From: a virus | Direction: 5' to 3' (one strand) | DNA length: 39,040 nucleotides | IMG/VR virus record: IMGVR_UViG_3300036791_000910 | Coordinates: 1-39,040 of that record | Shown here: positions 1-39,040 of the stretch, piece after piece | How positions within the stretch are numbered: the stretch's first letter is position 1 | Layout of the letters: every line of letters starts with the position of its first letter | Notes under the pieces: model-generated | Seen by the model: the letters and a program-made list of their open reading frames with translations, nothing else | Databases searched by the model: none | What the model was told of the DNA's origin: nothing | Program-made: the position numbers and the translations under genes

Positions 1-123
1 GTCTAGGGCATCTCGGAAGTACGGCCCCATCCCGCCCCCACCACCCACGGTGTTGGCGTTCCCGGGCGCGCCCATGTTGAACGGTGGCAAGTACTGCCAA
101 GGGGTAAACGTCCCTCGGGGCAT
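1..123 (-). CDS. Partial gene, Gly/Pro-rich N-terminus (unknown)
   Basis: Minus-strand ATG at 123-121 preceded by a purine-rich GGAAGGCGGGG ribosome-binding stretch opens a frame that runs off the left edge after 41 codons. The visible peptide starts MPRGTFTPWQYLPPF and includes a pentaglycine followed by MGPYF. It lies 3 bp downstream of the HNH gene stop in the same direction. The Gly/Pro/Asn-rich composition resembles the low-complexity proteins just upstream and would suit a structural or tail-associated protein, but no family is recognised. If the genome were circular at these edges the frame would not join the partial gene at the right edge. Confidence 0.55.
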   Translation of the reverse strand, partial: MPRGTFTPWQYLPPFNMGAPGNANTVGGGGGMGPYFRDALD

Positions 124-126
124 GGG

Positions 127-573
127 CTACCCCGCCTTCCGGTAGCGACTGTTTGGGCGGCTGTCAGAACCAGGGTGCTGTGCCCGCCAACGTCGCGACT
201 TCACTGCTGAACACGTCTTGCAGTTCTTGCCGTTCCCCCGATCTTTTTCCGGTACGAAATGTCCGTTCGAGCAGTGGGTGCGCTCACGGTAGTAGCGAGC
301 CTGGTTCTCCTGGGCAGTACAGACCCGCATGTGGCTGGGGCGCACACAGGACTTGTTGTTGCAGAGGTGGTCGATGGTCATGTCCTCAGGGATGGGACCG
401 TGTTCTTGCTCCCAGGCCCATCTGTGGGCACGCACCATCTTCCCGGCACTGTTCGATCCGAAGTAGCCGTATCCATGTCGGTCACGGCGAGCCGTCCAGA
501 TCCAACAGCATCGGGTTTTTGTGACCTTCGCCCAGAACCGGACCTCAGGGGCGACCGGTGGGCGACCGGTCAT
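127..573 (-). CDS. HNH endonuclease (homing-type)
   Basis: A 148-residue protein with a canonical HNH core around residues 65-85: IDHLCNNKSCVRPSHM, with the catalytic D-H pair, the central Asn and the SCVRP.HM zinc-side motif. An N-terminal W-WTA-RDRHGYG segment is typical of phage HNH_3-type homing nucleases. The C-terminus has a small zinc knuckle (CSNGH, then CKTC) and a basic tail. The family makes metal-dependent double-strand cuts or nicks in DNA, usually promoting its own spread into cognate alleles. Its ATG overlaps the stop of the upstream gene by 4 bp (ATGA), so it is translationally coupled instead of sitting in a gap as a fresh insertion would. A free-standing homing endonuclease is the best call; a packaging-associated HNH is less likely because it is far from the terminase. 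Confidence 0.85.
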   Translation of the reverse strand: MTGRPPVAPEVRFWAKVTKTRCCWIWTARRDRHGYGYFGSNSAGKMVRAHRWAWEQEHGPIPEDMTIDHLCNNKSCVRPSHMRVCTAQENQARYYRERTHCSNGHFVPEKDRGNGKNCKTCSAVKSRRWRAQHPGSDSRPNSRYRKAG

Positions 574-836
574 CCTGTGACTGACTGCGCGTTGAAGAAG
601 CCCTTGACCTCGTCAGAGCGGGAGTGGGACACCGGCATCAACTGCCCCAGGAAGTGGGGATCCTGGGGGTCAGCCGCCAGGGTGGGCGCCTTCTGCGACA
701 CCACCATGTTGTAGGTGGGGCCGTGCGGCTCCTTGCTGGCCTGCGGCTGATCGGCCTGCTCGTAGCCACCGGCACCCGTGCCGATGTTCGTTGGCGCCGG
801 ACCCGGACCCCAGGTTCCTCCCCGGCCCTCAGCCAC
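570..836 (-). CDS. Small Gly/Gln-rich phage protein (unknown)
   Basis: A frame of 88 residues. I place the start at GTG 836-834 because an ACAGGAAC ribosome-binding stretch lies just upstream and the start overlaps the preceding gene's TGA (829-831) by 8 bp; the longer open frame to 905 would overlap that gene by 77 bp. The N-terminus is Gly/Pro/Gln-rich, and the C-terminal half (MVVSQKAPTLAADPQDPHFL, ending FFNAQSVTG) looks more ordered. The stop overlaps the HNH ATG by 4 bp. Function unknown; position and composition suit a virion-associated or scaffold-like protein (inference). Confidence 0.6.
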   Translation of the reverse strand: MAEGRGGTWGPGPAPTNIGTGAGGYEQADQPQASKEPHGPTYNMVVSQKAPTLAADPQDPHFLGQLMPVSHSRSDEVKGFFNAQSVTG

Positions 837-1350
837 CGTACTGTTCCTGTTGTCCCTGACCGAAGGAGCCTTGACGGCTCGGCGTCGAGGGCACCACCCT
901 GCCACCCCCCTGGGTGGGGACGGGCGACTGCTCCGGCATCTTCATGGACGGCGACACCGTCAGGCGGGCGCCTGCTGACTCCCCCGGCGACAACCGGCCC
1001 CGGGGTGGGTGCGGCTCGGCTTGGACTCCGGCGCCCACTCCACTGGCGAAGGCGCTGTTGTCCCCCAGAGGAGGACCGGCCCCACGACCGTAGGTGTCGC
1101 TGCCTGTCTCATAGACGTCAGGGACCCCCTTGAGGTGGCCCTTCGAGTGCATCATTGCGCGACCCCCGGCGATGGGGACCTGTCCCGCTCCTCGGGAGGT
1201 TGCCTCAGCCTCTCCCAAGGCAGCTTGCCCAGCGGGTGGGCGTTGCCATGCTCCGGTCATGCTCGCTCCTTGCTCGGCCATCCCCAGGTGACTCATGGGA
1301 GCGCCCATACGTCGCCGGATGGCATGCCCAACTTTTCTCATGTCTGGCAT
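829..1350 (-). CDS. Low-complexity Gly/Gln/Ser-rich protein (unknown)
   Basis: A 173-residue frame with a basic, Met-rich N-terminus (MRKVGHAIRRRMGAPM from residue 4), then a disordered Gly/Pro/Ala/Gln body ending QGQQEQYGG. No domain is recognised. The annotated ATG at 1350 has no clear Shine-Dalgarno, so internal ATGs (for example at 1341) are possible. It lies 23 bp downstream of the RuvC-like stop and overlaps the next gene by 8 bp. Together with the following two frames it forms a run of disordered, probably structural or DNA-associated proteins. The exact product is uncertain. Confidence 0.55.
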   Translation of the reverse strand: MPDMRKVGHAIRRRMGAPMSHLGMAEQGASMTGAWQRPPAGQAALGEAEATSRGAGQVPIAGGRAMMHSKGHLKGVPDVYETGSDTYGRGAGPPLGDNSAFASGVGAGVQAEPHPPRGRLSPGESAGARLTVSPSMKMPEQSPVPTQGGGRVVPSTPSRQGSFGQGQQEQYGG

Positions 1351-1373
1351 GGGCCAATGCTAGGGCCGGGGAG

Positions 1374-1970
1374 CTATCCGACCCTGACCAGGCGCCGTTG
1401 AGGGATGGCGATCCACTCCGTGCGACCGTCCAGGGCGGTCACGACGTCCTTCTGGAACTGGGTCAGGCCGTCCGGGCGGGCCTCCACGGCGTGGGCGATG
1501 CGGGCCAGGACGTACGCCTCTGCGATGTTGGAGTCGTCAAAGTCCACCCCCCACCGCTTCAGCACCTCCTTGGTGATCAACTCCTTCTTGGTGTTGCCGT
1601 TGCCGGTGGCGAACTTCTTCAGTTGCTGAGGGGCCACCAGGACGGGGAAGGCCCGCCGGTCATCACTGGAGAACTGGGCCAGGACGGTGAGCTTGATGGT
1701 GGCGCCCACCTCCCCGGAGGCGTGCTGGCCGTACTTCTCGGCCATGGAGTACGCCTCCATGGCGATCATCTTGACCTCGCCGCCCTGGTCAAGGGCAGCT
1801 AGCTTGACGAACTCGTTGCTGATGTCGATCATCAGGCGGCGTAGCCGCATGACCCCGGTGGGCATCTGGCCCTTGGGCTTCCAGGTGGTGATCAACCCTC
1901 TGGTCGGGGACCAGGCCACCAGGGCGCAATTCTTGCTACCCGGGTCTATCCCCACAAAAATATCGCTCAT
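1374..1970 (-). CDS. ruvC: RuvC-like Holliday junction resolvase
   Basis: The 198-residue protein opens with FVGIDPGSKNCALV, the RNase H-fold RuvC signature holding the first catalytic Asp in a beta-strand. A second acidic motif (AMEAYSM) and a C-terminal D-D..IAEAYVLARIA pair complete a RuvC-type acidic tetrad. Length fits bacterial and phage RuvC (about 160-200). The family cuts four-way DNA junctions with Mg2+, here probably trimming recombination or replication branches before packaging. Start chosen at ATG 1970 because it overlaps the preceding stop as ATGA; an upstream ATG at 2000 would only extend into that gene. It shares a cluster with RecA and a Cas4-like nuclease, so a phage recombination module is the natural context. 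Confidence 0.85.
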   Translation of the reverse strand: MSDIFVGIDPGSKNCALVAWSPTRGLITTWKPKGQMPTGVMRLRRLMIDISNEFVKLAALDQGGEVKMIAMEAYSMAEKYGQHASGEVGATIKLTVLAQFSSDDRRAFPVLVAPQQLKKFATGNGNTKKELITKEVLKRWGVDFDDSNIAEAYVLARIAHAVEARPDGLTQFQKDVVTALDGRTEWIAIPQRRLVRVG

Positions 1971-2158
1971 ACGGACGCCAACCCCATCTCCCTCTTCCAC
2001 TCCTCCATCTTCCTGGCTCCGTGAAGCTGCTCAGCGTGGCGCTGCGCGATCATCTCGACGTGCTTGGGGTCCATCTCGCTCTGGTGTCGGGCGAGTCGGC
2101 TCATCACGTTCGTGCGGGCAGTATCCAGGGCATCGCTGAACTCTTGGCTGCGACCCAT
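1967..2158 (-). CDS. Small charged helical protein (unknown)
   Basis: A 63-residue frame, predicted strongly helical and charged (ALDTARTNVMSRLARHQSEM, then EMIAQRHAEQLHGA). It sits between the DUF3310 gene (stop 8 bp upstream) and the RuvC-like gene (4-bp ATGA overlap), which supports it being real. There is only a weak GGGATGATG-like purine stretch before the ATG. No family recognised. Confidence 0.6.
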   Translation of the reverse strand: MGRSQEFSDALDTARTNVMSRLARHQSEMDPKHVEMIAQRHAEQLHGARKMEEWKREMGLASV

Positions 2159-2165
2159 CTCAGCA

Positions 2166-2384
2166 TCATCCCATAATTCCGCCGACGCGTCTTATTTCTC
2201 GGTTGACATACCAGGCAGCCTTCTGGAGATCCTCTAGGTGATCGGCGCCGTCCTTGAGGCCCGCCCGCCACAGGTACTTGATGGCGTTGCCGACGTTGAA
2301 GTTGTAGTGCTCCACCACCTCGATGCACTCCACCCCGGAGGGATGGCTGGTGTAGTGGGTTGGATGATGAACCATGTCAGTCAT
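2166..2384 (-). CDS. DUF3310 family protein
   Basis: The 72-residue protein matches the known pattern of DUF3310: an HYTSHPSGVECIEVVEHYNF start (HY..GIECI.V), then GNAIKYLWRAGLKDG, then a DL.KA.WY.NREI helix. The family is common in tailed phages, often near nucleotide-metabolism or replication genes, and its biochemical role is not established. Length is full for the stand-alone form. Its ATG overlaps the upstream stop by 4 bp (ATGA), and the gene sits in the early/recombination block. Confidence 0.85.
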   Translation of the reverse strand: MTDMVHHPTHYTSHPSGVECIEVVEHYNFNVGNAIKYLWRAGLKDGADHLEDLQKAAWYVNREIRRVGGIMG

Positions 2385-2935
2385 GGCGCTCCTCGATCCG
2401 CTCGTCGGTACCCAGGCGACTTGGCATCGGTGCGGCGTGTCAACTCCCGGCTGACCACGGCGGCGTCCCGCTCGGCTGACTCGAACAGCATCTGCTTCAG
2501 CTTCCTGCGTGCGTAGTATAGCCGCAGATTGTCCCTGGCCTTACGAATGTCCGGGTCTGTCTCCATTTGCGCTCGCACCCAGGTAACGGCCTCCGAAGCC
2601 TTCTCAGGACGATTGCGTGTGAGGAACAGCCCCTCCAGCTTGCGGACCTCCATTTCGGCATGATGCTCAAAGATCTCCTCTATCCCCAACTGGTTCTGAA
2701 AATAATCGCACCACCGGGTGAAGCTGACGAACAGGTTCATCAACTGCTTGTCGGTCAGGTCATCGATGTCGAGCTCAAGCCGGGGTAGCTCGAAGTCCGG
2801 CGCCTCCGGCTCCTTGAGCCCCAGGTCGGAGTAGACGGCGCCCCGTAGCTTGAGAACCGTTTCGTGCAGGTCCAGGGGTGGCCTCCGTTGTATGCGGCGA
2901 GCGGAGGACAAGCCTTCGGGCTGTGGGTTGGGCAT
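2381..2935 (-). CDS. Helical protein downstream of Cas4-like nuclease (unknown)
   Basis: 184 residues from ATG 2935, chosen because GAGGAGCCGG immediately precedes it. The protein is predicted mostly alpha-helical, rich in Glu/Arg/Leu, with a LDLHETVLKLRGAVYSDLG segment early on and a basic C-terminus. The first 161 bp overlap the end of the Cas4-like frame in another reading frame, far more than the 1-8 bp overlaps usual here. The stop overlaps the DUF3310 ATG by 4 bp. No family recognised; the neighbourhood (Cas4-like, RecA, RuvC) suggests an accessory DNA-processing role (inference only). Confidence 0.65.
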   Translation of the reverse strand: MPNPQPEGLSSARRIQRRPPLDLHETVLKLRGAVYSDLGLKEPEAPDFELPRLELDIDDLTDKQLMNLFVSFTRWCDYFQNQLGIEEIFEHHAEMEVRKLEGLFLTRNRPEKASEAVTWVRAQMETDPDIRKARDNLRLYYARRKLKQMLFESAERDAAVVSRELTRRTDAKSPGYRRADRGAP

Positions 2936-3839
2936 CCGGCTCCTCGTAGCGTTGGCAGTCAGTGCATCCATCGAATGGGCAGTCAGGGATTCTTCGGCCA
3001 TCGAGCGCCCAGCGGATCTGGCGGCACTGCTCCAGGCGGCTTTCGATCCTCTCGACTCGGTGCTTGACGACGAGCTCCTTGACCCTCTGGTTCCACTTGC
3101 ACTCGTAGATGAAGATGACCGTCTTGTAGCCACCCATGTAGCAGTAAAAATCCCCCTGCCGGATGTGGGTGGCGAACGGAATTCGAATGGAGTCCCAGAT
3201 GCCGTCGTAGTCTAGAAAGGTTCTAGATTTCCCGTTGATGTTGAACTTGTGGGTGTGGTTCTTGATGAGGTCGGGCGCCTCGAAGCGCAGTGAGTTGAGG
3301 CCAATGCTCTTGATCTCGATGACGTCCTCCCCATCCAGGCCATCGGCGTGACCGACTAGGCCCAGCTTGTGGTCTAGGAGGGGCACTTCGTGGTAGAGCA
3401 GGAACTCCCGGGTGGCGCCGCAGTTGGCGCACACGCTGGGGGCCACGGCGCCCCAGGCGAAGTGGCAGGACTGGCAGTAGAACGTCCCGCCCAGGCGCCC
3501 GATGTCCCAGATGCGGTGCTGCCACTTCCTGTGGATCTCCGTGCCCTCATCGAAGATCATCCGCATCTGCCAGTGGGTGGCAGGCGCCTCCTTCAGGGGC
3601 TGGACGCCAGCCAGCCGGTAGTAGCTGGCCCGGGGGCACCAGTCGTTGTGGCTGATCTCAGAAGGATGCAGCGCATCGTTCCGCCATCCGTCGTTGGCGC
3701 CAGGCTGCAATAAGTACCTTTGTACGTCGCCAAGGAGTCGGGTCTGTCGCTTGCTGGTGTCCAGTAGCGCCCGCAGGTTCTGATCGATCACTGGGCGCCG
3801 CTTCGATGCTGATGATCTGGCCAGCCTCAAGGGCGGCAT
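2775..3839 (-). CDS. Cas4/RecB-like PD-(D/E)XK exonuclease with zinc ribbon
   Basis: A 354-residue frame with the Cas4-type arrangement: Cys68 in DWCPRASYY, a PD-(D/E)XK core with GHADG (Asp166) and VIEIKSIG (Glu175, Lys177), a Q-GDFYCY motif near 228-234, and three C-terminal cysteines (287, 292, 295 in CPFDGCTDC). One early and three late cysteines are the usual Fe-S ligands of this family. An extra CxxC...CxxC zinc ribbon (Cys122, 125, 137, 140) is inserted before the catalytic core. Expected role: single-strand exonuclease or end-resection in recombination. The ATG at 3839 abuts the upstream frame's stop as TGATG; a GTG at 3842 is alternative. The last ~54 residues beyond the cysteine cluster overlap the next gene and may be non-conserved. 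Confidence 0.8.
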   Translation of the reverse strand: MPPLRLARSSASKRRPVIDQNLRALLDTSKRQTRLLGDVQRYLLQPGANDGWRNDALHPSEISHNDWCPRASYYRLAGVQPLKEAPATHWQMRMIFDEGTEIHRKWQHRIWDIGRLGGTFYCQSCHFAWGAVAPSVCANCGATREFLLYHEVPLLDHKLGLVGHADGLDGEDVIEIKSIGLNSLRFEAPDLIKNHTHKFNINGKSRTFLDYDGIWDSIRIPFATHIRQGDFYCYMGGYKTVIFIYECKWNQRVKELVVKHRVERIESRLEQCRQIRWALDGRRIPDCPFDGCTDCQRYEEPDAQPTARRLVLRSPHTTEATPGPARNGSQATGRRLLRPGAQGAGGAGLRATPA

Positions 3840-4158
3840 CACGATACGTCTGACGTTGCTGACGCTTGATCCGGCGGCGCTCCCTTTCGCTGCACCCGCC
3901 CCAGACGCCCCACTTCTCCCCGTTCTCTAGGGCGTAGTCGAGGCATTGCTGAAGGACCGGACACTGACCGGGATGCTCCGGGTGGGTCCCCAGGCAGACG
4001 CTCTTGGCCTCTTGCACCTGCCCGTTGTGCTGATGATCCGCGAAGAACAGATTCGTTGACCCAGTGGCGCACAGGCTGTGGCATTTTGCGTGGTCGATCC
4101 AGGCGGGCCTGGCTCGCTCGTAGATCGCCGTCAGGGCCAGGCTCGCGTCGACGCTCAA
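3658..4158 (-). CDS. WhiB-like Fe-S transcriptional regulator
   Basis: This frame encodes a clear WhiB-like domain: AWIDHAKC near the start, a TNLFFADHQ segment, the cluster cysteines SVC...GQCPVLQQC, then GVWGGCSERERRRIKR, the G[VI]WGG turn and basic DNA-contact region. WhiB proteins bind a 4Fe-4S cluster and act with the primary sigma factor in Actinobacteria; phage versions can alter host transcription. The usual CX2C is replaced by CX10C (Cys55-Cys66), followed by the normal CX5C. No ATG is available upstream of the domain; TTG 4158 is the best in-frame start, with no good ribosome site. The frame overlaps both the preceding gene (320 bp) and the Cas4-like gene (182 bp), so the exact ends are uncertain although the domain is not. 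Confidence 0.75.
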   Translation of the reverse strand: MSVDASLALTAIYERARPAWIDHAKCHSLCATGSTNLFFADHQHNGQVQEAKSVCLGTHPEHPGQCPVLQQCLDYALENGEKWGVWGGCSERERRRIKRQQRQTYRDAALEAGQIISIEAAPSDRSEPAGATGHQQATDPTPWRRTKVLIAAWRQRRMAERCAASF

Positions 4159-4408
4159 CCAGTTCGTGATAGTCGGGTTCTGAGAGTACGACCCAGTCCC
4201 TTCCACCAAGCTCAAAGACGAGAACCGGGCGGCGAGACTCTGCCACTGCATGCCGGTAGAGGCCGATGAGGTCGCTGTAGAGGAGCGTGATGGAGCTCCG
4301 GTTGTCTGTGCGCTTGAACTCGACAAGCTCGGTGCTGTTGCGACCGTCGTTCTTACGGTCCCAACGCGCACCAGAACGAGGGTTCGTGACACCTCCGAAC
4401 CGTTCCAT
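3839..4408 (-). CDS. PD-(D/E)XK-like / Holliday-junction-nuclease-like small phage protein
   Basis: Start ATG 4408 follows an AGGAGCGGAAAGGC ribosome site. The first ~85 residues look conserved: GARWDRKNDGRNSTELVEFK (an E-x-K-type strand), YSDLIGLYRHA, RRPVLVFELGGRDWVVL and DYHELVE. This resembles small phage nuclease-fold proteins with an S..D....E.K core and a following strand-loop-strand; the assignment is by pattern only. Beyond residue ~85 the frame continues for 100 more codons in another frame than the WhiB domain, and that part looks like a shadow. Its stop nevertheless forms TGATG with the Cas4-like ATG, so the full length cannot be dismissed. The ribosome site lies within a palindrome (4418-4441). 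Confidence 0.55.
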   Translation of the reverse strand: MERFGGVTNPRSGARWDRKNDGRNSTELVEFKRTDNRSSITLLYSDLIGLYRHAVAESRRPVLVFELGGRDWVVLSEPDYHELVERRREPGPDGDLRASQARLDRPRKMPQPVRHWVNESVLRGSSAQRAGARGQERLPGDPPGASRSVSGPSAMPRLRPRERGEVGRLGRVQRKGAPPDQASATSDVS

Positions 4409-4417
4409 GCCTTTCCG

Positions 4418-4441
4418 CTCCTGCTGTCGTGACAGCAGGAG
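4418..4441 (-). promoter_or_regulatory. Palindrome / stem-loop covering a ribosome-binding site
   Basis: A 24-bp inverted repeat with perfect 11-bp arms (CTCCTGCTGTC / GACAGCAGGAG) separated by 2 nt, 14 bp after the recA stop. On the minus-strand transcript the 3' arm contains the AGGAG ribosome site of the gene starting at 4408, so the hairpin would hide it. It could be a translational switch, an operator for a dimeric protein, or a partial terminator; no U-tract follows. Confidence 0.6.
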
Positions 4442-4455
4442 TCGCCGCCCCACCT

Positions 4456-5568
4456 TCACTTCTTGGTCCTCGTAAGACGTCGCGCAGTCCCGGCGGCTGC
4501 CGCTCCGGGGGAGTGGGGTGCCTCCTCCGGCTGTCTTCCCTTCAATGCGTATTGACGGATAGCTTCTCGCAGTCTCTCCTGCATCGTCAAGTCCCATCTG
4601 AGTTGTTCTTCGAGCGCCGCCCGCCCATGCCAGGACTCATCGTCCAGGTGGTAGTAGCTGCCCTTGACCTTGAAGGCGTCGTAGTACAGGCCCAGCGTCA
4701 CCAACTCCTTGGCGTGGTCGTAGCTACCTGGCGGCACCTGTAGCTCGTTGTGGTCGAAGTAGAAGTCGAACACGGCCACCCGCTCGGGCGGGAAGCTCTT
4801 GTTCTTCTTGGTCAGAGCCTTGATGGTGATCCCGGTCTTGCGCTGGCTCTTGCGCTCCCCTTCGGTGATCCACTCGTCCCTGGAGAGGATCACCCTGGAG
4901 GTCATCCAGTAGTTCTTAGCCCGCCCGCCCGGGGTGGTCCGGGGGTCCCCGAACATGATGCCGATGCGCTCCCGCCACTGGTTGACGATGAAGCACGTCA
5001 CCGGGCGATCCGCCTCCACCAGGCTCCGCTTCATAGCGGTGTACGCCTTGCGGAAGAACTTGCCCATCATGCGCGCCACCAGCCCTACCTGCTGATCGTC
5101 CATGGTGCCCTCAGTCTCACTTACCGGCGATAGGGCAGGCAGTGAGTCGATGACCAGGGCATCCACAGTGCGTGACTCAAGAATCCTGATGGCAGCATTG
5201 GTAGCCTCTTCGAGGACGTTGGTCTGCATGACGGCGATGCGGTCGGTGTCGCAGCCAAGCTCCCTTGCCCATTCGGGCACGAACTCCTCGGCGGCGCACC
5301 AGAACACGGTCCAGTTGGGGTCCTTGGCCTGCTGGCAGGCGATGGTCTTGAGGATGATGGTGGTCTTGCCCGAGCTCTCGTCGCCGTAGATCTCATGCCA
5401 GGCGTTGACGGTCCACCCGCCTCCCAGTGCGGCGTCCAGGGCCAGGGAGCCAGAGGAGATGCGCGGCACCTCGTTGTAGTGAAGCTGGCTGCCCCACACC
5501 ACGGTCTGGGGGCCGAGCTCCTTGTTTATCTCCGCCATCACCTCCGTGATGGCTTCGGCCTTGGTCAT
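4456..5568 (-). CDS. recA: RecA-like recombinase
   Basis: The 370-residue protein carries the RecA core: ISSGSLALDAALGGG before the P-loop GDESSGKTT (residues 62-70), an ALVIDSLPALSP Walker B strand near 140-150, the VTCFIVNQWR segment with the conserved Asn-Gln, and the TTPGGRAKNYWMTSRVIL region of the DNA-binding/ATP-sensing core. Length is close to bacterial RecA (about 350), with an Ala/Pro/Arg-rich C-terminal tail in place of the acidic one. It catalyses ATP-dependent strand exchange. It is co-transcribed with Cas4-like and RuvC-like genes, a complete resection-invasion-resolution set. Its ATG overlaps the upstream stop as ATGA. Confidence 0.93.
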   Translation of the reverse strand: MTKAEAITEVMAEINKELGPQTVVWGSQLHYNEVPRISSGSLALDAALGGGWTVNAWHEIYGDESSGKTTIILKTIACQQAKDPNWTVFWCAAEEFVPEWARELGCDTDRIAVMQTNVLEEATNAAIRILESRTVDALVIDSLPALSPVSETEGTMDDQQVGLVARMMGKFFRKAYTAMKRSLVEADRPVTCFIVNQWRERIGIMFGDPRTTPGGRAKNYWMTSRVILSRDEWITEGERKSQRKTGITIKALTKKNKSFPPERVAVFDFYFDHNELQVPPGSYDHAKELVTLGLYYDAFKVKGSYYHLDDESWHGRAALEEQLRWDLTMQERLREAIRQYALKGRQPEEAPHSPGAAAAGTARRLTRTKK

Positions 5569-6191
5569 TTCTTCTTGCCATCGTCCACTACTGGTGGCCT
5601 GAGCAACCGCAGCCCGAATACCCGACGCTTGCCTGGGAGATGCGATAGCACGGCCCGGGGGGGAGTGTGCCCCCCCTTCACTTGTATGACACCACGATTG
5701 TCAACATCCACGGTCTTCCTGCCAGGGCTGGATCGTCTAGGCGGGGGCAGCGGACGGCGCAGTTGCTTAAGGCTGCGGTTCTCGGTTTTGGTGAGGGTAT
5801 CCCCGCGAGCCAGCTTGGCCTCCAGAACAGCCAGCTTCTCCTCTCTGGTGGCACGATGCCGAACCCCTGAGCCTTGCCACATGTAAGTCACCTGGGCGTT
5901 CCGCAAGGTGAACTTGAACGGCTCGATGCGTACTCCGAAGTCCCAGTTGACGAGGGCTTGCTGGGCGACGACAGGCGTCAGGTAGACGTACCGTTCCCCT
6001 TTCTTAGGATCACTCCATCGTACCGTTGCTAGATCCACGGATACATAGGTGGCGCCAGGCACTTGCTCCTTGATGGAGTCAGCGATCATGCAGTGCCCGG
6101 AGTCGGATTTAGCAGCGTTGTCGATCCTGTTCTCCGATACTTCGATGGCTACGCGAGGTGCAACGCCTAACCTATTGACTCTCCTGGTCAT
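5565..6191 (-). CDS. Conserved-looking phage protein of unknown function
   Basis: A 208-residue protein with a well-ordered first half (SGHCMIADSIKEQVPGATYV, then VDLATVRWSDPKKGERYVYL, PVVAQQALVNWDFG) and a basic, Pro/Arg-rich second half ending in a lysine run. The SGHCMIADAI..-VSVDL pattern is reminiscent of hypothetical proteins seen in other environmental tailed phages, but I cannot assign a function. Good ribosome site AAGGAGAGAC just before ATG 6191. The stop overlaps the recA ATG by 4 bp, so it is translated with RecA. The basic tail suggests nucleic-acid binding (inference). Confidence 0.7.
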   Translation of the reverse strand: MTRRVNRLGVAPRVAIEVSENRIDNAAKSDSGHCMIADSIKEQVPGATYVSVDLATVRWSDPKKGERYVYLTPVVAQQALVNWDFGVRIEPFKFTLRNAQVTYMWQGSGVRHRATREEKLAVLEAKLARGDTLTKTENRSLKQLRRPLPPPRRSSPGRKTVDVDNRGVIQVKGGHTPPRAVLSHLPGKRRVFGLRLLRPPVVDDGKKK

Positions 6192-6221
6192 GTCTCTCCT
6201 TCTTTGGTCGGTTTTCTCCTG

Positions 6222-6341
6222 CTACTTCCCTCTGCTGGTCTTCTTGGCTGGCTTCTTCTTGGCGTCGTCCTTCTTCTCCTCCTTCTGGCCGAAGGGGGTG
6301 GCCTGCTTTCCGCCAAATGGCTCTTTTTTCTTGGTTGCCAT
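6222..6341 (-). CDS. 39-residue lysine-rich small protein
   Basis: ATG 6341-6339 overlaps the stop of the preceding gene as TGATG and opens a 39-codon frame (MATKKKEPFGGKQATPFG at the start, KKPAKKTSRGK at the end). About 15 of 39 residues are Lys or Arg, with a central acidic QKEEKKDD patch. The stop TAG at 6222 falls just before the ribosome site of the next gene. Coupling on both sides supports it. Histone-tail-like composition suggests DNA or RNA binding, but no family is recognised. Confidence 0.6.
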   Translation of the reverse strand: MATKKKEPFGGKQATPFGQKEEKKDDAKKKPAKKTSRGK

Positions 6342-6550
6342 CAGGTGGCCTTGCCTTTCTTGCTCAGGGGCTTACGCCCGGACTCACGGGTATCCGCTGC
6401 CTTCTCCGCCATCTGGTGCCTACGCTTCGGGCCTTGGGCCGATGCGTTGGAGATGGCGGCGGCTTTTGACTTGCTGTAGCCCTCCTTCTTCAGATCCTCG
6501 TACATCTTGGGCTTCTTGATCGACGGGCCTGGGTCCTTGCCTCCTGGCAT
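6341..6550 (-). CDS. Small SAP/KGYSKSKAAAISNA-type phage protein (DUF7218-like)
   Basis: A 69-residue protein from ATG 6550, preceded by AAGGAGAGAATA. The pattern MPGGKDPGPSIKKPKMYEDL followed by KKEGYSKSKAAAISNAS is the common short phage protein DPG.S.K.P..YE.LR..G.SK..AA.IANA, a mini helix-turn-helix-like motif followed by a basic tail. I connect it to the DUF7218-type proteins from memory of the pattern, not from a search. Its start lies inside the 3' end of the upstream frame and its stop is coupled to the 39-residue gene. Confidence 0.75.
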   Translation of the reverse strand: MPGGKDPGPSIKKPKMYEDLKKEGYSKSKAAAISNASAQGPKRRHQMAEKAADTRESGRKPLSKKGKAT

Positions 6551-6911
6551 TATTCTCTCCTTCTGGTTGGCGCCACATCCGGTATTGCCACGGTCCACCC
6601 CCTGCTGATCTTCTATTCACGGTGTAGTTGCTACCGGCCTCTAGGGCGGCTCGAACGTCCCGTTGCCTTCTTCTGCCCTCAGAGCCACCAACGTCCTCTA
6701 GCTTGCGACCGTCCACCCACTCTCCCCAGTGCTCCCAGAGCAACCGTGCTACTTCAAGCTCACAGGTGAACCGCTTCTCACCGAGCTCCTCCTCCGCCTC
6801 TGCTGCGGTAGGTGGATCTCTACGTCCATGCACTGGTCCGTGCCCGTAGCTGATGATCAGGCTCTTGATGTACGACCAGGATGGGCGAGGGCAGGGTCTG
6901 ACGAGTCGCAT
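6420..6911 (-). CDS. HTH-like phage protein (unknown)
   Basis: ATG 6911 follows the tail-collar gene's TAG immediately (TAGATG). The region FTCELEVARLLWEHWGEWVD and DGRKLEDVGGSEGRRRQRDV reads like a small winged-helix or helix-turn-helix segment in which a Gly-Gly-Ser-x-Gly turn precedes a basic helix. It ends around GGPWQYRMWRQPEGEN; the remaining ~43 codons overlap the next gene in another frame by 131 bp and look unconserved. Possible DNA-binding or modification-dependent subunit; function not assigned. Confidence 0.5.
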   Translation of the reverse strand: MRLVRPCPRPSWSYIKSLIISYGHGPVHGRRDPPTAAEAEEELGEKRFTCELEVARLLWEHWGEWVDGRKLEDVGGSEGRRRQRDVRAALEAGSNYTVNRRSAGGGPWQYRMWRQPEGENNARRQGPRPVDQEAQDVRGSEEGGLQQVKSRRHLQRIGPRPEA

Positions 6912-7418
6912 CTACGTCTTGATCAGAAAGCTCAAGTTCACGTACGGTGGGGTCATCGCCGCATTGTTGTCGGTATTGCCACCAAGGGGCGTGGCTACGC
7001 CCTCGGCACCTGAGTAGCCCCCTGGAGTAACGGGCACTGCTGTGCCTATGGATGGGGTGTAGTTAGCTACAGGTATTCTGGCCTGTGTCAGGTTGATCCC
7101 GGGAGAGGCTATTGCTTCCAGGCTGATCTGAGCCCAGCCATAGCTCGAAAGTGGATGTGCGTGTGCAAGGCTCCCGCCAGTTGCGCCTGGGGTCCCTTGC
7201 GTCGGAAAGCGTCCTGAGATATTAGGCACGTTGAACGTCGTTGAGCCGTCACCCGTGCCATAGGTGGTGCCGATGACAGAGAACAGGCCAGCGTAGGTAG
7301 TACGAGAGACTGCTTGTCCGGTACACATCAGCCAACCTGCTGGTGCCGTGCTTCCAGCGAACATAAAGATTGTCCCAGTGCCGGGAGTCTCGATAGTGGC
7401 GTATGATTGTATGCTCAT
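6912..7418 (-). CDS. Tail-collar domain protein (phage tail fibre/MdpB-like)
   Basis: The 168-residue protein has the Phage_Collar (PF07484) pattern: GTIFMFAGSTAPAGWLMCTG, then SRTTYAGLFSVIGTTYG, then GDGSTTFNVPNISGRFP. The C-terminus reads NAAMTPPYVNLSFLIKT, the usual PPY..L.FIIK ending of short collar/microcystin-dependent-protein-like fibres. The fold forms the trimeric tip or collar region of tail fibres. It is unusual in being embedded among replication genes, away from the other fibre genes at 31.4-38.9 kb. Its ATG overlaps the zinc-ribbon gene's stop by 4 bp. Confidence 0.88.
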   Translation of the reverse strand: MSIQSYATIETPGTGTIFMFAGSTAPAGWLMCTGQAVSRTTYAGLFSVIGTTYGTGDGSTTFNVPNISGRFPTQGTPGATGGSLAHAHPLSSYGWAQISLEAIASPGINLTQARIPVANYTPSIGTAVPVTPGGYSGAEGVATPLGGNTDNNAAMTPPYVNLSFLIKT

Positions 7419-7924
7419 CTCACATTGCTCCAGTTGAAGTCAGTGCCGTTGAGGTTGGCGTCAGCCTCGAACCGGCTGGCCCCCTCAGCATTGTCGCTGC
7501 GAGAGAACTGCACCGGGCCGGACGACTTCATCCCCACGGCGTTGAGCAGGGTGCCGCTCTGGGTGAAGAACTCCCCGTTGTGCCCGCAGTCAGTGCAGAG
7601 GGGAGCCGCCTCCATGCCCATGGGACCCTTCCGGTGGAAGTAGTTCGAGCCGCCGCACCCCGGGCACCTACCGGACTGGCCTGCGCTCTGGGGCGCCTTG
7701 CTGTCGAAGCCCTGAACGCGCACCCGGTTGTAGGTAATGTCGCCATTGCCCTCCGGCTGGTCCCACTCCGTCACCTCCTGGCGTGGACTGGTCGGGGGGT
7801 ACTGGGGCTGCCACCGTACGGCCTTGGCTGGGTAACCGGGGGGCTGGCTGGGCTCGGTTGACGGAGGTTGACGCTGGGGTACGACGCCACCCAGCTTGCG
7901 CGCCCACCACGATGCGTCAGACAT
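7415..7924 (-). CDS. Zinc-ribbon phage protein
   Basis: A 169-residue protein: N-terminal MSDASWWARKLGG, a Pro/Gln-rich linker, then a CPGCGGSNYF...CTDCGHNGEFF zinc ribbon at about residues 87-115, followed by a polar tail. CxxC pairs 20-odd residues apart indicate one structural zinc. Similar MSD..WW..KL proteins with one ribbon are frequent in actinobacteriophages, where they are assumed to be virion or early proteins of unknown role. The stop overlaps the collar gene, and the start forms TGATG with the polymerase stop. Confidence 0.7.
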   Translation of the reverse strand: MSDASWWARKLGGVVPQRQPPSTEPSQPPGYPAKAVRWQPQYPPTSPRQEVTEWDQPEGNGDITYNRVRVQGFDSKAPQSAGQSGRCPGCGGSNYFHRKGPMGMEAAPLCTDCGHNGEFFTQSGTLLNAVGMKSSGPVQFSRSDNAEGASRFEADANLNGTDFNWSNVR

Positions 7925-9885
7925 CAGCTTTTAGCCTCCGACCAGTTATTGCCCACGGCGATGTTCACTTCGAGGGGGACGTCGAGGACGGAACGTCCCT
8001 TCAGGTAGATATTCTCCATGGCATTTTTCACCACCGGCACGACTCTATCAACCAGGCGCTCATCCACCTCGATGACGAACTCGTCGTGAATTTGTAGTAC
8101 GAGGTCTGCCGGAAAAACACGGAGGGCTTCATGCACTTGCACGATCCCTATTTTTGCGATGTCTGCCGCCGTGCCCTGTATGGGGTGGTTCACGGCCTGC
8201 CTCTCCGCATAGGAGCGGTCCCGGCTGTCAGAGGACTTGATCTCGGGCAGGCGCCGCTTGCGTCCGTACAGTGTCTCCACGTAGCCGTGGTCCCAGCAGA
8301 ACCGCTTCACCCACCGGCCCCACTTCCTCACCCCGGGGTAGGCGGCGTGCCAGGCGTTGTAGACCTTCTGGGCTTGTTCGAGGGAGATCCCGCTCATGTC
8401 CATGATCCGCCCGGGGCCACCCTCGAAGGAGAGGTTGAAGTTGGAGTTCTTGGCGATGGACCGCTGCTCGGAGGTCACCTTGTCCTCGGACACGCGATAG
8501 ATCAGGGAGGCAGTCTGGGTGTGCAGGTCCAGGCCGTGGGTGTAGGCGTAGACCAGCAGCCGGTCCTTGGTCTGGTGCGCCAGCACCCGTAGCTCGATCT
8601 GGGAGTAGTCGGCCACGATCAGCTTGCGGCCCGGGGGCGCCCGGAACAGCCTCCGCACCATGGTGGCCTCGAAGGTGTCCTTGTAGCGCGCCGGTATGTT
8701 CTGGAGGTTGGGGGCGCTGCAACTGAGGCGCCCGGTCTTGGCCACGGCCTGGTTGAAGCTGGCCCGGATGCGGCTGTCCTCATCGATGTGGGGGATGAAC
8801 CCGCCGATGTACGTGGACAGCATCTTGTGGAGATCCTTGTACTCCAGCAGCTTGGCGGGCGCCGGGTGCCGCTTCGCCAGGCTCTTCAAGACCTTCGCCT
8901 CCGTGGAGCGTTGGCCAGTCTCGGTGAGGACGGGGCAGCGCAGCCCTATCTCGTCGTAGAGCCACTTAGCTAGTTGCTGAGTGCTGTTGAGGTTGATCTC
9001 ATGGCCCACCATGGCCTGGATCTCAGCGGCGCGCTCGGCGTGCTGGCGCTCCAGTTCGGGGCGTAGGCGTCGGAACTCCCCGACGTCCACATAGGCGCCC
9101 AACCGCCGCATCTCCACCAGGACCCGCAGGACGTCCATCTCCAGGTCGAAGAGCTCCCGCAGCTTGGACATGCCGTGCTTGCTCAGCTTGGCGGAGAACT
9201 TCCACCACAGCATCCACGCCATCTTGGCATCCAGCACGGAGTACCTTGTGGCCTGCCGGAAGGGCGCCGTGTACGCCGCCTCCCCCAGCTTCTCGTTGTA
9301 GGTATAGCCCAGGTACCGCTGGGTGAGGTCCCCCAGCTTGTAGCTCTCATAGTTCTCGTTGAGCAGGAACGCCAGCGTCAGGGTGTCGGCGTAGGGGGGG
9401 TCGGGGATCTCCCAGTCGTAGTACTTGGCCACGCAGAGCAGGTCGAACCCGACGTTCTGGTTGACCTTCCTACGGTCGCTGAAGAACAGCGGCTCCAGGG
9501 CGTCGAAGACGTCGGTGTGAGAGAGCCGCTGTGGGCGCCCCGGGTGGGAGATGGGGATGACGTCGGAGCGCCCGGGGCCAGCCAGGCTGATGCACCACAC
9601 CTCGTTGGTCTGGGCATCCAGGGCGGGCTTGTCCTTCTCGGCGGCGCTACGGCAGACGTCGGAGCAGTACTTCCGGCGACGGGTGGGGATGGGGCGCCCG
9701 CAAGAGGGGCAGGCAATGGCCTTTACGGCATAGCGGCTCTGGGCCATTGCCGGTTCGACCAGCATGCGGACCTTGCGGCGCGCCACAGTCTCCACGTCAA
9801 AGGCGAACTCGGAGAACCGCTCGTAGTCGACCACCACCTGCTTGAGCTCTTCGGCGGTCCGTACGTAGAGGGTGGGAACCGGCAT
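7924..9885 (-). CDS. polA: DNA polymerase I (3'-5' exonuclease and polymerase; zinc finger insert)
   Basis: The 653-residue family A polymerase lacks a 5'-nuclease domain. Exonuclease motifs: Exo I FDVET (Asp30, Glu32), Exo II NVGFD (to Asp148), Exo III YSVLD (Asp219). Polymerase motifs: A VADYSQIELR (Asp426), B R475/K479/F483/F487, C QIHDEF. Residue 487 is Phe where Klenow has Tyr766. A CPSC...CSDVC zinc finger (Cys59, 62, 74, 78) is inserted between Exo I and the next strand, making this linker about 45 residues longer than usual. Start ATG 9885 follows AAAGGGGATGAT; the longer open frame to 10062 lacks a site. Expected to be the phage replicative polymerase. Confidence 0.95.
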   Translation of the reverse strand: MPVPTLYVRTAEELKQVVVDYERFSEFAFDVETVARRKVRMLVEPAMAQSRYAVKAIACPSCGRPIPTRRRKYCSDVCRSAAEKDKPALDAQTNEVWCISLAGPGRSDVIPISHPGRPQRLSHTDVFDALEPLFFSDRRKVNQNVGFDLLCVAKYYDWEIPDPPYADTLTLAFLLNENYESYKLGDLTQRYLGYTYNEKLGEAAYTAPFRQATRYSVLDAKMAWMLWWKFSAKLSKHGMSKLRELFDLEMDVLRVLVEMRRLGAYVDVGEFRRLRPELERQHAERAAEIQAMVGHEINLNSTQQLAKWLYDEIGLRCPVLTETGQRSTEAKVLKSLAKRHPAPAKLLEYKDLHKMLSTYIGGFIPHIDEDSRIRASFNQAVAKTGRLSCSAPNLQNIPARYKDTFEATMVRRLFRAPPGRKLIVADYSQIELRVLAHQTKDRLLVYAYTHGLDLHTQTASLIYRVSEDKVTSEQRSIAKNSNFNLSFEGGPGRIMDMSGISLEQAQKVYNAWHAAYPGVRKWGRWVKRFCWDHGYVETLYGRKRRLPEIKSSDSRDRSYAERQAVNHPIQGTAADIAKIGIVQVHEALRVFPADLVLQIHDEFVIEVDERLVDRVVPVVKNAMENIYLKGRSVLDVPLEVNIAVGNNWSEAKS

Positions 9886-9901
9886 ATCATCCCCTTTGGG
9901 A

Positions 9902-9931
9902 GAGGGAGGCCAGTCGTCGCTGGCCTCCCTC
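9902..9931 (-). terminator. Strong hairpin upstream of polA
   Basis: Perfect 12-bp arms (GAGGGAGGCCAG / CTGGCCTCCCTC) with a 6-nt loop, in the 91-bp gap between the ssDNA-binding-like gene and polA, about 10 nt before the polA ribosome site. No U-tract follows, so it may be a weak terminator, an mRNA processing/stability element, or a regulator of polymerase expression. Confidence 0.55.
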
Positions 9932-9976
9932 CCGCTGTATGGAAGCGGCGTGGCGGGTACGCAGCACTTCCACCAG

Positions 9977-10699
9977 CTACTCCGTGGCCTGATCGGCCAC
10001 TTCTTGTAGCTCTTCTCGGGTGGAGCGTTCCAGGGCCGAGTCGTCCCAGAGCTTGGCGTCAAACCTGGATAGTTGCTCCTCGGTCAGGGCCGTGAAGTCC
10101 CAGTCCTCCTCCAGATCTCGAACCTTGACCGGGCGGATCTCGGTTCGCCTATTGCGATTCTGGCCCCGCATGGCGACGGCCCAGTAGCTGCCCGCCAGCG
10201 GGTTTTTCTTAGCGTAGTCATCCAGGGTGTCAGTGATGGTGACACCGCACTCAAAGGTGGTGTGGACAGGGGTGGCGTCGCGACAGTCGAGGATATTGAA
10301 TCGGATGCGGGCGCTGGGCGTGTCTACGTCGTCCAGCGGACAGTTGTCTTGCAGGCAGATGAAGTTCTGCTTCTGGCCCTTGGGGAGCCAGTCGCACCAG
10401 TGGACAAGGAAGCTGGCGTAGGGGCCGTCCTCAAGGAACATGACCAGACCTTCGTCATCGCTGACCTTGTAGATCTTCGTCCACTTCGAGGGGGCGGCAG
10501 CCTTGACCCGGCGGTACCCACCCCATCCCTTGGCGACGGTCAGGTCAGCATCATCGTCAGCGGTACGAGTTGGACGATGGGCGCCCAGGCGGCGGGGCGG
10601 AGGAGCTTCGTCCTCGGCGTTACGCCGCAGGCGTAGTGGGCGGCGGGGTTCTTCTGAGGCTTCGCTTGGACGCCGCAGCAGTCTTCTCGTTTCGGGCAT
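9977..10699 (-). CDS. Putative ssDNA-binding / replication accessory protein
   Basis: 240 residues from ATG 10699 (ribosome site CTAGGAGCCCCA). A basic disordered N-terminus (many Arg-Arg pairs) leads to KGWGGYRRVKA, then VMFLEDGPYASFLVHWCDWL, FICLQDNCPLDD, IRFNILDCRD and AMRGQNRNRRTEIRPVKVRD. The K.LEDEPFA...QHW followed by C....CPLCD pattern is typical of the phage ssDNA-binding/replication proteins placed beside polA in actinophages; here the zinc-like pair is C-x5-C plus a downstream Cys. A gp32-like role protecting template strand is inferred from pattern and from being immediately upstream of the polymerase gene. The acidic C-terminus (TREELQEVADQATE) fits SSB-type partner recruitment. 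Confidence 0.65.
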   Translation of the reverse strand: MPETRRLLRRPSEASEEPRRPLRLRRNAEDEAPPPRRLGAHRPTRTADDDADLTVAKGWGGYRRVKAAAPSKWTKIYKVSDDEGLVMFLEDGPYASFLVHWCDWLPKGQKQNFICLQDNCPLDDVDTPSARIRFNILDCRDATPVHTTFECGVTITDTLDDYAKKNPLAGSYWAVAMRGQNRNRRTEIRPVKVRDLEEDWDFTALTEEQLSRFDAKLWDDSALERSTREELQEVADQATE

Positions 10700-11015
10700 T
10701 GGGGCTCCTAGACACGGTGACAGGGGTGACAGGTGACAAGTGACCAGATGACAGGAAGTCTTGAGCAAGATTCGGTGTGATCTCTGACCATTGGCTGATC
10801 TGTTGAAGCTCCTCGCGAGCGAGCTTCGCTACTTCGGAGTTGACGAGCTTGTGCAGGTCTTCGGTGTAGCGGATCCGATCTCGGGGTGCCATGTGGGCGG
10901 CGTCGCTGTCAGCGATGCCCAGGTCCCGAAAGTCGGCCTCAGCGCCAACCTCGACATGCACGGTTTCATAATCACGGACACGAACTAGGTAACGGATATT
11001 CTTCGAGAGCCTCAT
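10620..11015 (-). CDS. Small charged protein (unknown)
   Basis: A 131-residue frame starting MRLSKNIRYLVRVRDYETVH (beta-strand-like), followed by a DLGIADSD/APRDRIRYTEDLHKLVNSEV helical region and a Ser/Thr/Pro/Arg-rich tail. The ATG overlaps the upstream HTH gene by 4 bp. The last 80 bp overlap the start of the ssDNA-binding-like gene; that tail includes the region of short tandem TGTCAC repeats. No family recognised. Confidence 0.6.
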   Translation of the reverse strand: MRLSKNIRYLVRVRDYETVHVEVGAEADFRDLGIADSDAAHMAPRDRIRYTEDLHKLVNSEVAKLAREELQQISQWSEITPNLAQDFLSSGHLSPVTPVTVSRSPNARNEKTAAASKRSLRRTPPPTTPAA

Positions 11016-11479
11016 CGCAGTGCCTTGAACTCTGCGGCGACCCGCTCCACGAAGTTGGTTTCATCCATCTTGTCGATCTTTCCCTCCAGCACTCCTTCCT
11101 CTCGGGCGATGCTCACGATCATCGCTATCTGATCGTGGGTCCAGAGGCGCCGGGGCGCATCGCCACGGCTGCCGTAGATCTTGGGCGTCTGGTACCTGGC
11201 CTTGGGGAGCCAGCCTTTGCGGATCCAGGCTCTGATGGTGACGCTGTCCCGGTTGAGCGCCTTGGCCAGGGCGCCCACCGTGTAGAACTCCTTGGTGTCT
11301 CCGTTGATGGTGTATCGCCGGGGGTTGGCATCCCAGCCCTCTGCGTTCTTGCGCTCGATGCGCTCCTCCCGCACACGACGCTGGCGGTCCTCTCGGGACT
11401 CCCGGCGTCGCATCTTGGAGCCGGGGTAGAACTCATCTTGGAGGTCGAATGCCTCCATGAGATCAGGCATGTCTGACAA
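11012..11479 (-). CDS. MerR/HTH_17-like DNA-binding protein
   Basis: 155 residues from TTG 11479 (CAGGAG 9 nt upstream; ATG 11470 is alternative but 18 nt away). A basic N-terminal arm (KMRRRESREDRQRRVREERI) precedes FYTVGALAKALNRDSVTIRA-WIRKGWLP, an excisionase/MerR-like winged helix-turn-helix, then RRLWTHDQI.MIV. The final helix region is acidic. Such proteins bind DNA as regulators or recombination-directionality factors; no integrase is present here, so a transcriptional or replication role is more likely. It is coupled downstream by ATGA. Confidence 0.7.
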   Translation of the reverse strand: MSDMPDLMEAFDLQDEFYPGSKMRRRESREDRQRRVREERIERKNAEGWDANPRRYTINGDTKEFYTVGALAKALNRDSVTIRAWIRKGWLPKARYQTPKIYGSRGDAPRRLWTHDQIAMIVSIAREEGVLEGKIDKMDETNFVERVAAEFKALR

Positions 11480-11507
11480 GTGTGGTCGCTCCTGTTTGTG
11501 ATGGATC

Positions 11508-11969
11508 TCAATGGACGGGCTTGCCCTCCTCGTCCAACAGGATGAAGCTGAAGGTCACCCTCTTGGGGAACATGCGGGCTAGCTCGTCGTCGGTGATCTT
11601 GTTGTCGTAGTAGGCGGCGAACACCCTGCTCTGATCCACCACGGTGATGGTTTCAGTCATCTCCTCCCACAGACCCTTGCGCCGGAGGATCTTCTCAGCC
11701 TCCTCGTCATTGACGCTGGTTGTCTCGGACCGCTGGTTCTTCAGGCGCCGGATGGGTCCGACTGAGTCCTCAAGATCTAGGAATAGTGATCCCTTGGTGT
11801 CAGTCTCCCCGTATTTTTGGACGACGGCCTTCAGGGCGTTCTTGCCCTGCTCCAGCTTTCCGGTGACCAAGCTGACCTGGCGCTTGAGCGCATACCAGGC
11901 GTCTACCTCGTCGCGGACGACCTTGAGGTCTAGCGGCTTCTCAAGGGTGGTCTTGCGGCGTGTAGGCAT
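11508..11969 (-). CDS. Coiled-coil phage protein (unknown)
   Basis: 153 residues, predicted helical/coiled-coil in the first third (VRDEVDAWYALKRQVSLVTG, KLEQGKNALKAVVQKYGETD), then GSLFLDLEDSVGPIRRLKNQ-RSE and a C-terminal part EMTETITVVDQSRVFAAYYD with TDDELARMFPKRVTFSFILL. The pattern is seen in phage proteins of unknown function next to replication genes. A 6-bp inverted repeat (GTGACC/GGTCAC at 11993-12010) lies just upstream. No function assigned. Confidence 0.65.
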   Translation of the reverse strand: MPTRRKTTLEKPLDLKVVRDEVDAWYALKRQVSLVTGKLEQGKNALKAVVQKYGETDTKGSLFLDLEDSVGPIRRLKNQRSETTSVNDEEAEKILRRKGLWEEMTETITVVDQSRVFAAYYDNKITDDELARMFPKRVTFSFILLDEEGKPVH

Positions 11970-12006
11970 GCTGGGAACTGTACACAGGGGGTGTGACCGT
12001 AGGAGG

Positions 12007-12357
12007 TCACGGGAGAATCTTCCCCAAGTTGCCTTGGTAGGTCGAGATGATGAAGGCAGGGTGGTTAGAACGATCTGCGGCGATCAGCAGCATCTCTGTA
12101 CCCCCATTATGGGTCAGTCGATCCATGAAGGCCAGGATGACGGCCTTGCCGTCCCACTCACTGACGCGGCGCCGCTCCAGGTGCTTGAAGTCATCCACCT
12201 CATGCTCAAGTCCCTGGAGCGACCCGTCGTCGCAGATAGTAATTGTCTCGGACCACTGGCGGGCCTGAGTGTTCAGCCCTTCGAGGATGGCCCGAAGCAC
12301 CAATGTGTCACCGGTCAAGCGGCTGCCACAGATGTGGTACCTCGGGCCTTGAGCCAC
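12007..12357 (-). CDS. SLOG/DUF2493 (YspA-like) nucleotide-binding-fold protein
   Basis: 116 residues. An N-terminal strand ending in the CGSR motif (YHICGSR, 11-13 the GSR), a long helix (LVLRAILEGLNTQA), and near the end an AVILAFMDRLTHNGGTEMLL segment equivalent to the FxxGxGT nucleotide-contact loop of SLOG-family proteins match the DUF2493/YspA layout. SLOG domains bind nucleotides or nucleotide-derived signals; in phages their role is unknown. GTG start overlaps the ParB-like gene's stop (TAGTG). The assignment rests on motif order only. Confidence 0.55.
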   Translation of the reverse strand: MAQGPRYHICGSRLTGDTLVLRAILEGLNTQARQWSETITICDDGSLQGLEHEVDDFKHLERRRVSEWDGKAVILAFMDRLTHNGGTEMLLIAADRSNHPAFIISTYQGNLGKILP

Positions 12358-13382
12358 TAGGACTCAGCCTCGTCCTCCGCCAGCGGGTTGTAGACCTCCG
12401 GCCACTTCTCGGCGGGCCGGGAGCCCTGAGCAGGCTTGTAGACGATCTTGTACGACGACGTCACCGGCTCGCCCAGCATGTAGTACTTCCATGCCTTGAG
12501 GATGCTGCCCAACTGCGCCTGGGTGATGTAGCCCCGGGTGGATATGTCGCGCTTTCTCCGGCTTTCACGGATCAGCCACTCCCGCAGCACGTAGATGGGG
12601 TGCTGGTCCTCCTCCATGGACTGCATCTGGTCACCGACCCGGGAGTCCAGGCCGGAGCGCAGGTGCTCCCAGAAGAAGTTGCAGTCGCCCTCGTCCACCA
12701 GGCTGAACTGGTAGTGCAGGAAGGCAGCCACGCTCGGGTAGATGCCGGTGGCCTTGGTGACGGCCCGGATGGCAGCCACGCTGTTGCGGATGCCGGGGTG
12801 GGCGTTCAAGACGTCTTGAATCTGCGAGTGGGTGGGGAACTGACGGCCTCGGGTCGTAGCCAGGAGGCCACGCTCGTAGGCCCACTGGCGAGTAACGGCG
12901 CCGGACAGGATGCTGGTGTCGTCCTCGCCGTAGATCTGGAGCATCTCCGCAGCGGTGCGGGTGGCGCCGCTACCAGTGGTGCGGATTGTCTCGTCAAAGG
13001 GTGACCCGAAGACGACTAGCTGATGGATGGTGACCCCGGACTCCATGATGGCCCGAAGACGGTTCTGGCCGTCGTCAAGCTGCCAGGCGTCCACGACCGG
13101 CATCCATGAGAACAGCATTGTCTCGCCGTTGAGGGTCCACTTGCCAGCTTGCATGTCATCTACGAACTGCCGGACCTTCTCGGGCTTGATCTTGCGGTTG
13201 CGGGTGTTGTACTGGAGCCACTCGGCTGCCAGCTTGGGGGTTATCTCAACGACGCGGACGACGAGGCCGAAGTCCGTGGGGTTCTTGCCCCAGCGGACCA
13301 TGTTGGGCACAACCCAATCCTCACGACGCTCGTCAACCACCTCCTCGGCGGCTCCTGCTGTACGGCGACGGGTAGTAGCCAT
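12357..13382 (-). CDS. ParB/Srx-like nuclease-fold protein
   Basis: 341 residues. The N-terminal domain shows the ParB/sulfiredoxin layout: WLQYNTRNRKIKPEKVRQFV-DDMQAG, WTLNGETMLF and WQLDDGQNRLRAIMESGVT, where DGQNR replaces the common DGQHR loop. The C-terminal two thirds are helical (RRKRDISTRGYITQAQLGS). Similar proteins in actinophages and Streptomyces are annotated as ParB-like nucleases; the fold binds CTP or ATP or cuts DNA. No ParA partner or parS-like repeat is seen, so plasmid-type partitioning is unlikely, and DNA binding/nuclease activity is the more cautious call. ATG 13382 is preceded by GAGAGGAAAGC. Confidence 0.7.
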   Translation of the reverse strand: MATTRRRTAGAAEEVVDERREDWVVPNMVRWGKNPTDFGLVVRVVEITPKLAAEWLQYNTRNRKIKPEKVRQFVDDMQAGKWTLNGETMLFSWMPVVDAWQLDDGQNRLRAIMESGVTIHQLVVFGSPFDETIRTTGSGATRTAAEMLQIYGEDDTSILSGAVTRQWAYERGLLATTRGRQFPTHSQIQDVLNAHPGIRNSVAAIRAVTKATGIYPSVAAFLHYQFSLVDEGDCNFFWEHLRSGLDSRVGDQMQSMEEDQHPIYVLREWLIRESRRKRDISTRGYITQAQLGSILKAWKYYMLGEPVTSSYKIVYKPAQGSRPAEKWPEVYNPLAEDEAES

Positions 13383-13388
13383 GGTGTA

Positions 13389-14117
13389 TCAGCTTTCCTC
13401 TCTGTGATGGTTTGGGCGTGGATAACGGTGCCCCTTCAACCGGTTGCGGTCGAAGGCACCAGCGACTTGCTGTAGGTAGCGAGCCACTCTTTGCATCTCC
13501 CAGGGAGAGAATCCCGGGGAGCCGATTCCGTCGTTGCCCAGGAAGGCGCCGAAGTCGTCGGGGTCGGGGGCACTCTCGGAGGAGAAGTTGTGAACGCATC
13601 GCTCGATGAGCACGCGACACTCTTGGAGGAAGTTCCGCTTGCGGATCATCTCCATCTCCTCCGGCGTGATGCCGGACGCCTCATCGGGGCGCCGGGGGGT
13701 GACGGCAGTGCGCCGTAGCCCCTTGCTCTTGTTCTCTACCTTGACGAGCGACTTGTCGGTGCGGCTGACCCGCATGGCTCGATAGCCCTCCAGGCCAGCT
13801 TGCTCGGCGCCCTTGTTGGTGAGCACCCATACGATGCCTCGCTTGCTGCCCTCCACGTCACCCCGGCGGCTGTAGCCGGAGTTGCGAATCCAGCCGCCGT
13901 CCTCAAGGTTGGTGCGACGCGCCCGGTAGGACGAGGCGCTGACCTTGGTCAGAAGGGTGATGATCCCCTCGTTGTCGGTGACGCCGTCGCCGTTCTCGGC
14001 AGCCCGGATGAAGTTGTCCAGCATCAGTCGAAGCTGGCGTCCGGTGGGCACGATCAGGTCGCCATGCTGGCGAGGCTCTCGGATCCCTCGTATGGGCACT
14101 GGGTTGTTGTCAGTCAA
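13389..14117 (-). CDS. Winged-helix DNA-binding protein (unknown)
   Basis: 242 residues from TTG 14117, selected because a CGGAGG ribosome site stands 6 nt upstream; the frame is open to 14189 but without a site. The first ~110 residues read as a winged helix: LLTKVSASSYRARRTNLEDG, GWIRNSGYSRRG (wing), GIVWVLTNKGAEQAGLEG. The C-terminal half is helical (EEMEMIRKRNFLQECRVLIE). A regulator or replication protein is likely. A promoter candidate lies 44 bp upstream of the start, so this gene heads the unit that continues through ParB-like, SLOG, polA and recA. Confidence 0.7.
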   Translation of the reverse strand: MTDNNPVPIRGIREPRQHGDLIVPTGRQLRLMLDNFIRAAENGDGVTDNEGIITLLTKVSASSYRARRTNLEDGGWIRNSGYSRRGDVEGSKRGIVWVLTNKGAEQAGLEGYRAMRVSRTDKSLVKVENKSKGLRRTAVTPRRPDEASGITPEEMEMIRKRNFLQECRVLIERCVHNFSSESAPDPDDFGAFLGNDGIGSPGFSPWEMQRVARYLQQVAGAFDRNRLKGHRYPRPNHHREES

Positions 14118-14160
14118 TCGATGCCTCCGTTGGCTTGGGTGGGGTCGGTAGCTGTGAACA

Positions 14161-14189
14161 ACTCTAGCATACCAGTTGATCAGACACAA
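14161..14189 (-). promoter_or_regulatory. Candidate promoter (TTGTGT-N17-TAGAGT)
   Basis: Minus-strand -35-like TTGTGT (14189-14184), 17-bp spacer, -10-like TAGAGT (14166-14161), in the only real gap between the SNF2 gene and the winged-helix gene starting at 14117. TAnnnT is the usual actinobacterial -10 form. Confidence 0.5.
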
Positions 14190-14198
14190 CGCGCCCCC

Positions 14199-15752
14199 TC
14201 AGACCTCATGGTCCCGAAGGAAGGTGGAGAGGCTCTGAAGGTCAAGGCTGAGGCGCCCCCGGGGGCTTATCCCCTTGCCGTCCACGATGGCGTCGGCCAC
14301 CTTGCGCTTCTGCCTCAAGAGGCTCATCTGGTACTCGTCTATGGATCCAGCGATCTGTAGTGATAGGAGTGTCACGCGCGGCCACTCACTGCTGAGGCGA
14401 ATGATGCGGGACTGCCGCTGGGCGAAGGCGCCTGCGCTCCAGGGCAGGTCGTAGCTGATCAGGAAGTTGGCGTACGGCAGGTCCAGCCCTACGCCGCCAG
14501 CGTCGGAGCTCAAGAACAGCCGGGTGCCCGGGTCGGTGGCGAAGACCTGCTTGGACTGGTCCCGGGCCTTCTGGGAGATCCTGCCGGTGAACAGGACGCT
14601 GTTGGTCAGGTGCGCCGTGGCGTTGGCGATGATGTTGATCATGTCCGTGAAGAAGCTGAAGATCACGATCTTGTTGGCCGGGTTGGCGTCGAGGATGTCC
14701 TCTACTACTTCTAGTAATCCCTCCAGCTTGGGGGTCTTGCACAACTTTTCTAGTCTCCCGGCCTCATGGAGATCCTGGGCGTACTCCGAGCCCACCCGGT
14801 TGCCAGCAAGCTCGCCCCGATAATGGGCGGCGGAGATCCGTACGAGCTCGGGATGGTCGCACAGCATCCTCATGCAGATCAACTTGCTCATTATCCGGCC
14901 CCGGGCCTCGCCGGAGTCCTCGCCGTGGTACAGGCTCGACAGGCTGAAGTTGCCCCAGGTTTGCAAGGCGTCCTCGACGTCATGCTGGAGGTCGGACACC
15001 ATGCGTCGGTACAGCTTGGCGCCCTCGGCGTCCATGTCGATGAGGATGGCCTCCTCGCTGACGGCGGGCATCTGATCGGCAACCTCCTCCCGGGTGCGGC
15101 GCACCATGCGGTCGGACAGGAGCCGGTGCAGGGTCGGTAGGTTGCGGTATGCCCGGGGCTTGCCCCAGTGATCCCGCACGATGAAGGCCCGGTCGAAGAC
15201 CTTGTAGTCGCCCAGGAGGGTGGGGTCGATCCACGAAAAGATGCTGAACGCCTCCTCGGCCTTGTTCTCTATGGGCTGCCCGGTCAGCGCCCAGCGGTAC
15301 TCCGCCGTTAGCCGCTTGACCTTCTTGCTGCGCTGTGGCTTGAAGTTCTTGAACCACTGGGCCTCGTCGGCCACGATGTAGTCCCGGGGTAGCTTGGAGA
15401 TGATGGCCCAGTCGTTGACCATCTGCTCCGGGTTCAGGATCATGTACTCGAAGTCGCCCTCCTTATAGCGGCGATATTGCTCGGCCCGCCGCTGGATCTC
15501 GCCGGTCACCACTGCCACACGGGGCTCGGTGGCGAACTCGCGGATCATCCTCTCCCATTGCAGCTTGATTGACGCCGGACAGATGATGAAGCCCTGGCTG
15601 ATCCGTTCCTCATCCAGTAGCTGCTCGATGCAAGCGATCGTGAGCACGGTCTTGCCAAGGCCCATCTCGAACGCCACCAGCAGGCAGCGGGCCGCGATCA
15701 TCCGGTCCACGGCCTCTTGTTGGAACTGGTATAGTGCGCCCTTGAAGGCCAT
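14199..15752 (-). CDS. SNF2-type DNA helicase/translocase
   Basis: 517 residues with the full superfamily 2 set: YQFQQEAVDRMI Q-motif-like start, Walker A EMGLGKT (29-35), FIICPASIKLQWERMI motif Ia, DEAQ box (129-132), WALTGQPIENKAEE motif III, and C-terminal VIFSFFTDMI, then SSDAGGVGLDLPYANFLISY, then FAQRQSRIIRLSS (motifs IV-VI, with the arginine finger RQSRIIR). Length fits compact phage SNF2/SSL-type enzymes. It translocates on dsDNA using ATP, remodelling replication forks or removing bound proteins. ATG 15752 follows AGGAACGATCT. It lies downstream of a terminator-promoter pair with a ~200-nt leader. Confidence 0.93.
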   Translation of the reverse strand: MAFKGALYQFQQEAVDRMIAARCLLVAFEMGLGKTVLTIACIEQLLDEERISQGFIICPASIKLQWERMIREFATEPRVAVVTGEIQRRAEQYRRYKEGDFEYMILNPEQMVNDWAIISKLPRDYIVADEAQWFKNFKPQRSKKVKRLTAEYRWALTGQPIENKAEEAFSIFSWIDPTLLGDYKVFDRAFIVRDHWGKPRAYRNLPTLHRLLSDRMVRRTREEVADQMPAVSEEAILIDMDAEGAKLYRRMVSDLQHDVEDALQTWGNFSLSSLYHGEDSGEARGRIMSKLICMRMLCDHPELVRISAAHYRGELAGNRVGSEYAQDLHEAGRLEKLCKTPKLEGLLEVVEDILDANPANKIVIFSFFTDMINIIANATAHLTNSVLFTGRISQKARDQSKQVFATDPGTRLFLSSDAGGVGLDLPYANFLISYDLPWSAGAFAQRQSRIIRLSSEWPRVTLLSLQIAGSIDEYQMSLLRQKRKVADAIVDGKGISPRGRLSLDLQSLSTFLRDHEV

Positions 15753-15962
15753 AGATCGTTCCTGATTGCTCTAGATCATTAGAAAATGTCGGGGGCCGAC
15801 TTGACTCTGGTTTTCCCATCGACTATCGTACTTGGCAGTGATCCTGCTCCCCACCGCAACGGGGTGGAGCTAACGGCGGTTCGTCCGTCAGGGGTCGACC
15901 ACACCCTCCCCTTTTCTAGGGGGGCGTGGCGCCCATAGGGGGGACCCACTCCTCCACATATC
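15753..15962 (-). other. Untranslated leader of the SNF2 gene (no convincing gene)
   Basis: About 210 bp between the promoter candidate at 15963-15991 and the SNF2 start. A 61-codon open frame (15779-15964) exists, but its start codon has no usable ribosome site and its first half is Gly/Pro/Arg-rich frame noise. The segment holds several G-run/C-run pairs (for example CTCCCC...GGGGGG near 15903-15920) that could fold. I see no riboswitch I can name. Confidence 0.35.
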
Positions 15963-15991
15963 ACCCTACCATACCCCCAAGATGATGTCCA
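15963..15991 (-). promoter_or_regulatory. Candidate promoter (TGGACA-N17-TAGGGT)
   Basis: Minus-strand -35-like TGGACA (15991-15986; one change from TTGACA), 17-bp spacer, -10-like TAGGGT (15968-15963). It follows the terminator at 16003-16032 by 11 bp, so a new transcript for the SNF2 gene would start near 15956. Confidence 0.5.
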
Positions 15992-16002
15992 GGCGACTTC
16001 TG

Positions 16003-16032
16003 AAAAAAGAGCCTCCCGAATGGGAGGCTCTT
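16003..16032 (-). terminator. Rho-independent terminator
   Basis: Minus-strand hairpin with perfect 11-bp arms (AAGAGCCTCCC / GGGAGGCTCTT), a 4-nt loop and a run of six T immediately after the 3' arm. It stands 10 bp after the stop of the gene at 16043-16816 and ends that transcription unit. This is the clearest terminator in the window. Confidence 0.88.
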
Positions 16033-16042
16033 CCTGATTATC

Positions 16043-16816
16043 CTACCGTGATGATGCATCGATGACGGCGCCCTTGGAGAGCCCGGTCCCCCCCTTGATG
16101 CGGCCACGCAGCTTGTCCTCAAGTCGGTCAATCTGCCGTTGCAACCCCTGAAGCTCCTTGTCCAATAGGTACACGAACGCCGGGTCAACAGCAGGTAGGT
16201 CATCGAGCAACCGGGAGAAGTGAACAAGGATCTCCCGAGAAGTCCTCAGTTCGGTAGTGAGCGCCTCCCAGGCTTTGATGGACTTGCCCCGAGTGGACCT
16301 GGAGAGCTCCAGCATCCGCACCCGCTCCTTCTCCTCGTCGGCTACTCGCTTCTCCTCAGCCAACCTGGCTGCCTCGTCCTCCTTGTCAACGGCACGAACT
16401 ACTGCTAGTGCCTCGCGCCATCCCTTCTGGCCCTTGAGTCCCTCCCTCACCCCATCCCGAAGATCAGGATCGTTCATCAAGTTGGCAATGATCCTCTTGA
16501 CCTTGCGCTCTCGTATTGCATCCGACTCTTTAGGAGGATGCTCCGGCCTCTGTGCCACGATGCGCCAGACAGTTTGATGCTCTCGCTTGTCCCCGGCTGC
16601 CTCGATCAGTCCCTTATCCCGCAGCCTTGCCGGGAGCCTCGATACCGTCGAGGCGCCGAACTTGGACAGAACGTCATCAGATCGCAACTCGCCAGCGGTA
16701 CGACCATCAGGAGACTCACGAATGAGTTGGAGCGCCCGGTCGACGGCGGTCTGTGGAGGCACAGGTTTAACCGGAAGGGGGCTTCCCCCCTTCCGGCTAG
16801 TGATTCTGATTGTCAC
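16043..16816 (-). CDS. Winged-helix/coiled-coil DNA-binding protein (DUF6192-like pattern)
   Basis: 257 residues. An N-terminal winged helix (AVDRALQLIRESPDGRTAGE, TVSRLPARLRDKGLIEAAGD, REHQTVWRIV) is followed by a long charged coiled coil (RLAEEKRVADEEKERVRMLE) and two further helical repeats. This order recalls actinobacterial DUF6192-like regulators. GTG 16816 has no ribosome site, and the codons for residues 8-16 form a strong hairpin (16771-16796), so the start could be at an internal GTG near residue 18. The gene ends before the terminator at 16003-16032. Confidence 0.65.
   Translation of the reverse strand: MTIRITSRKGGSPLPVKPVPPQTAVDRALQLIRESPDGRTAGELRSDDVLSKFGASTVSRLPARLRDKGLIEAAGDKREHQTVWRIVAQRPEHPPKESDAIRERKVKRIIANLMNDPDLRDGVREGLKGQKGWREALAVVRAVDKEDEAARLAEEKRVADEEKERVRMLELSRSTRGKSIKAWEALTTELRTSREILVHFSRLLDDLPAVDPAFVYLLDKELQGLQRQIDRLEDKLRGRIKGGTGLSKGAVIDASSR
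16771..16796 (-). promoter_or_regulatory. Strong hairpin at the 5' end of the winged-helix gene
   Basis: Perfect 11-bp arms (CCGGAAGGGGG / CCCCCTTCCGG) around a 4-nt loop (GAAG on the transcript), followed by TTAAAC. It sits 20-45 nt inside the annotated start of the gene at 16816, or in its leader if translation starts further on. Possible attenuator or translational control element. Confidence 0.5.
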
Positions 16817-16821
16817 TGAGT

Positions 16822-17403
16822 TCAGTCGCCGTTACCGAAGTACTTGTGGCCTTCGATCTCGCGACGCTGCGTCTGATCGATCTGCTCCAGTTCGGGACCG
16901 GCGCTGGGGTCGATCTTCAGGGCACGCTTGTTCACCAACTCCCTGCGGCGACCCAGTCGATCAAAGACCTTGACTGCCGTGACACTGTCCTTGAGGGACT
17001 CCCCAGTCTTGTAGGCCACGGACAAGGCACGCCGGTCACCTCGAACGATGGTGGTCCCATCCGTGTCGATGATGCACACCTGGCCGTTCGGGCGGCTCTT
17101 GTTCCAAGGGGACCATGGAACAAAGTGATTCTGCATCCGCTTGACGACACTCTCGTCCGAATACCCGTAGGTGCCTAGAACGGCCCCCTCCAGGGTGACG
17201 TGACCGGTGCGGAAGTCTGGGTCCGCAAAGTCATCCACGTAGCCATCGAGCAACTCGCCCTCGACGGCTCCCTTGAAGTCCCAGTGGACCTCCTCCACCC
17301 CCGGCTCCGACTCGATGGTGGTCTTGTAGATCAACCGGGGGTGCTTCTCTCGGAGCCGAGTCCTCACCCCCTCGTCCTCCAGGTACTTGTTGGCAGGAGC
17401 CAC
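16822..17403 (-). CDS. Promoter-proximal protein of unknown function
   Basis: 193 residues from GTG 17403, chosen because AGAGGAGG lies 5 nt upstream; the frame is open to 17466 but those starts (TTG 17466, ATG 17424) have no site and TTG 17466 sits in a leader hairpin loop. The protein starts VAPANKYLEDEGVRTRLREK, has an ordered middle (VEEVHWDFKGAVEGELLDGY, MQNHFVPWSPWNKSR, VCIIDTDGTTIVRGDRRALS) and a basic C-terminus. No family recognised. It is driven by the best sigma-70-type promoter in the window. Confidence 0.7.
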   Translation of the reverse strand: MAPANKYLEDEGVRTRLREKHPRLIYKTTIESEPGVEEVHWDFKGAVEGELLDGYVDDFADPDFRTGHVTLEGAVLGTYGYSDESVVKRMQNHFVPWSPWNKSRPNGQVCIIDTDGTTIVRGDRRALSVAYKTGESLKDSVTAVKVFDRLGRRRELVNKRALKIDPSAGPELEQIDQTQRREIEGHKYFGNGD

Positions 17404-17453
17404 AACTACCTCCTCTCTGCCCATCCAGTTGGTGGGCCTCAGGTTTTCAGCTT

Positions 17454-17474
17454 GTGCTCCGAGCAACGGAGCAC
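17454..17474 (-). promoter_or_regulatory. Inverted repeat at the transcript 5' end (operator or leader hairpin)
   Basis: Perfect 8-bp arms (GTGCTCCG / CGGAGCAC) with a 5-nt loop, starting right at the predicted transcription start (about 17475). As DNA it is placed like an operator; as RNA it would be a 5'-terminal stem-loop stabilising the message. Confidence 0.6.
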
Positions 17475-17481
17475 GGGCGTC

Positions 17482-17510
17482 AGAATAATCTCGGACTCCC
17501 CTCCTGTCAA
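17482..17510 (-). promoter_or_regulatory. Sigma-70-type promoter (TTGACA-N17-TATTCT)
   Basis: Minus-strand perfect -35 TTGACA (17510-17505), optimal 17-bp spacer, -10 TATTCT (17487-17482). It lies in the 241-bp gap between the primase stop and the gene starting at 17403. This is the strongest promoter match found. Confidence 0.8.
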
Positions 17511-17530
17511 GCAGTGGCTATCAGGGACAA

Positions 17531-17635
17531 TCAGGAACGATCTGTGGCATCAGACGCGCTGGAACCACTCACGTAGCCGTGCTCGCAAGCTGCACCGTAG
17601 CGCGCACTATTGCGGTGGGAGTGGTTGGCGGTCAT
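17531..17635 (-). CDS. Possible 34-residue peptide after primase
   Basis: ATG 17635, 9 bp after the primase stop, with a GGGGAAG purine stretch directly before it, opens a 34-codon frame (MTANHSHRNSARYGAACEHG onward) ending 21 bp before the -35 box at 17510. Codon third positions are moderately GC-rich. It is polar, with no recognisable motif, and may be chance. Confidence 0.3.
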   Translation of the reverse strand: MTANHSHRNSARYGAACEHGYVSGSSASDATDRS

Positions 17636-17644
17636 CTTCCCCAA

Positions 17645-18526
17645 CTATTGCCACCAGGCAGCCATGGTGGCCCGCTCCACGCCAATACGCACCTCCAGGG
17701 CGGAGCACTCTCCGGGGTCCTTCCGGCTCTTCCTGCGGTAGTCGAAGACCGCCATCGATATCTTACGGTGGTGCCAATGCTGATCGATCAGGCGCCGCAT
17801 CTCTCCGATACCGGCGCTATCGTTGTCGAGCGCCAGCACGATCTTGTCGCATCTGTCCATTAACAGACGCATCTGGATGTCGCTGACGTTGGCGCCGAAG
17901 CTGGCCACGGCTGGGAAGCCCAGGCTGTGCAGGTAGCAGGCGTCCAACGGCGACTCCACCAGGATCACGGTGGGGCCGACCAGGACGTGCAGGCCGAACA
18001 GCGTGCGGGACTTCTTCACGCCCGGAGGGCGGTTCCGTACGTATTCGTCGGACTTGAGTTGGTAGCCCCACGGCTCCCCTCCCGGGCCGGTGATGGGCAG
18101 GACCCAGGCCGAGTCCTCTAGGTCCCAGCGCAGTCCGAAGGCGTCTGCGGACTCCGGGGTCAGATGCCGGGAGTCCAGGGCTCGCTGCGGTGGCTTGACG
18201 TACTTGGCCAGGGCGTCGCTGACCTCTACGGTCCGGGGCTCCCACTCCCTCTCCTCGGCGTTGACCTCGGCACCGAACTCACGGATGATGCGGTGGGCCT
18301 CCCACAGGCCCATCTTGCTGATGTCGACCACCAGCCGGACCAGGCTGCCTTGATAGCCGCAGGAGAAGCAGTGGTGCTTGCCCGTGACCCGGTTGACGCT
18401 CCAGTTGTCGGGCTGATGCTCCCGGGCGCCCGTCCTTCTCTCATGCATGGGGCAACGGGCTTGCACCTCCACGCCCATGGGCCGGATGTCCTCTATGCCC
18501 AGGTGCTCCAGCAGATCCTCAATCAT
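17645..18526 (-). CDS. dnaG: DnaG-type primase (CHC2 zinc finger and TOPRIM)
   Basis: 293 residues from ATG 18526 (8-bp overlap ATGATTGA with the helicase stop; ATG 18538 is alternative). CHC2 zinc finger: ARCPMHE (Cys25, His28) and HHCFSCG (Cys53, Cys56). TOPRIM: VILVESPLDACYLHSLG with the catalytic Glu, FPAVASFGANVS and KIVLALDNDSAG with the D-x-D metal pair. It lacks the C-terminal helicase-binding domain of bacterial DnaG, as usual for phage primases. It makes RNA primers with the DnaB-like helicase encoded directly upstream. Confidence 0.9.
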   Translation of the reverse strand: MIEDLLEHLGIEDIRPMGVEVQARCPMHERRTGAREHQPDNWSVNRVTGKHHCFSCGYQGSLVRLVVDISKMGLWEAHRIIREFGAEVNAEEREWEPRTVEVSDALAKYVKPPQRALDSRHLTPESADAFGLRWDLEDSAWVLPITGPGGEPWGYQLKSDEYVRNRPPGVKKSRTLFGLHVLVGPTVILVESPLDACYLHSLGFPAVASFGANVSDIQMRLLMDRCDKIVLALDNDSAGIGEMRRLIDQHWHHRKISMAVFDYRRKSRKDPGECSALEVRIGVERATMAAWWQ

Positions 18527-19775
18527 CCAGTGCGTCATCCGGCTCGTAGACGACGTCGTCAGTCTCCAAGATGGCGCCACGATCCAGGTCGATGGCCAGC
18601 CGTACGTTCCGGGGCGGCGAGTTACGGCTGGCCAGGATCCGCAGGGTGGCCTCCTTATCGCTGACCTCCCCATTCTCCCTGATCTCCTCGACGCCGAAGA
18701 TGACGTCGGAGTCCTGGGCGTAGCTGGAGCTATATCCAATTGAGTCCAGGGACAGCTTGCCGCCCCGGGCCTTCCAGCCCAGAGCCTGGGTGGTCTGCAC
18801 GATGGCGACCTCGTCCCTCTGCGCCAGCCGCTTGAGCGCCCGGGTGATCGACGTCAATGCCTGCGGTGAGTTGGGCTGGACGTTGGGCACCTCGGAGTCC
18901 ATCAGGTAGCTGCCGTCGATGAACACGATGTCGGGCTTGTGCTGGCGGATCTTGGCGGCGATGGACGACACCGTGGAGGTGGCGCCGGGGTCATGCACCA
19001 GCATGAAGGGCTGCATGCCGTCGACCTCATGCGTCATTCGCACCAGTAGCCTGCGCTCCTCCGACGTATGGCGTCCTCGCTGGAGCCGGGTCAGGCTGAT
19101 GCCGGAGCGCAGGGCGTGGTGCCGGGTGCGCTGCTCGTCGTTGGTCATCTCGAAGCTGGCGAATAGGGTGCGGGCGCCCGCCTTGTGGCAGGCGATGTTC
19201 ATGCACATCAGCACCATCGACTTGTACCGCTTCTGCAATCCCACCAGGGTCACAAGCTGCTCCCGCTGGAGGCCGTTGGTGGCCTGATCCATGCTGGGGA
19301 AGCCGGTGGGCCAGCCCTTCAGCCCCGGGTTGTCGCCCAGACGGTCGTAGTAGTCGACGCTGTCCCCGGCGGTCTGGGTCAAGTCCTCGTCCTGTAGGTC
19401 GTTGACCTCAAGATGGATGCCGTCCAGGGCGGCGTGCAGGATCTTGACGGCCTGGTCTGCGTTGTTCTGGCTTAGTGGCCCCTTGATCTCGTCTATGGCG
19501 CCCATCACCAGGGCGTACTTGCGCTGGTCACGGAGCTCATCCAGGTAGTAGTCGAGTGGCTCCGGCGTTTCGATCAGCGACAGGTGCGGGAACTCATGGT
19601 CGAAGGCTTCGTGGCCGGGGGACACGCCGTGGCGATCCCAGTGCTGATGCGCCCACTGGAAGACCCGCAGGTTCTCCTCGTCCATGAAGAAGGCGTCGGT
19701 GATGCGGGCCTGCGCCAGGGCGTCGAAGCCACCGACCTCGATCACCTTGCACAGGGTGGAGTACTCGATGTCCAT
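18519..19775 (-). CDS. dnaB: DnaB-like replicative helicase with atypical Walker A
   Basis: 418 residues. The N-terminal helical domain (to about residue 130) precedes the RecA-fold ATPase: GWPTGFPSMDQATNGLQREQ entry, LVTLVGLQKRYKSMVLM (P-loop, residues 179-186), FASFEMTNDEQ (motif H1a), DIVFIDGSYLMD (Walker B) and VAIVQTTQALGW, SYAQDSDVIFGVE (motifs H3-H4). The P-loop GLQKRYKS has Tyr184 where GxxxxGK[ST] demands Gly. All other motifs are intact, so an active or partly active helicase remains likely. It unwinds the fork for polA and recruits the primase encoded next. ATG 19775 forms TGATG with the upstream stop. Confidence 0.88.
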   Translation of the reverse strand: MDIEYSTLCKVIEVGGFDALAQARITDAFFMDEENLRVFQWAHQHWDRHGVSPGHEAFDHEFPHLSLIETPEPLDYYLDELRDQRKYALVMGAIDEIKGPLSQNNADQAVKILHAALDGIHLEVNDLQDEDLTQTAGDSVDYYDRLGDNPGLKGWPTGFPSMDQATNGLQREQLVTLVGLQKRYKSMVLMCMNIACHKAGARTLFASFEMTNDEQRTRHHALRSGISLTRLQRGRHTSEERRLLVRMTHEVDGMQPFMLVHDPGATSTVSSIAAKIRQHKPDIVFIDGSYLMDSEVPNVQPNSPQALTSITRALKRLAQRDEVAIVQTTQALGWKARGGKLSLDSIGYSSSYAQDSDVIFGVEEIRENGEVSDKEATLRILASRNSPPRNVRLAIDLDRGAILETDDVVYEPDDALDD

Positions 19776-20182
19776 CAGACGATCTGCCCCGAGTCACGGG
19801 AGAGGAACAACCCGTGCGGCCCGTAGGCCCAGCGTTGCTCCTCCAGCCCGTACACCACCCGCTCCACGTCGGCCATGGAGGACAGGCGGCGCCCCAGCAG
19901 GTCAGCGGGCTCTGCGAACACGTACCGGACCGGCCAGTTCTCCTGCTCGGACCGGCGCGCCACCGCTCGGGCGAAGCCGGATGGGCGGGTGGTGACGCAG
20001 ACGTCGATGCGGAAGTCGGTGCGGGCCAGGATGGCCCACATCCACTTGAGGGCGTGCTCGTTGACGTTCCAGTAGTTGACGGCTCGGTCCCAACGCTTGG
20101 TGGTGAGGGCCACCTTCTCGATCCGCTGGATGACGTCCCCGTCTGGGAGGGTCGCCACGGCGCCCTCCCAGATGAAGATCAT
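19775..20182 (-). CDS. Degenerate HAD-like phage protein
   Basis: 135 residues from ATG 20182 (AAAGGCGG site). The order IFIWEGAVAT (a strand where HAD enzymes have DxD), DVCVTTRPSGFARA (motif II-like Thr), then MADVERVVYGLEEQRWAYGP-HGLFL near the C-terminus resembles small phage HAD-fold proteins, in which a D.V..VYD...R...YG..G ending is common. Both nucleophile Asp positions are replaced (Trp-Glu), so catalytic phosphatase activity is doubtful. The assignment is by fold pattern and is tentative. It sits between the helicase loader and the helicase genes. Confidence 0.4.
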   Translation of the reverse strand: MIFIWEGAVATLPDGDVIQRIEKVALTTKRWDRAVNYWNVNEHALKWMWAILARTDFRIDVCVTTRPSGFARAVARRSEQENWPVRYVFAEPADLLGRRLSSMADVERVVYGLEEQRWAYGPHGLFLSRDSGQIV

Positions 20183-20202
20183 CCGCCTTTGATGCTCAGT
20201 GC

Positions 20203-20811
20203 CTAGTTGCCCTCCACGCACCTGTAGTCTTCGCCCTCTACCAGGATGATGCGGGTGGCTCCGTGCAGGAGGCTGGTGAAGCCCTCGCTGTAGCGGCTCT
20301 TGAGCTCCGGCATGGACTTGTTGGTGGTGAAGATGGTGGGCTTGCCCCGGTTGAACCGGTACCGGAAGATGTCGAACAACTGCTCGTTCGACCAGCCAGA
20401 TCCTGACTCATGCTCACGTCCGATGTCATCGAAGAGGACGAAGTCAATCCTGTTATGCATGCGCCGCACCTGTACGTCGATGCCATGGAAGTCCTCTACG
20501 GCGTCGCTATAGCCAGCCCTGACCTGGCTGTCGTACCTGAACATCCGGTGGTGCATATTCACGTACGTGGCGAACTCCATAGCCTCGATGCTGAAGCCCT
20601 CCGCCTGGGCGCACTTCAGCACCATGCTGGCCAGGAAGGTCTTGCCCACGCCGGACGGCCCCGTGAGGAACAGCCCGTAGGCGTGCTTGCGGTGATCCTT
20701 GATGGCCTCCATGTACTTCTTGACGGCCTCCACGGCCTGGCTGTGGGACGGGTCACGGATCTCGAAGTCACCGATAGTCTTATTCCGATACTCCACGAAG
20801 ATGTCGTTCAC
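20203..20811 (-). CDS. dnaC: DnaC-like AAA+ helicase loader
   Basis: 202 residues from GTG 20811, whose AGGAGGCACT site and 4-bp GTGA overlap with the previous stop fix the start. YGLFLTGPSGVGKT (Walker A, 51-58), FVLFDDIG (Walker B, about 124-130), PTIFTTNKSMPELKSRYSEG (sensor 1 and the arginine-finger region SRY) and RIILVEGEDYR at the end are the DnaC/IstB pattern. It loads the DnaB-like helicase encoded two genes downstream onto melted origin DNA. Length is typical of phage loaders. Confidence 0.92.
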   Translation of the reverse strand: MNDIFVEYRNKTIGDFEIRDPSHSQAVEAVKKYMEAIKDHRKHAYGLFLTGPSGVGKTFLASMVLKCAQAEGFSIEAMEFATYVNMHHRMFRYDSQVRAGYSDAVEDFHGIDVQVRRMHNRIDFVLFDDIGREHESGSGWSNEQLFDIFRYRFNRGKPTIFTTNKSMPELKSRYSEGFTSLLHGATRIILVEGEDYRCVEGN

Positions 20812-21323
20812 AGTGCCTCCTGGTAGAACGAGAACCGGCAGTTGTTGCACCGGTACCGCTGCTTGCTCTTGTCGGGAGTCCTGCCGTTGCGGTGGACCCG
20901 GGGCGACCGACAATAGGGGCAGGGCGGGAGCTCGGCGTCCTTCCTGGTTCTCTTCCCCAACTTGGTCTTGAGCGCCTTCCGGGCACGCTTGGCCAGGTGG
21001 TACCGCTTGTGCCACTCCCGGCGCCAGTCGTAGTACTCCACTGCCCCCATCCATATTTTTTCACGCACGCTGGCGGTCATCCCGGCGTAGATGAAGAACG
21101 GCTGACGCTCATAGTTCTCCAGGGTCCAGCGGGTGCAATCTTGAAACAACGAGCAGCGCACGCACAGGGACTGGCAGACCTCTAGAGCCTCGACGCTCTC
21201 ATCGAAGTACTCCTGGCGCCCGATGCACCGGCAGCGGGGGTCAGCCTTGAAGTCGTCGTTGATGGGGCGGCGCCCCCCCTCCAGCCATTGGGGGGGCTGC
21301 CGCTCCGTATTGGTACCCGTCAC
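20808..21323 (-). CDS. WhiB-like protein fused to an InsA-type zinc ribbon
   Basis: 171 residues from GTG 21323 (GTGA overlap with the upstream stop). Residues 24-90 form a WhiB-like domain: ADPRCRC, then EVCQSLCVRCSLFQDC with the CX2CX5C cluster motif (Cys54, 57, 63; the first ligand is Cys31 or Cys33), then FFIYAGMTASVREK matching the G[IV][WY]xG-SxRE turn. A basic helical linker (HLAKRARKALKTKLGKRTRK) leads to a C-terminal zinc ribbon: CPYC (135, 138), NGRTPDKSKQRYRC, CNNC (159, 162), the ribbon found at the N-terminus of IS1-type transposases (InsA). The fusion should bind DNA through the ribbon and sense or recruit through the Fe-S domain (inference). It lies between initiator and loader genes. 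Confidence 0.8.
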   Translation of the reverse strand: MTGTNTERQPPQWLEGGRRPINDDFKADPRCRCIGRQEYFDESVEALEVCQSLCVRCSLFQDCTRWTLENYERQPFFIYAGMTASVREKIWMGAVEYYDWRREWHKRYHLAKRARKALKTKLGKRTRKDAELPPCPYCRSPRVHRNGRTPDKSKQRYRCNNCRFSFYQEAL

Positions 21324-22129
21324 GATGGTGAGTATGACGGGGGGGTGTGACGGCCAAGCCAGTCCTTGTGCCGGGTGGGCGAGGGATCGTTCCTGAGCCA
21401 GTCCTTGTTCCGGGTGGGGCGCCTGGTCACGATGCCGAACAGATCGCGGCGTCGGGACACGAAGACCAGCCAGGCTGATCGCTTCGAGCGCCGTACCCAC
21501 TCGGGGTGCTGGACGAACTCGGTGATCATCTCCCGCACCGTGTCGACTGTGACCCCATCCTCCAGCCAGAACTTGAGGTTCTGACCCAGGCCAGTCCGGT
21601 CGATCTCAAACCGGTGCATCAGTCCGTGCTCAACAGCGGTGTTAAAAAAATCCGAGACTAGCCCCGGGACAGGCGAACGTACGTTCGAGCGACGCATTAG
21701 CCAATTCGAATTCGAACTAGCTAAGGCTTCTATACCTATGGAAGCCCTTCTGTCCTCCCTGCGGTCGGACAAAGAGGAAGCTCCGTACAGGCGCTGCGCG
21801 CCATAGTACTGGGCGCCGGAGGCGCCCGAAGAAGTTTGGGGATCTTCCCCAACTTTCTTTTCTGGGGGACTGTGGCTCTCCTCGAAGCAGGGCCGCAGCA
21901 CCTCGAAGCCCTCTCCGTCCACCTTGCGGACGTAGCCGCCGTCCTCCAGGTGCGTCAGCACGGCGCCCGCATCGGATAGCCAGGTCGGTGACCCGCTCAG
22001 GCGCTGTACCAGGGTGTCCCGGTCTAGGGGAACGGTCCCCCTCCGGCCCGTCTTCCTGCTCATGTAGCGCAGAGCGGCGTGCTCGGCGCGTCCCAGTTCC
22101 AGGCATGGCGGCACCAAGCCCTCGTCCAT
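21320..22129 (-). CDS. Winged-helix replication initiator-like protein
   Basis: 269 residues from the second of two adjacent ATGs (22129; site GGGAGG with better spacing than ATG 22132). Residues 10-80 look like a winged helix (EHAALRYMSRKTG, AVLTHLEDGGYVRKVDG). A polar linker (about 85-150) leads to a helical C-terminal domain DFFNTAVEHGLMHRFEIDRT, WLEDGVTVDTVREMITEFVQ, RSAWLVFVSRRRDLFG, a DnaD/phage replisome-organiser-like layout. As the first gene of the replication operon, followed by loader, helicase and primase, it is the likely origin-binding protein. The linker DNA carries two palindromes, as in lambda O-type initiators whose origin is inside the gene. Confidence 0.7.
   Translation of the reverse strand: MDEGLVPPCLELGRAEHAALRYMSRKTGRRGTVPLDRDTLVQRLSGSPTWLSDAGAVLTHLEDGGYVRKVDGEGFEVLRPCFEESHSPPEKKVGEDPQTSSGASGAQYYGAQRLYGASSLSDRREDRRASIGIEALASSNSNWLMRRSNVRSPVPGLVSDFFNTAVEHGLMHRFEIDRTGLGQNLKFWLEDGVTVDTVREMITEFVQHPEWVRRSKRSAWLVFVSRRRDLFGIVTRRPTRNKDWLRNDPSPTRHKDWLGRHTPPSYSPS
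21674..21716. repeat. Two perfect palindromes in the initiator linker (possible internal origin)
   Basis: CGAACGTACGTTCG (21674-21687) and TTCGAATTCGAA (21705-21716) are perfect palindromes 17 bp apart, sharing TTCG/CGAA half-sites, next to an A7 tract at 21644-21650. The segment encodes the flexible linker of the initiator-like protein and is visibly AT-richer than its surroundings. Confidence 0.5.
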
Positions 22130-22194
22130 CATCGCCTCCCTTAGATTGCTCCAGCCGTTCGGTCCCTTCCGCAGGGGCCGGTCGGTAGCAACTC

Positions 22195-22223
22195 AGACTG
22201 CCCCTACCCGGGGTGGCTGTCAA
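22195..22223 (-). promoter_or_regulatory. Candidate promoter of the replication operon (TTGACA-N17-CAGTCT)
   Basis: Minus-strand perfect -35 TTGACA (22223-22218), 17-bp spacer, weak -10 CAGTCT (22200-22195; A2 and T6 kept). The spacer holds a CCCC/GGGG inverted repeat. It lies 66 bp upstream of the initiator-like gene, the first gene of the leftward operon. Confidence 0.55.
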
Positions 22224-22242
22224 GTGCTGTTGCGGGCAAATC

Positions 22243-22368
22243 TTATGCACAGGCAGCTTGTGGATAACCGGTTGACTATCCATGACGATATAGGGCAATC
22301 ACGGGCTGTCTAGAAGGCTCATTTAGCGGTGGTAAGCCCACAGGGTTGTCCACAGGTACTGTGGATAA
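22243..22368. other. Cluster of four DnaA boxes, candidate replication origin
   Basis: Four 9-mers fit TTATNCACA/TTGTCCACA: TTATGCACA (+, 22243-22251), TTATCCACA (-, 22259-22267), TTGTCCACA (+, 22346-22354), TTATCCACA (-, 22360-22368). The boxes form two inverted pairs 78 bp apart. TTGTCCACA is the preferred actinobacterial DnaA box. The cluster lies in the sole divergent intergenic region, between the replication operon and the terminase. The last box touches the terminase GTG. Host DnaA could act as initiator or as a transcriptional regulator here. Confidence 0.65.
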
Positions 22369-23997
22369 GTGACCTACGTTGGTGACCCCGAGCTAGAGGA
22401 CGTCGTTGAGGAGGAGGCTCTCTCCGATGACCTGGCCGAGTTCGCACCGGTCACCCTGGACCCCTCCGACCAGCAGTTCGTGTCCCGGCTGGTGGACAAG
22501 GTGTGGGAGTTCACCATCATCCTGTCCGGCGTGGAGATGTTCGACTACCAGGCTGCCCTCGGGCGCCGGATCATCGAGTCTGTCATCTCTAGTGACGGTG
22601 CGACCATTACGGGCGAATTGAGCCGTCAGAGCGGTAAGACGGAGGTGGTGGCCAACGTCGCCGCCGCCCTGATGATCCTGCTGCCCCGCCTGGCCGAGAT
22701 GTTCCCAGAGTTCGAGCCGTTGCAGAAGTTCGCCCGGGGGGTGATGATCGGGTGCTTCGCCCCCGTCGAGCAACAGGTTGAGACACTGTTCGGACGGGTG
22801 GTGGATCGGCTGACCTCCGAGCGTGCCCTGGAGATGCTGGAGGACCCCGACATCGATGATCAGGTCAAGCCGGGGTCCCGCAAGGTTCGCCTAAAGAAAT
22901 GCCAGTCCTTTTGCGCCATGCAGACGGCAAACCCCAGGGCAAAAATAGAGTCGAAGTCCTACCACGTCATCTTTGTGGACGAGAGCCAGTCCGTTGACGA
23001 GTACGTCCTGAACAAGAGCATCACGCCCATGGGCGCCTTCTACCTGGCGACCATGGTGATGACGGGCACCCCCGACATCGTGAAGGGCGCCTTCTACAAG
23101 ACGATCCAGATGAACCGCCGCAACGAGCTACGCCGGGGCGGGCGGAAGAACCACTTCCGCTACGACTGGAAGCACTGCGCCCGGTCCAACCGCAACTACG
23201 CTGCCTACATCCGGGGCGAGGCCATGCGGATCGGGGAGGACAGCGATGAGTTTCGACTCAACTACAAGCTGGAGTGGCTGCTGGAGCGAGGCATGCTCAT
23301 CACCGAGTCTCGGATGGACGAGCTTGGCGATCCCACCATGCCCATCCTTGCCGGGTATTGGCGCTCTCCTCTGGTCGCCGGGATCGACTTCGCCCGAAAG
23401 ATGGACTCCACCGTCGTCACCATCCTGTGGGTTGACTGGGACCGACCTGACGAGCTAGGGCTGTACGACCACCGCATATTAAACTGGCTGGAGATCCACG
23501 GCGAGGAGTGGGAGGAACAATATTTTCGGATAGTCGATTTTATCTCCAACTACTCCGTGGTGGCCATGGGGGTGGACGCTCAAGGAGTTGGCGACGTAGC
23601 TGCCGATAGGCTGAAGCGACTGCTTCCTCGTATCCAGGTGGAGCCACTGTCGTCCCAGATTGCAGAGCAGTCCACTCGCTGGAAGCACTTACAGCAACTC
23701 TTACAGCGAGGCTTGTTGTCATGGCCCGCCCATCCCAAGGCCAAGCGCACCAAGACCTGGAAGCGGTTTCAGCGGCAGATGATCGACGTGGAGAAGAAGT
23801 ACCAGGGCGCCCATCTGGTGGTGGAGGCGCCGAACGAGGCTGGCGTCCACGACGACTACGTCGACTCACTGGCCTGCGCCACCATCATGTCGGCTCAGAT
23901 GATGGTGCCGGAGGTGGAGGTGTCCACCACGCCGTGGGTGCCCTCCGTGCGCCGTGCCACCGGTCAACCACGGCGTCGCTTGGCCGGGGCACGGTGA
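22369..23997 (+). CDS. terL: Terminase large subunit
   Basis: 542 residues. ATPase: TGELSRQSGKTE (Walker A-type loop, about 81-92), HVIFVDESQSVDEY (Walker B with catalytic Glu, 199-212), VMTGTPDIVKG (coupling motif). RNase H-fold nuclease: VAGIDFARKMDSTVV (first Asp), VVAMGVDAQGVGD (second), HDDYVDSLACA (third). This is the motor that cuts and pumps DNA into the prohead. The GTG at 22369 has no Shine-Dalgarno and abuts a DnaA box; a leaderless transcript with -10-like TACTGT at 22357-22362 is possible. No small terminase was identified nearby. Short runs of A/T-ending codons occur near 22935 and 23476-23550. Confidence 0.93.
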   Translation: MTYVGDPELEDVVEEEALSDDLAEFAPVTLDPSDQQFVSRLVDKVWEFTIILSGVEMFDYQAALGRRIIESVISSDGATITGELSRQSGKTEVVANVAAALMILLPRLAEMFPEFEPLQKFARGVMIGCFAPVEQQVETLFGRVVDRLTSERALEMLEDPDIDDQVKPGSRKVRLKKCQSFCAMQTANPRAKIESKSYHVIFVDESQSVDEYVLNKSITPMGAFYLATMVMTGTPDIVKGAFYKTIQMNRRNELRRGGRKNHFRYDWKHCARSNRNYAAYIRGEAMRIGEDSDEFRLNYKLEWLLERGMLITESRMDELGDPTMPILAGYWRSPLVAGIDFARKMDSTVVTILWVDWDRPDELGLYDHRILNWLEIHGEEWEEQYFRIVDFISNYSVVAMGVDAQGVGDVAADRLKRLLPRIQVEPLSSQIAEQSTRWKHLQQLLQRGLLSWPAHPKAKRTKTWKRFQRQMIDVEKKYQGAHLVVEAPNEAGVHDDYVDSLACATIMSAQMMVPEVEVSTTPWVPSVRRATGQPRRRLAGAR

Positions 23998-24107
23998 TGG
24001 GGCGGGGTGGTGGCCCGCCACATGGAGGTCTGGTAGGCCCAGTCGTCTGAGTCGGGCTCCTCCTCCTCCTTGTCCTTATCGTCCGGCGGCTGCTCCTTCT
24101 CGGCCAC
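23964..24107 (-). CDS. Antisense small protein, acidic head and basic tail
   Basis: In the 192-bp space after terL a minus-strand frame reads 47 residues from GTG 24107: VAEKEQPPDDKDKEEEEPDS, then DDWAYQTSMWRATTPPHH and a basic end. About 40 of 48 codons end in G or C, a coding-like bias, and no plus-strand gene of useful length fits. The stop overlaps the terL 3' end by 34 bp tail-to-tail. GGAG is only 2 nt from the GTG, so the start is uncertain; the frame is open up to 24161. It may be a real minus-strand gene or a remnant. Confidence 0.4.
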   Translation of the reverse strand: MAEKEQPPDDKDKEEEEPDSDDWAYQTSMWRATTPPHHRAPAKRRRG

Positions 24108-24189
24108 ATCTCCAGGGTACTGGGTGGTCAGGGGGCGCCAGGTACTGCTGGCTAGCCTTCAGATAACCCGTTACACCGGAGGAATCATC

Positions 24190-24591
24190 ATGTCTCTAGC
24201 CCCAGGCCCGCAGTACCCAGAGCGTGGGAACTACTCCTATGACGTCACAGCCGGTCCCAACCGCCCCGGGGGCCGTGGCCCGCTCCGCTTCGAGGAGGGA
24301 CTGGGCACCGACACCGACATCCCCAATGACTTCCAGCGGGGCATGATCGAGTTCATGGTGAGCGCCCCCGGGCGCATTAACCACGTCGACCCCAACACTC
24401 AGTTCAAGATGCCGGAGGAGACTCTGGCGGAGCGCAGCCACGTCGGCTCCGCCGCCTGGATCGACGCCCCCACAATTTTGGGGGAGTTCGCGCATGGAAG
24501 TTTCACGGATCAGTCGGAGGTAGTCTACGAGGAAGTAGTACGCAGTGGCACCATCCAGAAGCGCCGCTCCCCTGAGGTCGTCACCGACTGA
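24190..24591 (+). CDS. Conserved-looking head-region protein (unknown)
   Basis: 133 residues from ATG 24190, which follows GGAGGAATCATC. MSLAPGPQYPERGNYSYDVT leads to FQRGMIEFMVSAPGRINHVD, PNTQFKMPEETLAERSHVGS and AAWIDAPTILGEFAHGSF. The PGR.NH.D..Q...PE ..R.HVGS..W.DAP pattern looks like a well-conserved phage protein, but I cannot name a function. Position between terminase and portal suggests a virion or assembly role. Confidence 0.65.
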   Translation: MSLAPGPQYPERGNYSYDVTAGPNRPGGRGPLRFEEGLGTDTDIPNDFQRGMIEFMVSAPGRINHVDPNTQFKMPEETLAERSHVGSAAWIDAPTILGEFAHGSFTDQSEVVYEEVVRSGTIQKRRSPEVVTD

Positions 24592-24593
24592 CG

Positions 24594-24881
24594 ATGCCCC
24601 AGAAGCCGCCCTTGCCCCTGCCTGACCCTGAGTTGAAGCAGGGTCAGATGTGGAAGACGAGCATGGGCAAAATTATGATCACTCGCAATCCTGAACCGGC
24701 GATGAGTGGCGAGCACAACGTCGAGCACAACTTTGAGGACGCTCCTGAAGAGCATGGCTTCATGTATTCGCATCAGGGTCGCTGGGTACATGGACCGGAC
24801 CAGGATCCGATCGCGTTCCATGAGCAGATTGACCTCTTCCATGACCGGCGCACGGAGGGTAGAAGGGACCGGCCCGTCTGA
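24594..24881 (+). CDS. Small phage protein with HDRRTEGRR tail (unknown)
   Basis: 95 residues starting 3 bp after the preceding stop, ending as TGATG over the next ATG. A Lys/Met-rich middle (MWKTSMGKIMITRNPEPA) precedes EEHGFMYSHQGRWVHGPDQD and the C-terminal IDLFHDRRTEGRRDRPV. The 28-bp DNA encoding LFHDRRTEG recurs (27/28) at 26686-26713 near the start of another small gene. Function unknown. Confidence 0.6.
   Translation: MPQKPPLPLPDPELKQGQMWKTSMGKIMITRNPEPAMSGEHNVEHNFEDAPEEHGFMYSHQGRWVHGPDQDPIAFHEQIDLFHDRRTEGRRDRPV
24832..24859 (+). repeat. 28-bp direct repeat, left copy
   Basis: ACCTCTTCCATGAC then CGGCGCACGGAGGG; 27 of 28 bases match 26686-26713. Both copies are in the same frame and encode LFHDRRTEG. 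Confidence 0.75.
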
Positions 24882-25954
24882 TGGCCAGGCAAAGCCAGAA
24901 GGGTTGGGCGGGGCCGCAGGGCATCTACCCCTCCGTCGACCTCAGCAGCCATGAGTCCATTGAGGCTTTCAAGCGTCGTGGCACTCAGAACCTGCTGACC
25001 ATCCACGATCTGGTGCCGCAGCGTGCCCGGGAGAAGGGGCTGCACTGGTATGACATCGCCCATGAAGCTGGTCTGAAGGGCGTGAAGGGGACCAGCTTGG
25101 CGGGCAGCGCCAGCCACGCCGCTGGCATCATCTCGGCCATCAGCCCTGGCATGGAGTATGAGGGCGCCCACATCCCGGCCTTCCATGCCATCATGGGCCT
25201 TCAGCAGCATGAGTGGGACATCATTGGGCGGTCCGCGCAGCACAAGGTCCCCGATCCGTCGCCCACGAACCCCGACAGGATGAAGAGCGCACGCTCGCCG
25301 GAGGCACACGCCCTGCTGTCTCAGAAGCACCTTCGACCTATAGCCAGGGCGTCTGACCAGCAGTTGGTGAACGCTGGCAAGATCCGGGCGGGCGCCGATC
25401 CCTCTGAGGTCTTGGCCCGGGGATCGGCGCCCAAGACGTACTCCTTCTGGCACAACATCGCCCACCCTGACCTTCCCCACCACATGCTGGGGGCGCACAT
25501 CCCGGGGCCGGTCACCATCGATGGGCGCGCCCACGATGAGGCCGTCAACCGGATGATGCCGTGGGAGTACTCAGGCCGGGGGATCAGCGGTCCGGGCCGT
25601 CCTGTGCAGCAGCGGTACTCCCTGATGGAGGACATTCATCGGCAGGCCGCAGCGGCAGCGTCGGGGGACTACGCCCACACACTGCATCCGCATCAGTTCC
25701 AGGCCATCAACTGGGAGGGCGGCAAGCTGCTGGAGCGTGGGCACATCGGGCATGTGATCGACCCGAAGTTCGGCTACCCGGTCACCCACTTCACTCTGGG
25801 TGGGACGGAGCGGAAAGGGGGAGTCGAGCGAGTCGGACAGCCTTACGTCGGCCCCTGGACCCAGCCTGGTCATCGTGGCCTGACTCTTGGCCATCCGTCT
25901 GGCTATCAGGAGCCTCCGGTGGAGGGTCAGAAGGCCCGACGTAGGGCTCGTTAG
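24881..25954 (+). CDS. Conserved phage protein with HhH-like core pattern (DUF7178-like)
   Basis: 357 residues. The core GLHWYDIAHEAGLKG, AAGIISAISPGMEYEGA, NAGKIRAGADPSEVL, KTYSFWHNIAHPDLP and GPVTIDGRAHDEAVNR follows the widespread actinophage pattern W..AH..A........vG.iAALSP...W..N, K...i..G.dP.dVL...K..sFy.ni..P, VTIDrHA. I associate this with DUF7178-type proteins from memory. The G-K-..G-..P..vL and SP-W segments recall helix-hairpin-helix glycosylase folds, but no catalytic Lys/Asp was verified. The last 164 bp overlap an antisense gene. Role unknown. Confidence 0.6.
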   Translation: MARQSQKGWAGPQGIYPSVDLSSHESIEAFKRRGTQNLLTIHDLVPQRAREKGLHWYDIAHEAGLKGVKGTSLAGSASHAAGIISAISPGMEYEGAHIPAFHAIMGLQQHEWDIIGRSAQHKVPDPSPTNPDRMKSARSPEAHALLSQKHLRPIARASDQQLVNAGKIRAGADPSEVLARGSAPKTYSFWHNIAHPDLPHHMLGAHIPGPVTIDGRAHDEAVNRMMPWEYSGRGISGPGRPVQQRYSLMEDIHRQAAAAASGDYAHTLHPHQFQAINWEGGKLLERGHIGHVIDPKFGYPVTHFTLGGTERKGGVERVGQPYVGPWTQPGHRGLTLGHPSGYQEPPVEGQKARRRAR

Positions 25955-26183
25955 GGAACTTGGGACCCGTGACGAACTTCAGTCGCTCTTGCAGGAGGTC
26001 ACTGGGCGGAGGCCAGCCGTTCTCGGCGGCAATGCGCTCGCAGACCACCCAGGCCGTCCTCTCCTCTAGAACGATGCTGCCGTGCTCCTCCATGCCGTAC
26101 GGCAGGTGGACGCGCCGGAGCATGTCCAGCACCACCTTGAAGTCGTCGTCAGAAAATGTCACAGGCACACCTACATCGTACAT
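25791..26183 (-). CDS. Minus-strand gene inside the head operon (unknown)
   Basis: 130 residues. The region 25955-26206 has no plus-strand gene but a well-formed minus-strand frame: VTFSDDDFKVVLDMLRRVHL, PYGMEEHGSIVLEERTAW, ERIAAENGWPPPSDLLQERL. The C-terminal ~50 residues overlap the 3' end of the plus-strand gene tail-to-tail. ATG 26183 has no ribosome site; an internal GTG at residue 6 or 8 is possible. Bias towards G/C third positions supports coding. No family recognised. Confidence 0.6.
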   Translation of the reverse strand: MYDVGVPVTFSDDDFKVVLDMLRRVHLPYGMEEHGSIVLEERTAWVVCERIAAENGWPPPSDLLQERLKFVTGPKFPNEPYVGPSDPPPEAPDSQTDGQESGHDDQAGSRGRRKAVRLARLPLSAPSHPE

Positions 26184-26206
26184 GATTTTTTCTTAGGAGG
26201 GTTCGC

Positions 26207-26419
26207 ATGCCCATGACGCCTGACCCCAACACCGTGCTGGCCAAGCACGGCTACGTGGATCTTGAGTCGGTCTTCAACGACCGCCGTGACCCTCACGCCA
26301 ACCCGCTGTCCTCCAGCCCCCGCCGCATGTACGCCAGGGCGCCTGGCCCCAGTGCGCTGGGTGGGCTGGTGGAGCAGGTCTACCGGGGCCAGCCGACTCA
26401 TCGGGCGGGTGACGAGTGA
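26207..26419 (+). CDS. Small protein (unknown)
   Basis: 70 residues from ATG 26207, preceded by TTAGGAGGGTTCGC. MPMTPDPNTVLAKHGYVDLE, then SVFNDRRDPHANPLSSSPRR and a polar tail ending THRAGDE. The stop overlaps the next GTG by 4 bp (GTGA). No family recognised; FNDRRDP faintly echoes the FHDRRTEG motif of the flanking repeats. Confidence 0.6.
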   Translation: MPMTPDPNTVLAKHGYVDLESVFNDRRDPHANPLSSSPRRMYARAPGPSALGGLVEQVYRGQPTHRAGDE

Positions 26420-26658
26420 TCCTCAGTGTTGAGGGGCAACTCATGGGCTTCGAGCAGGCAGGGCAACTCATCCTGCCCCGGGGGGAGTCCTCTCAACTGA
26501 CGCACTACCAGCCCCGGCATGCCGTGATCGCCGCCATCCCGGCGCACAAGAAGTACGAGCGTGTGGTGGATCAGGTGGCCAAGAAGGTACGCAACCGTCA
26601 GAGCCAACTGCCTATCACGCACCTGGAGTTCATGCAGCGGGCGAGGTCGACTCAGTGA
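26416..26658 (+). CDS. Small protein (unknown)
   Basis: 80 residues, GTG start coupled by GTGA. A beta-rich first half (MILSVEGQLMGFEQAGQLIL, LTHYQPRHAVIAAIP) and a basic helical second half (AHKKYERVVDQVAKKVRNRQ). No family recognised. Confidence 0.6.
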   Translation: MILSVEGQLMGFEQAGQLILPRGESSQLTHYQPRHAVIAAIPAHKKYERVVDQVAKKVRNRQSQLPITHLEFMQRARSTQ

Positions 26659-26927
26659 CGGATGGTGACGGTGATGGGGATGGTCACCTCTTCCATGATC
26701 GGCGCACGGAGGGACGGCGCCTGGCCCCAACGCACAAGTGGCTCATGGAGGGATCCACCAGTCGGGAACCCATGTGGTCATACAGCGGTGGCAAGTTCGA
26801 TGTCGAGTCACACCGCAAGGGCGAAGAGTCTCTGTACAACTACACGCCCGTCGCCCATGAAGCGATAGAGCGGCTACAGACAGGCGCAGGTCATCCTCCA
26901 GAGTGGCATCCACCCAGGTATAACTAG
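26655..26927 (+). CDS. Small protein with N-terminal HDRRTEGRR motif (unknown)
   Basis: 90 residues, GTG start coupled by GTGA. It starts with a Gly-Asp stutter (TDGDGDGDGH), then LFHDRRTEGRRLAPTHKWLM, GGKFDVESHRKGEESL and a Pro-rich end. The stop TAG overlaps the portal GTG (TAGTG). The N-terminal motif duplicates the C-terminus of the gene at 24594-24881. Confidence 0.6.
   Translation: MTDGDGDGDGHLFHDRRTEGRRLAPTHKWLMEGSTSREPMWSYSGGKFDVESHRKGEESLYNYTPVAHEAIERLQTGAGHPPEWHPPRYN
26686..26713 (+). repeat. 28-bp direct repeat, right copy
   Basis: Matches 24832-24859 at 27 of 28 bases (single C/T difference at 26699). Confidence 0.75.
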
Positions 26928-28681
26928 TGGCGATTCAGTTCCAATCTCCTAGCTATAGAGCGGCATCGTCAGACCTGACGATCCAGATCAGCCCGCTTGG
27001 GTTGATCGAGCTAGCGGACGAGGAATTTGAGGTACATGGCCCGAGATTAAATCGCTATGCGATGAACTGGGCATTTTATTTGGGGTACCACTGGGCACAA
27101 CGACCGGACCTGGGCGAGCCCCAGTTGACGTTCAACTGGACCCGTGCCCTCAGTGACTTCACCACCAACTTCGTGTTCGGCAAGGGGGTGGGGTTCCGCT
27201 CCCCGGACGCCACCGGAGCGATAGTGCCCACTCGGCTCCAGCGTATCTGGGAGAAGGACAACCAGAAGGACTCCCTCTTGTGGGAGTGCGGATCCATGGG
27301 ATCGGTGACCGGGGACTGCTTCATCAAGGTGGCCTACGAGGAGGCATGGCAGGATCCCAGTGGGATGCAGCACCCTGGACGGGTCCGCATCCTGCCCATC
27401 AACAGTGCGTTCGCCTTCCCTGAGTGGCACCCCCACGACAGAAAAAGGCTCATTCGTTTCAAGCTGAAATATCGATTTTGGGGCACATCGCAAGAAGGCA
27501 CAAGGCAGGTCTTCACGTACACCGAGCTCTTGACCGAGAACCAGATTGAGGAGTACGTCAACGACGAGCTCATCGATCAGCGTGAGAACCCGCTGGGCAC
27601 GATCCCCATCGTCCACATCTCTAACCTGCCCATCGCCTCATCGCCCTGGGGCATGCCTGACATACAGGACATCACGGTGCTCAATCGCACCTACAACGAA
27701 GTCGCAACGGATATCGCTGACATCGTAAATTATCATGCTGCGCCGGTAACGGTGGTGATTGGCGCCAGGGCCAGCAACCTGGAGAAGGGCAGCCACCAGA
27801 CGTGGTCTATCCCCCAGAAGGACGCCCGGGTGGAGAACCTGCTCTTCGACCCCAAGGGTATTGAGGAGGCCATCAAGCTGCTGGACGTGCTGAAGCAGGC
27901 CATGCATGAAATGACCGGTGTGCCCAAAACGGCACTGGGCGAGGAGCAAGCGATCTCCAACACCAGTGGCGTGGCCCTGGCCATCCAGTACCAGCCGTTG
28001 ATGAACCGGTTCCATTTGAAGGCCACCCAGTACGGGGAGGGCTTCGCAGAGGTCAACCGGTTGGCCTTGCGGACCCTATTCCTGAAGGAGCCGCAGACCC
28101 TCCAGTACGACCCCCTGTGGGATCCGCCCCTGCGGGATGACCAGTTGGACGTGCTGGACCCGGCTGACCCCATCACCTATGAGTCGACCGTCCACTTTCA
28201 GCCGCCCCTCCCAGTCGACAAGCTGGTGCTGCTCAACGAGCTACAGGTCAAGATGATGCTGGGCCTGGAGTCCAAGCGCGGCGCCCTGGAGGAACTGGGC
28301 GAGGAGTTCCCTGATGAGAAGCTCCAAGAGCTATTCAAGGAGCTCATCGATGACGCCGAGCAGCAAGCGGCCCTGGACCTGCTGAAGTCCCAGGTCGCCT
28401 CCTTCACGGCCATGCAGACCGGCATGATGAACCCCGAAGGCCCGCAGCCCATCCCGCCGCCACCGGCCGCGAACGGGAATGGCGACGGCAGTGGTGGGGT
28501 CAAGTCCGCTGGTGGCCCTAGCGTCAATAGTGCCGGTCAGCCCCCGCAGAAGTTCGGCGCACTGCCGGGTGTTGACCTGACGAACTCCGCCGACGTCAAG
28601 AAGATGTTCGACCGGATCGTCGCCCTGTCCCACGGGACCGTCCTGCCCCAGCGCCGTACACCAGAGGAAGATGAAACGTGA
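26927..28681 (+). CDS. Portal protein
   Basis: 584 residues. LADEEFEVHGPRLNRYAMNW, FYLGYHWAQRPDLGEPQLTF, NWTRALSDFTTNFVFGKGVG and a later WGMPDIQDITVLNRTYNEVA-TDIADI stretch followed by TGVPKTALGEEQAISNTSG are the SPP1/HK97-like portal pattern (NYI...V.. ..G..P, then a long helix and an SG-A..-P clip). The C-terminal ~100 residues are helical then Pro/Gly/Asn-rich. It forms the dodecameric DNA gate of the head. Start GTG 26927 overlaps the preceding TAG. Islands of A/T-ending codons occur at 27030-27085, 27440-27485 and 27720-27740. Confidence 0.9.
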   Translation: MAIQFQSPSYRAASSDLTIQISPLGLIELADEEFEVHGPRLNRYAMNWAFYLGYHWAQRPDLGEPQLTFNWTRALSDFTTNFVFGKGVGFRSPDATGAIVPTRLQRIWEKDNQKDSLLWECGSMGSVTGDCFIKVAYEEAWQDPSGMQHPGRVRILPINSAFAFPEWHPHDRKRLIRFKLKYRFWGTSQEGTRQVFTYTELLTENQIEEYVNDELIDQRENPLGTIPIVHISNLPIASSPWGMPDIQDITVLNRTYNEVATDIADIVNYHAAPVTVVIGARASNLEKGSHQTWSIPQKDARVENLLFDPKGIEEAIKLLDVLKQAMHEMTGVPKTALGEEQAISNTSGVALAIQYQPLMNRFHLKATQYGEGFAEVNRLALRTLFLKEPQTLQYDPLWDPPLRDDQLDVLDPADPITYESTVHFQPPLPVDKLVLLNELQVKMMLGLESKRGALEELGEEFPDEKLQELFKELIDDAEQQAALDLLKSQVASFTAMQTGMMNPEGPQPIPPPPAANGNGDGSGGVKSAGGPSVNSAGQPPQKFGALPGVDLTNSADVKKMFDRIVALSHGTVLPQRRTPEEDET

Positions 28682-29466
28682 CCGTAACCGAGCCCACCAC
28701 CCCGCCGGAGGAACCGCCCCCGCCGCAGGACCCCAACAGCATCACTGTCCCAGTTGCGGAGCCGCCCAAGACTAGCGGCAACCGCAACCAGCGGACAGAG
28801 GAGCCACCCCAGGTCTTCAGCCAGACTGACGTCGAGCGCATCCGTGAGGAGGAGCGTGCCCGCTACGCCGCTGAGCAGCAGCGTGCTGACAGCCTCCAGA
28901 ACGAACTGGCCCAGTACCGCAAGGCGGAGGAGGACCGGGTCGCCGCCGAGACTAAGGCGGCGAAGGACGCAGAGCGTGCCCAGAAGAAGAAGGCCGAGGA
29001 GGAGATGGAGCTCCGCGAACTGATCACGAAGAAGGATCAGGAGTGGGAGGCTCGCCTGGAGGGGGAGCGTCAGGAGCGGGAGAAGGCGTTCGCCATGCTG
29101 GAGCAGGAGCGCCGCCATGCCTCCCTCCAGACCTACCTGGCCCAACGCATGGCCGTCGATGGCGACGAGATCGCCCCGGAGCTACGTGATCTGGTGGGTG
29201 GCAACACGGAGCAGGAGATCGACTCCAGCATCGTCCTGCTTAAGGAAAAATCAGCAGCGATACTGGGCAGTTACCAGCAGTATACGCAGAACCAAAACGC
29301 CCAACGTCCCACGGTGGGAGTCACGGCGCCTCCGGTCGGTCCCATGGAGACTAGCCAGACGACAAGGACGTACAGCGCCGATGACTTAAGGGCTATGACT
29401 CCCGAAGAGTACGCTGCTGAGCGTGAGCAACTGCTACGGGCAGCGTCCAACAGCAGAAGGCAGTGA
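28678..29466 (+). CDS. Scaffolding protein
   Basis: 262 residues between portal and capsid genes, the classic scaffold position. A Pro-rich N-terminus (TTPPEEPPPPQDP) leads to a long highly charged coiled coil (RIREEERARYAAEQQRADSL through EKAFAMLEQERRHASL), then a C-terminal helical piece (YSADDLRAMTPEEYAAEREQ, RAASNSRRQ) of the type that docks onto capsid protein. GTG start overlaps the portal stop as GTGA. No protease motif seen. Confidence 0.85.
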   Translation: MTVTEPTTPPEEPPPPQDPNSITVPVAEPPKTSGNRNQRTEEPPQVFSQTDVERIREEERARYAAEQQRADSLQNELAQYRKAEEDRVAAETKAAKDAERAQKKKAEEEMELRELITKKDQEWEARLEGERQEREKAFAMLEQERRHASLQTYLAQRMAVDGDEIAPELRDLVGGNTEQEIDSSIVLLKEKSAAILGSYQQYTQNQNAQRPTVGVTAPPVGPMETSQTTRTYSADDLRAMTPEEYAAEREQLLRAASNSRRQ

Positions 29467-29505
29467 GTAGTACCCGACGCAGAAAATAACCAGGAGGTAA
29501 GGCTT

Positions 29506-30513
29506 ATGCCTTCCGCAATCACAGGCACCCCGCTGTTGAGTGCTTCGCCCACCGGCTATCCGGGCACCAACTCTCAGCTTTCACCGGCCATACAGGTCAT
29601 CTGGAGCAAAGAAATTTTGTTCCAATCAATGCCCGTGCTCAGGTTTGAGCAGTTTGCGGTGAAGAAGACTGAATTGGGCATTCAGCCGGGACTGCAAATC
29701 AACTTCATGCGGTATAACAATCTCGGAGATGCATCACAACTCGTCGAGGGTGTGCGTATGCAAACAGCAGCCCTCACCGCATCACAATATGCCATAACAG
29801 TAGCTGAGCAGGGCTACGCCGTGGCCGTGAGCGAACTGCTACTAAACTCGTCGTTTGACGATGTAATGGCGAGTTCGAGTAGACTCCTCGGGCGCAACAT
29901 GGCCAAGTACCTGGACGGCTCTGCCCGGGACACCATCTACAACGCCTCGTCGTTGATCTGGGGCTACGCCCTGCCGCTGCCAACGGCCACCCGGACCCCG
30001 CTTTCTCCTTACGACGCAGGCACCGTTGGCACCAGCCAGGCCGACCTGACCACGGGCACCGCCAAGGGCACCTACTTCATGTCGGTCAACGTGACCAAGG
30101 ACGCAGTCGAGACATTGGCCACAAAAAATGTGCCCCGCATTGGCGAGACATTCGTGGCATTTATCGACCCGCATCAGTCCCGCAGGCTGCGTGATAATCC
30201 TGAGTTCATAGAGGTGACGAAGTACGCCGCTCCGGGTAATTTTATGATCGGGGAGATCGGGCGCCTCAATGACGTTGTCTACATTGAGACAACTCAGATT
30301 CGTCAAACCCAGCCTGCTGGGGCGGGCACTCCGGTCGTTCACTGGGCGATCTACCTGGGTGATAATGCCTTCGGCCACGCCATCGCATTGCCGGTTGAAC
30401 TGCGTGATGGCGGCGTCCTTGACTTCGGACGTGAGCACGCGTTGTGCTGGTACTCAATTTGGGGATTCGGGCTGATCACCGATCAGGCGATTGTGGTCGC
30501 TCAGACCAACTAA
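29506..30513 (+). CDS. Major capsid protein, N4-gp56 type HK97 fold
   Basis: 335 residues from ATG 29506 with the strong site AGGAGGTAAGGCTT. GTNSQLSPAIQVIWSKEILF, ALTASQYAITVAEQGYAVAV, SEL-LLNSSFDDVM, GRNMAKYLDGSARDTIYNAS and HPHQSRRLRDNPEF-type D-P-HQ..dLr.d..f (FIDPHQSRRLRDNPEFIEVT) with IGEIGRLNDVVYIETTQI match the N4-gp56 capsid family. The protein shapes the icosahedral head. The best ribosome site of the late region fits its high copy number. Many codons in its first half end in A or T, unlike neighbours. Confidence 0.92.
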   Translation: MPSAITGTPLLSASPTGYPGTNSQLSPAIQVIWSKEILFQSMPVLRFEQFAVKKTELGIQPGLQINFMRYNNLGDASQLVEGVRMQTAALTASQYAITVAEQGYAVAVSELLLNSSFDDVMASSSRLLGRNMAKYLDGSARDTIYNASSLIWGYALPLPTATRTPLSPYDAGTVGTSQADLTTGTAKGTYFMSVNVTKDAVETLATKNVPRIGETFVAFIDPHQSRRLRDNPEFIEVTKYAAPGNFMIGEIGRLNDVVYIETTQIRQTQPAGAGTPVVHWAIYLGDNAFGHAIALPVELRDGGVLDFGREHALCWYSIWGFGLITDQAIVVAQTN

Positions 30514-30532
30514 CTGACCGTACGGAGGAGGG

Positions 30533-30558
30533 GTGCCGGGTTGGGTCGGTCCCGGCAC
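30533..30558 (+). terminator. Hairpin after the capsid gene
   Basis: Perfect 8-bp arms (GTGCCGGG / CCCGGCAC) with a 10-nt loop, 20 bp after the capsid stop, followed by TTCCCTCATT. It is terminator-like with a poor T-run and would give partial read-through, keeping capsid message above the downstream genes. Confidence 0.55.
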
Positions 30559-30580
30559 TTCCCTCATTGAAGGGATATAG

Positions 30581-31108
30581 ATGCCTGCACCGCAACGAGG
30601 TGACTACACCGGACAGCAACGGAAGAAGCTGGCCGAGGATCGTGCCGCTGAGATAGCGAAGCGCCAAGAGGAAGTCGGCCTGGTCAATCAAGTAGACGTC
30701 GTCCATGAGGAGGAGGGAGTCTGGGACCCCTCTACTGGCCAGATGACGGAGCTCTCGCCGGAGGCTCAGAGGCGGGTTGAGGAGCTTGAGCGGCAGCCCG
30801 TCACCGTGGAGGACGACGAGATCCTTGACCCTCGCGGCACCCGGACGTTCGACCCCATGAAGGATCTTCAGCCCACCCAGACGCAACAGGCGCCCAAGGC
30901 GATGGCGCCCAATGCCCTGGAGGTGCAGGATCTCGGGCCGGAGCCGATCACCGTGGAGGAGGAGTGGAGGGTCATCCGGGTCAACACCGACATCGAGCAG
31001 ATGACCTACGGCGTCGGCAACGACCTGACCTTCCTACGTGGGCGTCGGTACCGAGTGCCCAGGGACCTGTATGACTGGTTGGAGAGCCGGGGTGTTGTAT
31101 ACCACTAG
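30581..31108 (+). CDS. Acidic virion-region protein (unknown)
   Basis: 175 residues from ATG 30581 (AAGGGATATAG). A charged helical first half (RKKLAEDRAAEIAKRQEEVG), a Pro/Gln linker (LQPTQTQQAPKAMAPNALEV) and an ordered C-terminus (VRVNTDIEQMTYGVGNDLTF, RGRRYRVPRDLYDWLESRGV). The V.Y.F..G..Y.VP..L..WL...G ending is a frequent small beta-domain in actinophage head proteins near the capsid. Head-completion or decoration role is inferred from position. Confidence 0.65.
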   Translation: MPAPQRGDYTGQQRKKLAEDRAAEIAKRQEEVGLVNQVDVVHEEEGVWDPSTGQMTELSPEAQRRVEELERQPVTVEDDEILDPRGTRTFDPMKDLQPTQTQQAPKAMAPNALEVQDLGPEPITVEEEWRVIRVNTDIEQMTYGVGNDLTFLRGRRYRVPRDLYDWLESRGVVYH

Positions 31109-31117
31109 AGGAGGAAC

Positions 31118-31450
31118 ATGACCGCACCGCAAACCAGAGAGGACCGGACTTGTGCGAAGTGCGGTCTGACCGACAACCACGCCCATCACGTTCAGTATGT
31201 GGCGTTCGCTCATCCTGTGACGGGTGAGGGCATGGACTTGTCCGTCACCAAGCACGTCCAGTGCTGCGCCGAGGATGGATGCCCGATCTGCACGGTGGAC
31301 ATCGCTGAGGTGTCTGCCCACGATATCGGTGACGCATTCGATGAGGCATTGCAGCACCGCTCCGGTGATCACCTTCGTGTCCTCTTTGAAGAGGTCGCCG
31401 TCGAGTCGCCTGACTTCAACATCCCGTCTACTGAGGGGGCGTCGGCCTAA
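31118..31450 (+). CDS. Zinc-binding small protein (unknown)
   Basis: 110 residues from ATG 31118 (AGAGGAGGAAC). CAKCGLTDNHAHHVQYVAFA and HVQCCAEDGCPICT supply a likely zinc site (Cys/His-rich), followed by an acidic helical C-terminus (DIGDAFDEALQHRSGDHLRV). No family recognised. The stop overlaps the next ATG by 1 bp. Confidence 0.65.
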   Translation: MTAPQTREDRTCAKCGLTDNHAHHVQYVAFAHPVTGEGMDLSVTKHVQCCAEDGCPICTVDIAEVSAHDIGDAFDEALQHRSGDHLRVLFEEVAVESPDFNIPSTEGASA

Positions 31451-31833
31451 TGGCTAACCTCGTCACGACCGAAGCGAACTCCATCCTGAACGCCACCTCT
31501 GGTCAGGCTCCTTACGTGGCGCCCACCACTCCCATCAAGGTGGCCCTGGTGACGGCCACCGGCACGGCATCTGCGGGGGGCACGGAGGTGGCCGGTGGCT
31601 CCTACGCCCGCCAGACCATCACCTTCGCCGCCTCCGCAGGTGGCTCTATCTCCTCGAACGTGGCGCTGACCTACACCAACATGCCTGCCTGCACGGTGAC
31701 GGGGGTGGACGAGTACGACTCCGCAGGCACCCCGGTGCGGAGATGGTTTGGCGCCTTGAGCGCCTCGAAGACCGTCAACTCCGGGGACACCTTCTCCATT
31801 GCGTCAGGTAGCTACACCAAGACCCTGAGCTAA
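31450..31833 (+). CDS. Tail-fibre-like beta protein
   Basis: 127 residues, Ala/Thr/Gly/Ser-rich: TPIKVALVTATGTASAGGTE, VAGGSYARQTITFAASAGGS, TVTGVDEYDSAGTPVRRWFG and a final KTVNSGDTFSIASGSYT. The V.L.t..gt...GtEv.GgsYaR...tF..a pattern followed by V.G..dt..iasGs is common in phage tail-fibre or tail-tip proteins of unknown exact role. Predicted all-beta. Confidence 0.7.
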   Translation: MANLVTTEANSILNATSGQAPYVAPTTPIKVALVTATGTASAGGTEVAGGSYARQTITFAASAGGSISSNVALTYTNMPACTVTGVDEYDSAGTPVRRWFGALSASKTVNSGDTFSIASGSYTKTLS

Positions 31834-31837
31834 CCGC

Positions 31838-33154
31838 ATGACCCGGTATTCCCCCTCTTGGATGCAGGAGGGGACATACCCGGCGCAGCTTGATCGCCTC
31901 TTCATCACTGACGCACTGGGTACTGGTCCCTGCCTGCTGTCTGGTACCGGTGCGTGGCTGGTCGCTCAGCGTGCCGCTGGCACCAATATGTCCGTGGACG
32001 TGGCGGCTGGCCGTGGGCTGGTGGCGGGGGGCGACATCCCCAACCAGGGCAGCTACATCTGCTGGTCGGACGCCGTCGAGAACGTGCCCCTGCAACCCGC
32101 CCCTGGTGCCGGTCAGTCGCGCATCGACCTCATCATCGCTCAGGTGCGGGATGACTGGGTCGTCGGCGGCGGCAACAGTGACTTCGTCTTCGCCAGCGTC
32201 ACCGGCACTCCCGCCACTACCGGTAGTCAGGTGGCGCCTAACCCCCCGAATAGCTCCATGGTGCTGGCCCGGGTGCTGGTGGGTCCCCAGGTGGGCCAGA
32301 TCGTCAACGCCAACATCACTGACGCTCGTCCTCTGCTGCGGGGTGGCATGGCGATTCAGACCATCCCAGCGTTGGGGGTGGGGCAGTCTGCCACGGTCAC
32401 TCACAACCTGGGCACCCGCAATGTCTTCGTCCAGCTATGGGACTCGGTCACCTCCCAGTTGATCCTGGCGCAGTTGACGGTGGTTGACGCTAACAACGTG
32501 CGGGTGACGGTGAGTGCGGCCATGCCCAACTCGGCCAACGTGGTCATCATCAGCGTCCCCAACAATCCCACCCCGGTCCTGGCCACGGACCTGGCGCCGA
32601 AGGCGTACGTGGATCAGCGCACTCCTAACCTGCCCAACCCGGTCACGTCAGGTAGCGGCGTGCAGGGCTTCACGGACGCCTTGGGCGACGTCTGGGTAGC
32701 CGCCAACGGTGTGAACGCTGGAGCCTGGAAGAGGGCCAGGGATGTCCTGTACGCCCGTGTCTGGCGCAGCGCAGCCTTGACCACATCCGGTGTCACTATG
32801 TCTTGGGACACGGTGACCCGTGATGTCTACGGGCTTTGGGGCGGGGCAGGCAATGCAACCGTCCTCACTGCTCCGGTGGCTGGCATCTACGACGTGGACA
32901 CGGAGATATGCTTCACCGCCACGGCTGCTGCACAATACATACAAAACCGTATCTACGTCGGTGGAGTAATGGTGTCGGTTGGGCAGACAATCGCAGCTTC
33001 GGCTATTGGCATGACTGCTCTGGCTCACTATTCGGGCTACTTCAACGCTGGTGATTTTGCACAGCTACAGGTAAATAACAGTGCCTCATTGGCGTTGGCT
33101 ACAGCGTCGTCATATTATAACTGGATGGAGTTGAAATACCGGGGGACGGGCTGA
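31838..33154 (+). CDS. Tail fibre / receptor-binding protein with C1q-like tip
   Basis: 438 residues. The N-terminal part (WMQEGTYPAQLDRLFITDAL, VAAGRGLVAGGDIPNQGSYI, SRIDLIIAQVRDD, VLARVLVGP) matches the base of many actinophage minor tail proteins, where a short beta module (the RIDLIVA.V.D pattern) recurs. A middle beta domain (ATVTHNLGTRNVFVQLWD) follows. The final ~130 residues (APVAGIYDVDTEICFTATAA, SGYFNAGDFAQLQVNN, YYNWMELKYRG) have the C1q/TNF-like jelly-roll pattern, commonly used as trimeric receptor-binding tips. It probably makes host contact. Confidence 0.78.
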   Translation: MTRYSPSWMQEGTYPAQLDRLFITDALGTGPCLLSGTGAWLVAQRAAGTNMSVDVAAGRGLVAGGDIPNQGSYICWSDAVENVPLQPAPGAGQSRIDLIIAQVRDDWVVGGGNSDFVFASVTGTPATTGSQVAPNPPNSSMVLARVLVGPQVGQIVNANITDARPLLRGGMAIQTIPALGVGQSATVTHNLGTRNVFVQLWDSVTSQLILAQLTVVDANNVRVTVSAAMPNSANVVIISVPNNPTPVLATDLAPKAYVDQRTPNLPNPVTSGSGVQGFTDALGDVWVAANGVNAGAWKRARDVLYARVWRSAALTTSGVTMSWDTVTRDVYGLWGGAGNATVLTAPVAGIYDVDTEICFTATAAAQYIQNRIYVGGVMVSVGQTIAASAIGMTALAHYSGYFNAGDFAQLQVNNSASLALATASSYYNWMELKYRGTG

Positions 33155-33167
33155 TGAAAGGAGTGAC

Positions 33168-33503
33168 ATGAGCTACCTGACCTATGCGCTGTTGACTGAG
33201 GACATTGACTTCGGGCGGCGATCTCGGTCCTGCATTATCGAGCAGTCCAATGGCTTCCTCAATGACTCTGCCGTCGATGTCGCCGCCTTGGCGCGAGCCT
33301 TGCTGAGGAACGAAGGCGCCCAGACCGTAGCCATGTTGCAGGGGATTGCCGCAGGGCCACAGTTCGACTCTGAGGTGGACATGGACGATGGCACCATCGA
33401 CTCGTCCAAGATCGGTGACCTACAGATCCTGGCTCAATGTCAGAACGTGTTTCCCGTGGTGGCCTCTTTGTACTACGACTCCACGGGTGCCCCGATCTCT
33501 TAA
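33168..33503 (+). CDS. Small tail-region protein (unknown)
   Basis: 111 residues from ATG 33168 (GAAAGGAGTGAC). MSYLTYALLTEDIDFGRRSR, then SCIIEQSNGFLNDSAVDVAA, LARALLRNEGAQTV and DGTIDSSKIGDLQILAQCQN. Alpha/beta mix; the FLNDSAVDVAALARALLRNE pattern resembles small proteins beside phage fibre genes. Function not known. Confidence 0.65.
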   Translation: MSYLTYALLTEDIDFGRRSRSCIIEQSNGFLNDSAVDVAALARALLRNEGAQTVAMLQGIAAGPQFDSEVDMDDGTIDSSKIGDLQILAQCQNVFPVVASLYYDSTGAPIS

Positions 33504-33511
33504 TCAGCCTC

Positions 33512-35374
33512 ATGTCTCGGCCCTATCCGCTTAACTACTCTCGGATCTACTATCAGACGGTCACGGGCGCCTCTGGGCTCAACGCGAACGGCAGCCTTGC
33601 GGTCGCCTCGGTAGTACAGATAGCGGGTGGGTCGGTAGCGGAGGCAGCCACTGCCAGCCTGACGTCGGCTGGTCGCCCACAGCAGGTCGCCAGCGTAAAT
33701 GCCGTGGGCAACGCCTCCATGATCATGGCGGCGTCCGTCAATCAGCTAGCCGGGGTGACCCTGGCGGGTGGCACCACCCTCAATGTGGCGGCGGCTCTGA
33801 CCCGTCTGGGCGTGGCTTCATTGTCGGCCACGGCCAACCTCACTCCGGCGGGTCGGGTGCAGGAGTTCGCTGCTGCTGCCCTCTCGGGTAGCACCAGCCT
33901 GACAGTGGCGGCGGCGGGCGCCACCAATGCGCCTGTGGCCCTGGTGGGCAGCACGTCGCTGGTGATGGCGTCCCAGGTCCAGCAGGTAGCCAGCGTGGCC
34001 CTGGCGGCGAGTGCCGCCCTCACCAATCAGCCCAGCATCATCCGGGTGGCCAACGTGGCCTATGCGGCCACGGCGCAACTCACCGTGGCTGCCGCTCAGC
34101 TTGGTGCGGCGGCTCTGTCGGCCACGGCCAGCCTGAGCCCGGGTGGCTTGGCAGTGGCAGTGGCATCCGTGTCTATGGCGTCAACTGCTGGGTGGGTGGT
34201 CACCGGCACGGCCACGCCGGTCGGTGTGCTGTCCCTGTTGGCACAGAGCGACATGCTGGTCACTACCTCACCGCTGTCCATGGCTGCCACCGCGATGTCG
34301 GCCTCCACCACCATGGTGACGCAGGCATCAGTGATCCCACTGGCCGGGGTCTACATGCAGGTTGGCACCACCCTGACCCTCTCTGTCTCTGCGGTGGGCA
34401 AGGGCGGCGTACTGCTTCAGGGCGGAGCCTCATTGACCTCTGATGTCACAGTCACTCAGGTGGCCTCCCTGATCCTCAGGGCAATCAGCGGTCTGACTCC
34501 AACAGCCTCTCCGGTGTTGATCAGGGCTGGGGTCGGATTCGTCGTCAACTCCTCTCTGGTGACGACGTCCGGCGCCTTCCAGCACGCCAATGTGGCCCTG
34601 AGGGCAACGGCGAGGCTGACGATGGTGGGCTGGACGGTCACTCACTTGGCCTCTGTTGGCCTCCATGGCGCCAGCAACTTGATCGTGGCTGCCCATGTCC
34701 AACAGTTCTCCGCTGTCGCCTTGCATGGGGTGTCCGGCCTCACGGTCCAGGGTGTCCGTGTCATAGGCGTGGGCATGCCCATGTCTGCGACGGCGCACAT
34801 GACGGTGGCGTCCACGACGCGCACCACCTCCCAGGTGGCCATGCATGTCAGCGCCTCCATGGTGGTGGCTGCCACCAGGATTCGCCTGGCCAGCATGCGA
34901 ATGGCTGCCGCCGCCAGCGCCCAGATCGTGGGAACGGTGATCAGACCGGCGCTGGTGAGCATGGCGGCGCACGCCTCCATGACCGTGTCGGCCTCCCCGG
35001 TCCAGGTCTACGCCCAGGTGACGATGTCGGCCACGACATCAATCAACATCGTCGGCAACGTCGTCGTCGTCTTCTTGCACGGCCACAGCACCATGGTGTT
35101 GTCGGCCACGGTGCAGAACGTTGCCACCATAACGCTGGTTGGCGACGCCGAGCTCAACATCATCTCGGAGTTGTCCACCAAGGCGGCGGTCGCCCTGGTG
35201 GGGGACACCGACATGCTCATCGACGCCCGGTCGCACGGCAACAACCCCCTCTTCGATTGGCCCAAGCTGGCCGATCTGATTGGCGCCTCGGCTCAGTTGG
35301 ATCCGTTGATGGCGGGCGCCACTGGCTACATTGATGACGTCTTCCCGGCGCGGCTGTTGGGCGACAGCACTTAG
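33512..35374 (+). CDS. Repetitive beta-rich tail fibre protein
   Basis: 620 residues from ATG 33512. After [19 protein letters not shown] almost the whole protein is a degenerate tandem repeat of 17-23 residues, about 28 copies, with consensus near VASVALxAxAxLTVAAxxVQ. Each unit should give two short strands, as in a beta-solenoid or fibrous shaft. Mycobacteriophage minor tail proteins with VAASLSGTGTLSATA-type repeats are the closest known parallel. The end ([20 protein letters not shown] then a short tail) is non-repetitive and could be the tip or attachment. The stop overlaps the converging collagen-like gene's stop. Confidence 0.75.
33600..35220 (+). repeat. Degenerate 51-69 bp tandem repeat tract
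   Basis: About 28 protein-level repeats in the fibre gene; at DNA level the copies are diverged but keep blocks such as GTGGCCCTG and CAGGTAGCCAGCGT. Divergence suggests selection on repeat shape instead of recent expansion. Confidence 0.7.
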
Positions 35375-36000
35375 TGTTGGCAGGCCAGGAAGTTGAGAAC
35401 CTGGCTCTTCTCCTTGACGGAGATGGGACGGAGGGTGTACCCACTGGGGCAGGTTGCACCTTGCGGTCCTTGCGGCCCTGTCAATCCTCTAGCCCCGGTA
35501 GCTCCTGTGGCCCCCTGTGATCCGGTCGCACCGGCCTTCCCCGTAGCTCCGGTCGCTCCGGCGGGACCGGGAGGCCCAGCAGGGCCAATAGATCCGGTGT
35601 TGCCAGCCGTGCCAGTTGCACCCTGTTGACCCTGCGCTCCGGTTGCACCTATTGCTCCAGTGCTTCCACTAGCTCCAGTAGTTCCTGCTTGACCTGTAGA
35701 ACCTGCTGTTCCAGTTGCTCCAATCTGTCCACTAGCTCCTGTGCCCGTCGTACCGCTTGCTGTAGTTCCATTGGTCCCGTTCCTCCCGGCTGGCCCCTGC
35801 GGCCCTGTCTTGCCTGGTGGCCCCACTGGACCTGTTGGTCCCGCTGGCCCTGGCCCGCCTCCTGGTCCTACGACCACAGCAGGCTCAGGCTGAGGCGGGG
35901 AAGATCCAGAGATCAGGGCCGCAGCACAGACGACGAACAACACCCCGGCGATGAGGAGCAACGCTGCACCGCTACTAAAGACCCTTCGGATCCATCCCAT
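35371..36000 (-). CDS. Membrane-anchored collagen-like protein
   Basis: 209 residues from ATG 36000 (ACAGGACAACA). A single hydrophobic segment (about residues 10-31, [20 protein letters not shown]) after a positively charged start (MGWIRR) predicts a type II anchor. Residues ~50-185 are G-X-Y collagen triplets with one interruption ([14 protein letters not shown]). A small C-terminal piece has two cysteines (CPSGYTL, FLACQH). Located last in the lysis cassette, it would be cell-envelope-anchored with an external triple helix (inference). It could also be virion-bound, but a membrane anchor is unusual for a fibre. The ATG lies inside the preceding gene by 26 bp. Confidence 0.7.
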
Positions 36001-36247
36001 TGTTGTCCTGTCTCGGAGGCTTGATGCCATGCTCCGCTAACAGGAGCGCAAGGTCATAGTTGTGTCGTTCCGCCTCGATGCGTAGCCGACGCTCGTCAGA
36101 CAGCATCTGGCTGATGTTGTCGAACTCCTCCTTGGCTGCCTTGCGCTCCTTGTTGCGGACTGACTTGATCGCTAGCAGGACGCCTCCTATGGCCGTGATG
36201 ATCCCGGCTATGCCAGTGAGGAGAGCGATGAGATCGGTGACGTTCAT
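35975..36247 (-). CDS. Holin candidate (single membrane segment)
   Basis: 90 residues. One N-terminal membrane segment ([20 protein letters not shown], about residues 6-28) followed by a basic then acidic, helical coiled-coil tail ([20 protein letters not shown] onward). Position two genes after the endolysin, size and layout suit a holin or antiholin that permeabilises the inner membrane and times lysis. No family confirmed; a spanin-like or superinfection protein cannot be excluded. The ATG directly follows the preceding TGA. Confidence 0.6.
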
Positions 36248-36442
36248 TCATCTTGCTTGGCCCGGCCCGGTACCGAACTCATTCGGCTCTTCTAAGGTGG
36301 TAATGATGGGAGCCGACGTGGTGATCTTGTCCGGTAGGACGATAGCTTCTTCGTCTTTGGTCTTCTTGCCCAATGGATCGTCGCCGTCGTAATGACCACG
36401 GCGGTACACCTTGTTGATCCATCGCTTCAGGTTTGACCACAT
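36248..36442 (-). CDS. Small lysis-cassette protein (unknown)
   Basis: 64 residues, MWSNLKRWINKVYRRGHYDG then DDPLGKKTKDEEAIVLPDKI and a Thr/Pro-rich end. The first 16 residues form an amphipathic basic helix (WSNLKRWINKVYRR), capable of peripheral membrane contact. The start forms TGATG with the endolysin stop and its stop abuts the holin ATG, so it is co-translated with the lysis proteins. Function unknown. Confidence 0.6.
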   Translation of the reverse strand: MWSNLKRWINKVYRRGHYDGDDPLGKKTKDEEAIVLPDKITTSAPIITTLEEPNEFGTGPGQAR

Positions 36443-37290
36443 CAGGTCACAGCGGCGGTCCAGCTAGTCGCCCACGTTTGCGGACCAACCAGCCCGTCCA
36501 CTGATAAGCCCTTCTCGGCCTGGAACGAGCGGCACACGTCCTCTGACTGAGGGCCGTACTGACCGTCTACCCCGATGTGCCATCCCCGGCTTGCCATCTG
36601 CTGTTGCCAGGTGCGTACGTTCGTCGTATCCACGCCGCCGTAGAAGCCGGAATGACAATGTGGATCGGGGTCCGGTTGCCCCAGGTAGTCGGAGCTTGGG
36701 TAGGGAAAGGGTGGGGCTGGACCCCCTGGCTTTGGTGGCTGGGTTGGTTGTGATGGAGGCGTGGGTGCGGTGCCAGGCTGGCCCCCGGCCATAGCCAAGA
36801 CCTCATCCATGGGGAAGGCATTGCCGCAGTCAACGTGACCGCCCCCCCAGCTACCCAGGTCGATGTGTTGGCACACGCCGCGGCCCCCACCCTGAGCCTG
36901 AGCGGCGTTGAGCCGGACGATGGGAATGCCAAAGGCTGCGCTTTCCTCAGCCACCCAGCGAGCGCAGTTCTCCAGCATGTTGGGGTGCCTGTGCCACTCG
37001 GCGTTGTCCCAGGCGGCGAAGGCGCATAGCTCAGCCTGTACAGCCTGTGGATTCGCATTCGCGGCTGTCCAGGCTTTATCCGCTCGTTTTACGTAGACCC
37101 CAATCGTGCCAGCGGTGTCATCGATGCCGGAGTGGCTGGAGACACCGCTTGACGAAGACGCAAAAAAGTTTCCCAACGACTGGTACGTTCTGGATCCCTC
37201 AGCGGTATGGATGACGATCAGGTTGACGGCTGATCCGCCCCGGCTGGAGTAGTTGGGCGATGGAATGGCGACGCGATTCAGCGCAGCCAT
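36442..37290 (-). CDS. Endolysin: amidase with peptidoglycan-binding domain
   Basis: 282 residues. N-terminal Amidase_2 (N-acetylmuramoyl-L-alanine amidase) domain: NLIVIHTAEG (His28 zinc ligand), SSHSGIDDTAGT, YVKRADKAWTAANAN, then CQHIDLGSWGGGHVDCG with His152 and Cys155 as the remaining ligands. A Pro-rich linker (PPSQPTQPPKPGGPAPP) leads to a C-terminal PG_binding_1 domain: WQQQMASRGWHIGVDGQYGP, FQAEKGLSVDGLVGPQTW. It cleaves the peptide from the glycan during lysis. No signal peptide, so it needs the holin. Start ATG 37290 lies 13 bp inside the preceding small gene. Confidence 0.93.
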   Translation of the reverse strand: MAALNRVAIPSPNYSSRGGSAVNLIVIHTAEGSRTYQSLGNFFASSSSGVSSHSGIDDTAGTIGVYVKRADKAWTAANANPQAVQAELCAFAAWDNAEWHRHPNMLENCARWVAEESAAFGIPIVRLNAAQAQGGGRGVCQHIDLGSWGGGHVDCGNAFPMDEVLAMAGGQPGTAPTPPSQPTQPPKPGGPAPPFPYPSSDYLGQPDPDPHCHSGFYGGVDTTNVRTWQQQMASRGWHIGVDGQYGPQSEDVCRSFQAEKGLSVDGLVGPQTWATSWTAAVT

Positions 37291-37430
37291 CGCCGGTCCT
37301 CCTCATCGTCCAGGGGGGTGGTGGCGTCATGGGATGGCTCCCGCTCCATGTCCTCACGGGGCTTGGGCCAGTCGATGTTGTCTTGGTCGAAGAGCTCGGG
37401 ATCGGGGTTCCGTGATCGATCTCTTTCCAT
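37278..37430 (-). CDS. 50-residue acidic/basic small protein
   Basis: ATG 37430 with a near-perfect AAGGAGTCAC site opens a 50-codon frame: MERDRSRNPDPELFDQDNID, then WPKPREDMEREPSHDATTPL and DDEEDRRWLR. The stop overlaps the endolysin start by 13 bp. Very charged, probably disordered; no family recognised. Codon bias and coupling support it. Confidence 0.65.
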   Translation of the reverse strand: MERDRSRNPDPELFDQDNIDWPKPREDMEREPSHDATTPLDDEEDRRWLR

Positions 37431-37438
37431 GTGACTCC

Positions 37439-37612
37439 TTACGGGGTGGGATCTTCGGCAGCGGGGTCCTCGGCGCCGGGAGGAACGTCCTCCTCGGACG
37501 GCATCTCGACAGCCGTCTGCTCGGCGTGGCTGATCTCGGTGCCGCTCTCGGTGGTGACCTCTGCGGACCTCTCAGTCTCGATGCCTGGGCCTTCGGGCTC
37601 GGTGGTGGACAT
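37439..37612 (-). CDS. 57-residue acidic small protein
   Basis: ATG 37612 follows AAGGAGCAACC. 57 residues (MSTTEPEGPGIETERSAEVT, then TESGTEISHAEQTAVEMPSE, EDVPPGAEDPAAEDPTP). About one quarter is Asp or Glu, with almost no hydrophobics, so it is disordered. The stop TAA lies within the ribosome site of the next gene. No family recognised; strong acidic disorder could act as a chaperone, mimic or inhibitor (inference). Confidence 0.65.
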   Translation of the reverse strand: MSTTEPEGPGIETERSAEVTTESGTEISHAEQTAVEMPSEEDVPPGAEDPAAEDPTP

Positions 37613-37621
37613 GGTTGCTCC

Positions 37622-38422
37622 TTATGAGTTAGGGGGGATGATCCAGCTAATGTTGTCAAGGAAGAGTTGCCCGGTGGTGTTCAGGGCGGGGTACCGCAGG
37701 TAGATTCTGCCATCCGTGCGTATGTCCACTCGATACATCCGCGCTGGCTCGCAGTCCTCCACTGCTACCTGCGTGTAGTCCTGCGTCGGGGTCGTCCCGA
37801 GTGGGCACATCATTATGGGCGTGGCGTCAGGGGGATCGGTGTTCGGGTAGTAGACCTCGCCGTGTAGCTGGCAGCGACCCCAGGCGTCGATCAAGTAGGT
37901 GGTGCTGGACCCGGGCACGTTCCTCCAGGGCGCCAGTAGCAGGGAGCCTCCGTCCTGCCATACCGGAGGAACCAGTTGATCCATCCCCCCGTTCTCTCCC
38001 GGGGCGCCGACTGGCCCCTGCGGTCCGGCTGGTCCGGTTGCCCCTTGCACGCCCTGGGGGCCAGTCGCTCCTATGTCTCCCGGTGGTCCTTGCGGGCCGG
38101 AGGCGATGGGCAGCGTCTGCCATCCAGCGGTTGGGTCGTAGTAATAGACGTCGGGGTTGGTGGTGCCCACCAACCAGACCATGCCTGCCTGGCTGGCATC
38201 TGGCACTGCCGGGAGGTAGCTGGTGTCCTTGACCACACCGGCAATGGTGAATCCACCCGGGGGTCCTACTGGACCGGCTGGCCCAGCGGGTCCCGCTCCG
38301 CCAGCCGGACCCTGCACGCCGCCTGGACCCTGAGGCCCAGGAGGGCCACCCGGTCCCGGCAGCCCCGGAGTGAGGATCTCTATGACCTCGGGGGCGGGGT
38401 TGGTGATGACGACGTTGCTCAT
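37622..38422 (-). CDS. Collagen-like tail fibre protein
   Basis: 266 residues from ATG 38422, which overlaps the preceding gene's TGA as ATGA. EVIEILTPGLPGPGGPPGPQ begins a G-X-Y collagen tract; a beta domain follows (FTIAGVVKDTSYLPAVPDAS, VWLVGTTNPDVYYYDPTAGW), then a second collagen tract (SGPQGPPGDIGATGPQG onward) and a C-terminal beta domain (WGRCQLHGEVYYPNTDPPDA, YRVDIRTDGRIYLRYPALNT). Alternating collagen and beta modules are typical of trimeric phage fibres. Its reading frame is the same as the first part of the upstream gene, so a 415-codon open frame exists, but the ATGA coupling and domain content argue for a separate start here. Confidence 0.8.
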   Translation of the reverse strand: MSNVVITNPAPEVIEILTPGLPGPGGPPGPQGPGGVQGPAGGAGPAGPAGPVGPPGGFTIAGVVKDTSYLPAVPDASQAGMVWLVGTTNPDVYYYDPTAGWQTLPIASGPQGPPGDIGATGPQGVQGATGPAGPQGPVGAPGENGGMDQLVPPVWQDGGSLLLAPWRNVPGSSTTYLIDAWGRCQLHGEVYYPNTDPPDATPIMMCPLGTTPTQDYTQVAVEDCEPARMYRVDIRTDGRIYLRYPALNTTGQLFLDNISWIIPPNS

Positions 38423-38869
38423 CCGTAGCTCCCTCGCTGTCCGATAGTGAGCGCCAGGTTGGTGTTGGGATCGATGGGTTGGGTGATGTTGGGGTCGACG
38501 TAGAAGAAGCCCCGCATGATGCGGTCCTGCACGCCCGTGGCGTAGAGGACGAACAGGTCGTAGACGTAGGCCCGCCCGATGCCCCAGATGCCCACAGCCT
38601 GCACGGCGCCCGGGGTAGTTTCCACTACGGAGGTAGGCGTAGCTGTCCTCGGGAGGGATGTGCAACTGGATGGAGGCGCCGTCGCCCAGGATCACGCACC
38701 GACCACTGTCACTGTCCAGCCGCAGGGCCAGGACGTAGTTCTGATTGCGGATCTCCATGACGGCGCCCTGCAAGCCGATGAGCGCCCCGCTGCCGCTGTC
38801 CCGTAGCCGGATCACCTTCTGCCAGTCGGCAGCGACGTCGAGGTGGAAGTCAAACTGGGCTATGGGCAT
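38419..38869 (-). pseudogene. Tail-fibre base protein interrupted by an apparent +1 frameshift
   Basis: From ATG 38869 a conserved-looking beta protein begins (FDFHLDVAADWQKVIRLRDS, MEIRNQNYVLALRLD, SIQLHIPPEDSYAYL). Its continuation (YVYDLFVLYATGVQDRIMRG, FFYVDPNITQPIDPN) lies in the +1 frame up to the TGA at 38419, which overlaps the next ATG by 4 bp. Together they match the common phage beta-protein layout D..I.L..YDL.L...G...R...G...V.P.IT. The switch must occur around 38606-38625, possibly at CCC GGG (skip one G). It could be a programmed +1 shift, a mutation, or an assembly error. Product would be 149 residues. Confidence 0.65.
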
Positions 38870-39040
38870 TATCGTGCCAGCCTCTTTACTACGGTGCGAT
38901 GGTGTCCTTCGGCCATCCAGGTCTTCCCACCATGCTCATAGGTGTCCGGCTCATAAGGCATCTCGCTATGGCCAAGCTCCTTGTCGAAGTAGTCAGGGTC
39001 CGTTTCTGGCACGTCACCTTGGGCATACTCCCGCAGGGTA
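38869..39040 (-). CDS. Partial gene, C-terminal part (unknown)
   Basis: Frame open from the right edge to TAA at 38871-38869, which overlaps the next ATG as TAATG. The visible ~57 residues (TLREYAQGDVPETDPDYFDK, ELGHSEMPYEPDTYEHGGKT, WMAEGHHRTVVKRLAR) are acidic then basic. Regular coupling supports a real gene. Its N-terminus is outside the window; no family recognised. Confidence 0.6.
   Translation of the reverse strand, partial: TLREYAQGDVPETDPDYFDKELGHSEMPYEPDTYEHGGKTWMAEGHHRTVVKRLAR

Follow-up and report, generated by a model that had tools for sequence, protein, structure and literature searches.

Among Wbl proteins, only WhiB7 carries a recognised DNA-binding motif (PMC6282962): its core holds region 4 of sigma-A and its C-terminal element reads the DNA beside the −35 element (PMC6282962, PMC10245118). 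WhiB1 and WhiB3 require F17/F18 and W60 of the turn (WhiB1 numbering) to bind region 4 of sigma-A, and the corresponding alanine mutants of WhiB3, that of the turn tryptophan included, abolish sigma-A4 binding (PMC10245118). WblP of the Streptomyces plasmid SCP1 is a fusion of a Wbl domain with an ECF sigma factor (PMC6282962), and mycobacteriophage TM4 and other actinophages encode WhiB proteins of their own. We analysed a 39,040-base IMG/VR virus record (the window), which is presumably a fragment of a larger genome, given related contigs of up to 114 kb, and in which a gene of the replication operon encodes a WhiB domain followed by a basic helix and a zinc ribbon. The arrangement resembles that of WhiB7/WblC from Mycobacterium and Streptomyces in that a WhiB core precedes a C-terminal element, here predicted to bind DNA; however, WhiB7 has an AT-hook in place of the basic helix and ribbon, keeps the tryptophan of the turn, and serves as an antibiotic-response regulator of the host. 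With WblP it has in common that a mobile element encodes a WhiB domain fused to another DNA-related domain, although the partner there is a sigma factor rather than a zinc ribbon. The sequence-only reading of this DNA took WhiB proteins to be normally single-domain, which is broadly right, with WblP and the AT-hook of WhiB7 as exceptions.

The gene lies at 20808-21323 of the window, as first proposed, and reads on the minus strand, encoding 171 residues from a GTG start at 21323 to a TGA stop at 20810-20808. Its start overlaps the stop of the preceding gene as GTGA, and its own stop overlaps, again as GTGA, the GTG of a DnaC-like helicase loader (20203-20811, minus strand; phrog_50, E 2.7e-30); these overlapping codons at both ends indicate that it is translationally coupled on both sides, in agreement with its earlier description as a coupled gene. 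A longer reading frame of 230 residues from a GTG at 21500 was rejected: it would run out of frame into the upstream gene, and several homologues have an in-frame ORF that opens only a short way before the ATG. The upstream gene (21320-22132, minus strand) is the first of the operon and encodes 270 residues. It had been called the initiator, which suits its position, but no Pfam or PHROG profile names the protein of the window, and the C-terminal half is homologous to a Borockvirus gene that lies at the loader or immediately before it (hhalign probability 92, E 6e-7); we treat it as a putative initiator on the grounds of position.

Residues 28-89 (21057-21242, minus strand) match the Pfam profile PF02467 (WhiB) with an E-value of 2.7e-5 and 25.0 bits against a gathering cut-off of 23.6; the lineage records scanned with this profile likewise all score above the cut-off, and it is found in all 27 homologues collected here (E ≤ 0.01). 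Compared with the PDB, the family profile recovers WhiB, WhiB4, WhiB1, WhiB3 and WhiB7 at E-values from 5e-8 to 2e-3. The four cluster cysteines C33, C54, C57 and C63 (C-xn-C-x2-C-x5-C) are invariant in the alignment of 27 sequences, so that both the WhiB similarity and the cysteine conservation on which the sequence-only reading depended are present. The individual motifs that it named, C54-x2-C57-x5-C63, I78-Y79-A80-G81, SVRE, C135-x2-C138 and RYRC-NNC, can all be located in the translation. The aromatic pair after the first cysteine, which corresponds to F17/F18 of WhiB1, is kept across the family as YF, FF or FY, with Y39-F40 aligning to the FF pair of WhiB in the profile comparison. The canonical turn, defined as G[I/V]W[G/A]G (PMC10245118), is absent: the 27 homologues mostly read [G/F/Y][I/T/V][F/Y/V/A]AG, only A80-G81 being invariant, and the tryptophan is found in none of them, its place being taken by F or Y in most and by V or A in one clade. 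With this residue replaced, the canonical sigma-A contact is not assured, and docking on sigma is a plausible candidate interaction only. The protein is a divergent WhiB-domain protein, not a canonical Wbl.

The WhiB domain is followed by a DWR motif, of which D99 and W100 are invariant in the aligned family, and by a basic helix (residues 100-131; 20931-21026, minus strand), identified from composition and the structure model, that contains 14 K/R and 3 D/E in 32 residues. Residues 135-167 (20823-20921, minus strand), including C135, C138, C159 and C162, match the NCBIfam zinc-ribbon profile NF050000 (IS1_IS1595_Zn) with an E-value of 3.8e-8 and 33.8 bits (cut-off 28), and also NF048018 (IS256_N_4Cys) at 32.2 (cut-off 27), while the transpos_IS1 profile stays below threshold (22.7 against a cut-off of 100). 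Both domains therefore exceed their profile cut-offs, which upholds the reading as a WhiB domain plus a zinc ribbon. NF050000 matches 23 of the 27 homologues (E ≤ 0.01), and all four ribbon cysteines are kept in each of the 24 that bear a ribbon. In the InsA-type transposases of IS1/IS1595 such a ribbon is N-terminal; here it is C-terminal, after WhiB, and the protein stops at the ribbon, with neither a helix-turn-helix nor a DDE catalytic part behind it. The earlier label "transposase-type" is accordingly apt for the ribbon alone, and a transposase fragment was excluded, the catalytic part being absent.

The structure was modelled with AlphaFold2 on the family alignment, using no templates, and the model reached a pLDDT of 84 and a pTM of 0.62 with 27 sequences, compared with a pLDDT of 68 from an 18-sequence alignment. 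In a Foldseek search of the PDB, WhiB structures were the top matches, the first ten including WhiB1:sigma-4 (6ono; probability 0.99, target TM 0.70, E 0.06), WhiB3:sigma-4:DNA (8cyf; probability 0.99), a Streptomyces WhiB (8dy9) and WhiB7 (7kim), with probabilities of 0.87-0.99 and target TM scores up to 0.70 among the WhiB matches. The E-values of single Foldseek matches are weak (at least 0.06) despite the high probabilities; the sequence profile reaches the PDB WhiB independently at E 5e-8. The core of the ribbon is modelled as three strands with a pLDDT of 86-91, and the C-terminus matches a DNA-bound Dof domain and NrdR ribbons with probabilities of 0.95-1.0.

The 27 distinct usable homologues were obtained from scans of viral contigs, all from uncultured viruses that make up a family of soil phages, and are 28-54% identical. 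Pairwise dN/dS values of 0.09-0.38, similar in the two domains, show that the gene is under purifying selection across both; the homologues, this selection and the structure model together rule out a chance motif or artefact. Three homologues (L063, L071 and L074) lack the ribbon and retain the WhiB domain and basic tail. Their loader starts directly after the coding sequence for WhiB and the basic helix, which leaves no DNA for a ribbon and excludes frameshift artefacts, and the L074 protein still ends in EEL, as do most relatives that bear a ribbon, which would fit an in-frame deletion of the ribbon. In a tree built from the WhiB part only, well-supported branches force three separate ribbon changes, which are read as losses, given that the ribbons can be aligned and are shared throughout the tree; by this reading of the sequences the ribbon has been lost at least three times. 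Since WhiB and the basic tail stayed while the ribbon was repeatedly lost, WhiB is the indispensable core and the ribbon a module.

A match covering both domains was found in none of 50,697 phage records and none of 72,556 plasmid records, the matches in both sets being those of the WhiB part to annotated WhiB genes, and exact peptide patterns, which may miss distant copies, found no cellular copy in about 85,000 bacterial and archaeal genomes. The phage-encoded WhiB proteins of TM4 and other actinophages hence resemble this family in the WhiB part only; the tblastn similarity of one family member, L019, to mycobacteriophage WhiBs has an E-value of 5e-4. Longer WhiB-containing families exist in PHROGs, but their extra parts have no match to this ribbon, and the order of WhiB and zinc ribbon was not found described in the open-access literature searched. 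In the cultured phages, plasmids and genomes that were searched, a WhiB domain joined to a separate zinc ribbon therefore has no counterpart.

Downstream of a divergent TerL, the slot flanked by the upstream gene and the loader holds the gene in every member of the lineage that covers it, the lineage being defined by DnaB at least 54% identical, so that the position in the replication operon on which the sequence-only reading remarked is conserved across these phages. In outgroup contigs with DnaB 35-40% identical the gene was not found. By TerL (48-50% identity), the nearest cultured phages are the Streptomyces phages BRock, Alone3, LuckySocke, pSt2308 and GiJojo; in the three inspected, BRock, Alone3 and pSt2308, no such gene lies by the loader, and searches of the whole records found one canonical WhiB each, located elsewhere, and no ribbon. 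Phages whose DnaB, loader or TerL is related lack the gene, which indicates that it is not a core part of replication. The WhiB domain, the Streptomyces-phage relatives and a G+C content of 62% point to an actinobacterial host.

The larger lineage records carry a canonical WhiB together with the WhiB-ribbon protein. In the window this second WhiB (3871-4101, minus strand) also has a WhiB domain with four cysteines, but it keeps GVWGG, lacks a ribbon, is shared by Borockvirus-type phages too and is located near RecA rather than next to the helicase loader; here, as in L033-L035, L036-L039, L041 and Borockvirus-type phages, it has an unusually long C-x8-10-C spacing instead of C-x2-C. Several further features of these records were observed. 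The TerL gene at L064:2089-4466 (minus strand) is interrupted by some 250 inserted residues, in frame and ending in ...YASKN/C, and an SNF2-type helicase gene at L029:3561-6060 has an in-frame insertion that starts with C-VLEGSLVDTPQGPRRIESLGVGD and ends in ...GLLVHN/C; both look like inteins. The N-terminal part of the portal gene occurs twice in L023:1-1879 (residues 1-33 at 1043-1141 and residues 1-29 at 1793-1879), and the structural-gene half of the window encodes two collagen-like Gly-X-Y repeat proteins (35371-36030 and 37622-38869, minus strand).

Before the operon lies a promoter-like element, TTGACA-17-CAGTCT-6-CTACC (22184-22223, minus strand), whose pattern is conserved in the lineage. 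The composite form (TTGACA, 17 bases, CANNNT, 4-7 bases, YTACC) occurs exactly once per record in 11 of 14 lineage records, and was found neither with a reversed-pattern control nor in three cultured Borockvirus-type relatives; being present once per record, it reveals no phage-wide regulon. The ribbon was considered as a reader of the GTTACC motif, which is unsupported: the motif is intact in L063, so that the ribbon is not its necessary reader. In the clade of L069, L071, L072, L073 and L074, WhiB is far more diverged than TerL or DnaB, and most members have V or A in the turn and an altered operon promoter. Co-change of WhiB type and promoter type is no more than suggested by this and was rejected as evidence of a link: it is confounded by descent, as the trees of DnaB, TerL and the loader each show the clade as one branch. 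Three exact DnaA boxes (TTRTCCACA) are positioned at 22259-22267 (minus), 22346-22354 (plus) and 22360-22368 (minus), and are the only ones in the window, where 0.34 would be expected; the 236-base region between TerL and the operon that contains them is a candidate origin. Elsewhere in the window, a promoter-like CTTGACA-17-TATTCT at 17511 (minus strand) lies just upstream of the gene at 16822-17466.

We think it probable, by a reasonable rather than a wide margin of confidence, that the protein is a phage-borne, lineage-specific Wbl-type transcription regulator that acts on early phage genes and has gained a zinc ribbon as a DNA-binding module. Being translationally coupled to its neighbours in the replication operon, it would be an early product. 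An Fe-S cluster bound by the four cysteines is predicted to fold the WhiB core, which would dock on the transcription apparatus of the host, presumably an actinobacterium; known Wbls dock at the −35 element on region 4 of the primary sigma factor. Neighbouring DNA would then be held by the basic helix together with the ribbon, and the polymerase may be biased toward or away from particular promoters, which could be early phage promoters (possibly that of its own operon), host promoters or both. Supporting this model are the PF02467 matches throughout the family, the profile and Foldseek matches to WhiB:sigma-4 complexes with the aromatic pair kept, the location of the basic helix and ribbon where Wbls carry a DNA-contacting tail, and the likeness of the ribbon to those of IS1/IS1595, NrdR and Dof. 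The restriction of the gene to one lineage among phages with related replication genes and the retention of WhiB plus basic tail in the ribbon-less homologues also argue for it, as does the action of published phage WhiBs on transcription (TM4, PMC8612146). The missing turn tryptophan and the promoter motif surviving in L063 cut against simple versions of the proposed function: docking may differ or be lost, and no DNA target is identified. A more specific form, which we regard as unlikely, is a redox-responsive Wbl with a zinc-ribbon DNA-reading arm and tryptophan-independent polymerase docking that controls a single dedicated promoter/origin region of the replication operon.

The perfect synteny with the loader would also fit a role in replication. 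As an accessory primosome or origin factor, the protein would use WhiB as a structural Fe-S fold and its ribbon to bind origin DNA or ssDNA, helping the upstream protein and the loader to deliver DnaB. Zinc ribbons occur in replication proteins, the gene always lies directly between these two partners, with overlapping start and stop codons in the window, and the candidate origin there is 0.9 kb upstream. We nevertheless consider this role doubtful, as Borockvirus-type phages and the DnaB outgroup lack the gene in the sequence examined, the ribbon is dispensable, the known biochemistry of the WhiB fold is transcriptional, and exact DnaA boxes occur in just 4 of the 23 intergenic regions compared (the window, L009, L063 and L066).

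The gene also changes far more rapidly than TerL, which is common among proteins that face the host: identity to the window is about 41-56% for the WhiB-ribbon protein and 81-90% for TerL. A host-takeover or superinfection factor could account for this: as a dominant-negative Wbl, the protein would shut down WhiB-dependent genes of the host for cell division in the manner of TM4 WhiB, which blocks secondary infection and acts as a repressor of host whiB2 (PMC8612146); over-expressed phage WhiBs are mildly toxic (PMC11797047). The loader and the upstream gene evolve equally fast, however, TM4 WhiB is single-domain, and the second, canonical WhiB of these phages is the likelier TM4-like agent, which makes such a function quite improbable for the WhiB-ribbon protein. 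Loss of the Fe-S function, with the WhiB fold binding zinc or nothing in what would be solely a two-zinc DNA-binding protein, is very improbable: the turn motif is degenerate and four cysteines can bind zinc, but the cysteines that are invariant in 27 of 27 homologues are precisely the four of the Fe-S site, and the neighbouring C31 and C50 are not invariant.

How Wbl proteins find specific promoters is a long-standing problem, and the present family offers a WhiB domain whose DNA-binding-type module is clear and can be separated from it. In the same operon slot, natural homologues that bear the ribbon and others that lack it provide a ready comparison for what a DNA-binding arm adds, and could also be used to ask whether WhiB docks on polymerase without the turn tryptophan. 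With this family, what is probably an Fe-S regulator is located within the replication operon of a phage; if it proves to be the redox-responsive Wbl outlined above, phage replication would be switched by an Fe-S regulator that the phage itself encodes.
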